64,000 bases of DNA from Pseudonocardia petroleophila (GCF_014235185.1 NZ_CP060131.1:4347501-4411500), one strand, 5' to 3'. Counted from the first letter of the stretch, positions 1 through 64,000 are shown. The notes: generated by a model from the letters alone, not told the origin. Program-made: numbers and translations.

Positions 1-104
1 GTCCGGTCGCCGGCTCGTCAGCCCTGCCGTCCGCGCGGTCGGAGGGCGGTCCGGACGTCGCCGTCCACGGGCCGGATCGGGCCGCTCCTGAGCCGGTCCG
101 GCCG

Positions 105-120
105 TCAACGTATGTGTTGA
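105..120. promoter_or_regulatory. TCAAC-N6-GTTGA operator, copy 1
   Basis: Perfect inverted repeat TCAAC-GTATGT-GTTGA. It overlaps the TTGAAA (117-122) of the promoter proposed for the monooxygenase gene. The same 5-6-5 palindrome recurs at 3033-3048 and 3076-3091. Symmetry and spacing fit a TetR-type repressor; the TetR gene at 7383 is the obvious candidate, which is inference. Confidence 0.75.
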
Positions 121-145
121 AACCCTGGTCCGAGCCCAGTACGGT
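117..145 (+). promoter_or_regulatory. Promoter of the Baeyer-Villiger monooxygenase gene
   Basis: TTGAAA at 117-122 and TACGGT at 140-145 are separated by 17 bp. The GTG at 153 lies 7 nt after the -10 hexamer, so the transcript is probably leaderless. The -35 lies inside operator copy 1. Confidence 0.55.
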
Positions 146-152
146 CCCTCCT

Positions 153-1727
153 GTGACGCGTGACGTGGACGTTCTGGTCATCGGGGCGGGGTTCGCCGGG
201 CTGCGGACCCTGCACACGATGCGGGGGATGGGCCGCACCGTCGCCGTGCTCGAGGCGGGCGACGGGATCGGCGGGGTCTGGTACTGGAACCGCTATCCCG
301 GCGCCCGGTGCGACGTCGAGAGCTACGACTACTCCTACGCCTTCTCCGAGGAGCTGCAGCAGGAGTGGCGCTGGAGCGAGCGCTACGCCACGCAGCCGGA
401 GATCCTGCGCTACGTCGAGCACGTCGCCGACCGCTTCGACCTGCGCCGCGACGTGCACCTGGGCCGGCGCATGACCCGCGCCGAGCACGACGGGTCGCGC
501 TGGCGGGTCACCACCGAGACGGGCGAGGAGTGGTCGGGCCGCTGGCTGGTGATGGCCGTCGGCAACCTGTCGACGACGAAGGCCCCGGAGCTCCCGGGTC
601 AGGAGTCCTTCGCCGGCGAGATCCTGCACACCGCGCGGTGGCCGCACGAGGGCCGCGACCTGTCCGGGCAGCGCGTCGGGATCATCGGCACCGGCTCGTC
701 GGGCATGCAGATGACGCCCGTCGTGGCACGCGAGGCCGCGCACCTCACGGTCTTCCAGCGCACCCCGAACTTCTCCGTCCCGGCCGCCAACGCCCCGATC
801 GACGACGCCACCGACGCCGAGGTCAAGGCGACCTACGCCCAGCGCCGCGAGGCCGCCCGCAACTCGCCCAGCGGGCTGGGGTTCGTCCCGAGCAGGCTCT
901 CGGCGCTCGACGCCACCCCCGAGGAGCGCCGGGCCACCTACGAGGCGGCGTGGAAGCGGCTGGGCTTCGGCTTCGTGCTGGCCTACTACGACCTGATCCT
1001 CGACCAGGAGGCCAACGACACGGCAGCCGACTTCATCCGCGAGAAGATCGGTGCGCAGGTCGCGAACGCGGAGACCCGCGAGAAGCTCATGCCGCGCGGG
1101 TTCCCGTTCGGCACCAAGCGCCCGTCGGTCGACAGCGACTACTACCCGACCTTCAACCGCGACGACGTGACCCTCGTCGACGTCCGGACCGACCCGATCG
1201 AGCGCGTGACGCCGACCGGCATCGCGACGAAGAACGGCCACCACGACCTGGACGTGATCGTCCTCGCCACCGGCTTCGACGCCATGACCGGCTCCCTGCT
1301 CCGTCCGGAGATCGTCGGCAGGGACGGGCGGACGCTGCGCGAGCACTGGTCGGCCGGCCCGCGCACCTACCTGGGCCTGTTCGTCTCCGGCTTCCCGAAC
1401 CTCGTGATCATCGCCGGTCCGGGCAGCCCGTCGCTGCTGAGCAACGTGCTGCTCTCGATCGAGCAGCACGTCGACTGGCTGGCCGAGCTGATGGAGCACG
1501 TCGGTGACGGCACGGTGGAGGCGACCCCGGAGGCCGAGGATCGCTGGGTGGCCCACGTCAACGAGCGGGCCGCCGCCACCCTCTACCCCAAGGCGCGCAG
1601 CTACTACATGGGCGACGAGATCGAGGGAAAGCCGCGGGTGTTCATGCCGTACTCCGGTGGGGTGCGCGGCTACCGGCGGATCCTGGAGCAGGTCGTGGCC
1701 GACGGGTACGACGGGCTGAAGCTGTAG
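153..1727 (+). CDS. FAD-dependent Baeyer-Villiger monooxygenase
   Basis: Predicted cytoplasmic flavoprotein of 524 aa that would insert oxygen next to a ketone to form an ester or lactone, using NADPH and O2. The FAD Rossmann motif GAGFAG is near residues 11-16. The stretch GGVWYWNRYPGARCD is typical of cyclohexanone monooxygenases. The family fingerprint FxGxxxHxxxWP is present as FAGEILHTARWP near 153-164, followed by the NADPH-binding GTGSSG near 179-184. Length matches the family. A longer reading from GTG 114 is open, but that start lies inside the operator; the start at 153 follows a good promoter without a leader. Substrate is unknown; context suggests an alicyclic or terpenoid ketone. 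Confidence 0.9.
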   Translation: MTRDVDVLVIGAGFAGLRTLHTMRGMGRTVAVLEAGDGIGGVWYWNRYPGARCDVESYDYSYAFSEELQQEWRWSERYATQPEILRYVEHVADRFDLRRDVHLGRRMTRAEHDGSRWRVTTETGEEWSGRWLVMAVGNLSTTKAPELPGQESFAGEILHTARWPHEGRDLSGQRVGIIGTGSSGMQMTPVVAREAAHLTVFQRTPNFSVPAANAPIDDATDAEVKATYAQRREAARNSPSGLGFVPSRLSALDATPEERRATYEAAWKRLGFGFVLAYYDLILDQEANDTAADFIREKIGAQVANAETREKLMPRGFPFGTKRPSVDSDYYPTFNRDDVTLVDVRTDPIERVTPTGIATKNGHHDLDVIVLATGFDAMTGSLLRPEIVGRDGRTLREHWSAGPRTYLGLFVSGFPNLVIIAGPGSPSLLSNVLLSIEQHVDWLAELMEHVGDGTVEATPEAEDRWVAHVNERAAATLYPKARSYYMGDEIEGKPRVFMPYSGGVRGYRRILEQVVADGYDGLKL

Positions 1728-1731
1728 TCCG

Positions 1732-1762
1732 GGTGCGCGGGGACCCGGGGGCCCCGCGCACC
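1732..1762. terminator. Bidirectional hairpin between convergent genes
   Basis: Perfect 11-bp stem GGTGCGCGGGG / CCCCGCGCACC around a 9-nt loop, placed between the convergent stops at 1727 and 1765. There is no T-tract, as is usual in high-GC actinobacteria. Confidence 0.6.
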
Positions 1763-1764
1763 GG

Positions 1765-2955
1765 TCACGTCATCGACCCGGCGTTCCTGGCCTCCTGCTC
1801 CGCCTTGTGCTGCGCGGTGAACGCGTTGATCGCCTCCCACTGCTTGGCGGCGAGCGGGTCGCGGACGCTGCGGGTCCACGCCTCGTTGGCCAGCAGCCGC
1901 TTGGTCGTCCGCTTGAACACGGGCATCACCTCGTTGGCGAACAGGTGGTAGTGGTGCTGGGTCTCCTCCCACGGCGCCCAGTTGTGCGCGAACATCAGGT
2001 AGGCCCCGAACCCGCCCTGGCTCTGCTCCTCGAGCCGCTCGATCTGCTGGATCGCGTCGGCGGGGGTGCCGATGATGCCCATGCCCGACTCGATGACGAA
2101 GTCGATGCGCTCCCGGGTGTTCTCGCCCAGCACGCCGAGCTGGGGTGCGGCGGCGGTGTGCTGGAGGTAGTCGAACCAGGCGTCGATGCCGTGGGCGACG
2201 TCCCTGATCGCCTGGTCCTTGGTGTCGGCGATGTGCATCGGACCGACGAGCCGCCAGCCGTCGCGGCTGACGTCCTGGCCGAACTCCTTCGCCCGCTCCT
2301 CGACGACCGACCAGTGCATGCCGAGGGCGTCGAAGCCCTCCTGGCTCATGGTGGCACCGATGGAGATCATCCCGAGGCCGTGCTTGCCGACCAGGCGCGG
2401 CCCGGACGGCGAGACGATCGCGGCGGTGGCGATCTCCGGGTGCGGGTCGGAGTAGGCGTCCAACTGCAGCCGGGCCTCGACGAGCTTGTAGCGGCCGGTG
2501 TCGATGGAGATCGGCTCGTCGCTGCGCAGCAGGTGCATGAGGACGTCGACGTCGGTCTCCAGCGCCTTGCGGGCCTCCGCGGGGTCGAGGCCGAGCATGA
2601 TCGCGTCGGTGGCCAGCGCGCCAGGGCCGACGCCCATCATGGCGCGGCCGCGGGTGAGGTGGTCGAGCAGGATCAGGCGGTCGGCCACCAGGAACGGGTT
2701 GTGGTACGGCAGCGACAGGACGCCCGCGCCGAGCTTGATGTGCTTCGTGACCTGGGCGACGTGCGCGATGAACATCAGCGGGTCGCCGATCGGCTCGACG
2801 CCGCAGGAGTGGTGCTCGCCGAACCAGGCCTCGTCGAAGCCCATGCGGTCGAGCAGTTGCACGAGCTCGACGTCGCGCTGCAGGGAATAGGTCGGGTTCT
2901 GGCCGACGGGGACGTGGTGCGGGGGCAGGAAGATGCCGAAGCGCATGCGGGCCAC
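1765..2955 (-). CDS. LLM-class flavin-dependent monooxygenase, LimB-like
   Basis: Luciferase-like monooxygenase of 396 aa using reduced flavin. It has the GEHH motif early and a conserved block LPYHNPFLVADRLILLDHLT followed by RGRAMMGVGPGALATDAIML, which I associate with limonene 1,2-monooxygenase (LimB) type enzymes and close luciferase relatives. The GTG at 2955 has an AGGAG 5 nt upstream; the internal ATG at 2946 and a longer reading to 3036 are less well supported. It is divergent from the acyl-CoA operon and shares operator sites with it. It probably hydroxylates or epoxidises a cyclic substrate of the pathway; substrate assignment is inference. Confidence 0.82.
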   Translation of the reverse strand: MARMRFGIFLPPHHVPVGQNPTYSLQRDVELVQLLDRMGFDEAWFGEHHSCGVEPIGDPLMFIAHVAQVTKHIKLGAGVLSLPYHNPFLVADRLILLDHLTRGRAMMGVGPGALATDAIMLGLDPAEARKALETDVDVLMHLLRSDEPISIDTGRYKLVEARLQLDAYSDPHPEIATAAIVSPSGPRLVGKHGLGMISIGATMSQEGFDALGMHWSVVEERAKEFGQDVSRDGWRLVGPMHIADTKDQAIRDVAHGIDAWFDYLQHTAAAPQLGVLGENTRERIDFVIESGMGIIGTPADAIQQIERLEEQSQGGFGAYLMFAHNWAPWEETQHHYHLFANEVMPVFKRTTKRLLANEAWTRSVRDPLAAKQWEAINAFTAQHKAEQEARNAGSMT

Positions 2956-3007
2956 GAGGACTCCTCGAGTGGACTCGACGCCCGGCGGACAGCGGACGCC
3001 GCCTGTG

Positions 3008-3036
3008 ATGGTCGCCACTGGCAGGGTCGGTGTCAA
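3008..3036 (-). promoter_or_regulatory. Promoter of the LimB-like gene
   Basis: On the minus strand TTGACA (3036-3031) is followed after 17 bp by GACCAT (3013-3008). The -35 overlaps operator copy 2. The leader to GTG 2955 is about 45 nt and carries AGGAG. Confidence 0.5.
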
Positions 3037-3048
3037 CAGTGGGGTTGA
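3033..3048. promoter_or_regulatory. TCAAC-N6-GTTGA operator, copy 2
   Basis: Perfect inverted repeat TCAAC-AGTGGG-GTTGA overlapping the minus-strand -35 of the LimB-like gene. It lies 43 bp (start to start) from copy 3. Confidence 0.75.
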
Positions 3049-3059
3049 CGAGTCGGGCC

Positions 3060-3088
3060 TTGCGGGCGGCGAACGTCAACGTTAGCGT
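3060..3088 (+). promoter_or_regulatory. Promoter of the acyl-CoA operon
   Basis: TTGCGG (3060-3065), a 17-bp spacer and TAGCGT (3083-3088), with the GTG start 6 nt further at 3095. This predicts a leaderless mRNA. The -10 lies within operator copy 3. Confidence 0.55.
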
Positions 3089-3091
3089 TGA
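3076..3091. promoter_or_regulatory. TCAAC-N6-GTTGA operator, copy 3
   Basis: Perfect inverted repeat TCAAC-GTTAGC-GTTGA covering the -10 hexamer of the operon that starts at 3095. It shares the extended core GTCAACGT with copy 1. Confidence 0.75.
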
Positions 3092-3094
3092 TTC

Positions 3095-3859
3095 GTGCAT
3101 CCCCTGGTCGCACTGATGCGGCGGTTCGCGGTCGACTGGCTCGGCCGGGCCGACCCGTCGGCCTGCGCCGAGATCATGGATCCGGGCTACGCGATCCTCA
3201 TCGGCGGTCACACCCTCGACGGCCGCGACGACGCCTACATCCCCGGCACCCTGGCCCAGCTGCGGCGCTTCCCCGGGCTGCTGCTCTCGGTGCAGGACCT
3301 GTGGACCGACGGGGAGCGCGTCGCGCTGCGCTTCACCGAGCACGGCCCGTCCGAGGCCGACGGCGGGCAGCCCGCGGCCTGGACCGGCATCGGGCTGTTC
3401 GACTGGAACGGCACCCGGCTCACGCGCAACGTCACCGAGGAGGACTACCACTCCCGGCGCCGCCAGCTCGCCGAGCGCGCGAGCGACCCGGTCGAGTCGC
3501 CGGCCCCCGCACCGTGGGCGGCGCAGCCGGAACCGGCCGACCCGGCGGCGGAGAGGTCGGTCCGCGAGTGGCTGGCCGCGGGCGACCTCGCCCCCGCCGT
3601 CCTCGACGACGGCTGGACCGGACGGCCGACCCCGCCGCTGCTCGACGTCACGCGGGTCGAGGTGGGGGAGCTGTTCTCGGCCGGCCCGCGCGTGGCGTTC
3701 CAGGCGGTGCAGCACGGCCGGTACCTCGGCGGGCTGCCCGGGACGCAGGGGCGCGAGGGCCGGGAGGCGAGCATGAGCGTCGTGGGCATGGTGGGTCCGG
3801 ACGGCCGCGGTCGCGTGGTGCGCGACCGGGTCGGCCTGCGCCGGGCGGTGCGCGCGTGA
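3095..3859 (+). CDS. Tandem NTF2/SnoaL-like protein
   Basis: Protein of 254 aa with no clear catalytic signature. The first half (about 1-125) reads like a SnoaL/NTF2-type fold: a DYAILIGG-like strand after the first helices, then the block ending in FDWNGTRLTRNVTEEDY. A Pro/Ala-rich linker (about 135-155) leads to a second, similar half. This fold includes limonene-1,2-epoxide hydrolase, ketosteroid isomerase and dehydratases. It is the first gene of the operon, and its end overlaps the dehydrogenase start by 4 nt. The operon lacks an enoyl-CoA hydratase, so a hydratase or epoxide-hydrolase role is possible but unproven. The leaderless GTG start follows from the promoter at 3060-3088. Confidence 0.65.
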   Translation: MHPLVALMRRFAVDWLGRADPSACAEIMDPGYAILIGGHTLDGRDDAYIPGTLAQLRRFPGLLLSVQDLWTDGERVALRFTEHGPSEADGGQPAAWTGIGLFDWNGTRLTRNVTEEDYHSRRRQLAERASDPVESPAPAPWAAQPEPADPAAERSVREWLAAGDLAPAVLDDGWTGRPTPPLLDVTRVEVGELFSAGPRVAFQAVQHGRYLGGLPGTQGREGREASMSVVGMVGPDGRGRVVRDRVGLRRAVRA

Positions 3860-4701
3860 GCGGGGCCGTGGGGGTCGTCGGGGGCGGCACCATGGGCATC
3901 GGGATCGCCTACGTGTTCGCCACCGCCGGGTTCGCCACCACCGTCGTCGAGCCCGACGCCGGGCGGCGGGCCGGGCTGCGCGGCGACCTGGTGGAGCGGG
4001 CGCGCCGCGGCGTCGAGCGGGGGAAGCTCACGGCCGACCGGGCCGGGGCGCTGGACGGGCTGCTGCACGTCGTCGACGGGGTGGGGGAGCTGGCGAGCGG
4101 GCTCGACGTCGTCGTCGAGACGGTGCCGGAGCAGGCCGCGCTCAAGGCCGAGGTGCTGGCGGCGGTCCAGGAGCGCGTGCCGCGGCTGCTCGCGACCAAC
4201 ACCAGCGCCCTGTCCGTCGACGGGCTGGCGGCCGGCCTCGCCCGCCCCGAGGCGTTCCTCGGCATGCACTTCTTCAACCCCGTGTGGTCGCTGCCGCTCG
4301 TGGAGATCGTGCGGGGCGCGGCCACGTCCGACGCGGCGGTCGCCACCGCCCGGGAACTGTCGGGCGCGATCGGCAAGGAGTCGATCGTGGTCCGCGACGT
4401 GCCCGGCTTCGCGACGAGCCGGCTCGACAACATCGCCGCGTTCGAGGCCATGCGGATGCTCGAGGAGGGCGTCGCCGGCGCGGAGGACATCGACCGCGCC
4501 GCCGTGCTGGCCTACGGCCACCCGATCGGACCGCTGCGGCTGTCCGACGTGGTGGGCCTCGACGTCCGCCTGGACATCGCCCGTCACCTCAGCACCACCT
4601 ACGGCGAGCGCTACGCCCCGCCCGCGATCCTGGAGACACTGGTGGCGCGGGGCGACCTGGGCCGCAAGACCGGGCGCGGGTTCTTCGACTGGGAGGTCTG
4701 A
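3856..4701 (+). CDS. 3-hydroxyacyl-CoA dehydrogenase
   Basis: NAD-dependent enzyme of 281 aa oxidising L-3-hydroxyacyl-CoA to 3-ketoacyl-CoA. The N-terminal dinucleotide motif is GGGTMGIG (near 10-17). The catalytic blocks ATNTSALSV and GMHFFNPVWSLPLVEIV are present, and the C-terminal helical domain ends in DLGRKTGRGFFDW. Length fits the PaaH/FadB2-like single-domain class. GTG 3856 overlaps the previous stop by 4 nt, and its own stop overlaps the next ATG by 1 nt, so translation is probably coupled. Confidence 0.9.
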   Translation: MSGAVGVVGGGTMGIGIAYVFATAGFATTVVEPDAGRRAGLRGDLVERARRGVERGKLTADRAGALDGLLHVVDGVGELASGLDVVVETVPEQAALKAEVLAAVQERVPRLLATNTSALSVDGLAAGLARPEAFLGMHFFNPVWSLPLVEIVRGAATSDAAVATARELSGAIGKESIVVRDVPGFATSRLDNIAAFEAMRMLEEGVAGAEDIDRAAVLAYGHPIGPLRLSDVVGLDVRLDIARHLSTTYGERYAPPAILETLVARGDLGRKTGRGFFDWEV

Positions 4702-5882
4702 TGGCTGTGTCGTCAACCGGTGACGGGATCGTGCGCGACGCGCTGCTCACCGAGACCGAGGAACGCCGAGCGCTGCGCGAGGCCGTCGGCAAGCTCGTCG
4801 GGAGCTTCGGGCGCGAGTACTTCCAGGAGGTCACGCGCGCCGGTGAGAAGCCCGACGCGCTGTGGTCGGAGATGGGGAGGGCCGGGTTCCTCGGCGTCGC
4901 CATCCCCGAGGAGCACGGCGGCGGCGGGGGCGGGCTGGAGGACCTCGCGCTCGTCATCGAGGAGACGGCGGCGCAGGGCTGCCCGATGTTCATGCTGGTG
5001 ATCTCGCCGGCCATCGCGGGCTCGCTGCTGGTGGCCCACGGGTCCCCGGCGCAGCAGGCGCAGTGGCTGCCCGGCATCGCCGACGGCACGAAGAAGGTCT
5101 GCTTCGCGATCACCGAGCCCGACGCGGGCACGAACACCCACAACATCACCACCACCGCGCACCGCGCCGACGACGGTGGCTGGCGGCTGCGGGGCCAGAA
5201 GTACTGGACGTCCGGGATCGACGAGGCCGACGCCGTGCTCGTCGTCGCCCGGGACGCCGACAGCGGCAGGCCGTCGCTGTTCCTGATCCCGACCGACGCC
5301 CCCGGCCTGACCTGGCAGAAGATCGACTCCGCGCTGCAGATCCCGGAGAACCAGTACACGACGTTCTACGACGACGTGCCCGTCCCCGCCGACGGCATCG
5401 TCGGCGCGGAGGGGGCGGGACTCAAGGCGATGTTCGCCGGGCTCAACCCCGAGCGCGTCACGGCGGCGGCGCAGGCCAACGGCATCGCCCGCTACGCGCT
5501 CAAGCGCGGGGCGCGCTACGCCAGCGAGCGCACCGTCTGGTCGACGCCGATCGGCGCGCACCAGGGCATCTCCCACCCGCTGGCCAAGGCCTACATCGAG
5601 GTGCAGCTCTCCCGCCTGATGACCCAGCACGCCGCGCAGCTCGCCGACGCGGGCGCCGAGGCGGGGGAGGCGGCCAACATCGCCAAGTACTCCGCGGGCG
5701 AGGCGGCCGTCGCCGCGCTCGACCACGCCATCCAGATCCACGGCGGCAACGGCCTGTCCCACGAGTACGGGCTGTCCGACCTGTGGTTCACCGCGCGGAT
5801 GTTCCGCACCGCGCCGGTGAGCAAGGAGATGGTGCTCAACCACGTCGCCCAGCACAGCCTGGGCCTGCCGAAGAGCTACTGA
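4701..5882 (+). CDS. Acyl-CoA dehydrogenase
   Basis: FAD enzyme of 393 aa for alpha,beta-dehydrogenation of an acyl-CoA. Recognisable blocks are CFAITEPDAGTN (flavin and substrate binding), KYWTSGIDEADAVLVVARD, and IQIHGGNGLSHEYGLSDLWF near the C-terminus. The Glu in HEYG is at the position of the catalytic base of medium-chain enzymes, judged by eye. The start overlaps the dehydrogenase stop by one base. It feeds the 3-hydroxyacyl-CoA dehydrogenase once a hydratase has acted; no hydratase gene of the crotonase type is in the cluster. Confidence 0.9.
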   Translation: MAVSSTGDGIVRDALLTETEERRALREAVGKLVGSFGREYFQEVTRAGEKPDALWSEMGRAGFLGVAIPEEHGGGGGGLEDLALVIEETAAQGCPMFMLVISPAIAGSLLVAHGSPAQQAQWLPGIADGTKKVCFAITEPDAGTNTHNITTTAHRADDGGWRLRGQKYWTSGIDEADAVLVVARDADSGRPSLFLIPTDAPGLTWQKIDSALQIPENQYTTFYDDVPVPADGIVGAEGAGLKAMFAGLNPERVTAAAQANGIARYALKRGARYASERTVWSTPIGAHQGISHPLAKAYIEVQLSRLMTQHAAQLADAGAEAGEAANIAKYSAGEAAVAALDHAIQIHGGNGLSHEYGLSDLWFTARMFRTAPVSKEMVLNHVAQHSLGLPKSY

Positions 5883-5883
5883 C

Positions 5884-7353
5884 ATGACGCTCGGCGCCCT
5901 CCTCTCCTCACTGGCCTCGGACCGGCCGGCGATCACCTGCAACGGCCGGACGATCACCTTCGCCGAGCTCGACGCCCGTGCCTCGCAGGTCGCGCACGCC
6001 CTGGTCCGCGACGGCGTGCGGCCCGGTGACCGCGTCGCGGTGCTGACCCGCAACCGCACCGAGTGGTTCGAGCTGCTGTTCGGGGCGGCGCGGGCCGGGG
6101 CGGTGCTGGTCGGGCTGAACTGGCGGCTGGCCCCGCCCGAGATCGCGGCGATCGCCGCCGACGCGGCGCCCGCGCTGGTGCTGGCGGGTTCCGCGGAACG
6201 CGCCCTGCTGCCGTCCGGGTTCCGGGTGGTCGACCTCGACTCCGACCACGAGGCCTGGATCGCCGGGCTGCCCACCACCCCGCCCGCCGTGCCGGTCGCC
6301 GCCGACGACGTCGTGCTGCAGCTCTACAGCTCCGGCACCACCGGCCTGCCCAAGGGCGCCCGGCTCACCCACGCCAACCTGCTGTTCACCCCGCGGATGG
6401 GGGCGACGGCGTACGGGATGTCGGCGGCGAGCGTGAACCTGCTGGCCTCGCCGCTGTTCCACATCGGCGGCACCGGCTACGGGCTCACCACGCTGGGGCT
6501 CGGCGGCCACACGATCCTGATGTCGGAGGTCGTGCCGTCCGCGATCGCCGCCGCGATCGAGGAGCACGGCGTCACGCACGCGTTCTTCGTGCCCGCGGTG
6601 GTGCAGATGCTGCTCGATGCGCCTCCCGGGCCCGACCTGTCGTCGCTGCAGGTCATCGCCTACGGCGGCGCGCCGATGACCGAGGCCCTGCTGAAACGGG
6701 CGATCGGGGTGCTCGGGTGCGCGTTCCTCGGCGTCTACGGGATGACGGAGACGGCGGGCAGCGTCACCGCGCTGGCGCCCGCCGACCACGACCGCCCCGA
6801 GCTGCTGCGGTCCGTCGGCCGGGCCCTGCCGTGGCACGAGGTGGCGGTGTTCGACCCGGTCACCGGGGACCCGTCGCCCGTGGGGGAGGTGGGGGAGATC
6901 CGGGTGCGGTCGGGGCAGAACACCGTCGGCTACTGGAACCGCCCGGCCGAGACCGCCGCCACCCTGACCGCCGACGGCTGGCTGTGCACCGGCGACGCCG
7001 CCTACGCCGACGCCGACGGCTACCTGTTCCTGCACGACCGGATCAAGGACATGATCATCTCGGGCGGGGAGAACATCTACCCCGCCGAGGTGGAGAACGC
7101 GGTCGCCGGCGCGCCCGGCGTGGCCGACGTCGCCGTGATCGGGGTGCCGAGCGAGCGGTGGGGGGAGACGGTGAAGGCGGTGGTCGTCCCCGCCGACGGC
7201 GCCACCCCGACGGCGGAGGACGTCATCGCCTACGCCCGCACCCGGCTGGCCCGCTACAAGTGCCCCACCAGCGTCGACTTCGTCGACGCCCTGCCCCGCA
7301 ACGCCAGCGGCAAGATCCTCAAGAGGACCCTGCGCGCCCCCTACTGGCCCTGA
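5884..7353 (+). CDS. Acyl-CoA ligase (AMP-binding)
   Basis: Adenylate-forming enzyme of 489 aa that would activate a carboxylic acid to its CoA thioester with ATP. The P-loop-like motif SSGTTGLPKGA is near 148-158, GVYGMTETAG lies mid-protein, followed by TGD and the hinge region DRIKDMIISGGENIYPAEVE. The catalytic lysine is in NASGKILKRTLR at the C-terminus. Length suits the short/medium or aromatic acyl-CoA synthetase class. It starts 2 nt after the acyl-CoA dehydrogenase stop. It probably activates the acid formed after ring opening. Confidence 0.9.
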   Translation: MTLGALLSSLASDRPAITCNGRTITFAELDARASQVAHALVRDGVRPGDRVAVLTRNRTEWFELLFGAARAGAVLVGLNWRLAPPEIAAIAADAAPALVLAGSAERALLPSGFRVVDLDSDHEAWIAGLPTTPPAVPVAADDVVLQLYSSGTTGLPKGARLTHANLLFTPRMGATAYGMSAASVNLLASPLFHIGGTGYGLTTLGLGGHTILMSEVVPSAIAAAIEEHGVTHAFFVPAVVQMLLDAPPGPDLSSLQVIAYGGAPMTEALLKRAIGVLGCAFLGVYGMTETAGSVTALAPADHDRPELLRSVGRALPWHEVAVFDPVTGDPSPVGEVGEIRVRSGQNTVGYWNRPAETAATLTADGWLCTGDAAYADADGYLFLHDRIKDMIISGGENIYPAEVENAVAGAPGVADVAVIGVPSERWGETVKAVVVPADGATPTAEDVIAYARTRLARYKCPTSVDFVDALPRNASGKILKRTLRAPYWP

Positions 7354-7382
7354 ACACCGGCTCCGCACGCCATACTGCGCGG

Positions 7383-8030
7383 ATGACCAGCGGCATCGGC
7401 AGGCGGCGCGCGGCGGCCCGGGACGAGGGCGGCGCCGCCTACCGGGAGCGCCGGACGGAGATCGTCGCGGCGGCGGCGGCGATGTTCAAGCGCAACGGGT
7501 ACCGCGGCACCAAGCTCGCCGACGTGGCCGAGGCGATGGGGCTGGACCGGGCCTCCCTCTACTACTACGTCGGCAGCAAGGAGGAGCTCTTCCAGGACGT
7601 CGTGGGCGGCGCGGTGGAGGCCAACGCCGACGCCGCGGAACGCATCCTCGCCGGTCCGGGGACGGCGCCGGAGAAGCTGCGGGCCCTGATCGTCGGCCTG
7701 ATGGTCAGCTACGCGGAGGCCTATCCCTTCCTCTACGTCTACATCCAGGAGAACCTCGGGCCCGGCACCCGCGACCGGTCGGCGTGGGCGCGGGAGATGG
7801 CGCGGCACAACAAGCGCTACGAGAACGCCGTGGTCGCGATGGTGCAGGCGGGCGTCGACGAGGGGAGCCTCGCCGTCGGCACGCAGCCGTGGGTGGTGGC
7901 GTTCGGGGTGATCGGGATGGTCGCCTGGTCCAACCGCTGGTTCGACCCCAACGAGAGCACCGTGTCCGCCGCCGAGATCGGCTCCGCCTACGCCGACACG
8001 CTGCTCAACGGCCTGATCACGCGCGGGTAG
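7383..8030 (+). CDS. TetR-family transcriptional regulator
   Basis: Protein of 215 aa. An N-terminal helix-turn-helix spans about 22-66 (RRTEIVAAAAAMFKRNGYRG, then TKLADVAEAMGLDRASLYYY), a classic TetR DNA-binding domain, followed by an all-helical ligand domain. It is the last regulator in the operon that starts at 3095, so it is probably autoregulatory. It is my candidate for binding the three TCAAC-N6-GTTGA sites. The ligand is probably a CoA thioester or a pathway intermediate. A weak -10-like CATACT lies 6 nt before the ATG, so internal transcription is possible. Confidence 0.88.
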   Translation: MTSGIGRRRAAARDEGGAAYRERRTEIVAAAAAMFKRNGYRGTKLADVAEAMGLDRASLYYYVGSKEELFQDVVGGAVEANADAAERILAGPGTAPEKLRALIVGLMVSYAEAYPFLYVYIQENLGPGTRDRSAWAREMARHNKRYENAVVAMVQAGVDEGSLAVGTQPWVVAFGVIGMVAWSNRWFDPNESTVSAAEIGSAYADTLLNGLITRG

Positions 8031-8040
8031 GGTGCCGCTC

Positions 8041-8751
8041 GTGCCCGCCACGACGATCCCCGGTGCCACCACGGTCAGCTCCCTGGAGGCCCACCTCGCC
8101 GTCCCGGCGGGCGAGGGCCCGTGGCCCGGCGTGGTCGTGGTCCACGAGGCGTTCGGCCTCAACGACGACACCCGCCGCCAGGCCGACCGGCTCGCCGCGG
8201 CCGGCTACCTCGCCGTGGCGCCGAACCTGTTCGGGGCGGGCGGGGTGCGCTGCCTGCGCGCCACCTTCTCGGCGATGCTCGCGGGCGAGGGCCCGGCGTT
8301 CGGCGACATCGAGGCCACCCGCACCTGGCTGGCCGGGCACGTCGACTGCACGGGCCGCGTCGGGATCATCGGGTTCTGCCTCGGCGGCGGGTTCGCGCTG
8401 GGCGCGGCCTCGCGCGGGTTCGACGCCGCCGCCCCCAACTACGGGCGCCTGCCCCGCAACGCCCGGGAGATCCTGGTCGGCGCGTGCCCGATCGTCGCCA
8501 GCTACGGCGGGTCCGACCCCACGCTCCGCGGGGCGGCCGGGAAGCTGGAGTCGCTGCTCACCGAGCTCGACGTCGTCCACGACGTGCGGGAGTACCCCGG
8601 CGCGGGGCACTCGTTCCTCAGCACGGTCGAGGGTCCGGCCGCGTCGCTGATGAAGGTGGTCGGCCTGGGGCCGCACCAGCCGTCGGCCGACGAGGCCTGG
8701 GCCCGGATCCTCGCCTGGTTCGACACGCACCTGCGGCGACCCGCGTCCTGA
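8041..8751 (+). CDS. Dienelactone hydrolase-family enzyme
   Basis: Alpha/beta hydrolase of 236 aa. The Glu of HEAFGLND, the nucleophile Cys in GFCLGGGFA, the Asp in YGGSDP and the His in GAGHSF match the dienelactone hydrolase layout. It could open a lactone such as that made by the upstream Baeyer-Villiger enzyme. GTG 8041 is preferred over GTG 8032: TAGGGT lies 7 nt upstream as a possible -10, and AGGG can serve as ribosome-binding site, while 8032 has no space for one. It follows the TetR gene directly. Confidence 0.85.
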   Translation: MPATTIPGATTVSSLEAHLAVPAGEGPWPGVVVVHEAFGLNDDTRRQADRLAAAGYLAVAPNLFGAGGVRCLRATFSAMLAGEGPAFGDIEATRTWLAGHVDCTGRVGIIGFCLGGGFALGAASRGFDAAAPNYGRLPRNAREILVGACPIVASYGGSDPTLRGAAGKLESLLTELDVVHDVREYPGAGHSFLSTVEGPAASLMKVVGLGPHQPSADEAWARILAWFDTHLRRPAS

Positions 8752-8810
8752 TCCGGCGGACGGGCCGTCGAGCACCTACCCTCCCGGGGACGTCGACCTC
8801 GGGGGTAGCC

Positions 8811-10100
8811 GTGTCCGATCGTTCCGCCGCGCCCGTCGAGGCGCCGCACCGCCTTCCCGTCCGGACGCTCGTCGCGGCGTCGGTCGGCAACGCCATCGAG
8901 TGGTACGACTGGACGATCTACGCGACGTTCAGCATCTACTTCGCGACGCAGATCTTCGACCCGGCGGACCCGGCGCTGGCCCTGATCGGGGCGCTGGCGA
9001 CCTACGCTCTGGCGTTCTTCTTCCGCCCGCTCGGCGGCCTGCTGCTGGGTCGCTTCGCCGACCTGCGCGGCCGGCGCACCGCGATGCTCGTGACGATCCT
9101 GCTGATGGCGGGCGGCTCGTTCGTCATCGGCGTCCTGCCGACCTACGACGCCGTGGGCTGGCTCGCGCCGATCCTGCTGCTGCTCGCCCGGATCGCGCAG
9201 GGCATGTCGCTGGGCGGGGAGGTGTCGAACGCGTCGGCCTACCTCGCCGAGATCGCCCCGCCGGAGCGCCGCGGCCGGTACTCCTCGTTCTTCTACATCT
9301 CCACGGGCACCGCGGTGCTGCTCGCGTCGCTGCTCGGGGCCCTGCTGACGTCGGTGCTCACCGAGGACCAGCTCGCCGCCTACGGCTGGCGGATCCCGTT
9401 CATCATCGGGGGCGTGCTCGGCCTGATCGGGCTGTGGCTGCGCCGGGCGATGCCCGAGACCGACCAGTTCGAGGAGAACAAGGAGAAGGCGCAGGCGCTG
9501 CGCCACCCGCTGCGAACGACGCTGCGCGAGCACCCCCGGGCCGTCGCGCAGCTCGTCGGCTTCACCCTGCTGTCCACGCTCTGCTACTACACCTTCTTCT
9601 CCGCGCTCACCCCGTACGCGGTGCAGGAGGGCGCCGACGCCGGCGACGTGTTCGTGGCCCTGTCGATCGCGACGGCGCTGTTCGTGGCGCTGCAGTACCC
9701 GATGGGCGTGCTGGCCGACCGGGTCGGGCGCCGCCCGCAGCTGCTGGTCTGGTCGGCGGCCACGGCGCTGCTGATCGTCCCGCTCTCGACGCTGATCGGG
9801 CCGGGGCTGGGCAACCTGCTCGTCGTGTTCTGCGTCGGACTCGCCCTCTACACCGCGATGACCTCGATCGCGCCCGCCGTGATGAGCGAGCTGTTCCCCA
9901 CGGAGCTGCGCGGCCTGGGCATCGGGGCCTGGTACAACCTGACGGTCGCGGTCTTCGGCGGCACCGCGCCGCTGATCATCACCTCGCTGCGGCAGGCCGG
10001 GTACGCGGACCTGTTCTTCGTCTACGTCGCCGTGGGCGCGGTGATCTCGTTCGTCACCGTGCTGCGGATGCGGGAGACGCGCGGGGAGGTTCTGCGGTAG
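8811..10100 (+). CDS. MFS transporter, metabolite:H+ symporter type
   Basis: Inner-membrane protein of 429 aa with about 12 hydrophobic segments. VGNAIEWYDWTIYATFS at the N-terminus and the cytoplasmic loop GRFADLRGRRTAM are hallmarks of the MHS subfamily (ShiA, ProP and alpha-ketoglutarate permease-like). The second copy of the loop motif is GVLADRVGRRPQ. GTG 8811 is preceded by GGGGG. It would import an organic acid or zwitterion with protons; the link to the upstream catabolic genes is positional only. A -10-like TACCCT is at 8777-8782. Confidence 0.85.
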   Translation: MSDRSAAPVEAPHRLPVRTLVAASVGNAIEWYDWTIYATFSIYFATQIFDPADPALALIGALATYALAFFFRPLGGLLLGRFADLRGRRTAMLVTILLMAGGSFVIGVLPTYDAVGWLAPILLLLARIAQGMSLGGEVSNASAYLAEIAPPERRGRYSSFFYISTGTAVLLASLLGALLTSVLTEDQLAAYGWRIPFIIGGVLGLIGLWLRRAMPETDQFEENKEKAQALRHPLRTTLREHPRAVAQLVGFTLLSTLCYYTFFSALTPYAVQEGADAGDVFVALSIATALFVALQYPMGVLADRVGRRPQLLVWSAATALLIVPLSTLIGPGLGNLLVVFCVGLALYTAMTSIAPAVMSELFPTELRGLGIGAWYNLTVAVFGGTAPLIITSLRQAGYADLFFVYVAVGAVISFVTVLRMRETRGEVLR

Positions 10101-10388
10101 GACGGCGCCCGTCGCCGAGCGTGACGGGTCGGTGCCGCCGGTCGCACGCCGGGCAGTCGCCCCGGGCGGCCGGGCGGGCGTGCTGCCGCGGGGGAGCGGC
10201 GAGCGGTCGACGGCCGCCGCGGGCGGCGGGAACCGTCAGCGTCCCTGAGGGTGTGACGCGGCAGTCGGCGCAACTCGTGGTCCGAACGGCCCTATCCGTC
10301 CCCGCTCGTCGCACCCGGGACGACGCCCGGCCCGGGGGGTTCTCAGGGTCGCAACCCCGACGGGGTACCCCCTTCTAACGTCCGCCCC
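10101..10388. other. Intergenic region with no supported gene
   Basis: 288 bp of GC-rich sequence. Short open frames on the minus strand have no recognisable product and unconvincing composition. The 3' end carries the TAACGT promoter element described separately. Confidence 0.6.
10376..10381 (+). promoter_or_regulatory. -10 element of the ferric-reductase-like gene
   Basis: TAACGT ends 7 nt before the ATG at 10389, so a leaderless transcript is predicted. I see no good -35. Confidence 0.45.
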
Positions 10389-11720
10389 ATGACAGACGGC
10401 CCCTATCCCGCGAGCACCGTGCGGGCCGCGTGGATCGCGGCCCTGGGCACGGTTCTCGTGGCCCCGGTGGTGATCCGCCTGCTCACGGCCCCGCCCGCTC
10501 CACTGTGGACCCAGCTCTCGACGACGACGGGCCTGCTCGCGCTCTCGGCGATCGTGTGCGCGGCGGTGCTGCCCTCACGCGTCCGCTCGCTCACCCGGGC
10601 GTTCGGGATCGAGGGGATCCTCGAGGTCCACCGCACCCTGGGCGGCCTGGCCGCGGGGCTGGTCCTGCTGCACCTGGCCTGCGTCGTCGCCGCCGACCCG
10701 GTCAACGTCACCCTGCTGACGCCCACCCGCGCCACGTCGGCGTCGGTCGCCGCGACCGTCGCCACGGTCGCGCTCGCCCTCGTCGTGGTGCTGGCCGTCA
10801 CGCGCGACCGCACCCGGCACCTGCCCTACGAGCTGTGGCGCTGGACGCACCTCGGGCTCGCCGGGGTCGCGGTCCTCGGCTCGGCGCTGCACGTCTGGTA
10901 CCTCCAGCAGCTCGTCACCGACGCCGCGATGAGCGCCGTGCTGGCGCTGCTGTGCGTCGCGCTGCTGGCGGTCCTGCTGCACCGCTGGCTGCTGCGTGCG
11001 GTGTTCGACCCGTCGTCGGAGTTCGTGGTGCGCGAGGTCCGGCCCGAGGCGCCGACGATCAGCACGCTCGTGCTCGACCGCCGCCGCGCCCGCCACGGCG
11101 CGGGGGACGACGCCGACTGGACCTTCGCCCCCGGCCAGTTCGCCTGGCTGCGCCTGGCCCGCTCCCCGCGCGCCGAGGAGCACCCGTTCACCATCGCGTC
11201 CTCGGCGCACGACCCCGACTCCGTCGAGTTCACGATCCGGCACGCCGGCTCGTTCACCGCGGCCGTCGCGGACCTGCGGCCCGGCCAGCAGGTCTGGGTC
11301 GACGGCCCGCACGGCGCGTTCACCGTCGACGACTCCCGCTCGGCCACCGGCGTCGTCATGATCGCGGGCGGCGTGGGCGTGACGCCGATGATGAGCATGC
11401 TGCGCACCGCGGCCGACCGGGGCGACGCCCGGCGGTTCCACCTCGTGCTGGTCGTGGCCAGCCGCGACGACGTGCTGTTCCGCGACGAGCTGGCGCTGCT
11501 CGCCGACCACCTCTACCTCGAGGTCAGCGAGGTGCTGCGCGGTCCCCACCGCAACGCCACCGCCCCGCTGACCACCGCTCTCGCGGGCATCCCCGACCCG
11601 CGCTCGCTCGACTGGTTCGTCTGCGGCTCGCCGACCCTGGTGGCGACCGCGTTCCACGCACTCGGGCTCCTCGGTGTTCCCCCGGACCACGTCCGCACCG
11701 AGCAGTTCGACATGGCCTGA
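10389..11720 (+). CDS. Ferric-reductase-like membrane flavoprotein
   Basis: Protein of 443 aa with about six N-terminal membrane helices (to about residue 210) and a cytoplasmic ferredoxin-NADP reductase module. Histidines in VHRTLGG, LLHLACVV, RWTHLGLAG and SALHVWYL are placed as expected for two b-type haems of ferric reductase-like transmembrane domains. FAD binding is indicated by EEHPFTIASS, and NAD(P)H binding by GGVGVTPMMSML and the C-terminal CGSP. No C-terminal 2Fe-2S cluster is present. It would carry electrons across the membrane; substrate (ferric iron, a partner protein or O2) is unknown. The next two genes encode exported proteins and lie close downstream. Confidence 0.82.
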   Translation: MTDGPYPASTVRAAWIAALGTVLVAPVVIRLLTAPPAPLWTQLSTTTGLLALSAIVCAAVLPSRVRSLTRAFGIEGILEVHRTLGGLAAGLVLLHLACVVAADPVNVTLLTPTRATSASVAATVATVALALVVVLAVTRDRTRHLPYELWRWTHLGLAGVAVLGSALHVWYLQQLVTDAAMSAVLALLCVALLAVLLHRWLLRAVFDPSSEFVVREVRPEAPTISTLVLDRRRARHGAGDDADWTFAPGQFAWLRLARSPRAEEHPFTIASSAHDPDSVEFTIRHAGSFTAAVADLRPGQQVWVDGPHGAFTVDDSRSATGVVMIAGGVGVTPMMSMLRTAADRGDARRFHLVLVVASRDDVLFRDELALLADHLYLEVSEVLRGPHRNATAPLTTALAGIPDPRSLDWFVCGSPTLVATAFHALGLLGVPPDHVRTEQFDMA

Positions 11721-11760
11721 CACCCGCACCACACACCGCAGTCGAAAGGCTCCCCCCACC

Positions 11761-12735
11761 ATGCTCCGCCGTGTTCCCCGCGCCCTGCGCACGGCCGTGA
11801 TCGTCGCGGTGCTGCTCGCGATCAGCGCCTCGATCGCCCAGTCCTGGGCGTCCGGCACCCCCGGCACCGCCGGCTACACCCAGACCGAGTGGGGCCCGCT
11901 CGGTCCCGCCGACCGCGACCTGCTCGTCAAGGTCCGCCTCGCCGGTCTCTGGGAGGCCCCCACCGGCCAGCAGGCCGAGCAGCAGGCCAGCCGCGCCGAG
12001 GTGCAGACCGTCGGCACGAACATCCACCACGAGCACGTCGAGCTCGACCAGCTCGTGATGAAGACCGCCGACCAGCTCGGCGTGCTCGTGCCGAGCCGGC
12101 CCACGGCCGAGCAGCTGAGCTGGATGAACGAGATGTCCGCGCTCACCGGCACCGACTACGACCGGGTGTTCGTGCAGCGCCTGCGCGCCGCGCACGGCAC
12201 CGTGCTGCCGGTCATCGCCGCGGTCCGGGTCAGCACCCGCAACGAGCTGGTCCGCCAGTTCGCCGCGCAGGCCGACGAGTACGTGACGCGGCACATCGGC
12301 TACCTGGAGAGCACCGGGCTCGTCGACTACTCGGCGCTGCCCGAGGCGCCGTCGCCCGGCCTGCTCGGCTCCGGCCGCGGACCGGCCGACCTGATCGTGC
12401 CCGCGCTCGTCGTCCTGGCCGCGGTGCTCGCCGCGATCGCGCTGTTCACCGCGATGCGGCGCAGGCCGGGCCCGGTCGGCGTCCCGGTCCGGGGTCCCGC
12501 CCCGGACGCGACGGCCCGCGCCATCGCGGCCATCGCCGCGCCCGCCCCGCCACCGCACTCGCGCTACCCCGAGTCCCACATCACCGGGTCCTACCCCCGG
12601 ATCCCCGGTCCCCGCGTGTCGCAGACCGGCCCGCACCCCCGGGTGTCCGACACCGGCCCGCACCCGCAGGTGTCCGACACCGGATCGCACTCCCGTGCCG
12701 CACCGACCGGTCCGCGCCACTCCGTGAAGCGCTGA
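11761..12735 (+). CDS. Secreted/anchored DUF4142 protein
   Basis: Protein of 324 aa. An N-terminal signal segment (about 7-27) is followed by a helical domain with DRDLLVKVRLAGLWEAP and NIHHEHVELDQLV, typical of the ferritin-like DUF4142 family. A membrane helix lies near 205-228 (DLIVPALVVLAAVLAAIALF). The tail is Pro/Ser/Thr-rich with degenerate repeats around PRVSDTGPHPQVSDTG and should be cytoplasmic if the domain is outside. It lies 40 bp after the flavoprotein gene and may share its transcript. Function unknown. Confidence 0.72.
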   Translation: MLRRVPRALRTAVIVAVLLAISASIAQSWASGTPGTAGYTQTEWGPLGPADRDLLVKVRLAGLWEAPTGQQAEQQASRAEVQTVGTNIHHEHVELDQLVMKTADQLGVLVPSRPTAEQLSWMNEMSALTGTDYDRVFVQRLRAAHGTVLPVIAAVRVSTRNELVRQFAAQADEYVTRHIGYLESTGLVDYSALPEAPSPGLLGSGRGPADLIVPALVVLAAVLAAIALFTAMRRRPGPVGVPVRGPAPDATARAIAAIAAPAPPPHSRYPESHITGSYPRIPGPRVSQTGPHPRVSDTGPHPQVSDTGSHSRAAPTGPRHSVKR

Positions 12736-12811
12736 CGCACGACCCCGTACCGCCGCGCCGACGCTCCCCGCTCCCCGGCGCTCCGCTCCCCGTCCCCAGA
12801 GAGGCACCCCG

Positions 12812-13804
12812 ATGCGCGAGACAGCGCTGCCCGATCCGACCCTGCCCGAGAACAGCCGCGCCGCCCGCGGCCGGCGCGCCGCGCTGACGATCCTCGCGGC
12901 CGCCGCCGTCGTCCTCGTGCCGACGGCCTGCGACTTCGCCGTCGCGACCCCCGCCACCGACGGCGGCGCCTACGGCCAGGGGGCCGGGCCGGTCACCGGC
13001 GGGCACGCCGGGCACACCCCGACGACGATCCAGACGGTCCCGGCGGGCAACACCCAGGACCTCGACCCGACGGACGAGGAGACCGCCGCCGAGGAGACCG
13101 CCGCGGAGGAGACGACGGCCGCGGAGGAGACGACGGCCGCGGAGGAGACGACGGCCGCGGAGGAGGAGGGCGCCGCCGAGGAGACCACCACCGGGGAGAC
13201 CACCCCGACGCAGACCTCCACGGCCGCGACCACCACCGCGCCCCCCGCCGCCGGTGGCGGGCTGGAGATCCTCGGCGACGACTGCTCCACCAGCGACCTC
13301 GACCCGCACACCGGCTTCCAGGACGCCCCGCGCTGCGTCGCGATCGCGTTCGGCGAGGTGGCCGCGGCCGCCCAGAGCCCGTCGCTGCTGATCACCGACG
13401 CCCCGGAGACCGTCGCGGTGGGGGAGAAGTTCACGCTGCAGGTCAGCACCCGCAACCTGATCCGCGACCGGTTCCTCGGCGCCGCGGCCGGCGGCTACTA
13501 CCGCGAGAGCTCGTTCCTCAGCGAGGACGGCATCCAGCGCGGCCACTTCCACACCGCCTGCCGCATGCTCGAGTCGACCTCCGTCGCCCCCGACGCCGAG
13601 CCCGCCCCCGAGTTCTTCCTCGCCACCCAGGACAACGGCGGCGGGGCCGAGCCCGACGTCGTCACCGTTCCGGTGAACGCGATGCCGGCCCCGGGCGTCG
13701 CGCAGTGCGCGGTGTGGGCGGGCGACGGGTCGCACCGCGTCCCGATGATGCAGCGCGCCAACCAGACGCCCGCGTTCGACATCGTGCGGATCACCGTCCA
13801 GTAG
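12812..13804 (+). CDS. Exported protein with Glu/Thr repeat linker
   Basis: Protein of 330 aa. A hydrophobic segment (about 22-40) ends in VPTAC, a poor lipobox, so either lipoprotein or ordinary secretion is possible. Residues about 88-118 are acidic repeats of the AAEETT type, then a Thr/Pro-rich stretch and a globular domain of about 190 aa starting GGGLEILGDDC with several Cys (DDCSTSD, PRCVAI, TACRML, AQCAVW). I do not recognise the domain. AGAGAGG precedes the ATG. Placed with the DUF4142 gene, it is probably part of a cell-surface unit with the reductase. Confidence 0.7.
   Translation: MRETALPDPTLPENSRAARGRRAALTILAAAAVVLVPTACDFAVATPATDGGAYGQGAGPVTGGHAGHTPTTIQTVPAGNTQDLDPTDEETAAEETAAEETTAAEETTAAEETTAAEEEGAAEETTTGETTPTQTSTAATTTAPPAAGGGLEILGDDCSTSDLDPHTGFQDAPRCVAIAFGEVAAAAQSPSLLITDAPETVAVGEKFTLQVSTRNLIRDRFLGAAAGGYYRESSFLSEDGIQRGHFHTACRMLESTSVAPDAEPAPEFFLATQDNGGGAEPDVVTVPVNAMPAPGVAQCAVWAGDGSHRVPMMQRANQTPAFDIVRITVQ
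13103..13156 (+). repeat. Three perfect 18-bp tandem repeats in coding sequence
   Basis: The unit GCGGAGGAGACGACGGCC occurs three times in direct succession (13103-13120, 13121-13138, 13139-13156), with degenerate copies before and after. It encodes the AEETTA-type linker of the exported protein. Units are multiples of 3, so copy number can change without a frameshift. Confidence 0.9.
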
Positions 13805-13825
13805 GCGATCGGCGACCGGCCGCCC

Positions 13826-15031
13826 TCAGCGACCCAGCAGGCCGATGTGCTCGGCGGAGAGCACCCGCTCGATGCCGAGCACCGACGCCCCGCCGAGCCC
13901 GGCGTGCTCTCCGAGCACGCTGGTGGCGAGCACCAGGTTGCGGGTGGCCAGCGGCAGGGCGCGCTGGTAGACGACGCTGCGGACCCCGGCCAGCAGCTCG
14001 TCGCTGGCCGAGGTCACCGACCCGCCGAGGGTGACCCGCGCCGGGTTGTAGAAGTGCACCAGCATCGCGACGACCTCCCCGATCAGCGCGGCGGCCTCGC
14101 GGACCAGCGCCATCGTCTCCGGATCGGCCCGGGCGACCCGCTCGCGGACGTCGGTCACGTCGGCGTCCCCGAGCCGCCGCGCGATCGCGGTGATCGAGGC
14201 GACCGCCTCGATGCACCCGATGTTGCCGCAGACGCACACGGTGTCGGGGGCGCCGCGGACCCGCACGTGCCCGATGTCGCCCGCGGCGCCGTCGGCGCCG
14301 TGGTGCAGCACGCCCTCGCGGGTCACCAGGCCGCCGCCGATCCCGGTGCCGACCTTGACGAACAGCAGCGGCGCCTGGTCGGCGGGCAGCGCCCTGGCCT
14401 CGCCGAGGGCACGCAGGTTGACGTCGTTCTCCAGCACCACCGGGCAGGAGAACGTCTCCTGCAGCCGCGCGGCGACCGGGTAGGCGTGCCAGCCCGGCAT
14501 GATCGGCGGGCGGACCGGGATGCCGAGGTGGCCGTCGACCGGGCCGGGCAGGCCGATGACGACCGCGCGCACCGGCAGCCCGGCGCGGGCGCGCAGCTCC
14601 TCCAGCTCCGACTCGACGACCCCCAGCACCGCCGCGGGCCCCTCCCGCACGTCGACCTCGGCGTGCACGTGGCCGAGCACCCGCTGGCGCAGGTCGACGA
14701 CGGCCAGGTGCGCGCCCCGGGCCCCGACGTCGGCGAGCAGCACCGAGCCGCACTGCGGGGACAGGGCGAGCCGGTCGGCCGGGCGCCCGCGACCGCTCGT
14801 CGGGCGGATCCCGTCGGGCTGCAGGACGCCGCGCGCGAGCAGCTCGTCGACGGCCGCGCTGACGGTCGTGCGCGCCAGCCCGGCGGCGACGACGAGGTCG
14901 GCCTTGCTCACGGCGGTGCCGGACGCGACCAGCCGCGTCACGGTGCTGAGCGTGACGCCCGCGTCGACCCGCCCGGAGAGCAGCGGGGCCTCCAGGCGGA
15001 GTGCGGGGAGCGTCCACGTCGGTGAGGACAT
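13826..15031 (-). CDS. ROK-family transcriptional regulator
   Basis: Protein of 401 aa. The N-terminal winged HTH is near residues 30-85 (VSKADLVVAAGLARTTVSAA). The ROK sugar-kinase-like domain has VENDVNLRALGEA, KVGTGIGGGLV and the zinc-binding cluster around CVCGNIGCIEA near the middle of the domain. It is divergent from the sugar ABC operon and is its likely repressor, sensing a sugar or derivative. GTG 15067 is in frame but lies only 2 nt after the proposed -10; ATG 15031 (or GTG 15034) is therefore preferred. Confidence 0.85.
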   Translation of the reverse strand: MSSPTWTLPALRLEAPLLSGRVDAGVTLSTVTRLVASGTAVSKADLVVAAGLARTTVSAAVDELLARGVLQPDGIRPTSGRGRPADRLALSPQCGSVLLADVGARGAHLAVVDLRQRVLGHVHAEVDVREGPAAVLGVVESELEELRARAGLPVRAVVIGLPGPVDGHLGIPVRPPIMPGWHAYPVAARLQETFSCPVVLENDVNLRALGEARALPADQAPLLFVKVGTGIGGGLVTREGVLHHGADGAAGDIGHVRVRGAPDTVCVCGNIGCIEAVASITAIARRLGDADVTDVRERVARADPETMALVREAAALIGEVVAMLVHFYNPARVTLGGSVTSASDELLAGVRSVVYQRALPLATRNLVLATSVLGEHAGLGGASVLGIERVLSAEHIGLLGR

Positions 15032-15069
15032 CACGACCTGATTTCGTCGGAAAAATGACCTAAACACAC

Positions 15070-15099
15070 ATTATTCGGCCGTTGTACGTCACTGGTCAA
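15070..15099 (-). promoter_or_regulatory. Promoter of the ROK regulator gene
   Basis: Minus strand: TTGACC (15099-15094), 18-bp spacer and AATAAT (15075-15070). It overlaps the promoter of the ABC operon, so one bound regulator could control both. Confidence 0.5.
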
Positions 15100-15111
15100 C
15101 CCTCCTAGGTT
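15082..15111 (+). promoter_or_regulatory. Promoter of the sugar ABC operon
   Basis: TTGTAC (15082-15087), 18-bp spacer and TAGGTT (15106-15111). GTG 15118 lies 6 nt downstream, so the mRNA is probably leaderless. GTTG (15081-15084) and CAAC (15097-15100) are symmetrical half sites that could form an operator; this is weak. Confidence 0.5.
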
Positions 15112-15117
15112 TCCCCC

Positions 15118-16606
<1,489 letters not shown>

Positions 16607-16614
<8 letters not shown>

Positions 16615-17611
16615 CCAGAAGATGGCCGCGCCACCCGTCGAGCGGGTGGCGGGGGGCCCGTCGGCGGTGGCCCGGGTGCTCGACAGCGGGGCCGGTCGCA
16701 ACCTCGGCCTGGTGGCGGTGCTCGTGCTGCTGTGCGTGGTCGGGGTGTCCACCGCCGACACGTTCGCCACCACCTCGAACCTGCTGACGATCCTCACCTC
16801 GGCGTCGATCATCGGCGTGATCACCGTCGGGGTCACGTTCGTGATCATCGGCGGAGGCATCGACCTGTCCGTCGGCAAGGTGATGGCCCTGGCCTCGGTG
16901 TGGGCCACCACCGTCGCGACCCAGTCCTTCGGCCCGTGGGTCATGGTCTTCTGCGCGCTCGCGGTCGGGGCGGGCGCGGGGCTGGTCAACGGGCTGCTCA
17001 TCGCCTACGGGCGCATCGTCCCGTTCATCGTCACGCTGGCGATGCTCATCACGGCCCAGGGCCTCGCGGAACGGATCTCCGCGCGGCGCAGCCAGATCGT
17101 GGTCGATCCGGTCATCGCCGGGATCGCCACCACCCGCGTGCTCGGCATCCCGCTGCTGGTCTACATCTTCGCCGCGGTGGTGGCGGTGGGCTGGGTGCTG
17201 CTCAACCGCACGACGTTCGGCCGCCGCACGTTCGCCATCGGCGGCAACCCCGAGGCGGCCCGCCTCGCCGGCCTCGACGTGAAGCGCCACACCATCGCGC
17301 TCTACGTCCTGTCCGGGCTCTGCTGCGGTATCGCCGCGATCATGATCGCCTCGCTGACGACGACCGGGTCGAGCACCCACGGCACCCTCTACGAGCTCGA
17401 CGCCATCGCCGCGGTGATCATCGGCGGCACGCTCCTCACGGGCGGCCGCGGCACCCTGATCGGCTCGATCCTCGGCGTGCTGGTGTTCACGACGATCACC
17501 AACCTGTTCGTCCTGAACAACCTGGCGACCGAGGTCCAGAACATCGCCAAGGGCGTGATCATCGTCGTCGCCGTCCTGATCCAGACCCGCGCGCAGCGCT
17601 CGTCCCCCTGA
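16607..17611 (+). CDS. Sugar ABC transporter permease
   Basis: Integral membrane protein of 334 aa with about eight to ten hydrophobic segments, RbsC family. Characteristic blocks are FVIIGGGIDLSVGKVMAL, GRIVPFIVTLAMLI, FAIGGNPEAARLAGL and AAVIIGGTLLTGGRGTLIGS. It forms the membrane channel for the import system. Its ATG lies inside the end of the ATPase gene. Confidence 0.92.
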
Positions 17612-17640
17612 ATCCCTTCCCGCACACAGGAGTGCCCACC

Positions 17641-18699
17641 ATGTCTGACTCGTCCGGTCTCGCGCGCCGCGGTTTCCTCGTCGGCGCCCTCGGGGTGGGG
17701 GCGGCCCTCACCGCCGCCTGCACCAGCAACGCCGCCCCGGCCGCCGCGGGCGGGGGCGCCAACGTCGCCGCCGCGGCGGGCGACAACGCCGAACCCGGCA
17801 CGCCCGTCACCATCGGCTTCTCCGCCCCGGCCGCCGACCACGGCTGGATCGCCGCCATCGCCGCGAACGCGCAGGCCCAGGCCGGCCAGTACAGCGACGT
17901 CACGCTGGAGGCGGTCAACCCGACCAACGACATCACCCAGCAGATCGCCGCCGTCGAGACGCTGATCAACCAGGGCGTCGACGCGCTGGTCATCCTGCCC
18001 AACGACGGCAGCCAGCTCACCTCGCTGGGCCGCCGCGCGATGGACGCGGGCATCCCCGTGATCAACCTGGACCGCATCTTCGACTCGCCGCTGGCCTACC
18101 GCACCTGGATCGGCGGCGACAACTACGGCATGGGCGTCTCGGCGGGCACCTACATCGGCACCCGCCTGCGCGACGCGGGCGTCGCGAACCCGGTGATCGG
18201 CGAGATCGCCGGCATCGACAACCTGCCGCTGACCCAGGCCCGCAGCCAGGGCTTCTCCGACGCGCTGGCGTCGTTCGGGTTCGCCGTCGGCCCGCGCCAG
18301 GCGGCCGACTTCACCGCGCAGGGCGGGCAGCGCGTCGCGGCCAACCTGCTCCAGGCCGCCCCGCAGCTCGACGCCGTGTGGAACCACGACGACGACCAGG
18401 GCATCGGCGTCCTCGCCGCGATCACCCAGGCCGGGCGCAGCGAGTTCTTCATGGTGGGCGGCGCGGGCTCGGCCAACGCCATGCGCGAGATCCAGGCCGA
18501 CACCTCGGTGCTCAAGGCCACGGTCACCTACAGCCCCACGATGGCGTCCTCGGCGATGGCGCTGGCGCGGCTCGTCGCGCAGAACCGGGGGATGGGCGAC
18601 CTCGTGGAGAAGGAGGTCCCGACGTCGATCACGCTGGCCTCGGCCACGATCACCAAGGAGAACGTCGACACCTACCTGCCACTGGGCTTCGAATCGTGA
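17641..18699 (+). CDS. Sugar ABC transporter substrate-binding lipoprotein
   Basis: Exported protein of 352 aa. Twin-arginine LARRGFLVG (8-16) and a lipobox ending LTAAC (about 24-28) suggest Tat export and lipid anchoring. The mature part is a periplasmic-binding type-1 protein with TLINQGVDALVILPNDGSQL, AMDAGIPVINLDR and VWNHDDDQGIGVL, as in ribose-binding proteins. AGGAG at 17628-17632 supports the ATG. Confidence 0.9.
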   Translation: MSDSSGLARRGFLVGALGVGAALTAACTSNAAPAAAGGGANVAAAAGDNAEPGTPVTIGFSAPAADHGWIAAIAANAQAQAGQYSDVTLEAVNPTNDITQQIAAVETLINQGVDALVILPNDGSQLTSLGRRAMDAGIPVINLDRIFDSPLAYRTWIGGDNYGMGVSAGTYIGTRLRDAGVANPVIGEIAGIDNLPLTQARSQGFSDALASFGFAVGPRQAADFTAQGGQRVAANLLQAAPQLDAVWNHDDDQGIGVLAAITQAGRSEFFMVGGAGSANAMREIQADTSVLKATVTYSPTMASSAMALARLVAQNRGMGDLVEKEVPTSITLASATITKENVDTYLPLGFES

Positions 18700-19847
18700 C
18701 GCCCGGTGTCGGGGCACTGGGAGTCGGGATGGTCGGCCACGCCTTCATGGGGGCCGCCCACTCCCAGGCGTGGCGCACGGCCGGCCGCTTCTTCGACCTC
18801 CCGCTGGCCCCGGACATGGCGGTCCTGTGCGGCCGCGACGCCGCGACGACCCGGGCCGCGGCCGACCGGCTGGGCTGGCGCGACGTCGAGACCGACTGGA
18901 AGCAGCTGCTGACCCGCGACGACGTGCAGCTCGTCGACGTCTGCGCGCCCGGTGACGTGCACGCGGAGATCGCGGTCGCGGCGCTCGAGGCGGGCAAGCA
19001 CGTGCTGTGCGAGAAGCCGCTGGCCAACACCGTCGAGGAGGCGCGCGCGATGGTCGCCGCCGCCGAGCGGGCGCAGGCGTCCGGGGTGCGGTCGATGGTC
19101 GGCTTCAACTACCGCCGCGTGCCCGCGGTGACGCTGGCCAGGCGGCTGGTCGAGCAGGGCCGGATCGGGGAGGTCCGGCACGTCCGCGCGACCTACCTGC
19201 AGGACTGGATCGTCGACCCGCAGGCGCCGCTGGTGTGGCGCCTGCAGGCCGAGCGCGCCGGATCGGGGGCACTCGGCGACATCGGCGCGCACGTCGTCGA
19301 CCTCGCGCAGTACGTCACCGGCGACCGCCTCACCGGCGTCTGCGGGCTCACCGAGACCTTCGTCCGGGAGCGCCCGCTGCCGTCGGGGCAGGGCCGAGGA
19401 CCGGTCACCGTCGACGACGCGGCGCTGTTCCTGGGCCGCTTCGCCTCGGGGGCGGTGGCGAGCTTCGAGGCCACCCGCTTCGCGACCGGGCGCAAGAACC
19501 AGATCCGCCTCGAGGTCAACGGCAGCGCGGGCTCGGTCGCGTTCGACTTCGAGCAGATGAACGAGCTGCAGTTCCTCGACGGCGGCGACGACCCCGAGGT
19601 CGCCGGGTTCCGGCGGATCCTGGTCACCGAGCCCGTGCACCCGTACGCGGGGGCCTGGTGGCCGCCCGGCCACGGGCTGGGCTACGAGCACACGTTCACC
19701 CACGAGATCGTCGACCTGGTGCGCGACGTGGCGGCGGGGACCGACCCCGTCCCGTCGTTCGCCGACGGGCTGGGCGTCCAGCTCGTGCTCGACGCCGTCG
19801 CGCGCTCGGCCGAGGCCGGGAGCCAGTGGAAGGAGATCGACCGATGA
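18696..19847 (+). CDS. Gfo/Idh/MocA-family dehydrogenase
   Basis: NAD(P)-dependent oxidoreductase of 383 aa. The Rossmann start is [15 protein letters not shown] and the family motif [12 protein letters not shown] contains the conserved Lys (EKP). The C-terminal domain has [17 protein letters not shown], with the DxxxH pair. It probably oxidises the imported sugar or polyol. GTG 18696 overlaps the previous stop by 4 nt. Confidence 0.9.
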
Positions 19848-20845
19848 GACCGGTCACGCTGTTCACGGGCCAGTGGGCGGACCTGCCGTTCGAGGAGGTC
19901 GCGCGCCTGGCCGGGGAGTGGGGCTACGACGGCCTGGAGATCGCCTGCTGGGGCGACCACTTCGACGTCTGGGCCGCCGTCGAGGACGAGGGCTACGTGC
20001 AGGGGCGCCGCGACATCCTGGACAAGCACGGGCTGCAGGTGTTCGCGATCTCCAACCACCTCACCGGCCAGGCCGTCTGCGACGACCCGATCGACGCCCG
20101 GCACGAGGCGATCCTGCCGCCGCGGGTGTGGGGCGACGGGGAGCCCGAGGGCGTGCGGCAGCGCGCGGCCGAGGCAATGCAGATGACCGCCCGCGCCGCG
20201 GCGAAGCTCGGCGTCGACACCGTCGTCGGGTTCACCGGGTCGAGCATCTGGAAGACCGTGGCGATGTTCCCGCCGGTGCCGCAGTCGATGGTCGACGCGG
20301 GCTACCGCGACTTCGCCGACCGCTGGAACCCGATCCTCGACGTGTTCGACGAGGTCGGGGTGCGGTTCGCCCACGAGGTGCACCCCAGCGAGATCGCCTA
20401 CGACTACTGGACGACGGTCGCCGCGCTGGAGGCCGTCGACCGCCGTCCGGCGTTCGGGCTGAACTGGGACCCCAGCCACTTCGTCTGGCAGGACCTCGAC
20501 CCGGTCGGGTTCCTGTGGGACTTCGCCGACCGGATCTACCACGTCGACTGCAAGGACGCGAAGCGCCAGGTCGGCAACGGGCGCAACGGCCGGATGGGCT
20601 CGCACCTGCCCTGGGCCGACCCGCGGCGCGGCTGGGACTTCGTCTCGACCGGGCACGGCGACGTGCCGTGGGAGGCGTGCTTCCGGATGCTCAACACGAT
20701 CGGCTACTCCGGCCCGATCTCGGTCGAGTGGGAGGACGCGGGCATGGACCGCCTCGTCGGGGCCCCGGAGGCGCTGGCGTTCGTGCGGAGCCAGGCGTTC
20801 GACCCGCCGTCGGCGGCGTTCGACGCCGCGTTCTCCCAGAAGTAG
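19844..20845 (+). CDS. Sugar phosphate isomerase/epimerase-like TIM-barrel protein
   Basis: Protein of 333 aa of the xylose-isomerase-like AP-endonuclease superfamily. Putative metal ligands are the Glu in FAHEVHPSE, the Asp and His in NWDPSHFVW, the His in YHVDCKD and the Glu in [10 protein letters not shown] overlaps the dehydrogenase stop by 4 nt, so it belongs to the operon starting at 15118. It may isomerise or dehydrate the keto-product of the dehydrogenase, as IolE/IolI-like enzymes do; exact reaction unknown. Confidence 0.88.
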
Positions 20846-20851
20846 CGGTGA

Positions 20852-20870
20852 TTGCTCAGACAACTAGTGT
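20852..20870 (+). promoter_or_regulatory. Promoter with MarR-like TTG-N6-CAA site
   Basis: TAGTGT at 20865-20870 lies 6 nt before ATG 20877, so the transcript is probably leaderless. Directly upstream TTG-CTCAGA-CAA (20852-20863) has the spacing of simple MarR-family operators. The operator call is tentative. Confidence 0.4.
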
Positions 20871-20876
20871 GGGGGC

Positions 20877-21821
20877 ATGACGGACCTCGCCCCGCACGGG
20901 CTGCACCACGTCACCGCGATCGCCTCCGACCCGCAGGCCAACGTCGACTTCTACACGGCCGTCCTCGGCCTGCGGCTGGTCAAGCAGACGGTCAACTTCG
21001 ACGCCCCCGACGTCTACCACCTGTACTACGGCGACGAGACCGGTTCGCCGTCGTCGATCCTCACGTTCTTCCCCTGGCGCGGCGTGCCCGCCGGGCGGCA
21101 GGGCAGCGGGCTGACGACGGCGACCGCGTTCAGCGTGCCGCCGGAGTCGCTGGGCTGGTGGCAGAGCCGGGTCGCCGGGCTCGGGATCGCGCACGAGGGC
21201 CCGCGCACCCGTGACGGCGAGGAGGTGCTGACCTTCCGCGACCCGGACGGCCTCGTCATCGACGTCGTCGCCGCACCGGGCGACACCCGCTCGGGCTGGG
21301 ACGGCGTCGCCGACGTGCCCGCCGAGCACGCGGTGCGCGGCCTGCACTCGGTCACGCTGTCCGAGCGGCTGCCCGACCCCACCGTCGAGCTGCTGACCGG
21401 GCTGCTCGGGATGAGCGCGGCGGGCGAGGACGGCGACCGCGCCCGGTTCGCGATGGCCGGGGGCGGGGCGGGCGCGGTGCTCGACGTCGCGGGCGACCGC
21501 GGGCCGGAGGGGCGCCAGGCCGGCGGCACCGTGCACCACGTCGCGTTCCGGGTCGCGGACCGGGCGACGCAGGCCGCCTGGCGCGCGGAGCTGGTCGAGG
21601 CCGGGATGCAGGTCACCGAGATCCTCGACCGGCAGTACTTCACCTCCATCTACTTCCGCGAGCCCGGCGGCGTGCTGTTCGAGATCGCCACCGACGAGCC
21701 CGGGTTCGCGATCGACGAGCCGCTGCTGGAGCTGGGCCGCGCGCTGAAGCTGCCGCCGTGGCTGGAGCCGACGCGCGAGCAGATCGCCGCGTCGCTGCCC
21801 ACCCTGCGGGTGCCGTCGTGA
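20877..21821 (+). CDS. VOC-family ring-cleaving dioxygenase, MhqO-like
   Basis: Protein of 314 aa with two vicinal-oxygen-chelate modules (about 8-140 and 150-290). It begins HHVTAIASDPQANVDFYTAV, then GLRLVKQTVNFDAP and YHLYYGDETGSP, closely matching the MhqO/MhqA (YdfO) group of putative hydroquinone dioxygenases. Metal ligands are probably His in LHHVTA, His in VHHVAFRV and Glu in GGVLFEI. It overlaps the hydrolase gene by 4 nt, a pairing known from the Bacillus methylhydroquinone response. Confidence 0.85.
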   Translation: MTDLAPHGLHHVTAIASDPQANVDFYTAVLGLRLVKQTVNFDAPDVYHLYYGDETGSPSSILTFFPWRGVPAGRQGSGLTTATAFSVPPESLGWWQSRVAGLGIAHEGPRTRDGEEVLTFRDPDGLVIDVVAAPGDTRSGWDGVADVPAEHAVRGLHSVTLSERLPDPTVELLTGLLGMSAAGEDGDRARFAMAGGGAGAVLDVAGDRGPEGRQAGGTVHHVAFRVADRATQAAWRAELVEAGMQVTEILDRQYFTSIYFREPGGVLFEIATDEPGFAIDEPLLELGRALKLPPWLEPTREQIAASLPTLRVPS

Positions 21822-22399
21822 CCTTCGAGCACGTCCGGCTCCCGGGTGCCGGCACCCCGTTGCTCCTGCTGCACGGCACCGGCGGCGACGAGCACGACCT
21901 GCTCCCGCTGCGCGACCACCTCGCTCCGGGCGCTCCCGTCCTCTCCCCGCGCGGGCGGGTGTCGGAGAACGGGGCCAACCGGTTCTTCCGCCGCCTCGCC
22001 GAGGGCGTGCTCGACGAGGACGACCTGCGGGCCCGCGTCGACGAGCTGGCCGACTTCGTGCTCGGCGTCGACGCCGGGCCGTGGGTCGCGGCCGGGTTCT
22101 CCAACGGGGCCAACACCGCCTCGGCGCTGCTGTTCCGACGCCCCGAGGTGCTCTCGGCGGCGGTGCTGCTGGCGGCGATGGTGCCCTTCCGCGACGGACC
22201 CGGCTCCGTCGACCTCACCGGGAAGCGGGTCGCCGTGTCCAACGGCCGCCGCGACCCGCTGGTGTCCGCGGCCGAGACGGCCACCCTGGTGGCGCAGCTG
22301 CGCGGGTGCGGGGCCGAGGTCGAGGAGTTCCCGCACGACGGCGGGCACGGGATCGATGCGGCCGTCCTTCCCGAGCTGAAGGCCTTCCTGGACCGCTAA
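21818..22399 (+). CDS. Alpha/beta hydrolase, MhqD-like carboxylesterase
   Basis: Protein of 193 aa of the phospholipase/carboxylesterase family. LLLLHGTGGDEHDLLPL gives the oxyanion region, GFSNGANTA holds the nucleophile Ser, GRRDPLVS the Asp and DGGHGI the His. Size and motifs match MhqD-like hydrolases. GTG 21818 overlaps the stop of the dioxygenase gene; the two probably work in sequence on quinone- or catechol-derived products. Confidence 0.85.
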   Translation: MTFEHVRLPGAGTPLLLLHGTGGDEHDLLPLRDHLAPGAPVLSPRGRVSENGANRFFRRLAEGVLDEDDLRARVDELADFVLGVDAGPWVAAGFSNGANTASALLFRRPEVLSAAVLLAAMVPFRDGPGSVDLTGKRVAVSNGRRDPLVSAAETATLVAQLRGCGAEVEEFPHDGGHGIDAAVLPELKAFLDR

Positions 22400-22402
22400 C
22401 CT
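22397..22402 (+). promoter_or_regulatory. -10 element of the YciO-type gene
   Basis: TAACCT overlaps the stop codon of the upstream hydrolase and ends 6 nt before ATG 22409. It suggests separate, leaderless expression. Confidence 0.4.
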
Positions 22403-22408
22403 CGCGGG

Positions 22409-23029
22409 ATGGCGCGCTACTTCGATGTGCATCCCGTCGACCCGCAGCGGCGGTCGATCACCCAGGTCGCCGACCTCGTCCGCGACGGCGGGCTGATCGC
22501 CTACCCGACCGACTCCTGCTTCGCGCTGGGCTGCCAGCTCGGCAACGGCAAGGGGCTCGACCGGATCCGCGAGATCCGGCACCTCGACGACCGGCACCAC
22601 TTCACGCTGGTGTGCGCCGACTTCGCGCAGCTCGGCCAGTTCGTGCAGGTCAGCAACGCGGTGTTCCGGTCGGTGAAGGCGGCGACGCCGGGCCAGTACA
22701 CGTTCATCCTGCCCGCCACCAAGGAGGTGCCGCGCCGGCTGCTGCACCCGAAGAAGAAGACCGTCGGGGTGCGGATCCCGGACCACGTCGTCACCCAGGC
22801 GCTGCTGGCCGAGCTCGGGGAGCCGCTGCTGTCCTCGACCCTGCTGCTCCCCGACCAGGACGAGCCGATGACGCAGGGCTGGGACATCAAGGAGCGCCTC
22901 GACCACGTCGTCGACGCCGTCATCGACTCGGGGGAGTGCGGCACCGAGCCGACCACCGTCGTCGACCTGTCCGGTGACGAGCCGGAGATCGTGCGCGTCG
23001 GCGCGGGGGACCCGTCCCGCTTCGCGTAG
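22409..23029 (+). CDS. Sua5/YciO/YrdC-family protein, YciO type
   Basis: Protein of 206 aa with the YrdC fold: GGLIAYPTDSCFALGCQLG, then ATPGQYTFILPATKEVP, KKKTVGVRIPDH and LLSSTLLLPDQ. The pattern is that of YciO rather than the essential TsaC/Sua5 enzyme for tRNA threonylcarbamoyladenosine. It may bind nucleotide and RNA; in vivo role is unsettled. Confidence 0.85.
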   Translation: MARYFDVHPVDPQRRSITQVADLVRDGGLIAYPTDSCFALGCQLGNGKGLDRIREIRHLDDRHHFTLVCADFAQLGQFVQVSNAVFRSVKAATPGQYTFILPATKEVPRRLLHPKKKTVGVRIPDHVVTQALLAELGEPLLSSTLLLPDQDEPMTQGWDIKERLDHVVDAVIDSGECGTEPTTVVDLSGDEPEIVRVGAGDPSRFA

Positions 23030-23039
23030 GGGGCGGGGA

Positions 23040-25397
23040 TCAGCCGACGCGCCCGAGCAGCTCGGGGTCGATGACCGGCTGCTCGGCCAGCACCACCGGG
23101 GTGAGCTCCTCGGGGGTCGCCGGGCGGCCGATCAGGTGCCCCTGCACGAGGTCGCAGCCCAGCCGGCGCAGCTCGCGCAGCTGACCCGGCCGCTCGACGC
23201 CCTCGGCGACGGTCCGCAGCCCGAGGTGGCGGGTCAGCTCGAACAGCCCGACGAGGAACCGCTTCCGCTGCACGTCGTGGTCGATGTCGGCCACGAAGAA
23301 CCGGTCGATCTTCACGGTGTCGACGGGGGTGCTGGACAGCCGGGCCAGTGTCGAGAAGCCGGTGCCGAAGTCGTCGAGGGCGAGCCGGACGCCGGAGGCC
23401 CGCAGCGCGTTCATCACGTCGACCGCGGTGTCCGGGCGGGTGGTCATCCCGCTCTCGGTGATCTCCAGCGCGAGCTGCCCCGCGGCCAGCCCGTGCCGGT
23501 CGAACAGCGCCGCGATCCGGTCGGGCAGGCCCACGTCGGTCAGCTCGGAGGGGTTGACGTTGACCGCGACCCGCAGCCTGCGGTGCCCGAGCGCGCGGTT
23601 CCACGCGCCCAGCTGGGTGCACGCCTGGTCGAGCATCAGCGCGGTGAGGTGCTCGGAGAGCCCGGCGCGCGCGGAGATCGGCACGAACGTCGCCGGCGGG
23701 ATCTCGTCGCCGTCGTGGGTCCACCGCGCCAGCGCCTCGAAGGCCCCGATCCGGCCGGTCACCGGGTCGACGACCGGCTGGTAGACCGCCTGGACCCGGC
23801 CCTGCTCCAGCGCCGTGGCGAACGCGCGCTGCAGCGCGGGCTCGTCGCGGCCGCGCTCCAGGTCGAGCGACGGCGAGTGCACGAGGATCCCGCCGCCCCG
23901 CCCCGCCTCCTTCACCGCGTACATCGCGACGTCGGCGCGGTGCAGCAGGGTGGCCGCGTGCTCGGCGCCCGGCGGGTCGACGCCGGGCTCGACCGAGGCC
24001 ACACCGATGCTCGCCGACACCGACACCGTGCGTCCGCGGATCTGGAACGGGGCCGCGAAGGAGTCGAGCAGGTGCTGCGCGACGGTCGCGGCGTCGTGCT
24101 CGAAGCGCGTCCCCTGCTCGACGAGCACCGCGAACTCGTCGCCGCCCAGGCGGGCCAGGGTGTCCGACGCCCGGAGGGTCGCGCGCAGGCGCTCGGCGAC
24201 GCCGACCAGCAGGAGGTCGCCCATCGCGTGGCCGAGGCCGTCGTTGACCGCCTTGAACCCGTCGAGGTCGAGGAACACCACCGACACCGGTCGGCGGTCG
24301 CGGGTGGACAGGTCGAGGGCGTGGCCGAGGCGGTCCAGGAACAGCGCCCGGTTGGCCAGCCCGGTGAGCCCGTCGCGGAAGGCCAGCTCGTGCAGCTGGG
24401 CCTCCCGCTCCTGCACGGTGCGGGCGAGCGTCATGTTGTCGCGCACGGTGACGTACTGGCGGGACAGCACCAGCCCGACCAGCACGACGATAATCCCGAC
24501 GGCGACCGGGTCCAGTCCCGTCCCGGTCGCCGACTCGACCGCCGCGACGAGCACGACGGCCGACAGCGGCAGGTAGGGCAGCAGGCTCGCCGGGGCGACG
24601 GTCCGGACCGCGGGGGGCCGCGGGCTGCTCGACCGCGGCCCCGTCACCAGCGATCCCGCGGTGGCGAGCAGCAGGAACGCGGCCCACCACCCCCAGTCGA
24701 CGGCCGAGCCGGACAGGTAGGTGCCCGCCGCCGTCGCGTAGGAGAACAGGACGTCGGAGACCGCCATCGCGACCATCGAGAGCCCGAGCAGGGCCCACAG
24801 CAGCGGCTTCTCCCGGGTCTGGGCCAGCGACAGGACGGTGACGGTGAGCAGCACGACGTCGAGGACCGGGTAGGTCAGCGCCACCGACGCCTCGACGAGC
24901 GTCCGGCCCGCGGCGAGCGGGTCGATCACGGCGAACCAGGCGAGCAGCGCCAGCGCGCAGCCGACGGTGAGCGCGTCGAGCAGCCGGCGCGGGCCCGCCC
25001 AGCCCGCGCGCGGGGAGAGCAGCGCGAGGCCGACCAGCGCGCAGACCGGGAAGCCGAGGTAGCCGAGGTCGGCCACCGACGGGAACGGGGTCGTGATGCC
25101 GAGGGACTCCAGCGCCGTCCAGGCGACCTGCCCGCCGCCCCAGGAGCCGGCCGCGGCCGCCAGCGCGGCCCAGCCCCGGCGGGAGCGCCCGCGCGAGCGC
25201 CGCGCGGCCCGCACGCACCCCGCGACCGCCGCGGCCGCGAACGCGAGCACGCCGAGGTTCGCCGCCCACTGCTGCGCCGCGCCGTCCACGGCGGTCGTGA
25301 TCCCCGCCAGGATCAGGAACGCGGTGACGGCGGCGACCCCCGTGCCGGGCACCAGTGCGCGCAGCGACGATGCGGTGGGGAGCGGGGAGACGGTCAC
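23040..25397 (-). CDS. Membrane GGDEF-EAL cyclic-di-GMP protein
   Basis: Protein of 785 aa. The N-terminal half (about 20-320) has about eight to ten hydrophobic helices. A GGDEF domain follows (FRDGLTGLANRALFLDRL, LGGDEFAVLVEQ near 435), then an EAL domain (GAFEALARW, NVNPSEL, ALEITESG, LDDFGTGFSTLARL). Both signature motifs are intact, so both synthesis and breakdown of cyclic-di-GMP are possible. GTG start has AGG 7 nt upstream; this region is duplicated (see 25391-25424). Confidence 0.9.
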   Translation of the reverse strand: MTVSPLPTASSLRALVPGTGVAAVTAFLILAGITTAVDGAAQQWAANLGVLAFAAAAVAGCVRAARRSRGRSRRGWAALAAAAGSWGGGQVAWTALESLGITTPFPSVADLGYLGFPVCALVGLALLSPRAGWAGPRRLLDALTVGCALALLAWFAVIDPLAAGRTLVEASVALTYPVLDVVLLTVTVLSLAQTREKPLLWALLGLSMVAMAVSDVLFSYATAAGTYLSGSAVDWGWWAAFLLLATAGSLVTGPRSSSPRPPAVRTVAPASLLPYLPLSAVVLVAAVESATGTGLDPVAVGIIVVLVGLVLSRQYVTVRDNMTLARTVQEREAQLHELAFRDGLTGLANRALFLDRLGHALDLSTRDRRPVSVVFLDLDGFKAVNDGLGHAMGDLLLVGVAERLRATLRASDTLARLGGDEFAVLVEQGTRFEHDAATVAQHLLDSFAAPFQIRGRTVSVSASIGVASVEPGVDPPGAEHAATLLHRADVAMYAVKEAGRGGGILVHSPSLDLERGRDEPALQRAFATALEQGRVQAVYQPVVDPVTGRIGAFEALARWTHDGDEIPPATFVPISARAGLSEHLTALMLDQACTQLGAWNRALGHRRLRVAVNVNPSELTDVGLPDRIAALFDRHGLAAGQLALEITESGMTTRPDTAVDVMNALRASGVRLALDDFGTGFSTLARLSSTPVDTVKIDRFFVADIDHDVQRKRFLVGLFELTRHLGLRTVAEGVERPGQLRELRRLGCDLVQGHLIGRPATPEELTPVVLAEQPVIDPELLGRVG

Positions 25398-25424
25398 GGC
25401 TGTGCCTCGGTCACGGCTGTGCCT
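25391..25424. repeat. 17-bp tandem duplication at the GGDEF-EAL start
   Basis: CGGTCACGGCTGTGCCT is repeated exactly in tandem (25391-25407, 25408-25424). On the minus strand it duplicates the ribosome-binding AGG and the GTG start, the upstream copy being out of frame. Confidence 0.85.
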
Positions 25425-25546
25425 TCGGTGGCCGAGGGCGTTCCGTTGAGGTCACCGGGCCCACGGTGCGACACGCGGCACCGATCCTGAGGTCGGCGGC
25501 ACCGGGATCACCCGGGAGGGTGGTCCGGCCACCGGTCGCGCGCGGG

Positions 25547-26137
25547 TCAGCGGCTCTGCAGCGCGTCGAGGGCCACGGCCATCGACGCCGCCACGCGGAA
25601 GTCCAGCCGGGGGTCCAGGACGGTGACGTCGTAGCGGTCGCGGATAGAGCGCTGCCGCTCGCTGGTGAGCACGGGCGCGCCGGTGACGGAGTCGACGAAG
25701 TCGAAGTGGAAGACGAACGGCACCCAGATGTCTCCCAGGTACGGGATCGCGGTCCAGACCCGGCGCAGGATCGCGACGACGGGACGGCGCTCCTGTCCGC
25801 GGGCGTCGAGGCCCGGCCCTCCGAGCGTCCAGGTGGAGCGCAGCAGGCTGGCCCCGAACTCCTTGCGGAAGTACCCGATCGGCTGCCCGGACTCGTCGAA
25901 CACGTCGTGCTCGGCGCGGACGTCGAGGCGCTGGCGGGCCCGGAAGGAGAACACCCGACGCTGCTTCGTCTCGTCGGTGAAGAAGGTGACCTCCTCCTTC
26001 AGCTTCATCCGCTTCTGCTCGGCGAACGCCATCAGCTGCCCCTCGGTGCCGTCCGGGTTCGCGGCGAACACGAGGTACCGGTTGACCATCAGCGTGACCT
26101 TCTGGCGGACGAAGAACCGGGGGACCTGCATCGTCAT
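25547..26137 (-). CDS. LURP-one-related/tubby-like hypothetical protein
   Basis: Protein of 196 aa with no signal peptide. It reads as a beta-rich LOR/tubby C-terminal-like fold: RFFVRQKVTLMVNRYLVF at the start, a central FRARQRLDVRAEHDVFDESG, then IGYFRKEFGASLLRSTW. Function unknown. ATG 26137 overlaps the stop of the pseudouridine synthase gene (26134-26136), so both are co-translated. Confidence 0.7.
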   Translation of the reverse strand: MTMQVPRFFVRQKVTLMVNRYLVFAANPDGTEGQLMAFAEQKRMKLKEEVTFFTDETKQRRVFSFRARQRLDVRAEHDVFDESGQPIGYFRKEFGASLLRSTWTLGGPGLDARGQERRPVVAILRRVWTAIPYLGDIWVPFVFHFDFVDSVTGAPVLTSERQRSIRDRYDVTVLDPRLDFRVAASMAVALDALQSR

Positions 26138-27060
26138 GCGGGGGAGTGTGGCAGGTCGCGCAGCCGCAGCCCGGAGCGGAACCGGCGGGCCGTGCCGGTG
26201 ACCGGGTCGGTGAAGGCGAGCTCGGCGGCGAGCAGCTGCAGGGGGCGGGTGAAGTCGTCGAGCGGCTGCTCGCGGACCACGGGGTAGAAGTCGTCGTCGA
26301 GGATCGGGACGCCGAGGGAGGCCATGTGCAGCCGCAGCTGGTGGGTGCGCCCGGTCCGCGGGGTCAGCCGGTAGCGGGCCAGGCCACCGCGCTGCTCCAC
26401 CAGCTCGACGAGCGTCTCGGCGTTGGGCGGGCCGTCGACCTCGCGGGCCTGGAGCACCCCGCGCTCCTTGACGATCCGGCTGCGGACGGTCCGCGGCAGC
26501 TCCAGGTCCGGGTCGTGCGGCGCGACGGCCTCGTAGACCTTGTGGACGCGGCGGTCCCGGAACAGCGTCTGGTACGCCCCGCGCCGCTCCCGGTGCACGA
26601 CGAACATGACCAGCCCGGCCGTCCCGCGGTCGAGCCGGTGCGCGGGGCTGAGCTCGGGCAGGTCGAGGTCGCGGCGCAGGCGCACCAGTGCGGTCTCGGC
26701 GACGTGCTGCCCCCGCGGGATCGTGGCCAGGAAGTGCGGCTTGTCGACGACGAGCAGGTCGTCGTCGCGGTGCACGATCCCGATCGGGAACGGGACCGGC
26801 GTCTCCTCGGGCAGGTCGCGGTGGAACCACAGGTAGGTGCCGGGGCGGAAGGGCGCCGCGAGGTCGAGCGGGCCGTCGGCGTCGACGATCCGGCCCTGCT
26901 CCAGCATCTCCTCGACCCGCTCCGGGGCGACGCGGGGGAGCCGCTCGACGAGGTGGTCGCGCATCGTCGCCCACGGGGTGTCCCCGACGTCGGGCGTGCG
27001 GAGGCGGACCGGGTCGAGACCCAGCCGCAGGGGGAGGGGGGAGGCCGGCCGCTTCCTCAT
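26134..27060 (-). CDS. RluA-family RNA pseudouridine synthase
   Basis: Protein of 308 aa. The catalytic motif HRLDRGTAGLVMF holds the essential Asp, and RTGRTHQLRLHMASLG is the second RluA signature. The N-terminal extension (1-85) lacks an obvious S4 signature. It isomerises uridine in rRNA or tRNA; the target cannot be read from sequence. Sometimes annotated with tRNA-type RluC/RluD relatives. Confidence 0.9.
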   Translation of the reverse strand: MRKRPASPLPLRLGLDPVRLRTPDVGDTPWATMRDHLVERLPRVAPERVEEMLEQGRIVDADGPLDLAAPFRPGTYLWFHRDLPEETPVPFPIGIVHRDDDLLVVDKPHFLATIPRGQHVAETALVRLRRDLDLPELSPAHRLDRGTAGLVMFVVHRERRGAYQTLFRDRRVHKVYEAVAPHDPDLELPRTVRSRIVKERGVLQAREVDGPPNAETLVELVEQRGGLARYRLTPRTGRTHQLRLHMASLGVPILDDDFYPVVREQPLDDFTRPLQLLAAELAFTDPVTGTARRFRSGLRLRDLPHSPA

Positions 27061-27076
27061 GGCTGCTTCCTCAGGG

Positions 27077-27679
27077 CTACAGCTCCGCCCGGATCGCGCG
27101 GAGGATCGCGGCGGTGCGGTCGAGCGGCTCGACCTGCGTGCACAGGCGGTCCATCACCCGCCGGTACTGCTCCACGTCGGAGGGTTTGTCCAGGTACAGC
27201 GCGCCGCTGAGCTGCTCGAGGACGACGACGTCGGGGGCGTCGCGGTCGGGGAAGCGCAGGATCGTGAACGGGCCGCCTGCCGCCGCGTGGCCGTCGAAGT
27301 GGAACGGGGCCACCTGGACCTTCACGTTCGGCCGCTCGGCGAGCGCGACGAGGTGGTCGAGCTGGGCCCGGCCGAGCTCGCGGCCGCCGATCATCCGGCG
27401 CAGCGCCGCCTCGTCGACGACCGCCCACAGCCGGGGCCCGCCGGGCGCGTCGAGCAGCGCCTGGCGCCGGATGCGCAGCCCGACCCGGCGCTCGACCTCG
27501 CCCGGGTCGTCGTGCACGACGCTCAGGACCGCCCGCGCGTAGTCGGGGGTCTGCAGGAGACCGGGGACGAACTGCACCTCGTAGGTGCGGATCAGGCTCG
27601 CGGCCCGCTCCAGCCGGATGTAGGACTCGGCCCAGTCGGGGCGCAGGTCGTGGTAGCGCCTGCGGTCCTCGTCCTGCAC
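27077..27679 (-). CDS. DUF5753 protein without HTH domain
   Basis: Protein of 200 aa consisting of the DUF5753 sensor region alone: ERAASLIRTYEVQFVPGLLQ, then TPDYARAVL, RRQALLDAPGGPRLWAVVDE and a C-terminal block with LERP-like AERPNVKVQVAPF. In the family this region follows an N-terminal XRE-type HTH. Upstream is only 40 bp and then the DUF397 gene, and no HTH is seen in any frame, so the DNA-binding part is missing. GTG 27679 is preceded by GGGGGG. It may act as a free sensor or partner, or be a relic. Confidence 0.75.
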   Translation of the reverse strand: MQDEDRRRYHDLRPDWAESYIRLERAASLIRTYEVQFVPGLLQTPDYARAVLSVVHDDPGEVERRVGLRIRRQALLDAPGGPRLWAVVDEAALRRMIGGRELGRAQLDHLVALAERPNVKVQVAPFHFDGHAAAGGPFTILRFPDRDAPDVVVLEQLSGALYLDKPSDVEQYRRVMDRLCTQVEPLDRTAAILRAIRAEL

Positions 27680-27719
27680 CGGACCCCCCGATCGACCCGC
27701 CGGGTCGGGCGGCTCGGCG

Positions 27720-27965
27720 TCAGTCGGCGAGGTCGTCGAACTCCCCGGCGCGGACGCCGTCGAGGAACGCCGCGATCTCGGCGCGAGTGTAGACGAGCGT
27801 GGGACCGGTCGGATGGCGGGAGTTGCGCATCGCCACCGCCCCGTCCGGCAGGGCCGCCACCTCCACGCAGTTGCCGCTGGGGTTGCTCGCGGAACTCTTG
27901 CGCCAGGCGAGCGTCGCTTGCAGATGCACGTGCAGATGTTCACGCACCAGCACTTGCAGATGCAA
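27720..27965 (-). CDS. DUF397 protein
   Basis: Small protein of up to 81 aa with the DUF397 core LAWRKSSASNPSGNCVEVA and a C-terminal VYTRAEIAAFLDGVRAGEFD. Family members are encoded next to HTH-DUF5753 regulators in actinobacteria (WhiJ/AbaA/BldB-type loci). The start is uncertain: TTG 27965 is the longest; GTG 27947 and GTG 27929 also fit, and the first residues are encoded by the short repeats at 27917-27966. Confidence 0.7.
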   Translation of the reverse strand: MHLQVLVREHLHVHLQATLAWRKSSASNPSGNCVEVAALPDGAVAMRNSRHPTGPTLVYTRAEIAAFLDGVRAGEFDDLAD

Positions 27966-27966
27966 G
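27917..27966. repeat. Repeated TTGCAGATG palindromic elements
   Basis: CTTGCA-GA-TGCAAG (27953-27966) is a perfect inverted repeat. CTTGCAGATGCACG (27917-27930) is a near copy, and CGTGCAGATG starts at 27929. They overlap the 5' end of the DUF397 gene and face a divergent gene, so an operator array is plausible. Confidence 0.55.
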
Positions 27967-28054
27967 CTCGTTCCGACACGATCGGGTTGCGGTCGACACG
28001 GCGGCGGTCGTGCGACACACAGCGATGGCGGGGGGCGTACGTGGACTCGGGGGG

Positions 28055-28387
28055 ATGCTCGTGAACCGGTCGTGGGAGGCGGATCCGCCGTCTCGGCGGG
28101 GCGCGGACGAACCGGCGGGCCCGGCGCGGGTCACCCCGCTGCCCGGGATGGGCGATCCCGACGCCCCCGGGCTGACCAGCCCGCTGCACTTCCGCCTCGC
28201 CGACGAGCTGGCGCCGATGGTCGAGGTCTGGGAGCGGCTGCTGACGCTGCACCTGCCCGACCGCACCGGTCGCTGCCGCACCTGCACCCAGGGCGGCACG
28301 GGCCTCCCGGGCACCGCGTGGCCGTGCGCCCTGCACGGCATCGCCGAGCTCGCCCGGCGCCGCCACACCCGCGCGCAGGGCGCCTGA
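28055..28387 (+). CDS. Small Cys/His-motif hypothetical protein
   Basis: Protein of 110 aa, divergent from the DUF397 gene. The C-terminal half has HFRLADELAPMVEVWERLL and then CRTCTQGG with a later PCALHG, a possible zinc-binding C-x2-C...C-x2-H arrangement. The N-terminal 30 residues look disordered. An upstream in-frame ATG at 28025 exists. I do not recognise the function; proximity suggests a link with the DUF397/DUF5753 unit. Confidence 0.55.
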   Translation: MLVNRSWEADPPSRRGADEPAGPARVTPLPGMGDPDAPGLTSPLHFRLADELAPMVEVWERLLTLHLPDRTGRCRTCTQGGTGLPGTAWPCALHGIAELARRRHTRAQGA

Positions 28388-28456
28388 GCACCGGCGGCCG
28401 GCGCCTCCCCTCGGACGTCGGCCGCCGTGTACCACCGGCGTATCTTGCCGGGGCCC

Positions 28457-29824
28457 ATGAAGCACACCCATCTCGTCCCGAGCGTGTTCACGGTGCTGCA
28501 CGACCCCGTCACGGGGCGCGCCGCGACCGGGCCCCGCGCTGTCCGCGCCGCCCTGTTCGGCGCCCAGCTGGTGAGCCTGATGGTCGCCGGGCGGATCGCC
28601 GTCGAGGGTGACCGGGTGGTCGTCGTCGGCCGCCGCGGCCCCCGCCACGACGACCCCGTCGGGGACCTCGTCGTCGCCGCCGTCGCCGCCCCGGGCGAGC
28701 CGCGGGGGGTGCGGGAGTGGGCGGGGGACCTCGGCGGCGCCGTCCACGACCGGACCGCCGAGGACCTGGTCGACGCGGGTGTGCTGCGCTGGGAGGCGCC
28801 GCGGCGGCTGCGCACGGCCCCGCGCTGGCCCGCGGCGGACCCGGTGCGGGCCGTCCGCGCGCGGCTGGAGCTGGAGCAGCGGGTCGCCGACCCCGGGTCG
28901 TTCGACCTGCCGGGGGCGGTCGTGCTCGCGCTCGTGCTCGCCGCGGGGGCGGACGACGTCCTCGTGACCGGGTCCGGCTTCCTCGACGAGCTGGTCGCCG
29001 AGCTGCCCGCGGGTCCGGCCGCCGTCGTCACCGCGCTGGCGGAGGTCCCGGTGCGGGCCATGCCCGGTGGGGGCCGGTTCGCGGGTGCGCGGCTGCTCGT
29101 CGAGGGTGCGGTGATGCAGCGCCGGGCCGAGGCCCCGCACGCCCGGCCCGGGCGCTCCGGGCTGCGGGAGCGGCACGACGCCGGAGCGGCCCTCGTCGCC
29201 GCCGACCGCCCGCACGACGCCGTGCCGGTGCTGGAAGAGGTCGTCGCCGAGGCCGTCCACGACCTCGGCGCCACCGATCCGGACACGCTCGTCGCCGAGG
29301 GCAATCTGGCCGTCGCCTACCTCGCGGCCGGGCGGCCCGGGTCCGGCATCCCGCTGCTGGTCGACACGCTCGACGACCGGGAGCGCACGCTCGGGGCCGA
29401 CCACCCGCTCGCCCTGACCGCGCGGGACGTGCTCGCCGCGGTGCACCGGACCGCGGACCGGCCCGCCGAAGCACTGGCGCACTACCTGCTGGTGGTGGCC
29501 CACCGCACCCGGGTGCTCGGCGCGGCCCATCCCGACACGCTCACCTCCCGGCTGGGGGCGGGCCTGAGCCACGCCGACGACGGCGACACCCGCGCGGCGC
29601 TGGTCGTGCTCGGATCGGCGCTGCGCGACGCGCAGGAGACCTGGGGTCCGGGGCACCGCACGACGGTCGCGATCCGCGCCGCGCTCGCGCACTGCCTCGA
29701 CGCGGCCGGGCGCCCGGTCGAGGCCCGCACGGAGTACGACCGGGCCGCCCGCGACGCCGCGGACGGCCTGGGTCCGGCCCACCCCGACACCGCGGCCCTG
29801 CGGGAGATGCTGGCCCCGCGCTGA
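28457..29824 (+). CDS. GPP34-like domain fused to TPR repeats
   Basis: Protein of 455 aa. Residues 1-215 resemble actinobacterial GPP34 (Golgi phosphoprotein 3-like) proteins: AALFGAQLVSLMVAGRIAVE, DDPVGDLVVAAVA, and LVDAGVLRWE. Residues 230-455 contain about five 42-aa TPR units of the kinesin-light-chain type, each marked by an HPDTL-like motif (ATDPDTL, GADHPLAL, GAAHPDTL, GPGHRTTV, GPAHPDTA). GPP34 proteins bind acidic phosphoinositide-type lipids in eukaryotes; the bacterial role is unclear. TATCTT at 28441-28446 could be the -10. Confidence 0.72.
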   Translation: MKHTHLVPSVFTVLHDPVTGRAATGPRAVRAALFGAQLVSLMVAGRIAVEGDRVVVVGRRGPRHDDPVGDLVVAAVAAPGEPRGVREWAGDLGGAVHDRTAEDLVDAGVLRWEAPRRLRTAPRWPAADPVRAVRARLELEQRVADPGSFDLPGAVVLALVLAAGADDVLVTGSGFLDELVAELPAGPAAVVTALAEVPVRAMPGGGRFAGARLLVEGAVMQRRAEAPHARPGRSGLRERHDAGAALVAADRPHDAVPVLEEVVAEAVHDLGATDPDTLVAEGNLAVAYLAAGRPGSGIPLLVDTLDDRERTLGADHPLALTARDVLAAVHRTADRPAEALAHYLLVVAHRTRVLGAAHPDTLTSRLGAGLSHADDGDTRAALVVLGSALRDAQETWGPGHRTTVAIRAALAHCLDAAGRPVEARTEYDRAARDAADGLGPAHPDTAALREMLAPR

Positions 29825-29833
29825 CGCGTCGGC

Positions 29834-30970
29834 CTAGCGGGCCGGCCGCAGGTCCAGCAGCCGGGGGCGCACGTCGTCGAGGGCGACGCGGACGGCGCCG
29901 AGCAGCACCCCGCGGTCGGCGAGGGTGGACGCGGCGAGCCGGACCGGCCGGGCCGCCACGCGGGCGACCTCCCGCCGCAGCGGGGCCAGCAGCACCTCGC
30001 CCGCGGCGGCCACGGCGCCGCCCACCACGAGCAGCTCGGGATCGAGCAGGGTCGCGAGCACGGCCAGGGCCCGGGCGATCCGCCGCGCCACGGCGTCGAG
30101 GACCGCGCGCGCGGCCGGATCACCGGCCCCCGCCGCGGCGACGACCTGCTCGGCCCGCACCGTCCGGCCGAGCTCGGCCGAGCCCCAGCGGCGCACGAGG
30201 TTGCCGATCGCGGCGGTGCCGCCGACGCCGTCGACGAGGTCGAGGAAGCCCATCTCGCCGACGCCCCCGCGGTGCCCGCGCACGACCCGCCCGCCCAGGC
30301 AGACCCCGGCGCCGAGGCGCTCCCCGGCGAGCACCAGCACCACGTCGTCGACGCCGTGGGCGACGCCGCGCCAGCGCTCCGCGGCCACGGCGAGGTTGGC
30401 GTCGTTCTCGACCACCGCCTCCGGGACGACGGGGGCGAGCGCGGTGCGCAGGTCGAGCGCGGCGAGCCCGGGGAGGTAGTCCTCGTCGGCGGACGCGCGC
30501 CCGCAGGCGTCGACCGGGGCCGGGACCCCGAGCACCGCGCCGAGCAGCTGCTCCGGGGCGGCGCCCGCGGCGTCGAGGGCGCGCCGGCAGGTCCCGCGGG
30601 TCAGGGCGAGCCGGTCGGCGGCCGGGACGTGCTCGTGGGCGAACACCGCGGCGGCCTCGCCAGCGACGGCGCCGCCGAGGTCGGCGACCGCCGCCCGCAC
30701 CGACGTCGCGCCCATGTCGACGGCGAGCACGAAGCCCGCGCCGGGGCGGGGCGCGTAGATCCGGGCGGGGCGGCCGGGGCGGGCGGTACCGGGCCGCGGG
30801 GGTTCCACGAGCCAGCCGCGCTCGATCAGGTCGTCGCAGACGGCGTGCACGGTCGGGCGGGACAGGCCGGTGCGGGCCATGAGATCGGCGCCGCTGCTGC
30901 GACCGGCGTCCAGCACGACGTCCAGCACGGCCTGCGTGTTGAGCCGCCGCACCACATCGGTTCCGGACAC
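29834..30970 (-). CDS. ROK-family transcriptional regulator
   Basis: Protein of 378 aa. The N-terminal winged HTH (about 10-60) includes LMARTGLSRPTVHAVCDDL. The ROK domain has VLAVDMGATSVRAAVAD, VVENDANLAVAAE and GERLGAGVCLGG. The usual CxCGxxGCxE zinc cluster is not conserved (GEMGFLDLVDGVGG in its place). GTG 30970 has AAGGTG 7 nt upstream, better than TTG 31006. It is divergent from the alpha-glucosidase gene and is its likely regulator. Confidence 0.85.
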   Translation of the reverse strand: MSGTDVVRRLNTQAVLDVVLDAGRSSGADLMARTGLSRPTVHAVCDDLIERGWLVEPPRPGTARPGRPARIYAPRPGAGFVLAVDMGATSVRAAVADLGGAVAGEAAAVFAHEHVPAADRLALTRGTCRRALDAAGAAPEQLLGAVLGVPAPVDACGRASADEDYLPGLAALDLRTALAPVVPEAVVENDANLAVAAERWRGVAHGVDDVVLVLAGERLGAGVCLGGRVVRGHRGGVGEMGFLDLVDGVGGTAAIGNLVRRWGSAELGRTVRAEQVVAAAGAGDPAARAVLDAVARRIARALAVLATLLDPELLVVGGAVAAAGEVLLAPLRREVARVAARPVRLAASTLADRGVLLGAVRVALDDVRPRLLDLRPAR

Positions 30971-31047
30971 CGGATCACCTTGACGGACCCGGGGGTAGTA
31001 ACGCAAGGTGGTGAATCAATCCCACCGCTACGTCTTCGAGGAGCGCG

Positions 31048-32691
31048 ATGAGCTCGGCAACGGCCACTTCCCCCACCACGGCGGCGCGGACGTGGTGGCG
31101 CGACGCCGTGGTCTACCAGCTCTACATCCGCAGCTTCGCCGACGGCAACGGCGACGGCCTCGGCGACGTCGCCGGGATCCGGGCGAAGCTCGGCTACCTG
31201 CGCGACCTCGGCGTCGACGCGCTGTGGATCAACCCGTGGTACCCGTCGCCGATGGCCGACGCCGGCTACGACGTGGCCGACTACCGCGCCGTCGAGCCCG
31301 CGTTCGGCACCGCCGACGAGGCCGCGGCGCTCGTCGAGGAGGCCCACGCGGCCGGGCTGCGGGTGATCCTCGACATCGTCCCCAACCACACCTCCGACGA
31401 GCACGAGTGGTTCCGCGCGGCGCTCGCGGCGGGGCCGGGGTCGCCGGAGCGGTCGCGCTACGTGTTCCGGCCGGGCCGTGGCGACGGCCCGCCCAACGAC
31501 TGGCGCAGCGTCTTCGGCGGCCCGGCCTGGCAGCAGGTCCCCGACGGCGAGTGGTACCTGCACCTGTTCGACGTCAAGCAGCCCGACCTGAACTGGGAGC
31601 ACCCGGAGGTCCGCGCGGAGTTCGAGTCGATCCTGCGGTTCTGGTTCGACCGCGGCGTCGACGGGTTCCGGATCGACGTCGCGCACTCGCTGGTCAAGGA
31701 CCAGGCGCTGCCGGACGTCGGCCCCGACCGGCAGATGGACACCGTCGGCGACGGCGGGCACCCGTTCTGGGACCTCGACGGCGTGCACGAGGTCTACCGC
31801 GGCTGGCGGCGGGTGGCCGACTCCTACGCGGACCCGAAGATCTTCGTCGCGGAGGCCTGGGTGGCCTCGCACGACCGCCTGGCCCGCTACCTGCGCCCCG
31901 ACGAGCTGCACACCGCGTTCAACTTCGACTACCTCGGCGCCCGCTGGGAGGCGGGCGACCTGCGGAAGGTGATCGACTCCTCGCTCGCCACGATGGGCGG
32001 GGTCGGCGCGCCCGCGACCTGGGTGCTGTCCAACCACGACGTCGTCCGGCACGTCTCGCGGCTGGGCCGGCCCCCGGCGACGGGGCACGCGCTGAGCGAC
32101 CTCGCCCCCGTCGAGGAGCTCGACATCGAGCTGGGCCGCCGCCGCGCCCGCGCCGCCGCGCTGCTGATGCTGGCGCTGCCCGGCGGCGCGTACGTCTACC
32201 AGGGCGACGAGCTGGGCCTGTGGGAGGTCGAGGACCTTCCCGACGCGGTGCTCCAGGACCCGACCTGGGAGCGCTCCGGGCACACCGAGCGCGGCCGCGA
32301 CGGCTGCCGGGTGCCGATCCCGTGGTCGGGCACGGCGTCGCCGTTCGGCTTCAGCCCCGACGGCTCACCCGCCCCGTGGCTGCCGCAGCCCGCCGGCTTC
32401 GCCGAGGTCAGCGTGCAGGCGCAGGACGGGGACCCGGCGTCGATGCTGACGCTCTACCGCGCCGCGCTGGCCCTGCGCAGGTCGCACCCGGCGCTGGGCG
32501 ACGGGACGCTGGAGTGGCTGCCGTCCGAGGACGGGGTGCTGGCGTTCTCGCGGGGGGACGGGTTCACCTGCGTGGTGAACCTGTCGTCGGCGCCGGTTCC
32601 CCTGCCCTCCGGTGGTCGCGTCCTGCTGGCGACGGAGGCGGTGCTGGACGTGCTGCCCGTCGACGCGGCGGTGTGGCTGACGACGACCTGA
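31048..32691 (+). CDS. GH13 alpha-glucosidase
   Basis: Glycoside hydrolase of 547 aa, cytoplasmic. The four GH13 motifs are visible: DIVPNHTS, GFRIDVAHS (nucleophile Asp), VAEAW (acid/base Glu) and SNHDVVRH (third carboxylate). The start WWRDAVVYQLYIRSFADGNG and the pattern GDVAGIRAKLGYLRDLGVDALW are typical of oligo-1,6-glucosidase/alpha-glucosidase proteins. AGGAG precedes the ATG. It probably releases glucose from maltose-like oligosaccharides, under the adjacent ROK regulator. Confidence 0.9.
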   Translation: MSSATATSPTTAARTWWRDAVVYQLYIRSFADGNGDGLGDVAGIRAKLGYLRDLGVDALWINPWYPSPMADAGYDVADYRAVEPAFGTADEAAALVEEAHAAGLRVILDIVPNHTSDEHEWFRAALAAGPGSPERSRYVFRPGRGDGPPNDWRSVFGGPAWQQVPDGEWYLHLFDVKQPDLNWEHPEVRAEFESILRFWFDRGVDGFRIDVAHSLVKDQALPDVGPDRQMDTVGDGGHPFWDLDGVHEVYRGWRRVADSYADPKIFVAEAWVASHDRLARYLRPDELHTAFNFDYLGARWEAGDLRKVIDSSLATMGGVGAPATWVLSNHDVVRHVSRLGRPPATGHALSDLAPVEELDIELGRRRARAAALLMLALPGGAYVYQGDELGLWEVEDLPDAVLQDPTWERSGHTERGRDGCRVPIPWSGTASPFGFSPDGSPAPWLPQPAGFAEVSVQAQDGDPASMLTLYRAALALRRSHPALGDGTLEWLPSEDGVLAFSRGDGFTCVVNLSSAPVPLPSGGRVLLATEAVLDVLPVDAAVWLTTT

Positions 32692-32696
32692 GCGGG

Positions 32697-32716
32697 CCCG
32701 GCGCCGCCGCGCCGGG
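32697..32716. terminator. Hairpin after the alpha-glucosidase gene
   Basis: Perfect 8-bp stem CCCGGCGC-CGCC-GCGCCGGG starting 5 nt after the stop codon. Confidence 0.55.
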
Positions 32717-32775
32717 ACCCCCGGGGCCGGTCCTCGGCTACGCCGCCCAGCCGCGGCGCGCCGACGCCCGCCCCT

Positions 32776-32781
32776 TACCCT
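32776..32781 (+). promoter_or_regulatory. -10 element of the small lipoprotein gene
   Basis: TACCCT ends 6 nt before GTG 32788, predicting a leaderless transcript. Confidence 0.4.
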
Positions 32782-32787
32782 CCGTGC

Positions 32788-33114
32788 GTGTCCCGAATGC
32801 GCCGTACCGCCCTCGCTGCCCTGATCGTGCTGTTCACCGTCGCCGGATGCGGTGCCGGCGGGTCGAACACCGACTGCGGCCTCGACGGCTGCACCGTCAC
32901 CTTCCCCCGCTCCGGCGACGCGTCCGTGTCGGTCCTGGGCATCTCCGCGCAGCTCGTCGGCGTCGACGCCGGTGCCGCGACGATCCAGGTGGCCGGGCAG
33001 ACCGTCACCGTCCCGGTCGGCGGGGAGACGCAGGTCGAGGGCTTCGCCGTCGGCGTCGAGTCCGTCACCGACACCGAGGTGGTCGTGCGCGTGCGGCCCG
33101 GCGCGGGCGGCTGA
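32788..33114 (+). CDS. Small lipoprotein
   Basis: Protein of 108 aa. A basic N-terminus and hydrophobic stretch end in the lipobox VAGC (residues 18-21). The mature part is beta-rich with DCGLDGCTVTFPRS and repeated Val/Thr strands (ATIQVAGQTVTVPVGGE). No family recognised. It is probably anchored outside the membrane. Confidence 0.7.
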   Translation: MSRMRRTALAALIVLFTVAGCGAGGSNTDCGLDGCTVTFPRSGDASVSVLGISAQLVGVDAGAATIQVAGQTVTVPVGGETQVEGFAVGVESVTDTEVVVRVRPGAGG

Positions 33115-33115
33115 G

Positions 33116-33355
33116 CTACGCGAGCGGGTCGTCGACGTCGGGTTCGTAGACCCAGGTCCCCGCGTCCGACGGGTGCGGCCCGCGGCGCCGGTACGCGCGC
33201 TCGGGGATCCGGACGGGCATGTGCCCGGTGTCCTCGGTGTAGATCGTGGTGTCCCGGAACCGGGGGATCAGCCGAGGTGGGAGCCCCTCGCCGTCGAGCG
33301 CCACCTCCTCGGTGTGCCCGTCCCACGGACCGCCCACCAGCACTGCCGTCGCCAT
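33116..33355 (-). CDS. Small hypothetical protein
   Basis: Protein of 79 aa starting MATAVLVGGPWDGHTEEVAL; the GGPWDG motif recurs in small actinobacterial and phage proteins of unknown role. The C-terminus is WVYEPDVDD. It is divergent from the SPOR-like gene with only 18 bp between the two start codons. Confidence 0.6.
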   Translation of the reverse strand: MATAVLVGGPWDGHTEEVALDGEGLPPRLIPRFRDTTIYTEDTGHMPVRIPERAYRRRGPHPSDAGTWVYEPDVDDPLA

Positions 33356-33356
33356 T

Positions 33357-33371
33357 GGTGCATTCTGCACC
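33357..33371. promoter_or_regulatory. Perfect palindrome in an 18-bp divergent spacer
   Basis: GGTGCA-TTC-TGCACC fills the gap between the two start codons at 33355 (minus) and 33374 (plus). Candidate -10 hexamers CATTCT (plus) and CAGAAT (minus) lie inside it, 6-7 nt from each start. Confidence 0.5.
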
Positions 33372-33373
33372 GC

Positions 33374-33577
33374 ATGAGCGACGAGGAGTGGTACTACAGC
33401 CTGAAGGACGGCCGGGTCGTGACGGCCGACGAGGGCGTGCGGGCGGCCGACCGGCTCGGCCCCTACCCGGACCGGGAGACGGCCGCACGGGCGCTGGAGA
33501 TCGCGCGGGAGCGCACCGAGGCCAACGACCGGGCCGACCGGGAGTGGAGGGGGAACGACGACCCCGACGACGACTGA
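33374..33577 (+). CDS. Small conserved SPOR-like protein
   Basis: Protein of 67 aa: EEWYYSLKDGRVVTADEGV, then ADRLGPYPDRETAARALEIA and a charged tail. The GPYPDRETAARAL block resembles the SPOR-type small proteins common in actinobacteria. Function unknown. Confidence 0.65.
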   Translation: MSDEEWYYSLKDGRVVTADEGVRAADRLGPYPDRETAARALEIARERTEANDRADREWRGNDDPDDD

Positions 33578-33585
33578 GCGGGGGG

Positions 33586-34215
33586 TCAGGCGAGGCGGCG
33601 CCGTCGGGCGAGCACGGCGCCGCCCACCAGCAGCAGGGCCAGCCCGCCCGCGGAGACCAGGAACGGCAGCGAGCCCGGCTCGGTGCCGTACGCGCCGATG
33701 CCGACGAACGCGGTGACGGCCGGGAGCATCCCGAGCCCGCTGCCGACCAGGTAGTCGCGCGTGCGCAGCGCCGACAGCCCGCACGCCATGTTGATCACCG
33801 CGAACGGCAGGATCGGGACCATCCGGACGGCCAGGACGGCGACCAGCCCGCGGCGGCGCAGGAACGCGTCGAGGCGGGCCAGGCGTTCCCCGCCGACGCC
33901 GTCGAGCGCGGTGCGGCCCAGGTGGCGGGCGAGCAGGAACCCGATGGCCGCGCCGGTGAACGCCCCCGCCATCACGACCGGCACCCCGACGGCCCACCCG
34001 AACAGCACCCCGGCGGCGATGCTGAGGACGGTCGCGGGCACGGGCGTCAACGACAGGCCCGCGTAGAGCGCGGCGAACAGCACCGGGCCGGCCCATCCGG
34101 CGTCGGCGACGGCCGCGCGGACCTCGGGGAGCGGGGGCACCCCGACCGTCAGCGCCACCACGACGGCGGCCACGACGAAGGCGCCGAGCAGGGTGGGCTT
34201 CCACCATCGACGCAC
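33586..34215 (-). CDS. TVP38/TMEM64-type (DedA/VTT) membrane protein
   Basis: Membrane protein of 209 aa with about five to six hydrophobic segments. The VTT core is visible as GLSLTPVPATVLSIAAGVLF, GAAIGFLLARHLGR and RMVPILPFAVINMACGLSA. GTG 34215 has AGGAGG 6 nt upstream. Relatives are implicated in lipid scrambling or membrane homeostasis. Confidence 0.87.
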   Translation of the reverse strand: MRRWWKPTLLGAFVVAAVVVALTVGVPPLPEVRAAVADAGWAGPVLFAALYAGLSLTPVPATVLSIAAGVLFGWAVGVPVVMAGAFTGAAIGFLLARHLGRTALDGVGGERLARLDAFLRRRGLVAVLAVRMVPILPFAVINMACGLSALRTRDYLVGSGLGMLPAVTAFVGIGAYGTEPGSLPFLVSAGGLALLLVGGAVLARRRRLA

Positions 34216-34303
34216 CGGACACCTCCTGGGCCTGGCGCCACGGTAGGGCCCGGGTCGGGTGTACGTCCTGCCGAACCGCCGTGGCGCGTGCGACCCTGAT
34301 CGG

Positions 34304-35056
34304 GTGCTGCGCCGTGCCCGGCTGGTCGCGCTGGCCGTCGCCCTCGGCGCGGGCCTGCTCGCCGTGCCCGGGGTCCTGCCGGACGCGCCCCCCGAACCGA
34401 CCCCGCCGCCGGTGCCCGCGTCGCCGGTGCCCGCCTCCCCGGTGCCCGCCTCCCCGGTGACGGCCGCCCCGACGGGGTCACCGTCCCCGGCGGTGCCGCC
34501 GGCCGACGCCGCCGCCGGGATCCTGGAGGACGTCGTGCCGCAGGTCGGGACGGGGACGACGGCCGTCGTCGCGGGGTCCGCGCCCGCACCGGGTTTCGGT
34601 CCGGTCCGGACGGTGCGCGTCGAGGTCGAGGGCGGCCTGCCCGTCGACGGGGCGGTGTTCGCCGGGTTCGTCCTCGCCACCCTGAACGACCCGCGCGGCT
34701 GGGGCCGTGACGGGGCGATGACGTTCGCCCGCACCGACGGCGACGCCGAGATCGTCGTGGTGCTCGCGAGCCCGGACACCTCGGCCGCCCTGTGCCGCCC
34801 GCTCGTCACGTACGGGAAGCTGTCCTGCCGCAGCGGCCCGCGCGCGGTGCTCACCTTCCACCGCTGGGTCCTGGCCCACCCCGACTACGGCGACGACCGC
34901 ACCGGCTACCGGCACTACGTCGTCAACCACGAGGTCGGGCACGTGCTGGGGCACGGGCACGAGTCCTGCCCGGCGCCGGGTGCGCCCGCGCCGGTGATGC
35001 AGCAGCAGACCAAGGGCGTGCGGCCGTGCGCGCCGAACCCCTGGCCCTACCCCTGA
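34304..35056 (+). CDS. DUF3152 metallopeptidase-like exported protein
   Basis: Protein of 250 aa. Signal-anchor near 5-25, a Pro-rich linker with PVPASPVPASPVPASPV, then a DUF3152 domain with VVNHEVGHVLGHGHESC, an HExxHxxGH zinc-protease motif. Cys residues (LCRPL, LSCRSG, ESCPAP, RPCAP) probably form disulfides outside the cell. GTG 34304 is chosen because the first residues of the longer frame (from 34259) look non-coding. The 3' end overlaps the convergent folate gene by 10 bp. Confidence 0.8.
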   Translation: MLRRARLVALAVALGAGLLAVPGVLPDAPPEPTPPPVPASPVPASPVPASPVTAAPTGSPSPAVPPADAAAGILEDVVPQVGTGTTAVVAGSAPAPGFGPVRTVRVEVEGGLPVDGAVFAGFVLATLNDPRGWGRDGAMTFARTDGDAEIVVVLASPDTSAALCRPLVTYGKLSCRSGPRAVLTFHRWVLAHPDYGDDRTGYRHYVVNHEVGHVLGHGHESCPAPGAPAPVMQQQTKGVRPCAPNPWPYP

Positions 35057-35811
35057 CGCAGGCGCCCAAGCAGCGGGATCGCCGCGATCTTGGCCTCGGT
35101 CAGCTCCGACCAGCGGATGCCGCCGGTCGGACGCCCGGTGCGGGCACCCCGGCAGTCGACGATCCGGTCGGGTGTGACGACGAGGTCGACCGGTGCGTCG
35201 TGGCCCGCGGTCGGGATCGTCCCCGCCGGGCGGACCTGCAGCTCGTGCACCGTCGTGACGACGAGCGTGTGCGGACCGATCAGACCGGCGGCGGTGGCGA
35301 GGGCGAACTCGAGGTCGGCGAAGCCCCCGCCCTTGCCGAGCCGGGCCCCGTCCTCGCCGACGGCCACGCAGCCGGTGACGACGAGGTCCACCGGTTCGAG
35401 ATCGGCCACCGCGACCCGGCGCGCCGAGCGGGTGGCCCCGGCGATGGACGCGGCCCTGCGCGGTGTGTCGGCGAGGTGGTCGGGGTCGAGCAGGAAGAAC
35501 GGGTCGGGCTCGGCCAGGCGCGGCACCGCCATGTAGACGGTGCGCCCGTCCTCCAGCGCGCGCTGCCGCACGGGGAGCTGCGCGGAGTCGGGGTTGGCCT
35601 TGACCGTCCGCGCCGCGGCCCACGCGTCGGTCCCGCGCAGGCGCTCGGCCGCGGCCTCGGAGCCGGTGAAGTTGGAGATCCGGTTGCGGGCTCCGGGGAA
35701 GCGGGACACGCCGCCGTCGACCAGCGCGGTCCACACCTCCTCGCGCAGCGCGGCCTTGGCCGCGAGCAGGTCGGCGTCGCCGCCCGCGTCGTGATCGTGG
35801 CGGGTGCTCAC
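35047..35811 (-). CDS. 5-formyltetrahydrofolate cyclo-ligase-family protein
   Basis: Protein of 254 aa, longer than YgfA-type enzymes and resembling the MTHFSD group: LREEVWTALVDGGVSRFPGA, RNRISNFTGSEAAAERL, KANPDSAQLPVRQRALEDG and GARLGKGGGFADLEFAL. The GKGGGF(A)D glycine-rich loop is the nucleotide-binding signature. It would convert 5-formyl- to 5,10-methenyltetrahydrofolate. GTG 35811 overlaps the SDR stop by 3 nt. Confidence 0.83.
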   Translation of the reverse strand: MSTRHDHDAGGDADLLAAKAALREEVWTALVDGGVSRFPGARNRISNFTGSEAAAERLRGTDAWAAARTVKANPDSAQLPVRQRALEDGRTVYMAVPRLAEPDPFFLLDPDHLADTPRRAASIAGATRSARRVAVADLEPVDLVVTGCVAVGEDGARLGKGGGFADLEFALATAAGLIGPHTLVVTTVHELQVRPAGTIPTAGHDAPVDLVVTPDRIVDCRGARTGRPTGGIRWSELTEAKIAAIPLLGRLRQG

Positions 35812-36611
35812 GACCCCGCGACGCGTCGCCGCTCGCCCTGCGCCCGCATCCGCGCCAGCACGGGCAGCGCGATGCTGGGCAGCACGGACCCGGAGCGGGC
35901 CATCACCGCGCGGCGCAGCGGGAGCGAGAGCACCAGGCGCTTGCCGTCGAGCAGGCCCATCGCGGCGTCGGCGACGGCCCCGGGGGTGAGGAGGGTCTTC
36001 TGCGAGTGCAGGATCGCGGTGTCGCGGTGGCCCTGCTCGGCGCGGACGAGCGCGGTGTCGGCGGCGTCGGGGCACAGGGCGTGGGCCCGGATTGGGATGC
36101 CGTCGAGATCGAGGTCGCCCTGCAGGCTGGTGGTGAAGTTCAGCACCGCCGACTTCGACGCGGCGTAGACCGCGAGCCCCGGGACCGGGCCGTGCGCCGA
36201 CATCGACGCGATGTTGAGCAGGTGTCCGCCGCGCTCGCGCATCACGCCGATCGCGGCGCGGGACCCGTGGATGACGCCGTGGACGTTGGCGTCGATCATC
36301 AGCGCGATGTCGTCGTCGGACTGCTCCCAGACCTTGCCCGCCTTGAGCACGCCCGCGTTGTTGACCCACACGCCGACGGTCCCGAGCTCGACCGCGGCGG
36401 CGGCCACGCGGGCGTGGTCGGCGGCGATCCGCGCGTCCGCGGCGATCCCGGTCGCCCCCAGCTCGTCGGCCGTGGCGGTGACCGCGGCCTCGTCCAGGTC
36501 GGTGATCACCACCCGGTGCCCGCGCGCCACCAGCCGCCGCGCGATCTCCCGCCCGAATCCGCGGGCCGCGCCCGTCACCACCGCCACCGGAGCCGTTCCT
36601 GGGTTACCCAC
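35808..36611 (-). CDS. SDR-family oxidoreductase
   Basis: Classical short-chain dehydrogenase of 267 aa: VVTGAARGFGREIA (TGxxxGxG) near 12-25, DLDEAA after strand 2, NNAGVL, catalytic Ser in IASMSAHG and YAASK. It uses NAD(P)H on an unknown alcohol or ketone. The C-terminal 40 residues are basic and hydrophobic, which could bind membranes. Confidence 0.88.
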   Translation of the reverse strand: MGNPGTAPVAVVTGAARGFGREIARRLVARGHRVVITDLDEAAVTATADELGATGIAADARIAADHARVAAAAVELGTVGVWVNNAGVLKAGKVWEQSDDDIALMIDANVHGVIHGSRAAIGVMRERGGHLLNIASMSAHGPVPGLAVYAASKSAVLNFTTSLQGDLDLDGIPIRAHALCPDAADTALVRAEQGHRDTAILHSQKTLLTPGAVADAAMGLLDGKRLVLSLPLRRAVMARSGSVLPSIALPVLARMRAQGERRRVAGS

Positions 36612-36623
36612 GGGTACACCCTC

Positions 36624-38294
36624 TCATCCGGTGCGCAGCCACCGACAGCCGTACGGGCCGAGCGCCACCGCCGCCGAGCCGTCCTTGCCGACCCGGACGG
36701 GTTCGGCGGTGGGATCGAGGACGTCGGTCAGCACGGTCCCGGCCAGCTCGGGCAGCACCGGCACCGCCTCGACGTCGTCGTCGGCCAGGTTGTGCAGGGC
36801 GACGACGGTGGCGCCGTCCGCGTCGCAGCGGTGGGCGAGGACGGGTCGGGCGTCCGGGCCGGGGTCCAGGACCGTGTAGGTGCCCCAGGCCAGCTCCGGG
36901 CAGGCCCGGTAGCAGTCGACGAGCAGGCGGAACCAGGCCAGCAGGGAACCGGGGTCGCGCACCTGGTCGCGGACGTTGACGTGCGCGGGGCCGTACTCGC
37001 CCTCGACGACCGGGCCCGGGAACGTCGACGGGTCGGCGGTGGAGAACCCGCCGTGCGGCTCGGGGGTCCACTGCATCGGGGTGCGGACGGCGAACCGGCC
37101 CTCCAGCGCGAGGTTCTCGGCCATGCCGATCTCCTCGCCGTAGTACATGACCGGCGTCCCGGGCAGCGAGAACAGCAGGCTGTAGACCATCCGGACCCGC
37201 CGCTCGTCGCCGCCGAGCATCGTCGGCAGCCGCCTGCGCAGGCCGCGACCGTAGACCTGCATGTCCTCGTCGGGCCCGAACGCGGCGAACACCTCGGCGC
37301 GCTGGGAGTCGGTGAGCTTGTCCAGCGTCAGCTCGTCGTGATTGCGCACGAAGGTCGCCCAGTGCCCGTCCTCGGGCGGGTCGGGGCGCTGCCGCAGCGC
37401 GTCGGCGAGCGGTTCGGCGTCGGCGCGGGCGAGCGAGAGGTACATCTGCTGCATTCCGATGAAGTCGAAGCACATCGTCAGCTCGTCGCATGCGCCGCCG
37501 CCGTCGCGGGCGCCGAAGAACGGCATGGTGTCGGGGTAGGGGAGGTTGACCTCGCCGAGCAGCACGGCCTCCCCGTTGCGGCGGCGCAGGAACGCCGAGA
37601 GGTCGGCGAGGTAGTCGTGCGGGTCGGGGAGGGCGACGGTGTCCTGCCGGCGGTCGGTCTGCAGCAGGAACGGCACGGCGTCGACGCGGAAGCCGGACAG
37701 GCCCAGCTCCATCCAGTAGCCCATGATCCGCGCGATCTCGTCGCGGACCTCGGGGTTCGCGACGTTGAGGTCGGGCTGGTGGGAGTAGAACTGGTGCAGG
37801 TAGTACTGCTTGGTCCTCCGGTCGTACTCCCAGCGGCTCGTCTCCTGGTCGGGGAACACGACGCCCTCGGCGGCGTCGGCGGGCCGCTCGTCGGCCCAGA
37901 CGTACCAGTCGCGCTTGGGGGAGTCGCGGCTGCTGCGGGCGTCGACGAACCAGGGGTGCTCGGCCGAGGTGTGGTTGACCACGAGGTCGGCGATGACCCG
38001 CATGCCGCGGTCGCGGGCCGTGCGCACGAGCTCGACGACGTCGCCCGGCGTGCCCAGCCGCGGGTCGACGCCGTAGAAGTCGGTGATGTCGTAGCCGTCG
38101 TCGCGGTCGGGGCTCGGGTAGAACGGCATCAGCCACAGGCAGGTGACGCCCAGGCGGTCGAGGTGGTCGATGTGCTGGATCAGGCCCCGGAAGTCGCCGC
38201 AGCCGTCGCCGTTGCCGTCGGCGAACGTCTCGACGTCCAGGCAGTAGACCACCGCGTTCTTCCACCACAGGTCTGCGGTGCGGGACAGGTTCAT
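36624..38294 (-). CDS. GH13 trehalose-synthase-like alpha-amylase family protein
   Basis: Protein of 556 aa. WWKNAVVYCLDVETFADGNG, LWLMPFYPSPDRDDGYDI, DLVVNHTSAEH, GFRVDAVPF (nucleophile Asp), LLGEVNLPY (acid Glu) and VRNHDELTLDKL place it in the TreS-like GH13 group, slightly shorter than typical TreS. It may interconvert maltose and trehalose or act on related alpha-glucosides. ATG 38294 overlaps the stop of the upstream LLM fragment by 3 nt. Confidence 0.87.
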   Translation of the reverse strand: MNLSRTADLWWKNAVVYCLDVETFADGNGDGCGDFRGLIQHIDHLDRLGVTCLWLMPFYPSPDRDDGYDITDFYGVDPRLGTPGDVVELVRTARDRGMRVIADLVVNHTSAEHPWFVDARSSRDSPKRDWYVWADERPADAAEGVVFPDQETSRWEYDRRTKQYYLHQFYSHQPDLNVANPEVRDEIARIMGYWMELGLSGFRVDAVPFLLQTDRRQDTVALPDPHDYLADLSAFLRRRNGEAVLLGEVNLPYPDTMPFFGARDGGGACDELTMCFDFIGMQQMYLSLARADAEPLADALRQRPDPPEDGHWATFVRNHDELTLDKLTDSQRAEVFAAFGPDEDMQVYGRGLRRRLPTMLGGDERRVRMVYSLLFSLPGTPVMYYGEEIGMAENLALEGRFAVRTPMQWTPEPHGGFSTADPSTFPGPVVEGEYGPAHVNVRDQVRDPGSLLAWFRLLVDCYRACPELAWGTYTVLDPGPDARPVLAHRCDADGATVVALHNLADDDVEAVPVLPELAGTVLTDVLDPTAEPVRVGKDGSAAVALGPYGCRWLRTG

Positions 38295-38821
38295 GCGGCG
38301 TCCTCCAGCTGCGGCAGGACGTGGGCGCCGAAGGCGTCGATCCAGGCGTCCTGTTCCCGGCCGACGTGGTGCAGGGCGATCTCGTCGAAGCCCAGCGCGG
38401 CGTACTCGGCGAGCTGTGCGGTGTGCCGACCGAGATCGGAGGAGACGTTCACGACGCCGCGCACGACGTCGATGTCCACGTGCTCGGACACGATGTCGAA
38501 CGTGTCGACGTGGTCGATGTCCCAGCAGACCGGCGGCGGGAACACGTTGCTGCGCCACTGCTCGTGCGCGATCCCCTCCGCCTCCGCCTCGTCGGGGGCC
38601 CAGCTGACGTGCACCTGCAGGTGCAGCTTCCCGCGCCCGCCGGCGCCGCGGTAGGCGTCGACCATCTCCCGCAGGTGCGGGAGCGGCGCGTTCGTGGTGA
38701 TCAGGCCGTCGGCCCACTCGGCGCACCACCGGGCCGTCGCCACGCTGCACGCCGCTCCCACGAGCAGCGGGGCGTGGAAGCCGAAGACTGTCATCGCGTC
38801 CACTACCCGTTCGGGGAGCAC
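38291..38821 (-). pseudogene. Truncated LLM-class oxidoreductase (5' part missing)
   Basis: Open frame of 176 aa that covers only the C-terminal half of a luciferase-like flavin enzyme: LLVGAACSVATARWCAEWAD, GLITTN, AYRGAGGRGKLHLQVHVSWA and FDEIALHHVGREQDAW. Intact relatives are roughly twice as long and have an N-terminal TIM-barrel half. Upstream there are only 25 bp before the marR stop and no further coding match, so a deletion seems to have removed the 5' part. Relatives of this type (probable non-F420 LLM enzymes) are often next to TreS-like genes, as here. Confidence 0.7.
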
Positions 38822-38846
38822 CGGAAGCGCGACCCGGGGACCGGGC

Positions 38847-39368
38847 TCACCGCCGCCGGTTCGCCGCCGCGGCCACGTCGCCGGCCATCAGCTTCTGCAG
38901 CAGCCCGGTGAGGGTGGCGGCCTCGTCGGCGGTGAGCGCGGAGGCCCAGGTCCGCTCGCGCTCGTGGTGCGCGGTGAAGGCCTCGGCGAGGGCCTGCTCC
39001 CCGTCCGGGGTGAGGGTCAGCTCGACGGCCCGACGGTCGTGCTCGGCCGTGCGCCGCGACACCAGCCCGTCGCGGACGAGGGTGTTGACCAGCGCCGACA
39101 CCGCCGCCCGGCTCATCCCCGACAGCTGCGCCACCCGGGAGGCCTCCAGCGGCTCCCCGGTCGTCCACAGCACGAACAGCACCCGGAACCCCGGCCACGA
39201 CCAGCCGCGCGGCCGGTGCACGGTCGACTCCAGGTCGTAGACCAGCGCGTTGGACGCCCGGTACAGGCTCAGCACGAGCCGCATCGCGCCCGCGTCGAGG
39301 CCGGGCAGGCGCTCCGCGGCGCGGTCGACGGCGACGTCGACGAAGGACCAGAAGTCGGGCTCGGTCAC
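38847..39368 (-). CDS. MarR-family transcriptional regulator
   Basis: Protein of 173 aa with a winged HTH: LEASRVAQLSGMSRAAVSAL, VNTLVRDGLVSRR and the wing EHDRRAVELTLTPDG. GTG 39368 overlaps the kynureninase stop by 4 nt, so it is translated with the tryptophan-catabolic genes and probably controls them in response to a kynurenine or anthranilate-type ligand. Confidence 0.88.
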   Translation of the reverse strand: MTEPDFWSFVDVAVDRAAERLPGLDAGAMRLVLSLYRASNALVYDLESTVHRPRGWSWPGFRVLFVLWTTGEPLEASRVAQLSGMSRAAVSALVNTLVRDGLVSRRTAEHDRRAVELTLTPDGEQALAEAFTAHHERERTWASALTADEAATLTGLLQKLMAGDVAAAANRRR

Positions 39369-40588
39369 GACGGCCCCCCGGGGACGAGCTCCCGCAGGAC
39401 CGCGAGCCCGTCGTGCACCTCGGTGAAGCTCGTCGACAGGGGGGCGAGGCCGAGCCGGATGCCGTCGGGCTCGCGGTAGTCGGGGATCACGCCGCGCTCC
39501 CACAGCGCGCCGAGGACGTCGCGGAACCCGGACCCGCGGATCGTCAGGTGCCCGCCGCGGCGGTCCGGGTCGCGCGGCGACACCAGCTCGACGCCGGGCA
39601 GCCAGGCGTCGACGAGGTCGAGCGCGTACGCGGTCAGCGCCCGGGACTTGGCCCGCACCGCCGTGATCCCGGCCTCCTCCAGCAGCTCCAGCCCGGCGAG
39701 CAGCGGCACGGCGGCGAGGATCGGCGGGGTGCCGGACACGAGGCTGCGCACCCCGGCGGCCGGGGTGTAGCCGGGACCCATCGCGAACGGGTCGTGGCCG
39801 CCCATCCACCCCTGGATCGGCTGGCGCAGCCGGTCGTGCAGGCCGTGCCGGACGTAGCCGAAGGCGGGGGAGCCCGGGCCCCCGTTGAGGTACTTGTAGG
39901 TGCACCCGACCGCGAGGTCGACGCCCCACGCGTCCAGCGCCAGCTCGACCGACCCGACGGAGTGGCTGAGGTCCCACAGGACCAGCGCGCCGGCGTCGTG
40001 GGCGATCGCGGTGATCGCGGCGGCGTCGGCGATCCAGCCCGACCGGTAGGCGACGTGGCTGAGCAGGACGAGCGCGGTGTCCGGGCCGACGGCGGCGGCG
40101 ACCTGGTCGGCGGTGATCCCGGCGGCGGGATCGGTCTCGATCCAGCGCAGCCGCGCGCCGCGCTCGGCGGCGATGCCCTCGGCGACGTAGCGGTCGGTGG
40201 GGAAGTTGTCGGTGTCGAGGACGATCTCGCGGCGGCCGGGGTCGTGGTCGACGGCCGCCCTGACCAGCTTGTAGAGCAGCACGGTCGTGGAGTCGGCGAG
40301 GACGGTCTGCCCGGGTGCGGCTCCGAGTGCGGCGGCCGCGATGCGGTCGCCCACCTCCTCCGGCCAGCGCATCCAGCCCCCGCTCCCCGCCGGCTCCGTC
40401 CAGCCGCGGATCAGCCGGCCCGCCCACTCCTCGCGGACGAACGCGTCGAGCCGGTCGGCGACGCCGGCGACCGGGCGGCCGAGCGAGTTGCCGTCCAGGT
40501 AGGCGACGACGCCGGGAGCAGGCAGGAAGCGGTCGCGGAACGCGGCGAGCGGATCGGCGGCGTCGAGCTCCCGGGCCCGGTCCCGCAT
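39365..40588 (-). CDS. kynU: Kynureninase
   Basis: PLP enzyme of 407 aa splitting kynurenine (or 3-hydroxykynurenine) to anthranilate and alanine. AYLDGNSLGRP at the N-terminus, DSTTVLLYKL, LVLLSHVAYRSG, WDLSHSVGSVEL and the Schiff-base Lys in CTYKYLNGGPG are characteristic. RIGLAPLSTSF-type ending is present as LGLAPLSTSFTEV. ATG 40588 overlaps the stop of the dioxygenase gene by 1 nt. Confidence 0.95.
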   Translation of the reverse strand: MRDRARELDAADPLAAFRDRFLPAPGVVAYLDGNSLGRPVAGVADRLDAFVREEWAGRLIRGWTEPAGSGGWMRWPEEVGDRIAAAALGAAPGQTVLADSTTVLLYKLVRAAVDHDPGRREIVLDTDNFPTDRYVAEGIAAERGARLRWIETDPAAGITADQVAAAVGPDTALVLLSHVAYRSGWIADAAAITAIAHDAGALVLWDLSHSVGSVELALDAWGVDLAVGCTYKYLNGGPGSPAFGYVRHGLHDRLRQPIQGWMGGHDPFAMGPGYTPAAGVRSLVSGTPPILAAVPLLAGLELLEEAGITAVRAKSRALTAYALDLVDAWLPGVELVSPRDPDRRGGHLTIRGSGFRDVLGALWERGVIPDYREPDGIRLGLAPLSTSFTEVHDGLAVLRELVPGGPS

Positions 40589-41436
40589 CAGCCGATCTCC
40601 GTCCGCACCGCGTACAGCTCGGGGAAGAACGTCAGGTCCAGGGCCCGGCGCAGGAACCCGACCCCGCTCGACCCGCCCGTCCCGCGCTTGAACCCGATCA
40701 CCCGCTCGACGGTCTTGAGGTGCCGGAACCGCCACAGCTGCACGTTCTCCTCCAGGTCGACGAGCTCCTCGCACGCCTCGTAGGCCTCCCAGAACCGGGT
40801 CGAGTCCTCGTAGATCGTCCGGAACACCGGAACCAGGTCCGGGGTGAACACGTGCGCCCTCGTGACGTCGCGCTCCAGCAGCGCCGCCGGCACGTCGTGG
40901 CCGGCGCGGGCGAGCAGGCGCAGGAACTCGTCGTAGAGGCTGGGGCGGGCGAGCTGGTCGGCGAGCAGCGCGCGGGCGGCCGGGTCGTCGTCGAAGAAGC
41001 CGAGCATGGCGGCGTCCTTGTTGCCCAGCGCGAACTCCACGGCCCGGTACTGGAAGGACTGGAACCCCGACGAGGTGCCGAGGAAGCTGCGGAACTCGGA
41101 GTACTCCGACGGCGTCAGCGTGGCCAGCACCGACCACTGCTCGGTGAGCTGGCGCTGGATGTGCTTGACGCGGGCGAGCCCCTTCAGCGCGGGCCGCAGC
41201 GCGTCGGCGGCGAGCTGGTCGCACACGGTGCGCAGCTCGTGCAGGACGAGCTTGAGCCACAGCTCGGAGGTCTGGTGCTGCACGATGAACAGCAGTTCGT
41301 CGTGGTGCTCGGGGCGGCTCACCGGGTGCTGCGCCGACAGCAGCTCGGTCAGGTGCAGGTAGGCGCCGTAGGACAGGTTGCGGGTGAAGTCGCTGACCAG
41401 GCCGTCCTCGAGCGGTCGCGTGCCGGTCTCGTCCAT
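40588..41436 (-). CDS. kynA: Tryptophan 2,3-dioxygenase
   Basis: Haem enzyme of 282 aa opening the tryptophan indole ring to N-formylkynurenine. Signature blocks are [36 protein letters not shown] and the haem-ligand region [20 protein letters not shown] followed by GSSGVGFLR. It is the first gene of the kynA-kynU-marR unit. GAGAGT lies 6 nt before the ATG as a possible weak -10. A formamidase gene for the middle step is not nearby. Confidence 0.95.
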
Positions 41437-41453
41437 CCGACCACTCTCGCAGG

Positions 41454-42719
41454 TCAGAAGTGGGTCCCGGCGTACGGCTCGCGCTCGGCGGTGCAGGCGG
41501 CGTCGAGCCGGCGCGCCACCGCGGGGTCGGCGGCGGAGACCCGGCCGGCGCGGGCGAGCGTGTGCACCCGCGTTCCGCCGAACGCGATCGCGCCGAGCGC
41601 GGGCACGTCCAGCGCGAGGTCGGCGGCGTCGTCGGTCGGGAGGCACTCGGCGCCGTCCGGGCCGCCGCGCAGCCGGAACCGGCCGGCCGCGTACCCGTCG
41701 GGGTCGCGCACCTCGAGCACCGCGTCGACGTCGACGGCGTAGCGGCGGGCGGCGAGCACGGCCGGGGTGTCCAGGACGCGCGCCCACACGTCGTCGCCGA
41801 CCCGGGTGGTGCGCACCGCGCGGGCGTCGGTGAGCAGCCAGCGCAGCGGGTCGTCGTCGGCCACGGCCCCGGTGGCGACGGTGGTGACCAGGTCCATCGC
41901 GAGCAGCACCCGCCACAGCGCGATGCGGGCCTCGTCGGTGACGGCGAAGAAGTCCACGACCCGGCACACCCCGGAGTCGAGGCGGTAGCCCACGTAGCCG
42001 TCGGCGTGGAGCAGGTGGAACCGCGAGGTGCCGCCGCGGCGCTGGTGGGGGCGGTCGAGCAGGGCGAAGTCCCACCACGGCGACGGGCGCGACAGCGCGC
42101 CCGGCTGTCCCGCGCACCATCGGCGGTGGATGTCGGGGACCCGCTCGCGCACCTCCGCGGTCGAGGCGAAGCGCACGCCGCCGGGATCGGGGGCGTCGGC
42201 CCGGAGCACGGCGCGGGACCGGTCGATCTCCACGTTCCGGCCGGTGGTGGCCACGCCGTAGCCGAAGCGGCCGTAGATCCCGCCCTCGCTCGCGGTGAGC
42301 ACCGCCAGCGGCGTGCCCGCGGCGGCGTAGCCGGCGTGCAGGTCGCCGAGCATCGCGCGCAGGATCCCGCGTCGGCGGTGGGTGGCCGCGACGGAGACCC
42401 AGGTGACGCCCTCCGCGGCGATCGGCGCCCCGCCGGGCGGGGTGATCGCGAAGGGGAAGGAACCGGCGACCCCGACGATCTCCCCCTCCGCGGCGTGGTC
42501 GCCACCGCCGCGGGTCGCGCCGCCGCGGGTCGCGCCGCCGCCGGTCGTGCCGCCGCCGGTCGTGCCACTGTCGCGGGCCAGCACGAACCGGTCCGGGTCC
42601 AGGATCAGACGCAGGTCGGTGAGGTCCTGGTCGGAGTAGTCGATCCCGAACGCGCGCCCGTCGACGGTGGCCATCGCGGGCAGGTCGTCGGCGGTGGCGC
42701 GGTGCAGGGACACGGTCAC
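41454..42719 (-). CDS. Eis-like GNAT acetyltransferase
   Basis: Protein of 421 aa. The N-terminal GNAT domain has [20 protein letters not shown] (acetyl-CoA binding) and [11 protein letters not shown], followed by a second GNAT-like and a sterol-carrier-like domain, as in mycobacterial Eis. The chain ends in Phe; in Eis the terminal carboxylate takes part in catalysis. A Gly/Thr-rich insertion (about 52-75) is encoded by 15-bp repeats. Acceptor could be an aminoglycoside-like amine or a protein Lys; not determinable. GTG 42719 overlaps the glycosyltransferase stop by 4 nt. Confidence 0.85.
42504..42566. repeat. Degenerate 15-bp tandem repeats in the Eis-like gene
   Basis: About four 15-bp units related to GCGGGTCGCGCCGCC, encoding a Gly/Thr/Ala-rich insertion. 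Multiples of 3 keep the frame. Confidence 0.75.
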
Positions 42720-43822
42720 GCGAGCACCCCGTCGTAGAGGGTGCGCAGCCGCTGTGCCCAGCCGACGGCCTCGAACTCGGCCAGGTAGCGCCGGCGGGCG
42801 GCGGTGCCCAGGCGTTCCCGGCGGGCCGGGTCGGCCGCGAGCGCGACGATCGCGTCGGCGATGGGGCCCGGCTGCAGCGGCACCAGCACGCCGGTGTCGG
42901 CCGAGACGATCTCCGGGACGCCGCCGACGCGCGTCGCGACAGCCGGGACCCCGGCCGCCATCGCGCGCAGCAGGGCGGTGGGCAGCGCGCCCGACGCGCT
43001 GGTGTGCAGGACGAGGTCGGCGGAGCCGAGCAGGGTGGCGGCGTCCTGCCCGCGGTGGACGAACCGGACGCGGTCGCGCAGCGCGTCCGAGGCCGCCACC
43101 CGCGACTCCAGCCACGGCCGCAGCGGCCCGTCGCCGGCCAGCGCGACCGTCAGCGCGGTGGCGGCCGGGATCAGTTCGACGGCGTCGAGCAGCAGTTCGT
43201 GCCCGGCGTCGCGGCGCATCGGGGCGCTGGACAGGGCCAGCGTGCCGCGCTCGCCGACGTCGAGGATCGTGCGCACCCGGTCGCGCTCGGCGGCGTCGAC
43301 GGGCCCGGGATCGACGACGCCGTCGGGGAGCACGACGATGTCGCCCGCCGGCCCGCCCAGCCCGCGGTACCACTCGCGCTGGGTGCGGGAGATCGCGACG
43401 GTGCGCGACATGAAGCGCTGCCGGGCGAGGATCCGGGCGGTGCGTCGCAGGCGGTCGACACGGTCGGCTGGCTCGTTCTCGATGTGGTGCAGCGTCGAGA
43501 CGACCGGCACCCGCATCCGCAGCGCGGCCGCGGCACCGACGACCTCCGCCGGGGGCAGGTGGGTGTGGATCAGCTCCGCACCGCGCTCGCGCAGCGCCCG
43601 CACCATCCGGCCCGCCGCCCGCGGGTCGTAGGGGGCCAGCCCGAGCTCCGCGACCGGGACCCCGAGCCGCCGCAGCGCGCTCACCTGCGTGGTGTCCGAC
43701 GTCGTCGACAGCGCGACGACCATCAGCTCCAGCCCGGCCTTCGGCGCCGCGGCTGCGAGGTCGACGAGGCCGGTCTCCGGCCCTCCGGGGTGCAGGGTGG
43801 GGACCAGGTGCGCGACCTTCAC
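42716..43822 (-). CDS. GT4-family glycosyltransferase
   Basis: Protein of 368 aa with a GT-B fold. [21 protein letters not shown] at the start resembles GT4 N-terminal domains; [34 protein letters not shown], then [22 protein letters not shown] with GVLVPL give the donor-binding domain. It transfers a sugar from a nucleotide donor; acceptor unknown. GTG 43822 has GGAGAG upstream. Confidence 0.88.
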
Positions 43823-44018
43823 GGGCTCTCCGACTTCTCCGGCGGCGCCCCCGCGGGGGCGATGACGGCCGCCGACCCTACCGCCCGGATCACCCGTTCG
43901 TGCGACCCGTTTCCCGCGTCCGGGCCGGGCCGCTGCGGTGCGATCCGGACCGTGACGCCGTCCGGTGCGTTCCGCGGGACACCGGGTGGACCGGACCGGC
44001 GATCGCGGCACGCCGCCC

Positions 44019-44063
44019 GCGTGGATCGGCCCGCGGTGGATCGGCCCGTGGTGGGTCAGGCCG
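44019..44063. repeat. Three degenerate 15-bp tandem repeats
   Basis: GCGTGGATCGGCCCG, CGGTGGATCGGCCCG and TGGTGGGTCAGGCCG lie head to tail at the 3' end of the HNH gene. Confidence 0.6.
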
Positions 44064-45768
44064 CGACGCTGCTGCGCTCGGCGTCGTCGATGCCGTCGTC
44101 GCCGGCCGGGGGGAGCAGGTGCGCGAGGATCGCGTGGCGGTCCAGCCGCTCGCCTCCCCAGGTGGGCGTCAGCCCGTCGGGCTCGATCCGCAGTTCCGCG
44201 CGGGTCTGCATCTCGATCAGGCGCTCGACGTCGCCCACGAGAGGCGCGCCGACGGCCGGGACCGGGGTGCCGTCGGGTCGCACGGACTCCCACCCCGTCG
44301 CCGACCGTCGGATGCCGTAGCCGCGTTCGTGGACCAGCGTGTGGTGGAAGCCGCAGAGGAGGACCAGGTTGTCGAGGTCGGTGCGGCCGGCCCGCAGCCA
44401 GTGCACGACGTGGTGGGCCTGCAGGTGCCGCTCCCGGGTGCATCCGGCGAACCGGCACCGCCCGGAGTCGCGCACGGTGAGCGCGGCGATCTGCGCGGGC
44501 GAGGCCAGGCGCCGGCGCCGGCCGAGGTAGAGCCGGTTGCGGCCGTCCTCCAGCAGCACCTGGGCGCGGGCGTCGCAGGCCAGGCGCTCGGCCGTGGCCG
44601 GGGCGATCTCGGGCCCGCCGACGATCGAGGCCGTGCCGTCGGCGACGTCGATGTGCACGACCACGTCGGCCCGGCCGCGCTGCACGGCCGTCCGCACGGC
44701 CGCCCGCCGGCCGTGCTGCTCGGCGGCCGGCCCCGGGCCGGTGTCGGCGCCCGAGTCGGCCGTCTCCGGACGCGTGCCGGAACCCGGATCCGTGGCCGCA
44801 TCCAGGTCACCGGTCGTGGTCACCATCGCCACGAGGACATCGGCCCGGCGGGCGGCGAGCCGGTCGGTGGCCGAGCCGGGGTACTCCGCCTCCGAGCGCT
44901 TCCGCCAGTCCGGCGGGGCGGCGACGGGACGGCGGCTCGGGGCCGGGGCGGGGGCCGTGGCCGCGTCGATCGCCGAGATCAGCGCGGCCCCGTCGGCCGG
45001 GGTGAGGCGGGCGGCGACGACCAGTGACCCGTCGTCGGCCCACCTCCAGGTCAACGACCGCCGTGCGGACAGGCGGCCGGGGTCGGCCTGCAAGCGGCGG
45101 GTGGCGCGGACGACCGTCTCGACGTGGCTGGCCGTCCCGGCGAGAGCGAGATCGAGCAGGGTCCGCTCGGCGTCGACCGGGGCGTCATGGAGCCGCGGCG
45201 CCGGCGCGGGCCGGTCGGCGACCCCGCCGGCCGAGGTCGCGCCCGAGACGGCGGACCTCCCCTCGGCGGCCGCGTCCGCGACGGCCGCATCCCCGACGGC
45301 GGTGTCCGCAGTTTCCGTGTCACCGGTGGCCGTGTCTCCGGCGGCCGCGGCGCCGGACGGCCCGGTCGCGGAGTCGGAGGCCGGCGAGCCGGATGCGGGG
45401 TCGTCGGCCTCCACCGCGGCGAGATCCGCGGAGACGGTGGCGGGGGGCACGGTGACGCGGGTGATCGCCCGCACCTTGGAGTAGGAGATCCGGCCCTGGG
45501 CGAACGCCGCGGCGATCAGCGGCAACCGCCGCAGCGCGTGCGCCACCCGGACGTGCTCGTGCGCGGTGCGCAGGCTCATCCCGATCCGCCAGGTCAGCCA
45601 GTGCGCGCACGACCTGAGCCCGGGACCGGCCCAGCCGGCCCGGTCGTCGAACTCCGCGAGGAGCGTCAGGAAGCGGCTCTGGGCGGCGGCCAGGTGCCCC
45701 GCGAGGCCGAGCAGCTCGTCCTCGAGCTGCGGGAGGGTCAGGGGCGGGGTGGGGGCGGGCTGCGTCAT
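44056..45768 (-). CDS. DUF222-HNH endonuclease (13E12-repeat family)
   Basis: Protein of 570 aa. The DUF222 region spans about 8-330 with HEHVRVAHALRRLPLIAAAF, interrupted by a long low-complexity Ala/Thr/Asp insertion (about 130-195). The C-terminal HNH motif is CRFAGCTRERHLQAHHVVHW, then DNLVLLCGFHHTLVHERGY. Family members are repeated in mycobacterial genomes as the 13E12 family and several are under LexA control; here an SOS box lies 21 bp upstream. GGAGG is 5-6 nt before the ATG. Substrate and role unknown. Confidence 0.87.
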   Translation of the reverse strand: MTQPAPTPPLTLPQLEDELLGLAGHLAAAQSRFLTLLAEFDDRAGWAGPGLRSCAHWLTWRIGMSLRTAHEHVRVAHALRRLPLIAAAFAQGRISYSKVRAITRVTVPPATVSADLAAVEADDPASGSPASDSATGPSGAAAAGDTATGDTETADTAVGDAAVADAAAEGRSAVSGATSAGGVADRPAPAPRLHDAPVDAERTLLDLALAGTASHVETVVRATRRLQADPGRLSARRSLTWRWADDGSLVVAARLTPADGAALISAIDAATAPAPAPSRRPVAAPPDWRKRSEAEYPGSATDRLAARRADVLVAMVTTTGDLDAATDPGSGTRPETADSGADTGPGPAAEQHGRRAAVRTAVQRGRADVVVHIDVADGTASIVGGPEIAPATAERLACDARAQVLLEDGRNRLYLGRRRRLASPAQIAALTVRDSGRCRFAGCTRERHLQAHHVVHWLRAGRTDLDNLVLLCGFHHTLVHERGYGIRRSATGWESVRPDGTPVPAVGAPLVGDVERLIEMQTRAELRIEPDGLTPTWGGERLDRHAILAHLLPPAGDDGIDDAERSSVAA

Positions 45769-45788
45769 GACGTCCTCCGGATCGGGTC

Positions 45789-45804
45789 TCGAACACCTGT
45801 TCGC
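45789..45804. promoter_or_regulatory. LexA/SOS box upstream of the HNH gene
   Basis: TCGAAC-ACCT-GTTCGC contains the perfect GAAC-N4-GTTC core of actinobacterial SOS boxes. It starts 21 bp before ATG 45768 of the minus-strand nuclease gene. Confidence 0.75.
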
Positions 45805-45870
45805 GACCGTGGCACGGAGGTCCGACACCCTCGTCGCCCGAGGAGGTGCACCGCCGCAGTTGTCCACAGG

Positions 45871-45900
45871 CGATCACCGGCGGGTGACCCCGATCACCGG
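45871..45900. promoter_or_regulatory. Symmetrical repeat unit upstream of plsB
   Basis: CGATCACCGG occurs at 45871-45880 and 45891-45900 around CGGGTGACCC, giving TCACC / GGTGA / TCACC half sites. It lies 50-80 bp before ATG 45951. It may be an operator. Confidence 0.4.
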
Positions 45901-45950
45901 ATGAGACAGGATGGGTCCGATCGGGGATCGGCCGGACGGAAGGGGCGCGC

Positions 45951-48227
45951 ATGGGACTCGCGACGGAGGCCGGTCCGGTGCAACCGTCGGCCGGCGCGAC
46001 CGAGGGATCCGGCGCGCCGACGATCCTGCTGGTGCAGGCGTCCACCGACGTCGAGCGCGGCCTGATCTCGAGGTGGGCGCAGGACAGCGGGCTCGACCCG
46101 GTGCAGGTCCTGCCCCTGCACGGTCCCGCGCTCAGCCGTCCGCTCGCCGAGGCCGACGGGGCCGCGGTGGTGACGGCGGCGCGCGTCGCCTGGCTGCCCC
46201 GCGAGCACAACGGGGTCCGGCGCGTCCGCTGGGCCGACCTCGTCTCGCTCACCGATCCCCGCCGCCCGCCCGCGCGGCAGCAGGCCCGGATCGCCCGGCG
46301 CGAACCCGACCGCGCGCCGGTCGTCGTCGCCGAGCCCGCCACCGTCGCGGAGCTGCGCGCCCGGCACCGCGACGGCGGCGACCTGGGCCGCTTCGTCGCG
46401 GGCCAGGCCACGCTCGCGCTGGAGCGGGCCGAGCGTGCGCTGGTGGGCGACCGCTACAAGGTGCCGAAGCAGATCGTCGAGATGATCGAGGACGACCCGT
46501 CGTTCCGCCGCGAGGTCACCGCGCTGGCCGAGAAGCTGGAGCTGCCCGAGGCCGAGGTGGCGGCGAAGGCGCGCACCGACCTGCAGGGCCTCGTCGCGTC
46601 GATGAGCCCGATGGCCGTCGACCTGCTGTCCGGCGCCCTGCGCCCGCTGCACGCCCGCGCCTGGGACGTCCAGGTCGACACCGCGGGCCTGGAGCGGCTG
46701 CGCGAGCTCAACCGCCGCGACGCGCTCGTGTTCCTGCCCAGCCACCGCTCCTACGCCGACCCGCTGCTGCTCGCCGACGTCCTCGCCGAGCACGACTTCC
46801 CGCGCAACCACGTGCTGGGCGGGGAGAACCTGCGGTTCTGGCCGGTCGGTCCGGTCGCGAAACGCGCCGGGGTCGTGTTCATCCGGCGCAGCTTCGGCGA
46901 CGACGAGGTCTACAAGCTCGCCGTGCGCGAGTACTTCGGCTTCCTGCTCTCCAAGCGCTTCAACCTGGAGTGGTACATGGAGGGCGGCCGCTCGCGCACC
47001 GGCAAGCTGCGCCCGCCGAAGTTCGGGCTGCTGGCCAACGTCGCCGAGGCCGTCGAGCGCGACCGGGTCTCCGACGTCCACCTGGTGCCCGTCTCGATCA
47101 CCTACGACCAGCTCCGCGAGGTGGCCGCGATGGCCGCGGAGCAGGCCGGGGCGGCGAAGAAGGGCGAGGGGGTCGCGTGGCTCGCCCGCTACGCCCGCGC
47201 GCAGCTGAGCCAGATCGGCACCGCCCAGGTCCGGTTCGCCGAACCGATCTCGCTGCGCGCCGCGCTGGACGCGACGCCGGACCGGCGCCTCGCGCTGCAG
47301 AAGGCCGCGTTCGAGGTGGCCGTCGGGATCAACCGCGTCACGCCCGTCATGGCGACGGCGCTGGTCACGCTCGCGCTGCTCGGCGTCCGCGACCGTGCGC
47401 TCACCCTCGGCCAGGTGCGCAGGGTGCTCGCCCCGGTCCGCGAGTACGTGCTCGACCGCGACCTGCCCCATAGCGGTGACGGCCACGGCGGCGACGCGCT
47501 CGACACCGACGCCGGGGTCCGCGGGGTCCTCGCCGCCCTGGCCGCGTCCCGGGTGGTCACGACGTACGCGGGCGGGGAGGAGCCGGTGTACGCGATCGAG
47601 CGCGGCCAGCACCTCGTCGCCGCGTTCTACCGCAACAGCGCGATCCACCACTTCGTCGACCGCGCGCTGGCCGAGCTGGTGCTGCTCAGCCCGCCCGACG
47701 AGCGGTGGGAGTCCGCGTTCGCGCTGCGCGACCAGCTGAAGTTCGAGTTCTTCTTCCCCGACCGCGACACCTACCGGGCCCGGCTCACCGCGGAGCTCGA
47801 GCGGCTCGACCCGGGATGGGAGACCGCGCAGGACGGGCGCGCGATCCTGGGCCGGGCGCCGTTCCTCATGGCGCACCGCGTGCTGCGGTCCTTCGTCGAC
47901 GCCCAGCTCGTCGTGGCCGAGCGGCTCGCCGCGCGCGCTCCGCGGAACGCGATCGCGGAGAAGGAGTTCCTCGACGAGTGCACCGGCGTCGGGCAGCAGA
48001 TGCTGCTGCAGGGCCGGCTGCACGGCCCGGAGTCGCTCTCTCGCGAGCTGTTCGCGAGCGCGCTGCGCCTGGCCGGCAACCTGGACCTGGTCGACCCGGG
48101 GCGTGAGGAGCTGGGTCTGCGCCGGGCCGACCTGGCGAGCAGACTGCGGGCCGTGCTGGGACAGGTGATCACGATCGACGAGCTGGACGCGGCGTCGCGA
48201 CGGGAGGTCGTCGGTGTCGCACCCTGA
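45951..48227 (+). CDS. plsB: Glycerol-3-phosphate 1-O-acyltransferase
   Basis: Membrane-associated acyltransferase of 758 aa making lysophosphatidate from glycerol-3-phosphate. The H-x4-D motif is LPSHRSYADPLLLADVL, followed by NHVLGGENLRFWP, GVVFIRRSFGDDE, EWYMEGGRSRTGKL and VPVSITYDQ, the four PlsB blocks. Length fits PlsB2 of mycobacteria. GGAAGGGG precedes the ATG. The next gene, overlapping by 14 nt, would add the second acyl group. Confidence 0.92.
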   Translation: MGLATEAGPVQPSAGATEGSGAPTILLVQASTDVERGLISRWAQDSGLDPVQVLPLHGPALSRPLAEADGAAVVTAARVAWLPREHNGVRRVRWADLVSLTDPRRPPARQQARIARREPDRAPVVVAEPATVAELRARHRDGGDLGRFVAGQATLALERAERALVGDRYKVPKQIVEMIEDDPSFRREVTALAEKLELPEAEVAAKARTDLQGLVASMSPMAVDLLSGALRPLHARAWDVQVDTAGLERLRELNRRDALVFLPSHRSYADPLLLADVLAEHDFPRNHVLGGENLRFWPVGPVAKRAGVVFIRRSFGDDEVYKLAVREYFGFLLSKRFNLEWYMEGGRSRTGKLRPPKFGLLANVAEAVERDRVSDVHLVPVSITYDQLREVAAMAAEQAGAAKKGEGVAWLARYARAQLSQIGTAQVRFAEPISLRAALDATPDRRLALQKAAFEVAVGINRVTPVMATALVTLALLGVRDRALTLGQVRRVLAPVREYVLDRDLPHSGDGHGGDALDTDAGVRGVLAALAASRVVTTYAGGEEPVYAIERGQHLVAAFYRNSAIHHFVDRALAELVLLSPPDERWESAFALRDQLKFEFFFPDRDTYRARLTAELERLDPGWETAQDGRAILGRAPFLMAHRVLRSFVDAQLVVAERLAARAPRNAIAEKEFLDECTGVGQQMLLQGRLHGPESLSRELFASALRLAGNLDLVDPGREELGLRRADLASRLRAVLGQVITIDELDAASRREVVGVAP

Positions 48228-50979
48228 CGCGCGCTGGTCCGAGGCCGACCTGATCGCCGACGTCGAGTCGGGGCCGCAGGGCCCCGGGATCGGCGCCTTC
48301 TTCGACTTCGACGGCACCCTCATCGACGGGTTCTCCCTCGGCGCCTTCGCCCGCCACCACGTGCGGTCCGGCCACGTCGAGCCCGTCGACCTGGGTCGGA
48401 TGCTGCTCATCGGCATGCGCGGGTTGACCACCGAGGACGACTTCGAGCGCTTCTTCGTCCTCGGGATGCGCGCCTGGGCCGGGCGCAGCGAGGACGAGCT
48501 GACCGAGCTGGGGGAGCGGCTGTGGCGCCAGGGCGTCGCCGGGTCGCTCTACCCGGAGGCGTGGCGGCTCGTCGCCGCGCACCGCCGCGCCGGGCACACC
48601 GTGGTGCTGGCCTCCTCGGCCACCCGCTTCCAGGTGGAGCCGGCGGCGCGGGCGATGGGCGTCGAGCACGTGCTGGTCACGCCCGTGGAGTTCGCCGACG
48701 GGCTGTGCACCGGGCACCCCGGCGGGCCGCCGCTGTGGCGGGCCGGTAAGGCCGCGGCCGTGCGGGAGTTCGCGCCCGCGCACGGTGTCGACCTGGAGCG
48801 CAGCTACGCCTACTCCAACGGCGACGAGGACGTGCCGTTCCTGGGCACCGTCGGCCGCCCGCGCGCGCTCAACCCCGGCGACGGGCTCGCCCGCGAGGCC
48901 GCCGAGCAGGGCTGGCCGGTCGCCCGGTTCCGGTCGCGCGGCCGCGGCGGGGCGCGGGAGATCGCGCGGGCGCTCGGGGCCGTCGGCGGCACGCTCGGCG
49001 GGTTCGGCGCGGGCCTCGCGCTGGGCGCGGTCAACCAGCTGCTCGGCCAGGGCAGCCGGCGCGACGCGGTCGACCTCGGGCTGAGCCTGGCCGGGGACCT
49101 GGGGACCGCGCTCGCCGGGGTCACCCTCGACGTGCGGGGGGCCGAGCACCTGGTGTCCCACCGGCCCGCGGTGTTCCTGTTCAACCACCAGAGCCAGCTC
49201 GACGTCATCGTGCTCGCCAAGCTGCTGCGCGGCGGGTTCACCGGGGTCGCGAAGAAGGAGGCCGCGAGCATCCCCGGGTTCGGCGCGGCGTTCCGGCTGG
49301 CCGACGTCGCGTTCGTCGACCGGAGCGACACCACCGCCGCGAAGGCCGCTCTCGCCCCCGCGGTCCAGCGGCTGCGCGAGGGCATCTCGCTGGTCATCGC
49401 CCCCGAGGGCACCCGCAGCGTCACCCCGGCGCTCGGACCGTTCAAGAAGGGCGCGTTCCACGTCGCGATGCAGGCCGGGGTGCCGGTCGTGCCCGTGGTG
49501 ATCCACAACGCCGGGGAGCTCATGTGGCGCGGGGCGTCGACGATCCGGGAGGGCACGGTGCAGGTCACCGTGCTGCCGCCGGTCGACACCTCCGACTGGC
49601 GCGCCGACGAGCTCGACGCGCGGGTCGCCGAGGTGCGCGCCGGCTACCTCGACGTGCTCGACCAGCGCGAGGTCGGGGCGCCGCGGGGGACGGTCGAGGT
49701 GACCACCGGGCCGCGCGGGCCGGTGGCCGAGCCGCTGGCCTGGGAGACCGCCGCGGAGATGGACGCCGACGCCGCCGCCGTGTGGCGCAGCGGGTCGGCC
49801 CGCTCCACGCTGACCCTGCTGGAGCTGCTCGATCCCGCCCCCGACCCGGACCGGCTCGCGGCCGCGCACGAGTGGGCGTCGCGGATGGTGCCGCGGATGC
49901 GCCAGGTCGTCGCCGAGCCCGCACTGGGGGCCGGGCCGCCGGTCTGGGCCGGCGTCGAGGAGATCGACCTCGACCACCACGTCACCCGGATCGCGCTGCC
50001 CGCCCCCGGGACGCACCGCCAGCTCCTCGACGCCGTGGCCGAGTTCGCCGCGGCCCCGCTGGACCGGACCCGCCCGCTGTGGGCGGCCCTGCTCGTCGAG
50101 GGGCTGGAGGGCGGAGCGGCCGGGTACGCGGTGAAGATCCACCACAGCGTCACCGACGGCGTCGGGGCCGTCCGGCTGATGGGGATGCTGCACAGCCGTT
50201 CCGCGGAACACGATCCGCACCGCCCCGAGCCGCCGGTGCCGCCCGTCCGCACCGCGCCGTCGGCGGCCGGGGCACTGGCCCGGTTGGGGGCCGACGTGCT
50301 GACCCACCCCGTCGACACCGTCGGCGGGCTCGTCCGCTCCGCCGCCCGCGTGCTCGCCCCGCCCGCCGACGCCCCCGAGCGCCGCGCCCCCCTGCTGGCC
50401 GGGCGGGGCGGGGTGCGCCGGGCCGAGGTGCTGGAGGTGCCGCTCGCGGACCTGCGGGCCGGGGCGGCAGCGGCCGGCGGGTCACCGACCGACGGGTTCC
50501 TCGCCGCCGTCCTCGGCGCGCTGCGCGGCTACCACCGGCACTTCGGGGTCGACGTCGACGACACCACCGTCGCCCTCGGGCTGCCCGTCGGGCTCGGCGC
50601 GCAGGACGGGGCGGGCGGCCGGCTCGCCGGGGCGGTGGTGCGCGCGCCGCTGACCGTCGCCGACGCGGGCGACCGCGTCCGCACGGTGCGGGAGCTGCTG
50701 CTGTCGACCGGACCGTCCGACACGTCCGGCTCCGGGGCCGACGTGCAGGTGGCGTCGGTGCCCGGGATCGGGCACCCGGTGTGGTTCGCCGGGTCGCGGG
50801 TCAGCCGGCTCTACCCGCTCGGTCCGCTGGCCGGGTGCGCCGCGACCGTCACGATGGTGGCCCACGACGGCACCGCGTGCGTCGGGATCGTGCTCGACGA
50901 CGCGGCCGTCACGGAGCCGGACCTGTTCCTCGACGGCGTCCGGGCCGGGCTGGCCGAGGTGGTCGCGCTGGGCCGGTGA
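48214..50979 (+). CDS. HAD phosphatase - PlsC acyltransferase - WS/DGAT triple fusion
   Basis: Protein of 921 aa with three enzyme modules. Residues about 25-240 are a HAD-IB phosphatase (FFDFDGTLIDGF, ASSATRF, NGDEDVPFL). About 290-480 are an LPLAT/AGPAT acyltransferase with HQSQLD (H-x4-D, near 325) and EGTRS (near 399). About 505-921 resemble wax ester synthase/DGAT with PLWAALLVEGL, HHSVTDG (near 643) and a late ASVPGIGHPVWFAGSRV. In M. tuberculosis, Rv2483c (HAD-PlsC) and Rv2484c (WS/DGAT) are separate neighbours of plsB2. The fused protein could run lysophosphatidate to phosphatidate, diacylglycerol and triacylglycerol. GTG 48214 has GGGAGG 6 nt upstream. Confidence 0.85.
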   Translation: MSHPDARWSEADLIADVESGPQGPGIGAFFDFDGTLIDGFSLGAFARHHVRSGHVEPVDLGRMLLIGMRGLTTEDDFERFFVLGMRAWAGRSEDELTELGERLWRQGVAGSLYPEAWRLVAAHRRAGHTVVLASSATRFQVEPAARAMGVEHVLVTPVEFADGLCTGHPGGPPLWRAGKAAAVREFAPAHGVDLERSYAYSNGDEDVPFLGTVGRPRALNPGDGLAREAAEQGWPVARFRSRGRGGAREIARALGAVGGTLGGFGAGLALGAVNQLLGQGSRRDAVDLGLSLAGDLGTALAGVTLDVRGAEHLVSHRPAVFLFNHQSQLDVIVLAKLLRGGFTGVAKKEAASIPGFGAAFRLADVAFVDRSDTTAAKAALAPAVQRLREGISLVIAPEGTRSVTPALGPFKKGAFHVAMQAGVPVVPVVIHNAGELMWRGASTIREGTVQVTVLPPVDTSDWRADELDARVAEVRAGYLDVLDQREVGAPRGTVEVTTGPRGPVAEPLAWETAAEMDADAAAVWRSGSARSTLTLLELLDPAPDPDRLAAAHEWASRMVPRMRQVVAEPALGAGPPVWAGVEEIDLDHHVTRIALPAPGTHRQLLDAVAEFAAAPLDRTRPLWAALLVEGLEGGAAGYAVKIHHSVTDGVGAVRLMGMLHSRSAEHDPHRPEPPVPPVRTAPSAAGALARLGADVLTHPVDTVGGLVRSAARVLAPPADAPERRAPLLAGRGGVRRAEVLEVPLADLRAGAAAAGGSPTDGFLAAVLGALRGYHRHFGVDVDDTTVALGLPVGLGAQDGAGGRLAGAVVRAPLTVADAGDRVRTVRELLLSTGPSDTSGSGADVQVASVPGIGHPVWFAGSRVSRLYPLGPLAGCAATVTMVAHDGTACVGIVLDDAAVTEPDLFLDGVRAGLAEVVALGR

Positions 50980-51010
50980 CCGCGCCGGTCCGGTGGGCGT
51001 GCCGGTCCGG

Positions 51011-51802
51011 TCAGACGTCCTGCTCGACGGCCCTGTTCCACTCCGCCTTGCTCGACTGCCAGCCGTCCTCGGTGAACGTGCGCCGCCAGTAGCCCGAGAT
51101 CGACAGGGCGTCGCGCGGCACGCCGCGCTCGGCGAGGAGGTGCTTGCGCAGCGCGCGGGTGGCGACGGCCTCGCCGTGCACGAACCCGCACACCCGCCCG
51201 GGCGGGAACTCCAGCTTCTCGACGGCCCGCAGCAGCAGGTCGGGGGCGGTGGGGTCGGCCTCCCGGTGGAGCCAGGTGACGTGCAGGTCGCCGGGGGAGG
51301 ACAGCGGGAGCTCGTCGGCCGGGCCGTCGGCCTCGAGGAAGACGTGCACCGGCCTGTTCCGCGGAACGCGGGCGAGCGAGGCGGCGATCGCGGGCAGCGC
51401 GCTCTCGTCGCCGGCCATCAGGTACCAGTCGGCGTCGGGGTCGGGCGCGAAGGCGCCGCCCGGACCGCGCAGGGCGACCAGGTCACCGGGCTGCGCCGAC
51501 CGCGCCCACGGCCCCGCGACGCCCGTGTCGCCGTGCACGACGAAGTCGATCGTCAGTCGCCCGTCGGCCCAGGAGCGCACGGTGTAGGTGCGCTGGACCG
51601 GCCACTGGTCGCGCGGCAGCGTCGCGCGCACCTCGGCGGCGTCGAACGGCACCGCGTAGGGCGCGCCCGGCGGGGGGAAGGCGAGCTTGACGTAGTGGTC
51701 GGTGAACTCGCCCGCGGAGAACCCCGTGAGCCCGTCACCCCCGAGCACGACGCGCACCAGGTGCGGGGTCAGCTGCTCGACCTGCTCCACTCGTCCGTAC
51801 AC
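51011..51802 (-). CDS. Siderophore-interacting protein (FAD ferric reductase)
   Basis: Protein of 263 aa of the SIP/ViuB family. The FAD domain has VQRTYTVRSW (RTYT) and DFVVHGDTGVAGPWA; the C-terminal SIP domain has WYLMAGDESALPAIAASL, FLEADGPAD and VCGFVHGEAVATRALRKHL followed by SISGYWRRTF. It reduces ferric siderophores in the cytoplasm to free iron. GTG 51802 has AGGAG 7 nt upstream. A palindromic iron-box-like site lies upstream. Confidence 0.9.
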   Translation of the reverse strand: MYGRVEQVEQLTPHLVRVVLGGDGLTGFSAGEFTDHYVKLAFPPPGAPYAVPFDAAEVRATLPRDQWPVQRTYTVRSWADGRLTIDFVVHGDTGVAGPWARSAQPGDLVALRGPGGAFAPDPDADWYLMAGDESALPAIAASLARVPRNRPVHVFLEADGPADELPLSSPGDLHVTWLHREADPTAPDLLLRAVEKLEFPPGRVCGFVHGEAVATRALRKHLLAERGVPRDALSISGYWRRTFTEDGWQSSKAEWNRAVEQDV

Positions 51803-51823
51803 GCGGATCTCCTACTCGCCGGA

Positions 51824-51841
51824 AGTAAGGACAACCTTACT
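51824..51841. promoter_or_regulatory. Iron-box-like palindrome upstream of the SIP gene
   Basis: AGTAAGG-ACAA-CCTTACT is a perfect 7-4-7 inverted repeat sharing GTAAGG/AACCTTA with the DtxR/IdeR consensus. It lies 22 bp before GTG 51802. Confidence 0.55.
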
Positions 51842-51859
51842 CGTATGCGCGAGGGGACG

Positions 51860-52684
51860 TCAGTCGATCTCCGCGTAGCGCTGGACGCGCTCGGCGTCGT
51901 CGACGCGCGGGCAGGTCGAGCAGGGCCGGCCGTCCTCGGAGACCTTGAAGTAGTAGCAGCAGCCGACGCGGCGCCGGGCGACGTGCGCGCGGTCGCGGGC
52001 GTCGACGAGGCGGTGGAGCGACGAGGCGTCCGCGAACTGCGCCGTCGCTCCCGGGAGCACGACCGCGCCCTCGCCGACGACGCCCGGATCGTCGGGGTCG
52101 CCGCCGTACCAGACGCCGGTGTCGAGGGCGTCGTAGAACGAGCCGAGCAGCCCGCGCCGGGGGAGGCGGGCGCCGCCGCGGTAGCCCGCGAGGAAGTCGT
52201 CGGCGTGCGCGCGGACCTGCCGGCGCAGCTCCGCGGCCAGCGCCGCCTCGTCGTCGACGACGGTGGCGGCCGGGTGGTCGGCGTCGGGGTCGTCGGGCAG
52301 GCACCAGAAGCGGGGGTCGAGCAGGGCGATGCCGTCGGGGTGGTGCTCCGCGGGGTGGCGGGAGAACGCGAGCGAGGAGCGGTCGAGGCGGGGCACGCGC
52401 CGGGCCAGGCGGAACGCCGCACCGCCGACGCCGCCGGGGATCGCGGCGTAGCCGTCGAGGCAGAACCCGCTGGTCGTCATGGGGTGCGTGCGGCCGTAGG
52501 TGCGGGCGATGGCGCCCGACATCCGCGATTCCCAGTCGGCGAGGTAGGACGCGTCGACGTCGGCGCAGAGCGTCCAGGTCGACGCGTCCGCCGGCAGCCC
52601 GACGCGCAGGCTCAGCCACCCGATCGCCGTGTCGAGCCGGGCGACGGTCGCCCGCAGGGGATCCGTGGTGAGCGTCCGCGTCAT
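51860..52684 (-). CDS. FhuF-like ferric iron reductase
   Basis: Protein of 274 aa. The C-terminal motif VGCCYYFKVSEDGRPCSTCP gives the C-C-x10-C-x2-C cysteine set that binds the 2Fe-2S cluster of FhuF proteins. The N-terminal part is diverse, as usual. It would release iron from siderophores in the cytoplasm and is followed by the SIP gene. ATG 52684 is 7 nt after a -10 (TAGCCT), so it is probably leaderless. Confidence 0.8.
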   Translation of the reverse strand: MTRTLTTDPLRATVARLDTAIGWLSLRVGLPADASTWTLCADVDASYLADWESRMSGAIARTYGRTHPMTTSGFCLDGYAAIPGGVGGAAFRLARRVPRLDRSSLAFSRHPAEHHPDGIALLDPRFWCLPDDPDADHPAATVVDDEAALAAELRRQVRAHADDFLAGYRGGARLPRRGLLGSFYDALDTGVWYGGDPDDPGVVGEGAVVLPGATAQFADASSLHRLVDARDRAHVARRRVGCCYYFKVSEDGRPCSTCPRVDDAERVQRYAEID

Positions 52685-52703
52685 GTTGGTGAGGCTATCC
52701 TCG
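52685..52703. promoter_or_regulatory. IdeR/DtxR-type iron box at the fhuF-like promoter
   Basis: By eye, 13 of 19 bases match TTAGGTTAGGCTAACCTAA; the core GTGAGGCTATCCT is well kept. It covers the minus-strand -10 TAGCCT (52697-52692) and abuts the start codon. Confidence 0.6.
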
Positions 52704-52756
52704 GCACCCGCCGGTGTCGATGGGACCGCCCTGACGGCGGGAGGGATGATGGGCCC

Positions 52757-53893
52757 GTGCTGCCCCTCGATGGAATCCTGGTCGTCTCCTGCGAGCAGGC
52801 GGTCGCCGCGCCGTTCGCCACCCGCCAGCTCGCCGAGCTGGGCGCCCGCGTCATCAAGATCGAACGGCCGGGGGAGGGCGACTTCGCCCGCGCCTACGAC
52901 ACCGCGGTGCACGGCCAGTCAAGCCACTTCGTGTGGCTGAACCGGTCGAAGGAGTCGATGGCGGTCGACCTCAAGGCCGACGCCGCGACCGTGCACCGGC
53001 TGCTGGAGCGCGCCGACGTGTTCGTGCAGAACTTCGCCCCCGGCGCCGCCGAGCGGCTCGGGCTGGGTGCCGCGGACCTGCGCGCCCGGTACCCGCGGCT
53101 GATCACCTGCTCGATCTCCGGGTACGGCCCCGACGGCCCCTACCGCGACGCGAAGGCCTACGACCTGCTGATCCAATCCGAGGCCGGGCTCGTCTCGGTC
53201 ACCGGCAGCGCGGAGGAGCCGGCGAAGGCGGGCATCCCGGCCGCCGACATCGGGGCGGGCATGTACGCGTTCTCCGGCGTCCTTGCCGCGCTCTACGACC
53301 GCGAGCGCACGGGCGCGGGCACGCACGTGGAGATCAGCCTGTTCGACGCGCTCGTGGAGTGGATGGGGTTCCCGCTGCAGTACACCGCGGGCACCGGGGC
53401 GCCGCCGCCGCGCACCGGCACCAGCCACGCCGCGATCGCCCCGTACGGCACGTTCCGGGCCGGGGACGGCGTCGAGGTCGTCCTCGGGATCCAGAACGAG
53501 CGCGAGTGGACGGCGTTCTGCTCGGGCGTGCTGGGGCGCCCCGACCTCGCGGTCGACCCGCGCTTCGACACCGGGGCGGGCCGCGTCGAGCACCGCCCCG
53601 CCCTGCACGCCGAGATCGACGCGGTGCTCGACGGGCTGACCGGGTCGCAGCTCGTCGACCGGCTCGCGGACGCCCGCATCGCCCACGGCCGCCGCCGCGA
53701 GGTCGCCGAGGTGCTCGACCACCCGCAGCTCGCCGCCCGCGACCGCTGGGTGACCGTCGACTCCCCGGGCGGGCCGGTGCGCACCGTGCTCCCGCCGATC
53801 ACGCTGCCCGGGCGCCCGCCGCGGCTGGACCCGATCCCCGGCGTCGGCGAGCACACCGACGCGATCCTGGCCTGGCTGGACGAGCCGGCCTGA
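52757..53893 (+). CDS. CaiB/BaiF-family CoA transferase
   Basis: Class III CoA transferase of 378 aa. VVSCEQAVAAPFATRQLAEL, GARVIKIERPGEGDFAR, LNRSKESMAVDLK and the catalytic Asp in KAYDLLIQSEAGLVSVTG are typical. It moves CoA between an acyl-CoA and a free acid; substrates unknown. GTG 52757 has GATGAT 6 nt upstream, a possible -10. It is divergent from the FhuF-like gene. Confidence 0.9.
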   Translation: MLPLDGILVVSCEQAVAAPFATRQLAELGARVIKIERPGEGDFARAYDTAVHGQSSHFVWLNRSKESMAVDLKADAATVHRLLERADVFVQNFAPGAAERLGLGAADLRARYPRLITCSISGYGPDGPYRDAKAYDLLIQSEAGLVSVTGSAEEPAKAGIPAADIGAGMYAFSGVLAALYDRERTGAGTHVEISLFDALVEWMGFPLQYTAGTGAPPPRTGTSHAAIAPYGTFRAGDGVEVVLGIQNEREWTAFCSGVLGRPDLAVDPRFDTGAGRVEHRPALHAEIDAVLDGLTGSQLVDRLADARIAHGRRREVAEVLDHPQLAARDRWVTVDSPGGPVRTVLPPITLPGRPPRLDPIPGVGEHTDAILAWLDEPA

Positions 53894-53982
53894 CGGGCCG
53901 GTCCGACGGGCCGGGGTGGTGCTGGCACGACCCCGGCCGACCTGGAGGCACCGTGTCCGGGAGGGCGCCCGGGGACGAGTGT

Positions 53983-53988
53983 TTATCT
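53983..53988 (+). promoter_or_regulatory. Possible -10 of the DUF4333 gene
   Basis: TTATCT lies in an AT-richer island about 32 nt before GTG 54021. No clear -35. Tentative. Confidence 0.25.
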
Positions 53989-54020
53989 GCGTACAGCACC
54001 GAGACCCCAGGAGAGCCACC

Positions 54021-54716
54021 GTGTACGAGCCGACCACCGTCGTCCCGAACTTCGCCGGACCCCAGCAGATCCCCGCGCAGCGCCACCCCGAGTTCGCGCC
54101 CGGCACCCCGCCCTTCGGCTCCCCGCCGTTCGGGAACGGGGGGTACCCGCCCCCGCAGTGGACCCCGCCCGCGCCCCCGCCGCGGCGCCGGCGCACCGGC
54201 CTCGTCGTCGCCGTCGTGCTGGGTGCGCTCGTGCTGCTGGGCGCGATCGGCGCCGCCGCGGTGTTCCTGCTCGCCCCGCAGCGCCTCGACGTCGACGACG
54301 TCCGCGGCGAGATCGTCCGCGTCACGCAGGAGGAGGTCGGGATCGTGCCGGTCGACGTGGTGTGCCCGGAGACGATCGACGTCGTCGTGGGCGCCAGCAC
54401 CACCTGCACCGCGACGCTGGACGGGCAGCCGCTGAGCTACACCGTCCGCCAGAACGACGACCAGGGCAACCTGACGATCTTCCACGACCGCACCCTGCTC
54501 GTCGCCGAGCTGGAGTCGGCCGCGTCCGCGCTGCTGAGCACCGACGTCGGCGAGGAGGTCGTCGTCGCCTGCACGCCCGAGGAGCAGACCGTCCTGGTCA
54601 ACGCCGTGGGCGCGCCGATCTCGTGCGGGGCCGCGAACGTCGCCGACCCGTCGCTCACCGCGCAGGTGACCCTCACCGTCGACGAGGCGGGCACCATCGC
54701 CTACGAGATCCTCTGA
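54021..54716 (+). CDS. Membrane-anchored DUF4333 protein
   Basis: Protein of 231 aa. The N-terminal 50 residues are Pro/Phe/Gly-rich and probably cytoplasmic, then RRRR and one membrane helix (about 59-82). The outer part has two DUF4333-like units, each with a Cys pair (DVVCPETIDVVVGASTTC and VVACTPEEQTVLVNAVGAPI with SCG). AGGAGAG at 54009-54015 supports the GTG. Function unknown. Confidence 0.78.
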   Translation: MYEPTTVVPNFAGPQQIPAQRHPEFAPGTPPFGSPPFGNGGYPPPQWTPPAPPPRRRRTGLVVAVVLGALVLLGAIGAAAVFLLAPQRLDVDDVRGEIVRVTQEEVGIVPVDVVCPETIDVVVGASTTCTATLDGQPLSYTVRQNDDQGNLTIFHDRTLLVAELESAASALLSTDVGEEVVVACTPEEQTVLVNAVGAPISCGAANVADPSLTAQVTLTVDEAGTIAYEIL

Positions 54717-54735
54717 CGCGGTGACCGGGGGCACT

Positions 54736-54761
54736 CCCGGCCGCTGCGTCCAGCGGCCGGG
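54736..54761. terminator. Strong hairpin between the DUF4333 gene and glgX
   Basis: Perfect 11-bp stem CCCGGCCGCTG / CAGCGGCCGGG with a CGTC loop. It starts 20 nt after the stop and ends 9 nt before the glgX start, so it may also shape the glgX 5' end. Confidence 0.65.
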
Positions 54762-54769
54762 CCCCCGCG

Positions 54770-56893
54770 ATGGTGGGATGGTTCGTGCACATCTGGCCCG
54801 GTAAGCCCTATCCCCTCGGTGCCACCTACGACGGTGGCGGCACCAACTTCGCGATCTTCTCGGAGGTCGCCCACCACATCGAGCTGTGCCTCGTCGACGA
54901 CGCCGGGGTCGAGACGCGGCTCCCCCTCCCTGAGCGCGACGGGCTCGTGTGGCACGGCTACCTCCCGCGCTGCGGGCCCGGCCAGCGCTACGGGTACCGC
55001 GTGCACGGCCCGCACGACCCCGCGGCCGGCCTGCGCTGCAACCCCTCCAAGCTGCTGCTCGACCCCTACGCGAAGGCCGTCGACGGGGAGAACACCTGGG
55101 ACGAGGCGCTGTTCGGCTACCACTTCGGTGACCCGGACTCCTACAACGACGCCGACTCCGCCCCCTACGCCGCCACCTCGGTCGTCGTGAACCCCTACTT
55201 CGACTGGGCCGACGACCGCCCGCTGAAGATCCCGTACCACGAGACCGTCATCTACGAGGCGCACGTCAAGGGGATGACGATGCGCCACCCGGACGTCCCC
55301 GACGACGTCCGCGGCACCTACGCGGGCCTCGCGCACCCGGCGATGATCCGGCACCTGCAGTCGCTCGGGGTGACGGCGCTGGAGCTCATGCCGGTGCACC
55401 AGTTCGTCCACGACTCCACGCTCGACGACAAGGGCCTGCGCAACTACTGGGGCTACAACACGATCGGCTTCTTCGCCCCGCACAACGGCTACGCCTGCTT
55501 CGGCACCCGCGGCGAGCAGGTGCAGGAGTTCAAGACGATGGTGCGCTCGCTGCACCGCGCGGGCATCGAGGTGATCCTCGACGTCGTCTACAACCACACC
55601 GCGGAGGGCAACCACCTCGGCCCGACGCTGTCCTTCCGCGGCGTCGACAACCAGGCGTACTACCGGCTCGTCGACGGCGACGAGAAGTACTACTTCGACA
55701 CCACCGGCACCGGCAACAGCCTCAACGTCCGCCACCACGAGTCGCTGCGGCTGATCATGGACTCGCTGCGCTACTGGGTCACCGAGATGCACGTCGACGG
55801 GTTCCGGTTCGACCTCGCGTCGTCGCTGGCGCGGGAGTTCCACCAGGTCGACCGGCTCTCGGCGTTCTTCGACCTCGTCAACCAGGACCCGGTCGTCAGC
55901 CAGGTCAAGCTGATCGCCGAGCCGTGGGACGTCGGCGACGGCGGCTACCAGGTGGGCGGGTTCCCCCCGCTGTGGACGGAGTGGAACGGCAAGTACCGCG
56001 ACACCGTCCGCGACTTCTGGCGCGGCGAGCCAGCGAGCATCGGCGAGTTCGCCGCCCGCTTCACCGGCAGCTCCGACCTCTACGAGGCCGACAGCCGCCG
56101 CCCCATCGCCTCGATCAACTTCGTCACCGCGCACGACGGGTTCACCCTCAACGACCTGGTCTCCTACAACGAGAAGCACAACGAGGCCAACGGCGAGGAC
56201 AACAACGACGGCGAGAGCCACAACCGCTCGTGGAACTGCGGGGAGGAGGGGCCGAGCGAGTCGGCCGAGGTCAACGTGCTGCGCGAGCGGCAGAAGCGCA
56301 ACTTCCTCGCGACCCTGCTGCTCAGCCAGGGCGTCCCGATGATCTCCCACGGCGACGAGCTGTCCCGCACCCAGCACGGCAACAACAACGTCTACTGCCA
56401 GGACACCGAGATCGCCTGGGTCGACTGGGAGGACGCGCGCGAGCACGAGGTGCTCACCGAGTTCGCCGCGGGCGTGGCGAAGCTCCGCCAGGCGCACCCG
56501 GTGTTCCGGCGCAGGCGGTTCTTCCAGGGGCGCGCGATCACCGGGTCCAGCATCGAGGACATCGCCTGGCTGCGGCCCGACGGGCAGCAGATGTCGGACG
56601 AGGACTGGAACTCCGGCACCCGCAGCATCGGGGTGTACCTCAACGGCAAGGGCATCCCCGAGCGCGACGACCTCGGCGAGCAGATCGTCGACGACTCGTT
56701 CCTGCTGCTGATCAACGCCCACCACCAGCAGGTGTCGTTCACGCTGCCCGACGAGTCCTACGGGCGGGCGTGGCAGGTCGTCGTCGACACCGCGGACCCG
56801 CTGCTGGCCAACGCCCGGCGCCGCCACCCGTCGCCGGGGGGCCGGGTGCGGATCCCGGCACGGGCGATGCAGGTCCTGCAGTGCCGCTACTAG
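54770..56893 (+). CDS. glgX: Glycogen debranching enzyme GlgX
   Basis: GH13 isoamylase-type enzyme of 707 aa that removes alpha-1,6 branches from glycogen. GKPYPLGATYDGGGTNFAIF starts the CBM48 domain; ALELMPVHQFVHD, DVVYNHTAEGN, GFRFDLASSLAR (nucleophile Asp), KLIAEPWDVG (Glu) and TAHDGFTLNDLVSYN follow. The true start may be GTG 54785 (VHIWPGKPYPLG), which gives the usual N-terminus. Its stop directly abuts that of the convergent SDR gene. Confidence 0.93.
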   Translation: MVGWFVHIWPGKPYPLGATYDGGGTNFAIFSEVAHHIELCLVDDAGVETRLPLPERDGLVWHGYLPRCGPGQRYGYRVHGPHDPAAGLRCNPSKLLLDPYAKAVDGENTWDEALFGYHFGDPDSYNDADSAPYAATSVVVNPYFDWADDRPLKIPYHETVIYEAHVKGMTMRHPDVPDDVRGTYAGLAHPAMIRHLQSLGVTALELMPVHQFVHDSTLDDKGLRNYWGYNTIGFFAPHNGYACFGTRGEQVQEFKTMVRSLHRAGIEVILDVVYNHTAEGNHLGPTLSFRGVDNQAYYRLVDGDEKYYFDTTGTGNSLNVRHHESLRLIMDSLRYWVTEMHVDGFRFDLASSLAREFHQVDRLSAFFDLVNQDPVVSQVKLIAEPWDVGDGGYQVGGFPPLWTEWNGKYRDTVRDFWRGEPASIGEFAARFTGSSDLYEADSRRPIASINFVTAHDGFTLNDLVSYNEKHNEANGEDNNDGESHNRSWNCGEEGPSESAEVNVLRERQKRNFLATLLLSQGVPMISHGDELSRTQHGNNNVYCQDTEIAWVDWEDAREHEVLTEFAAGVAKLRQAHPVFRRRRFFQGRAITGSSIEDIAWLRPDGQQMSDEDWNSGTRSIGVYLNGKGIPERDDLGEQIVDDSFLLLINAHHQQVSFTLPDESYGRAWQVVVDTADPLLANARRRHPSPGGRVRIPARAMQVLQCRY

Positions 56894-58324
56894 TCACCAG
56901 TCGGTGGGCGCGTAGTCCTTGAGGAAGCACCCGTGCACGTCCTCGCCCGCCTCGCCGCGGACGATCGGGTCGTAGACGCGGGCGGCACCGTCGACCAGGT
57001 CGAGGGGGGCGTGGAAGCCCTCCTCGGCCAGGCGCAGCTTCGTGGGGTGCGGGCGCTCGTCGGTGATCCAGCCGGTGTCGACGGCGGTCATCAGGATCCC
57101 GTCGGACTCCAGCATCTCCCCGGAGCTGGTGCGGGTGAGCATGTTCAGCGCGGCCTTGGCCATGTTCGTGTGCGGGTGGCCGGGACCCTTGTACGCGCGG
57201 CTGAACTGACCCTCCATCGCGCTGACGTTCACGACGTACTTGCGGCGGGCGGACGCGGCGGCCATCGCCGGGCGCAGGCGGCCGATCAGGATGAACGGCG
57301 CCGTCTGGTTGCACAGCTGCACCTCGAGCAGCTCCAGGGGGTCGATCTCGTCGACGTGCTGGGTCCAGCTGTTCACCGGGGCGGTGTCGGGGAGCAGGCC
57401 GCCCGCGTCGATCGCGGTGCCGGCGGCGATCCGCTCCGGTGACGCGCTGCGGGCCGCGAGCGCCAGCTCGGCGACGGCGCCGTCGAGGATCGGGTGCGGG
57501 CTCTGGTGCTGCAGGCTCCCCGCGAGGGCGGCCGGGTGGGCGTCGCTCACGTGGTCGAACGTGATCACCTCGACCGGCGTCTCCGGCAGCGCGGCGCGCT
57601 CGGCCTCGACCAGCGCCGAGTAGGAGCCGGGGGAGCGGCGGACGGTCTGGGCGGCGTTGTTGACCAGGATGTCGAGCGGGCCCTGGGCGGCGACGGTGTC
57701 GGCGAGCGCGACCACCTGCGCCGGGTCGCGCAGGTCGACCCCGACGACGCGGAGCCGGTGCAGCCAGTCGGCGCTGTCGTCCATCGCGGAGAAGCGGCGC
57801 ACGGCGTCGTGCGGGAAGCGGGTGGTGATCGTGGTGTGCGCGCCGTCCCGGAGCAGCCGCAGCGCGATGTACATCCCGATCTTCGCGCGGCCGCCGGTGA
57901 GAAGGGCGCGGCGACCGGTGAGGTCGGTGCGGGCGTCGCGGCGGCTGCGGTTCAGCGCCGCGCACGGCGGGCAGAGCTGGTGGTAGAAGGCGTCGACGAC
58001 GTGGTAGCGCCGCTTGCACGTGTAGCAGGCCCGCGACCGCAGCAGCGTGCCCGCGCTCGCGCCGACCGCGCTGGACACCAGCGGCAGCCCGGCGGTCTCG
58101 TCGTCGATCCGGCCGGGGGCGCCGGTGGCGGTGGCCGCGGTGACGGCGTCGTCCGCTGCGGCGACGGCGTCGCGCTTCGCGTGCCGGCGGGCGATCTTGA
58201 CGGACTTCCAGATCCCCGCCGTGGCCCGCCGGATCGCGACGGCGTCGGGGTGCTCGGGCTCGAGGTCGGTGACCTGGTCGAGCACCCGCAGGCAGGTCTC
58301 CAGGTCGGCGGGGTCGATGGACAC
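56894..58324 (-). CDS. Zinc-ribbon SDR-like oxidoreductase
   Basis: Protein of 476 aa. Residues about 95-125 hold CYTCKRRYH and LCPPCAAL, a likely four-Cys zinc site. The SDR domain follows: LLTGGRAKIGMYIALRLLRD (TGxxxxIG), LDILVNNAAQT, VVNVSAMEGQFSR. Where the catalytic YxxxK is expected the sequence is HTNMAKAALN, so Lys is kept but the Tyr position is Thr. The enzyme may use another residue or be non-catalytic. TAACCT (58337-58332) lies 7 nt before GTG 58324, predicting a leaderless transcript. Confidence 0.8.
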   Translation of the reverse strand: MSIDPADLETCLRVLDQVTDLEPEHPDAVAIRRATAGIWKSVKIARRHAKRDAVAAADDAVTAATATGAPGRIDDETAGLPLVSSAVGASAGTLLRSRACYTCKRRYHVVDAFYHQLCPPCAALNRSRRDARTDLTGRRALLTGGRAKIGMYIALRLLRDGAHTTITTRFPHDAVRRFSAMDDSADWLHRLRVVGVDLRDPAQVVALADTVAAQGPLDILVNNAAQTVRRSPGSYSALVEAERAALPETPVEVITFDHVSDAHPAALAGSLQHQSPHPILDGAVAELALAARSASPERIAAGTAIDAGGLLPDTAPVNSWTQHVDEIDPLELLEVQLCNQTAPFILIGRLRPAMAAASARRKYVVNVSAMEGQFSRAYKGPGHPHTNMAKAALNMLTRTSSGEMLESDGILMTAVDTGWITDERPHPTKLRLAEEGFHAPLDLVDGAARVYDPIVRGEAGEDVHGCFLKDYAPTDW

Positions 58325-58334
58325 GCCGTAGAGG

Positions 58335-58769
58335 TTACGTGCCCGGGTTCGGCGTCCCGGCGTCGTCCATCTCGGCCAGCGCCTTCCGCGCCTGCTCGAG
58401 CTCGGCCTCCAGGGCGGCCACGCGGGCGGCCCGCTGCTCGCGCGCGGCCCCGATCACCGAGTCGATCGGGCCGGCGACCTCCGGGTGCAGCTCGGCGGCC
58501 GCCCGGGACACGGCGGCCGCGGTGACCGGCAGCCCGCGGGTGAGCCAGGTGGCGCCCTGCTTGAGGTCGGCCTGCCACTCGCCGTCGGCGGTGCCGCTGA
58601 CGGTGAGCGTCAGCTCGACCACGCGCGTGGTGCGGGCGGTGGAGGTGGAGCCCTTCGGCCGGCCGCGGCGGCGCTTCTCCGGCTCGGCCGGGGCGTCGGC
58701 GGCCGGGGCGTCGGCGGCGGGGTCGGCGGGAGCCGGGGTGGGGACGCTGGTCTCGGTCGGGCTGGTCAT
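58335..58769 (-). CDS. AT-hook small protein with C-terminal helix
   Basis: Protein of 144 aa. An acidic, Ala/Pro-rich N-terminus is followed by KRRRGRPKGST (AT-hook, about 32-42), a central TRVVELTLTVSGTADGEWQA strand region and a C-terminal charged helix REQRAARVAALEAELEQARK. It resembles small actinobacterial proteins of the DUF6319 kind, from memory. An SOS box lies about 48 bp upstream. An in-frame ATG at 58808 would extend it. It probably binds the DNA minor groove. Confidence 0.72.
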   Translation of the reverse strand: MTSPTETSVPTPAPADPAADAPAADAPAEPEKRRRGRPKGSTSTARTTRVVELTLTVSGTADGEWQADLKQGATWLTRGLPVTAAAVSRAAAELHPEVAGPIDSVIGAAREQRAARVAALEAELEQARKALAEMDDAGTPNPGT

Positions 58770-58812
58770 CTCGCGGCGGGTTCCCTCTCGTGACGGTCGG
58801 CGATCCATGGTG

Positions 58813-58832
58813 ATGCTAGAACACATGTTCGA
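58813..58832 (-). promoter_or_regulatory. SOS box and -10 of the AT-hook gene
   Basis: GAAC-ACAT-GTTC core (58819-58830) within TAGAACACATGTTCGA. The minus-strand -10 TAGCAT (58818-58813) overlaps its edge, so LexA would block RNA polymerase. Confidence 0.72.
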
Positions 58833-58856
58833 CGGAGTCGGCTCCGGGCGAGGCCG

Positions 58857-61373
58857 TCATCGCCGCGGACGCCCACCGGCACGACGGGTCGGTGCCGCGC
58901 CGAGGGGGTCCTCGGGCCACGGGTGCTTCGGGTAGCGCCCGCGCAGCTCGGCGCGCACCTGCGGGTAGCCGGTCGTCCAGAACGACGCGAGATCGGCGGT
59001 GACGGCGGTCGGGCGCCCGGCCGGGGAGAGCAGGTGCAGCACCACCGGGAGCCGCCCGCCCGCGACGGTCGGGGTGGCGGTCCAGCCGAAGCACTCCTGC
59101 AGCCGGACGGCGAGCACCGGCTGGTCGCCCGACCAGTCCAGCGTGACCGACGACCCGGTCGGCACGGTGATCCGCTCCGGGGCCAGCTCGTCGAGGGTGC
59201 TCGTGTGCCGCCAGTCCAACCGGGAGCGCAGGACCGGCCCGGCGTCGATGCGGCCGAGGTCGGCGCGGGAGCGGGCTCTCGCGAACGGGCCCGTCCACCA
59301 CGGGTCGGGGTCGGCGAGCAGGGCCTCGTCGGACACGTCCGGCCACGGGTCCCCGACGACCCGGTGCAGGGTGGCCAGCCGGTCGCGCAGCCGCTTCGCC
59401 CCGTCCGACCAGCGCAGCAGTCCCAGTCCCTCCGCGCGCAGACCCTGCAGGAGCGCGGCGCGGACGAGGTCGCGGTCGGGGCGGTCGAGCCGGCGCTCGT
59501 GCAGGACGATCGCGCCGAGGCGCCGGACGTGGCGGGCGGTGACGTCGCCCCGGTCCCAGCGGACCTCGTCGGCCTCGACGAGCAGCGCGGGTGCCGCGAG
59601 CTCGGCGAGCTCCTGGTCGGCCGCGGCGGCGAGGCGGACGGTCCCGTTCTCCGCGCCCGGCGCCCGGTCGGCGACCGCGACGGCCAGCCACTGCGCCGCG
59701 GCCAGCGGGCTGCCGGGCGGCAGCGCGACCGCCGTGCCCCCGGCCATGAGGTACAGCGCGCCCCGCTCCGGCCGTCGCCCCTGCACCGGCGGTGCGGGGT
59801 CCCCCGGGCGGCGCCGGGCGAGCCGTTCGGGATGGGCCAGCGCGACGACGAGCGCGGCGTGGTCGTGGGGGTGCTCGTGGTCGTCCGCCCCGGAACGCCC
59901 CGACGAGGGTGCCGACGTGCGGCCGGGGTCGACCAGCCGGCGCAGGCGGGCGGACTCCGTGCGCCACCGCCCGCTGCCCGGGGCGGACCCGTCGCGCAGG
60001 CGGCGCAGCTCGGTGTCGGCGTCGGCCCCGGAGCCGAGGGTGTCGTCGTCGAGCAGGGCCACCACCTCCGCGGCGGTCCGGGCGCCGACCAGCGCGGCCC
60101 CGTCGAGCAGGGCCCGGGCCAGGCGGGGGTGCAGGCCCAGCCCGGCCATCCGCCGGCCGCGGTCGGTCACCGTGCCGTCGGCGGCGAGGGCGCCGAGCGC
60201 GCGCAGCACCTCCTGCCCGGCGCGCAGCGGGCCCTCCGGCGGGGCGTCCCACCAGCGCAGACCGCCGCCGTCCGGGGTGCCCCAGCAGGCGAGGTCCAGC
60301 GCCAGGCGGGTGAGGTCGGCGGTGCGGATCTCCGGCTCGGGGTAGCGGGGGAGCAGCTCGCCCTCGGGCCAGCAGCGGTGCACCCGCCCCGGGGCCTCGC
60401 GTCCGGCCCGCCCGGCGCGCTGCTGCGCCACGGCGTCGGAGACCCGGACGGTGACCAGCCCGGCCAGCCCGCGCCGGTGGTCGACCCGCGGCGTCCGCGC
60501 CAGCCCGGCGTCGACGACGGCGCGCACGCCGGGCACGGTCAGGCTCGACTCGGCCACCGCCGTCGCCAGGACGATCCGGCGCCGCGACCCGACGCCCCCG
60601 GCCGGTCGATGCAGCGCCGCGTCCTGCTCGGCCGCCGGGAGCCGTCCGTGCAGCGGCAGCACGTCGGCGTCGACGCCGGACAGCGCGGACGCCGTCCGCC
60701 GGATCTCCGCGACGCCCGGCAGGAACGCGAGCACGTCGCCGTCCCCGCCGTCCAGGGCCGCCCGCACCGCGCGCGCGACGGTGCCCTCGATCCGCTCGCC
60801 GCGCAGCGGGGGATCGTGGCGGACCGTCACCGGGAACGTCCGCGCCTGCACCCGCAGCACCGGGGCATCACCCAGCAGCTCGGCGAGCCGGCCCGTCGCC
60901 ACCGTGGCCGACGTGGCGAGCAGCCGCAGGTCGGGGCGCAGGCCGTCGCGGGCGTCGAGCAGCAGGGCGAGCAGCAGGTCGGCGTCGAGGTGGCGTTCGT
61001 GGCACTCGTCGAGCAGGACGGAGCCGACGCCGGTCAGCTCGGGGTCGGCGGCCAGGCGGCGCAGCAGCAGCCCCGAGGTGACGACCTCGATCCGGGTCCG
61101 CGCCGACGTGCGGGAGTCGCCGCGCACGGAGTACCCGACGGTCCTGCCGACCGGCTCCCCGAGCAGGTGCGCCATCCGCGCGGCGGCGGCCCGGGCCGCG
61201 AGCCTGCGGGGTTCGGCGACGACCACCCGGCCGTCGAGGGCCAGCAGGGCGAGGGGCACCAGCGTGGTCTTGCCGGTGCCCGGGGGCGCGACCAGCACCG
61301 CGCAGCCGTGGGCGGCCAGGGTCGCCGTGATCTCGTCGAGCGCCGCGCGCACCGGGAGATCGGGGAGGTCCAT
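58857..61373 (-). CDS. hrpB: ATP-dependent helicase HrpB
   Basis: DExH helicase of 838 aa. Motif I is APPGTGKTTLVPLAL (near 28-42), motif II LLDECHERH, motif III TSATV, and motif VI QQRAGRAGREAPG. The C-terminal HrpB domain includes WRHTSTLDELAPERITVPTG and a tail YPKHPWPEDPLGAAPTRR, typical for HrpB. RNA or DNA substrate and cellular role are not well defined. ATG 61373 is supported by GGGGAG upstream. Confidence 0.93.
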   Translation of the reverse strand: MDLPDLPVRAALDEITATLAAHGCAVLVAPPGTGKTTLVPLALLALDGRVVVAEPRRLAARAAAARMAHLLGEPVGRTVGYSVRGDSRTSARTRIEVVTSGLLLRRLAADPELTGVGSVLLDECHERHLDADLLLALLLDARDGLRPDLRLLATSATVATGRLAELLGDAPVLRVQARTFPVTVRHDPPLRGERIEGTVARAVRAALDGGDGDVLAFLPGVAEIRRTASALSGVDADVLPLHGRLPAAEQDAALHRPAGGVGSRRRIVLATAVAESSLTVPGVRAVVDAGLARTPRVDHRRGLAGLVTVRVSDAVAQQRAGRAGREAPGRVHRCWPEGELLPRYPEPEIRTADLTRLALDLACWGTPDGGGLRWWDAPPEGPLRAGQEVLRALGALAADGTVTDRGRRMAGLGLHPRLARALLDGAALVGARTAAEVVALLDDDTLGSGADADTELRRLRDGSAPGSGRWRTESARLRRLVDPGRTSAPSSGRSGADDHEHPHDHAALVVALAHPERLARRRPGDPAPPVQGRRPERGALYLMAGGTAVALPPGSPLAAAQWLAVAVADRAPGAENGTVRLAAAADQELAELAAPALLVEADEVRWDRGDVTARHVRRLGAIVLHERRLDRPDRDLVRAALLQGLRAEGLGLLRWSDGAKRLRDRLATLHRVVGDPWPDVSDEALLADPDPWWTGPFARARSRADLGRIDAGPVLRSRLDWRHTSTLDELAPERITVPTGSSVTLDWSGDQPVLAVRLQECFGWTATPTVAGGRLPVVLHLLSPAGRPTAVTADLASFWTTGYPQVRAELRGRYPKHPWPEDPLGAAPTRRAGGRPRR

Positions 61374-61425
61374 CGCGGACCAGTCTCCCCGAGCGGTGGT
61401 GCGGGGCTGCTGCGAGGATCGGGCC

Positions 61426-61788
61426 ATGACCTGGCTCCCTCGCACGCTCGGCGTGCTCACCGCCGCCTACGGCCTGTCCACCCTGGTCCGGCCCGCGATC
61501 TTCGCCAAGCCCGCCGGCCTCTCCGGCGACGAGCCGCCCGCCCCGGTCGGGATCCTCGTGCGCGCGGTCGGCGTCCGCGACCTCGCCAACGGCATCGCCA
61601 TGGCCGCCGCCCCCGCGGGCCCGGCGCTGCAGCTCGCCGTCGCCGCCCGGATCGCCGGTGACCTCGGCGACGCGCTCACCTTCGCCCTGTCGCCCAACGA
61701 CGACCGCGACGCGAAGAAGAAGGCGATCGGCGTCGGGCTGGGCTGGGGCGCGCTCAACGTGCTCGGCCTGCTGGCCGCGCGGCGCTGA
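61426..61788 (+). CDS. Small membrane protein
   Basis: Protein of 120 aa with three to four hydrophobic segments (about 5-22, 38-60, 62-85, 98-115). LGVLTAAYGLSTLVRPAIFA and VGVRDLANGIAMAAAP suggest the DUF4267-like small membrane family. Function unknown. Divergent from hrpB. Confidence 0.68.
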   Translation: MTWLPRTLGVLTAAYGLSTLVRPAIFAKPAGLSGDEPPAPVGILVRAVGVRDLANGIAMAAAPAGPALQLAVAARIAGDLGDALTFALSPNDDRDAKKKAIGVGLGWGALNVLGLLAARR

Positions 61789-61795
61789 ACGCACG

Positions 61796-61830
61796 GGAGC
61801 GGGGCACCACCGACGGTGGTGCCCCGCTCC
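61796..61830. terminator. Bidirectional terminator hairpin
   Basis: Perfect 16-bp stem GGAGCGGGGCACCACC / GGTGGTGCCCCGCTCC with a GAC loop, between convergent stops at 61788 and 61844. Confidence 0.75.
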
Positions 61831-61843
61831 GCACGACCAGGGA

Positions 61844-62830
61844 TCAGACCCCGGCCTCGTCCTTCGCGACCGCGGCGTAGCGGGTCTGCGCGGCGGAGGC
61901 GACGCCCGCGCGGTTCTTGTGGTTCTCCTCGTAGGTGGCGACGGCCGTGATGTCCTCCGGCGTCGTCAGCTCGCGGATCGCGGAGATCGCGTCCTGCGCG
62001 TTGAGCTCGTCGTAGTCGCGGACCGGCAGCTCCGAGGCGCGCAGCGTGCCCAGGTTGCGGCGCGTCTCGTGGACGGCCTGCGCGGTGTCGTCGGCGCCGT
62101 CACGGCGGGCGACCTGCTCGGCGCGGCCCAGCGCGGCGTCGCGCCCGGCGGTGGCGACCTCACGGGCGCCGGTGCTGATGCGCGTCACGGTGGAGGCGGT
62201 CTCGCGGGCCAGGTCCTCGGCGGAGTCGCGGACCTGCTCGCCCGTGCGCGAGACGGCGGCGACGGCCTGGTTGAACCGCTCGATCGCGAACCGCGTCGGC
62301 AGGCTCACGACGCGGGTGACGCCACCGGCGACGCGCTGCAGCGGCGTGGCGACCAGCGCGGTGACCCCGCCCATGGCCTCCTCGGCCAGCACGGTCGTCA
62401 GCCACTCGACGGTGGCCTCGTGCGCGGTGACGAGGTCGTCGGCCAGGCGCTCGGTCGAGACGCGCTCGGCGCGGCGGGCCAGCGTGCGGACGTAGCGGGC
62501 CCGGTCGAGCAGCTGGTGCTCGAGGGTGAGGTCGCCCAGCAGCGCCTCGTCGAGGGGCTGGCCCTGCTCGACGGTGGACTTGACCAGCGCGAGCACGCGG
62601 CCGATGGCCGGGGTGACGACGTCGGGCACGCCGCCGACGCGGCGCAGCTCGTCGTTGATGCGCTCGGTGCGGCGCTCGGCGTTGGCGCCGTTCTGCCGCA
62701 GCTCACGCCGCACGGCCTCGGTCCGGGCCTGGGTGACGCGCACCTTCGCGATCTGCGCCTCGGTCTGGGTGAGCTGCTGCAGAGCGCGGAGCTGGGTGAT
62801 CAGGGTCGGGACGACGGTGCGGGTATCCAT
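61844..62830 (-). CDS. Helical hypothetical protein
   Basis: Protein of 328 aa, almost entirely helical and charged, no signal peptide. The centre has amphipathic stretches (RFAIERFNQAVAAVSRTGEQ, ETASTVTRISTGAREVATAG) like phasins or lipid-droplet proteins. The C-terminal block VRDYDELNAQDAISAIREL with YEENHKNRAGVASAAQTRYA is shared by several actinobacterial proteins. I cannot assign a function; a lipid- or surface-binding role is a guess. Confidence 0.65.
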   Translation of the reverse strand: MDTRTVVPTLITQLRALQQLTQTEAQIAKVRVTQARTEAVRRELRQNGANAERRTERINDELRRVGGVPDVVTPAIGRVLALVKSTVEQGQPLDEALLGDLTLEHQLLDRARYVRTLARRAERVSTERLADDLVTAHEATVEWLTTVLAEEAMGGVTALVATPLQRVAGGVTRVVSLPTRFAIERFNQAVAAVSRTGEQVRDSAEDLARETASTVTRISTGAREVATAGRDAALGRAEQVARRDGADDTAQAVHETRRNLGTLRASELPVRDYDELNAQDAISAIRELTTPEDITAVATYEENHKNRAGVASAAQTRYAAVAKDEAGV

Positions 62831-62898
62831 GTCCAGAGGGTGTCCGGGGCGACGGGGGGCTCACACCTCGTCACGGTGTGTCCGCCCGCACAAGCCGA

Positions 62899-63789
62899 TC
62901 ACGCCTCCTCGACCCGCGCCCTGGCGCGCGCCGTGCGGGTCGCGGCGGTGCCCGCCTCCCGGGCCGCGGCCCGCGCCGCGGCCGCGGCCTCCCGGCTGTC
63001 GGCGGCCGCGGTGCGCTCGTGGCGCTGGGCGGCGTCGAGCTCGGCGGTCAGCGACGCGACGCGCTCGCGGGCCCGCTCGTGCTCCTGCTCGGCCCGCTCG
63101 TGCTCGGCCTCGGCCGCGTCGCGCCGTTCCCGGGCCGTCGCCTCCATCGCCTCGGCGTCGGCGAGGTCGCGGCGGCGCTCCGCCCGCTCGCGCTCGCGGC
63201 GGGCGACCTCGGCGGGGTCCTCCGCGGGTTCCGCCTCCGCGGGCTCCGCCGCGTCGGCGGGCTCGGGAGCGGCCGCCTTCTCCGCCGCCCGCTGCACGAC
63301 GGCGTCGGGGTCGGACCCGGGACCGAAGCCCGAGTAGGTGATCGTGCGGGTCAACCGACCGGACCGGACCTCGTCGGCGACGACGGGGTCGGCGAGGGCC
63401 GCCTCCAGGATGTCGCCCAGCTCGCGCAGCAGGGAGTCGCTGACGGGCTCGTGCGCCTCGCGCGCCAGCCGGCCGGCCTCCCGCGCCATCCCCGCCACGA
63501 GCTTGCGACGCTGCGACGACAGCGCGCGCAGCGCGGCCCCGTCGAGGGTCCGCTGGGCGTCGGCGAGGCTCGCGGCGATCCCGAGCAGCCCGTCGAGCTG
63601 GTCGCGGCGGTGGCGGGCCAGCAGGTTCGCCAGCCACGCCGCGCGGGTGGGGCGGCGCAGGCGCGCGGCGGCCGTCGCGAACTCCTTGTCGCCGCGCTCG
63701 CGCGCCGCCCGGACGGCCTCGTCCCGCGTGGCGACGAAGTCGGCGGGCGGCGCGGCGTAGAGCGCGTCGGCCAGCTCGTCCAGGTCCAC
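62899..63789 (-). CDS. Coiled-coil hypothetical protein
   Basis: Protein of 296 aa. The N-terminal half has DADLYAAPPADFVATRDEAV-like sequence with RPTRAAWLANLLARHRRDQL, a globular helical domain. After an Ala/Glu/Pro linker the C-terminal third is a long coiled coil of Arg/Glu/Ala. GTG 63789 follows TAGGGT by 7 nt (leaderless). Function unknown. Confidence 0.65.
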   Translation of the reverse strand: MDLDELADALYAAPPADFVATRDEAVRAARERGDKEFATAAARLRRPTRAAWLANLLARHRRDQLDGLLGIAASLADAQRTLDGAALRALSSQRRKLVAGMAREAGRLAREAHEPVSDSLLRELGDILEAALADPVVADEVRSGRLTRTITYSGFGPGSDPDAVVQRAAEKAAAPEPADAAEPAEAEPAEDPAEVARRERERAERRRDLADAEAMEATARERRDAAEAEHERAEQEHERARERVASLTAELDAAQRHERTAAADSREAAAAARAAAREAGTAATRTARARARVEEA

Positions 63790-63796
63790 GGGGAGG

Positions 63797-63802
63797 ACCC
63801 TA
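63797..63802 (-). promoter_or_regulatory. -10 element of the coiled-coil gene
   Basis: TAGGGT on the minus strand, 7 nt before GTG 63789. Confidence 0.4.
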
Positions 63803-63866
63803 GAACGAAACCGCCGCACAGCGGGCGCACAGCGGGCCCACAGGGCCGCGCGCCAGGCTCGGGGCC

Positions 63867-64000
63867 ATGAGCGAACACGAACACGATCTCGGCCTGGCCC
63901 ACGACCTGCCCCGCCTGATGGGACGCCGCAGCCTGCTCGGCCTGTTCGCCGGCGCCGGGGCCCTCGCGCTGGCGGGCTGCGCGTCGGCGGCGACCGGCAC
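63867..64000 (+). CDS. Probable secreted intradiol dioxygenase (5' end only)
   Basis: The first 44 codons of a gene cut by the window edge. HDLGLAHDLPRLMGRR, a twin-arginine signal (GRRSLLGLFAGAGALAL) and the lipobox LAGC match the N-termini of exported intradiol ring-cleavage dioxygenase-like proteins of actinobacteria. The catalytic domain is outside the window. Confidence 0.5.
   Translation, partial: MSEHEHDLGLAHDLPRLMGRRSLLGLFAGAGALALAGCASAATG

Follow-up and report, generated by a model that had tools for sequence, protein, structure and literature searches.

A TetR-family regulator and its proposed palindromic operator at a Baeyer-Villiger catabolic cluster of Pseudonocardia petroleophila and in distant bacteria

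The window, i.e., the 64,000-nucleotide stretch C1:4347501-4411500 of the Pseudonocardia petroleophila genome, opens with a gene cluster for ketone- and acyl-CoA-type catabolism that contains three copies of the palindrome TCAAC-N6-GTTGA. The features of this region are as follows.

105..120, no strand: candidate operator O1, TCAACGTATGTGTTGA, 5' of the Baeyer-Villiger gene; exact match; position kept before orthologues in four other species
117..145, plus strand: presumed promoter of the Baeyer-Villiger gene, TTGAAA 117-122 and TACGGT 140-145; read by hand, missed by the consensus scan
153..1727, plus strand: type I Baeyer-Villiger monooxygenase (Pfam); among solved structures, steroid and phenylacetone monooxygenases are closest, E ~1e-186
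1765..2955, minus strand: luciferase-like (LLM) flavin monooxygenase; Bac_luciferase PF00296, E 4.6e-41
3033..3048, no strand: candidate operator O2, TCAACAGTGGGGTTGA, between the divergent LLM and SnoaL genes, in their promoter region; exact match; paired sites there also in genomes G036 and G037
3060..3088, plus strand: presumed promoter of the acyl-CoA operon, TTGCGG 3060-3065, 17 bp, TAGCGT 3083-3088; read by hand, missed by the consensus scan
3076..3091, no strand: candidate operator O3, TCAACGTTAGCGTTGA, over the presumed -10 of the acyl-CoA operon; exact match
3095..3859, plus strand: SnoaL_2-domain protein, first gene of the acyl-CoA operon; PF12680
3856..4701, plus strand: 3-hydroxyacyl-CoA dehydrogenase; PF02737/PF00725
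4701..5882, plus strand: acyl-CoA dehydrogenase; PF00441/PF02770/PF02771
5884..7353, plus strand: AMP-binding acyl-CoA ligase; PF00501/PF13193
7383..8030, plus strand: TetR-family regulator, proposed binder of all operators; PF00440 and PF17932, fold model, co-occurrence
8041..8751, plus strand: dienelactone-hydrolase-family protein; PF01738; still adjoins tetR in genome G009

The minus-strand gene had been called LimB-like in the sequence-only reading; Pfam confirmed its membership of the Bac_luciferase family, but likeness to LimB was not supported beyond this level. Since tetR starts only 29 bp after the ligase gene, it is probably part of the acyl-CoA operon and would then be under its own control, and the dienelactone-hydrolase-family gene may be co-transcribed with it.

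An exact pattern search found the three palindromes where the earlier reading had placed them and no further copy in the window, in agreement with its count by eye. The chance expectation was 0.00 in 100 dinucleotide shuffles, and pentamer frequencies predicted about 0.014 copies in the window and about 1.4 in the whole genome. With up to two mismatches the window held 16 matches versus 6.4 expected, the degenerate ones being mostly TCGAC/GTCGA chance sites. Genomic distribution was likewise analyzed by pattern search. The complete genome (6.49 Mb, one contig) contained four exact sites, three of them in the window, and the reversed pattern, used as control, had no match; the motif is hence not spread randomly but gathers at the TetR locus. 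The fourth site (C1:5169093-5169108) lies beyond the window, about 40 bp 5' of the ATG of an Old-Yellow-Enzyme (OYE) gene that is 0.82 Mb away from the cluster. Closest solved relatives of the OYE protein are xenobiotic reductase A structures. By eye, genes for an alpha/beta hydrolase, a second flavin-monooxygenase and a sigma-54-type activator were named as its neighbours. The centres of the TCAAC and GTTGA arms are 11 bp apart, i.e., one helical turn, and both half-sites therefore lie on the same face of the DNA, where a TetR-family dimer is expected to contact them. O2 and O3 are separated by 43 bp (about 4.1 turns), and the paired sites of the same region in G036 and G037 by 53-54 bp (5.1 turns).

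Each site had been described as lying on a predicted promoter core. Plausible elements can indeed be written by hand, i.e., the two promoters listed above and a TTGACA at 3036-3031 on the minus strand as candidate element for the luciferase-like gene, but a consensus scanner found no promoter at its threshold, and the assignments at O1-O3 are for this reason presumed ones. The best start of the Baeyer-Villiger frame is GTG 153, which puts the end of O1 32 bp upstream; the real start thus lies near 153 and not at a GTG at 114, inside O1. O3 ends 3 bp before the GTG (3095) of the SnoaL gene, and the TAGCGT that it covers lies 6 bp before this GTG, at a fitting place for a -10 element of a transcript that is likely leaderless from GTG 3095.

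The protein encoded at 7383 has an N-terminal TetR_N helix-turn-helix (PF00440, E 6.3e-13) and a C-terminal, all-helical ligand-binding domain (PF17932), both above cut-off. Its AlphaFold model (pLDDT 87.3) showed a TetR fold with Z scores up to 22.1. KstR2 (2ibd, Z 22.1; 4w1u, Z 21.0) and PfmR (3vpr, Z 21.7) ranked highest, AibR in complex with isovaleryl-CoA and DNA (5k7z) reached Z 18.6, and EthR (5mym, Z 15.1) was less close. KstR2 and AibR respond to CoA thioesters, and the model hence suggests, as a first guess, an acyl-CoA-type inducer. The subfamily is characterized by a DRASLYYY recognition helix and by a conserved N-terminal arm, SGIGxRR, in which R8 and R9 are invariant; we speculate that this arm might touch the minor groove.

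We then compared congeneric genomes (G numbers; G000 is the genome analyzed here). Besides this genome, six of 60 had TetR orthologues (73-95% identity). In five species the cluster is present as well, with TetR 73-82% and the SnoaL gene 69-82% identical, and in all five exact sites are found at the cluster. They precede the Baeyer-Villiger gene (G036, G037, G039, G058), the acyl-CoA dehydrogenase gene (G039, G058) or a divergent enoyl-CoA hydratase/ligase pair (G036, G037, G039), or lie in the SnoaL/LLM region (G006, G036, G037, G039); the 16-mer of O3 recurs identically at the orthologous place in G006 (L081:2118). Across these congeners the N6 bases change and the TCAAC/GTTGA arms remain constant. 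The sixth genome, G009, has kept TetR (95%) and its two downstream neighbours, and the cluster from the Baeyer-Villiger to the ligase gene is gone from the tetR locus, where no exact site is left. Its sole exact genomic site lies 40 bp before the OYE orthologue, with an N6 unlike that of G000. OYE orthologues (84-94%) in G002, G005, G047 and G048, all of which lack this TetR, had no site, that of G005 showing a degraded half-site only. The comparison hence supports a regulon that would be wider than first claimed and include the distant OYE gene.

The position of tetR itself varies. In G000, G036 and G037 it stands behind the controlled operon; in G000 no site was found directly before it. In G006, G009 and G058 it is not directly behind the ligase gene, and one-mismatch sites lie 63, 119 and 134 bp 5' of it, respectively; with a background of about one such site per 74 kb (G000), all three are unlikely to be there by chance. 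No exact site was found near TetR paralogues of 36-42% identity (L084-L086, L091, L092) or near SnoaL homologues of about 50% in genomes without this TetR (L087-L090), and neither of the two alone therefore predicts sites.

To follow the subfamily further, genomes were scanned with the TetR alignment (79 named loci) using recognition-helix peptides as probes, which favour relatives with shared DNA specificity and so limit how far the rule can be extended. Among 399 genomes of the order, 13 had TetR homologues. Ninety distant TetR loci from Actinomycetota and Pseudomonadota (1.54 Mb, 37-66% identity) contained 200 exact N6 sites in 74 loci, compared with 0 to 6 at each other spacing from N0 to N14 (1.8 expected). 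When congeners were included, 80 of 97 loci had at least one exact site and 68 at least two; several of the remaining 17 have one-mismatch variants, e.g., five in Dactylosporangium and six in Jiangella. Sites occur all over the TetR tree, in both phyla; the operator is not strain-specific and would be shared by a wide TetR subfamily. In extended form, its consensus reads G-TCAACR-N4-YGTTGA-C. An exact site lies within 300 bp 5' of tetR in 29 of the 97 loci.

Specificity was also seen at genome scale. Nine whole genomes of the order together had 52 exact sites, of which 43 were within 25 kb of a tetR homologue, and four of the nine outlying sites had the form TCAACC-N4-GGTTGA. Four annotated plasmids had 14 sites, 13 of them intergenic, although intergenic DNA makes up only 18% of these plasmids; the sites precede genes for acyl-CoA dehydrogenase, NAD(P)/FAD-dependent oxidoreductase, TetR, MFS transporter, P450, LLM and TonB receptor. 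With function assigned from one Pfam-scanned representative per group, the genes directly downstream of sites were most often Baeyer-Villiger/flavin-monooxygenases (43 loci) and tetR (27), followed by AMP-binding ligases (18), acyl-CoA dehydrogenases (18), enoyl-CoA hydratases (17), short-chain dehydrogenases (11), 3-hydroxyacyl-CoA dehydrogenases (11), LLM (10), TonB receptors (8) and alpha/beta-hydrolases (7). From these gene functions we infer a putative pathway of enone reduction, Baeyer-Villiger oxidation, ester or lactone hydrolysis, CoA activation and beta-oxidation; a cyclic or terpenoid ketone as substrate is a guess.

The sites, their distribution and their co-occurrence with TetR are observations. 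They uphold the proposal that the acyl-CoA operon shares one regulator with the Baeyer-Villiger and luciferase-like genes. The TetR at 7383 had been named as probably this regulator, and no other regulator found here occurs in step with the sites from species to species. We consider it highly probable that the three palindromes are operators of the TetR encoded at 7383-8030, which would repress the Baeyer-Villiger, LLM, acyl-CoA operon and OYE genes. Binding, repression, inducer and pathway are the interpreted part of this proposal. A TetR dimer would read the TCAAC and GTTGA arms and, when bound, block the promoters in front of the acyl-CoA operon and of the Baeyer-Villiger, luciferase-like and remote OYE genes. 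As tetR stands at the end of the acyl-CoA operon, TetR would also control its own synthesis. TetR would be released by an intermediate of the pathway; an acyl-CoA thioester from the ligase of the operon is the most likely candidate.

Some TetR proteins act as activators. It is possible, if rather unlikely, that the 7383 protein binds the same sites as an activator or dual regulator, or that it responds to a non-CoA ligand such as a ketone or lactone. Some sites overlap the -35 instead of the -10 element, the TetR-family protein FasR is labelled an activator, and EdcR, a TetR of oestrogen breakdown, responds to free steroid (PMC8700777). However, O3 lies over the presumed -10 element and start region, as would fit a repressor, and the closest folds, KstR2, PfmR, AibR and FadR, belong to regulators of acyl-CoA or fatty-acid metabolism.

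That the sites serve another regulator of the neighbourhood, of the IclR family or ArsR type, with TetR as bystander, we regard as improbable. An IclR-family gene does lie about 2 kb upstream of the window (L005:9633-10460), but it was not found at the clusters of other species and was rejected for this reason. ArsR loci with an SRPBCC partner in this genus have the half-site in common with the cluster; their own version, TCAACC-N4-GGTTGA, stands in tandem before the ArsR-family and SRPBCC genes, whereas the cluster sites rarely have a C directly after TCAAC (3%) and do not adjoin ArsR genes, and ArsR was hence rejected as well. In 18 further congeners without this TetR, paired exact sites were mostly of the ArsR kind, and no cluster of the other site form was found. 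Moreover, the sites accompany TetR homologues across phyla and mark the OYE gene in G009, where TetR was kept and the cluster lost. A palindrome arising by chance or as a structural feature of no regulatory meaning is practically negligible: with about 1.4 copies expected per genome of this size isolated single copies can be chance, but the shuffles, the genome count and the spacing controls, together with positions that are kept while N6 changes, reject such an origin.

Repression by a TetR protein from a palindromic operator is a thoroughly known, ordinary type of circuit, and we compared the proposed repressor with described systems. KstR2 is closest in fold and likewise controls acyl-CoA catabolic genes, and its C-terminal Pfam family is presumably TetR_C_24, in common with the 7383 protein. 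It differs in sequence (about 22-24% identity) and gene set, and its operator AnCAAGnnCTTGnT has other arms and another spacing than the 7383-type site TCAACR-N4-YGTTGA. Against the NCBIfam KstR model NF033703 the 7383 protein scored 21.9 bits, below the cut-off of 280. KstR2 acts in the lower cholesterol pathway of actinobacteria; its effector is a CoA thioester (PMC8700777). The mycobacterial pairs EthR-EthA and Rv0078-Rv0077c (EthR2-EthA2) likewise combine a TetR repressor with a gene for a monooxygenase, in the case of EthA one of the Baeyer-Villiger type. EthR, however, ranks far lower in fold, and no EthR chain was among the PDB sequence matches of the 7383 protein at 1e-6. The EthR motif is larger, with multiple copies and no simple palindrome (PMC4482099), and the Rv0078 operator, 21 bp long, accommodates two dimers (PMC6016246); by these descriptions both differ from TCAAC-N6-GTTGA. 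BkaR and EdcR are likewise TetR-type repressors, acting on operons for keto-acid and oestrogen catabolism, respectively, from palindromic sites at the promoters, but the sequences of these sites are different ones: GTTA(N)T(N4)A(N)TAAC for BkaR (PMC3920632) and TnnCnnTACnAnTnGTAnnGnnA for EdcR (PMC8700777). AibR and PfmR resemble the 7383 protein in fold and as regulators of acyl-CoA metabolism, and have low sequence identity to it (29% for PfmR).

We found no description of the TCAAC-N6-GTTGA operator in the open literature, and an earlier one in a subscription journal is possible; within the literature searched, regulator subfamily and operator appear undescribed. We lean towards the view that they represent an undescribed cross-phylum TetR subfamily (SGIGxRR, DRASLYYY), whose near-invariant operator G-TCAACR-N4-YGTTGA-C would mark Baeyer-Villiger-centred catabolic islands in Actinomycetota and Pseudomonadota, plasmids included.

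This wide spread of subfamily and operator is the main interest of the finding. If the proposal is true, one DNA word and one type of regulator would delimit regulons for ketone- or terpenoid-type degradation in many genomes, and regulon members remote from the regulator, e.g., the OYE gene, would become findable. Baeyer-Villiger clusters, most of which lack a known regulator so far, would gain one, and the repressor-operator pair would provide a biosensor part for products of Baeyer-Villiger pathways. The half-site is conserved across groups as far apart as actinobacteria and sphingomonads, and specificity is therefore directly testable with very few experiments.

The TetR subfamily to which the regulator belongs shares a conserved N-terminal extension, SGIGxRR, ahead of the DNA-binding domain, with R8 and R9 invariant across 54 sequences (alignment A2).

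Window 7383–7450: SGIGxRR N-terminal extension, from alignment A2

One TetR, encoded on a contig that bears the label of a Klebsiella pneumoniae MAG (L129), groups tightly with uncultured Gammaproteobacteria; this is probably a case of mislabelling or contamination. In a close relative (G009, locus L083), tetR and the next two genes are retained, but that place no longer holds the Baeyer-Villiger, LLM and acyl-CoA genes: the cluster was cleanly lost.

A second catabolic cluster next to the window is suggested by an IclR-family gene that lies immediately upstream of it, together with CoA-transferase, acyl-CoA dehydrogenase and luciferase-like genes.

L005:6728–10460: IclR-family gene region, neighbours named by eye

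Tandem TCAACC-N4-GGTTGA palindromes, spaced 29–46 bp apart, were found in many Pseudonocardia species upstream of ArsR-family regulator genes with SRPBCC/AHSA1 partners alongside. These tandems have the half-site in common with the TetR operator, their regulator being a separate one.

About 1501 and 1530–1547 in L051–L054, L058, L064, L066, L067, L072, L096 and L098: TCAACC-N4-GGTTGA tandems
L069:1501: 16-mer TCAACCGATGAGTTGA; further copies in genomes G001, G014, G057 and G235

The 16-mer, found unchanged in at least five genomes, is possibly a third type of site; in genome G037 it follows a cation-transporter-like gene, with an ArsR-like gene nearby.
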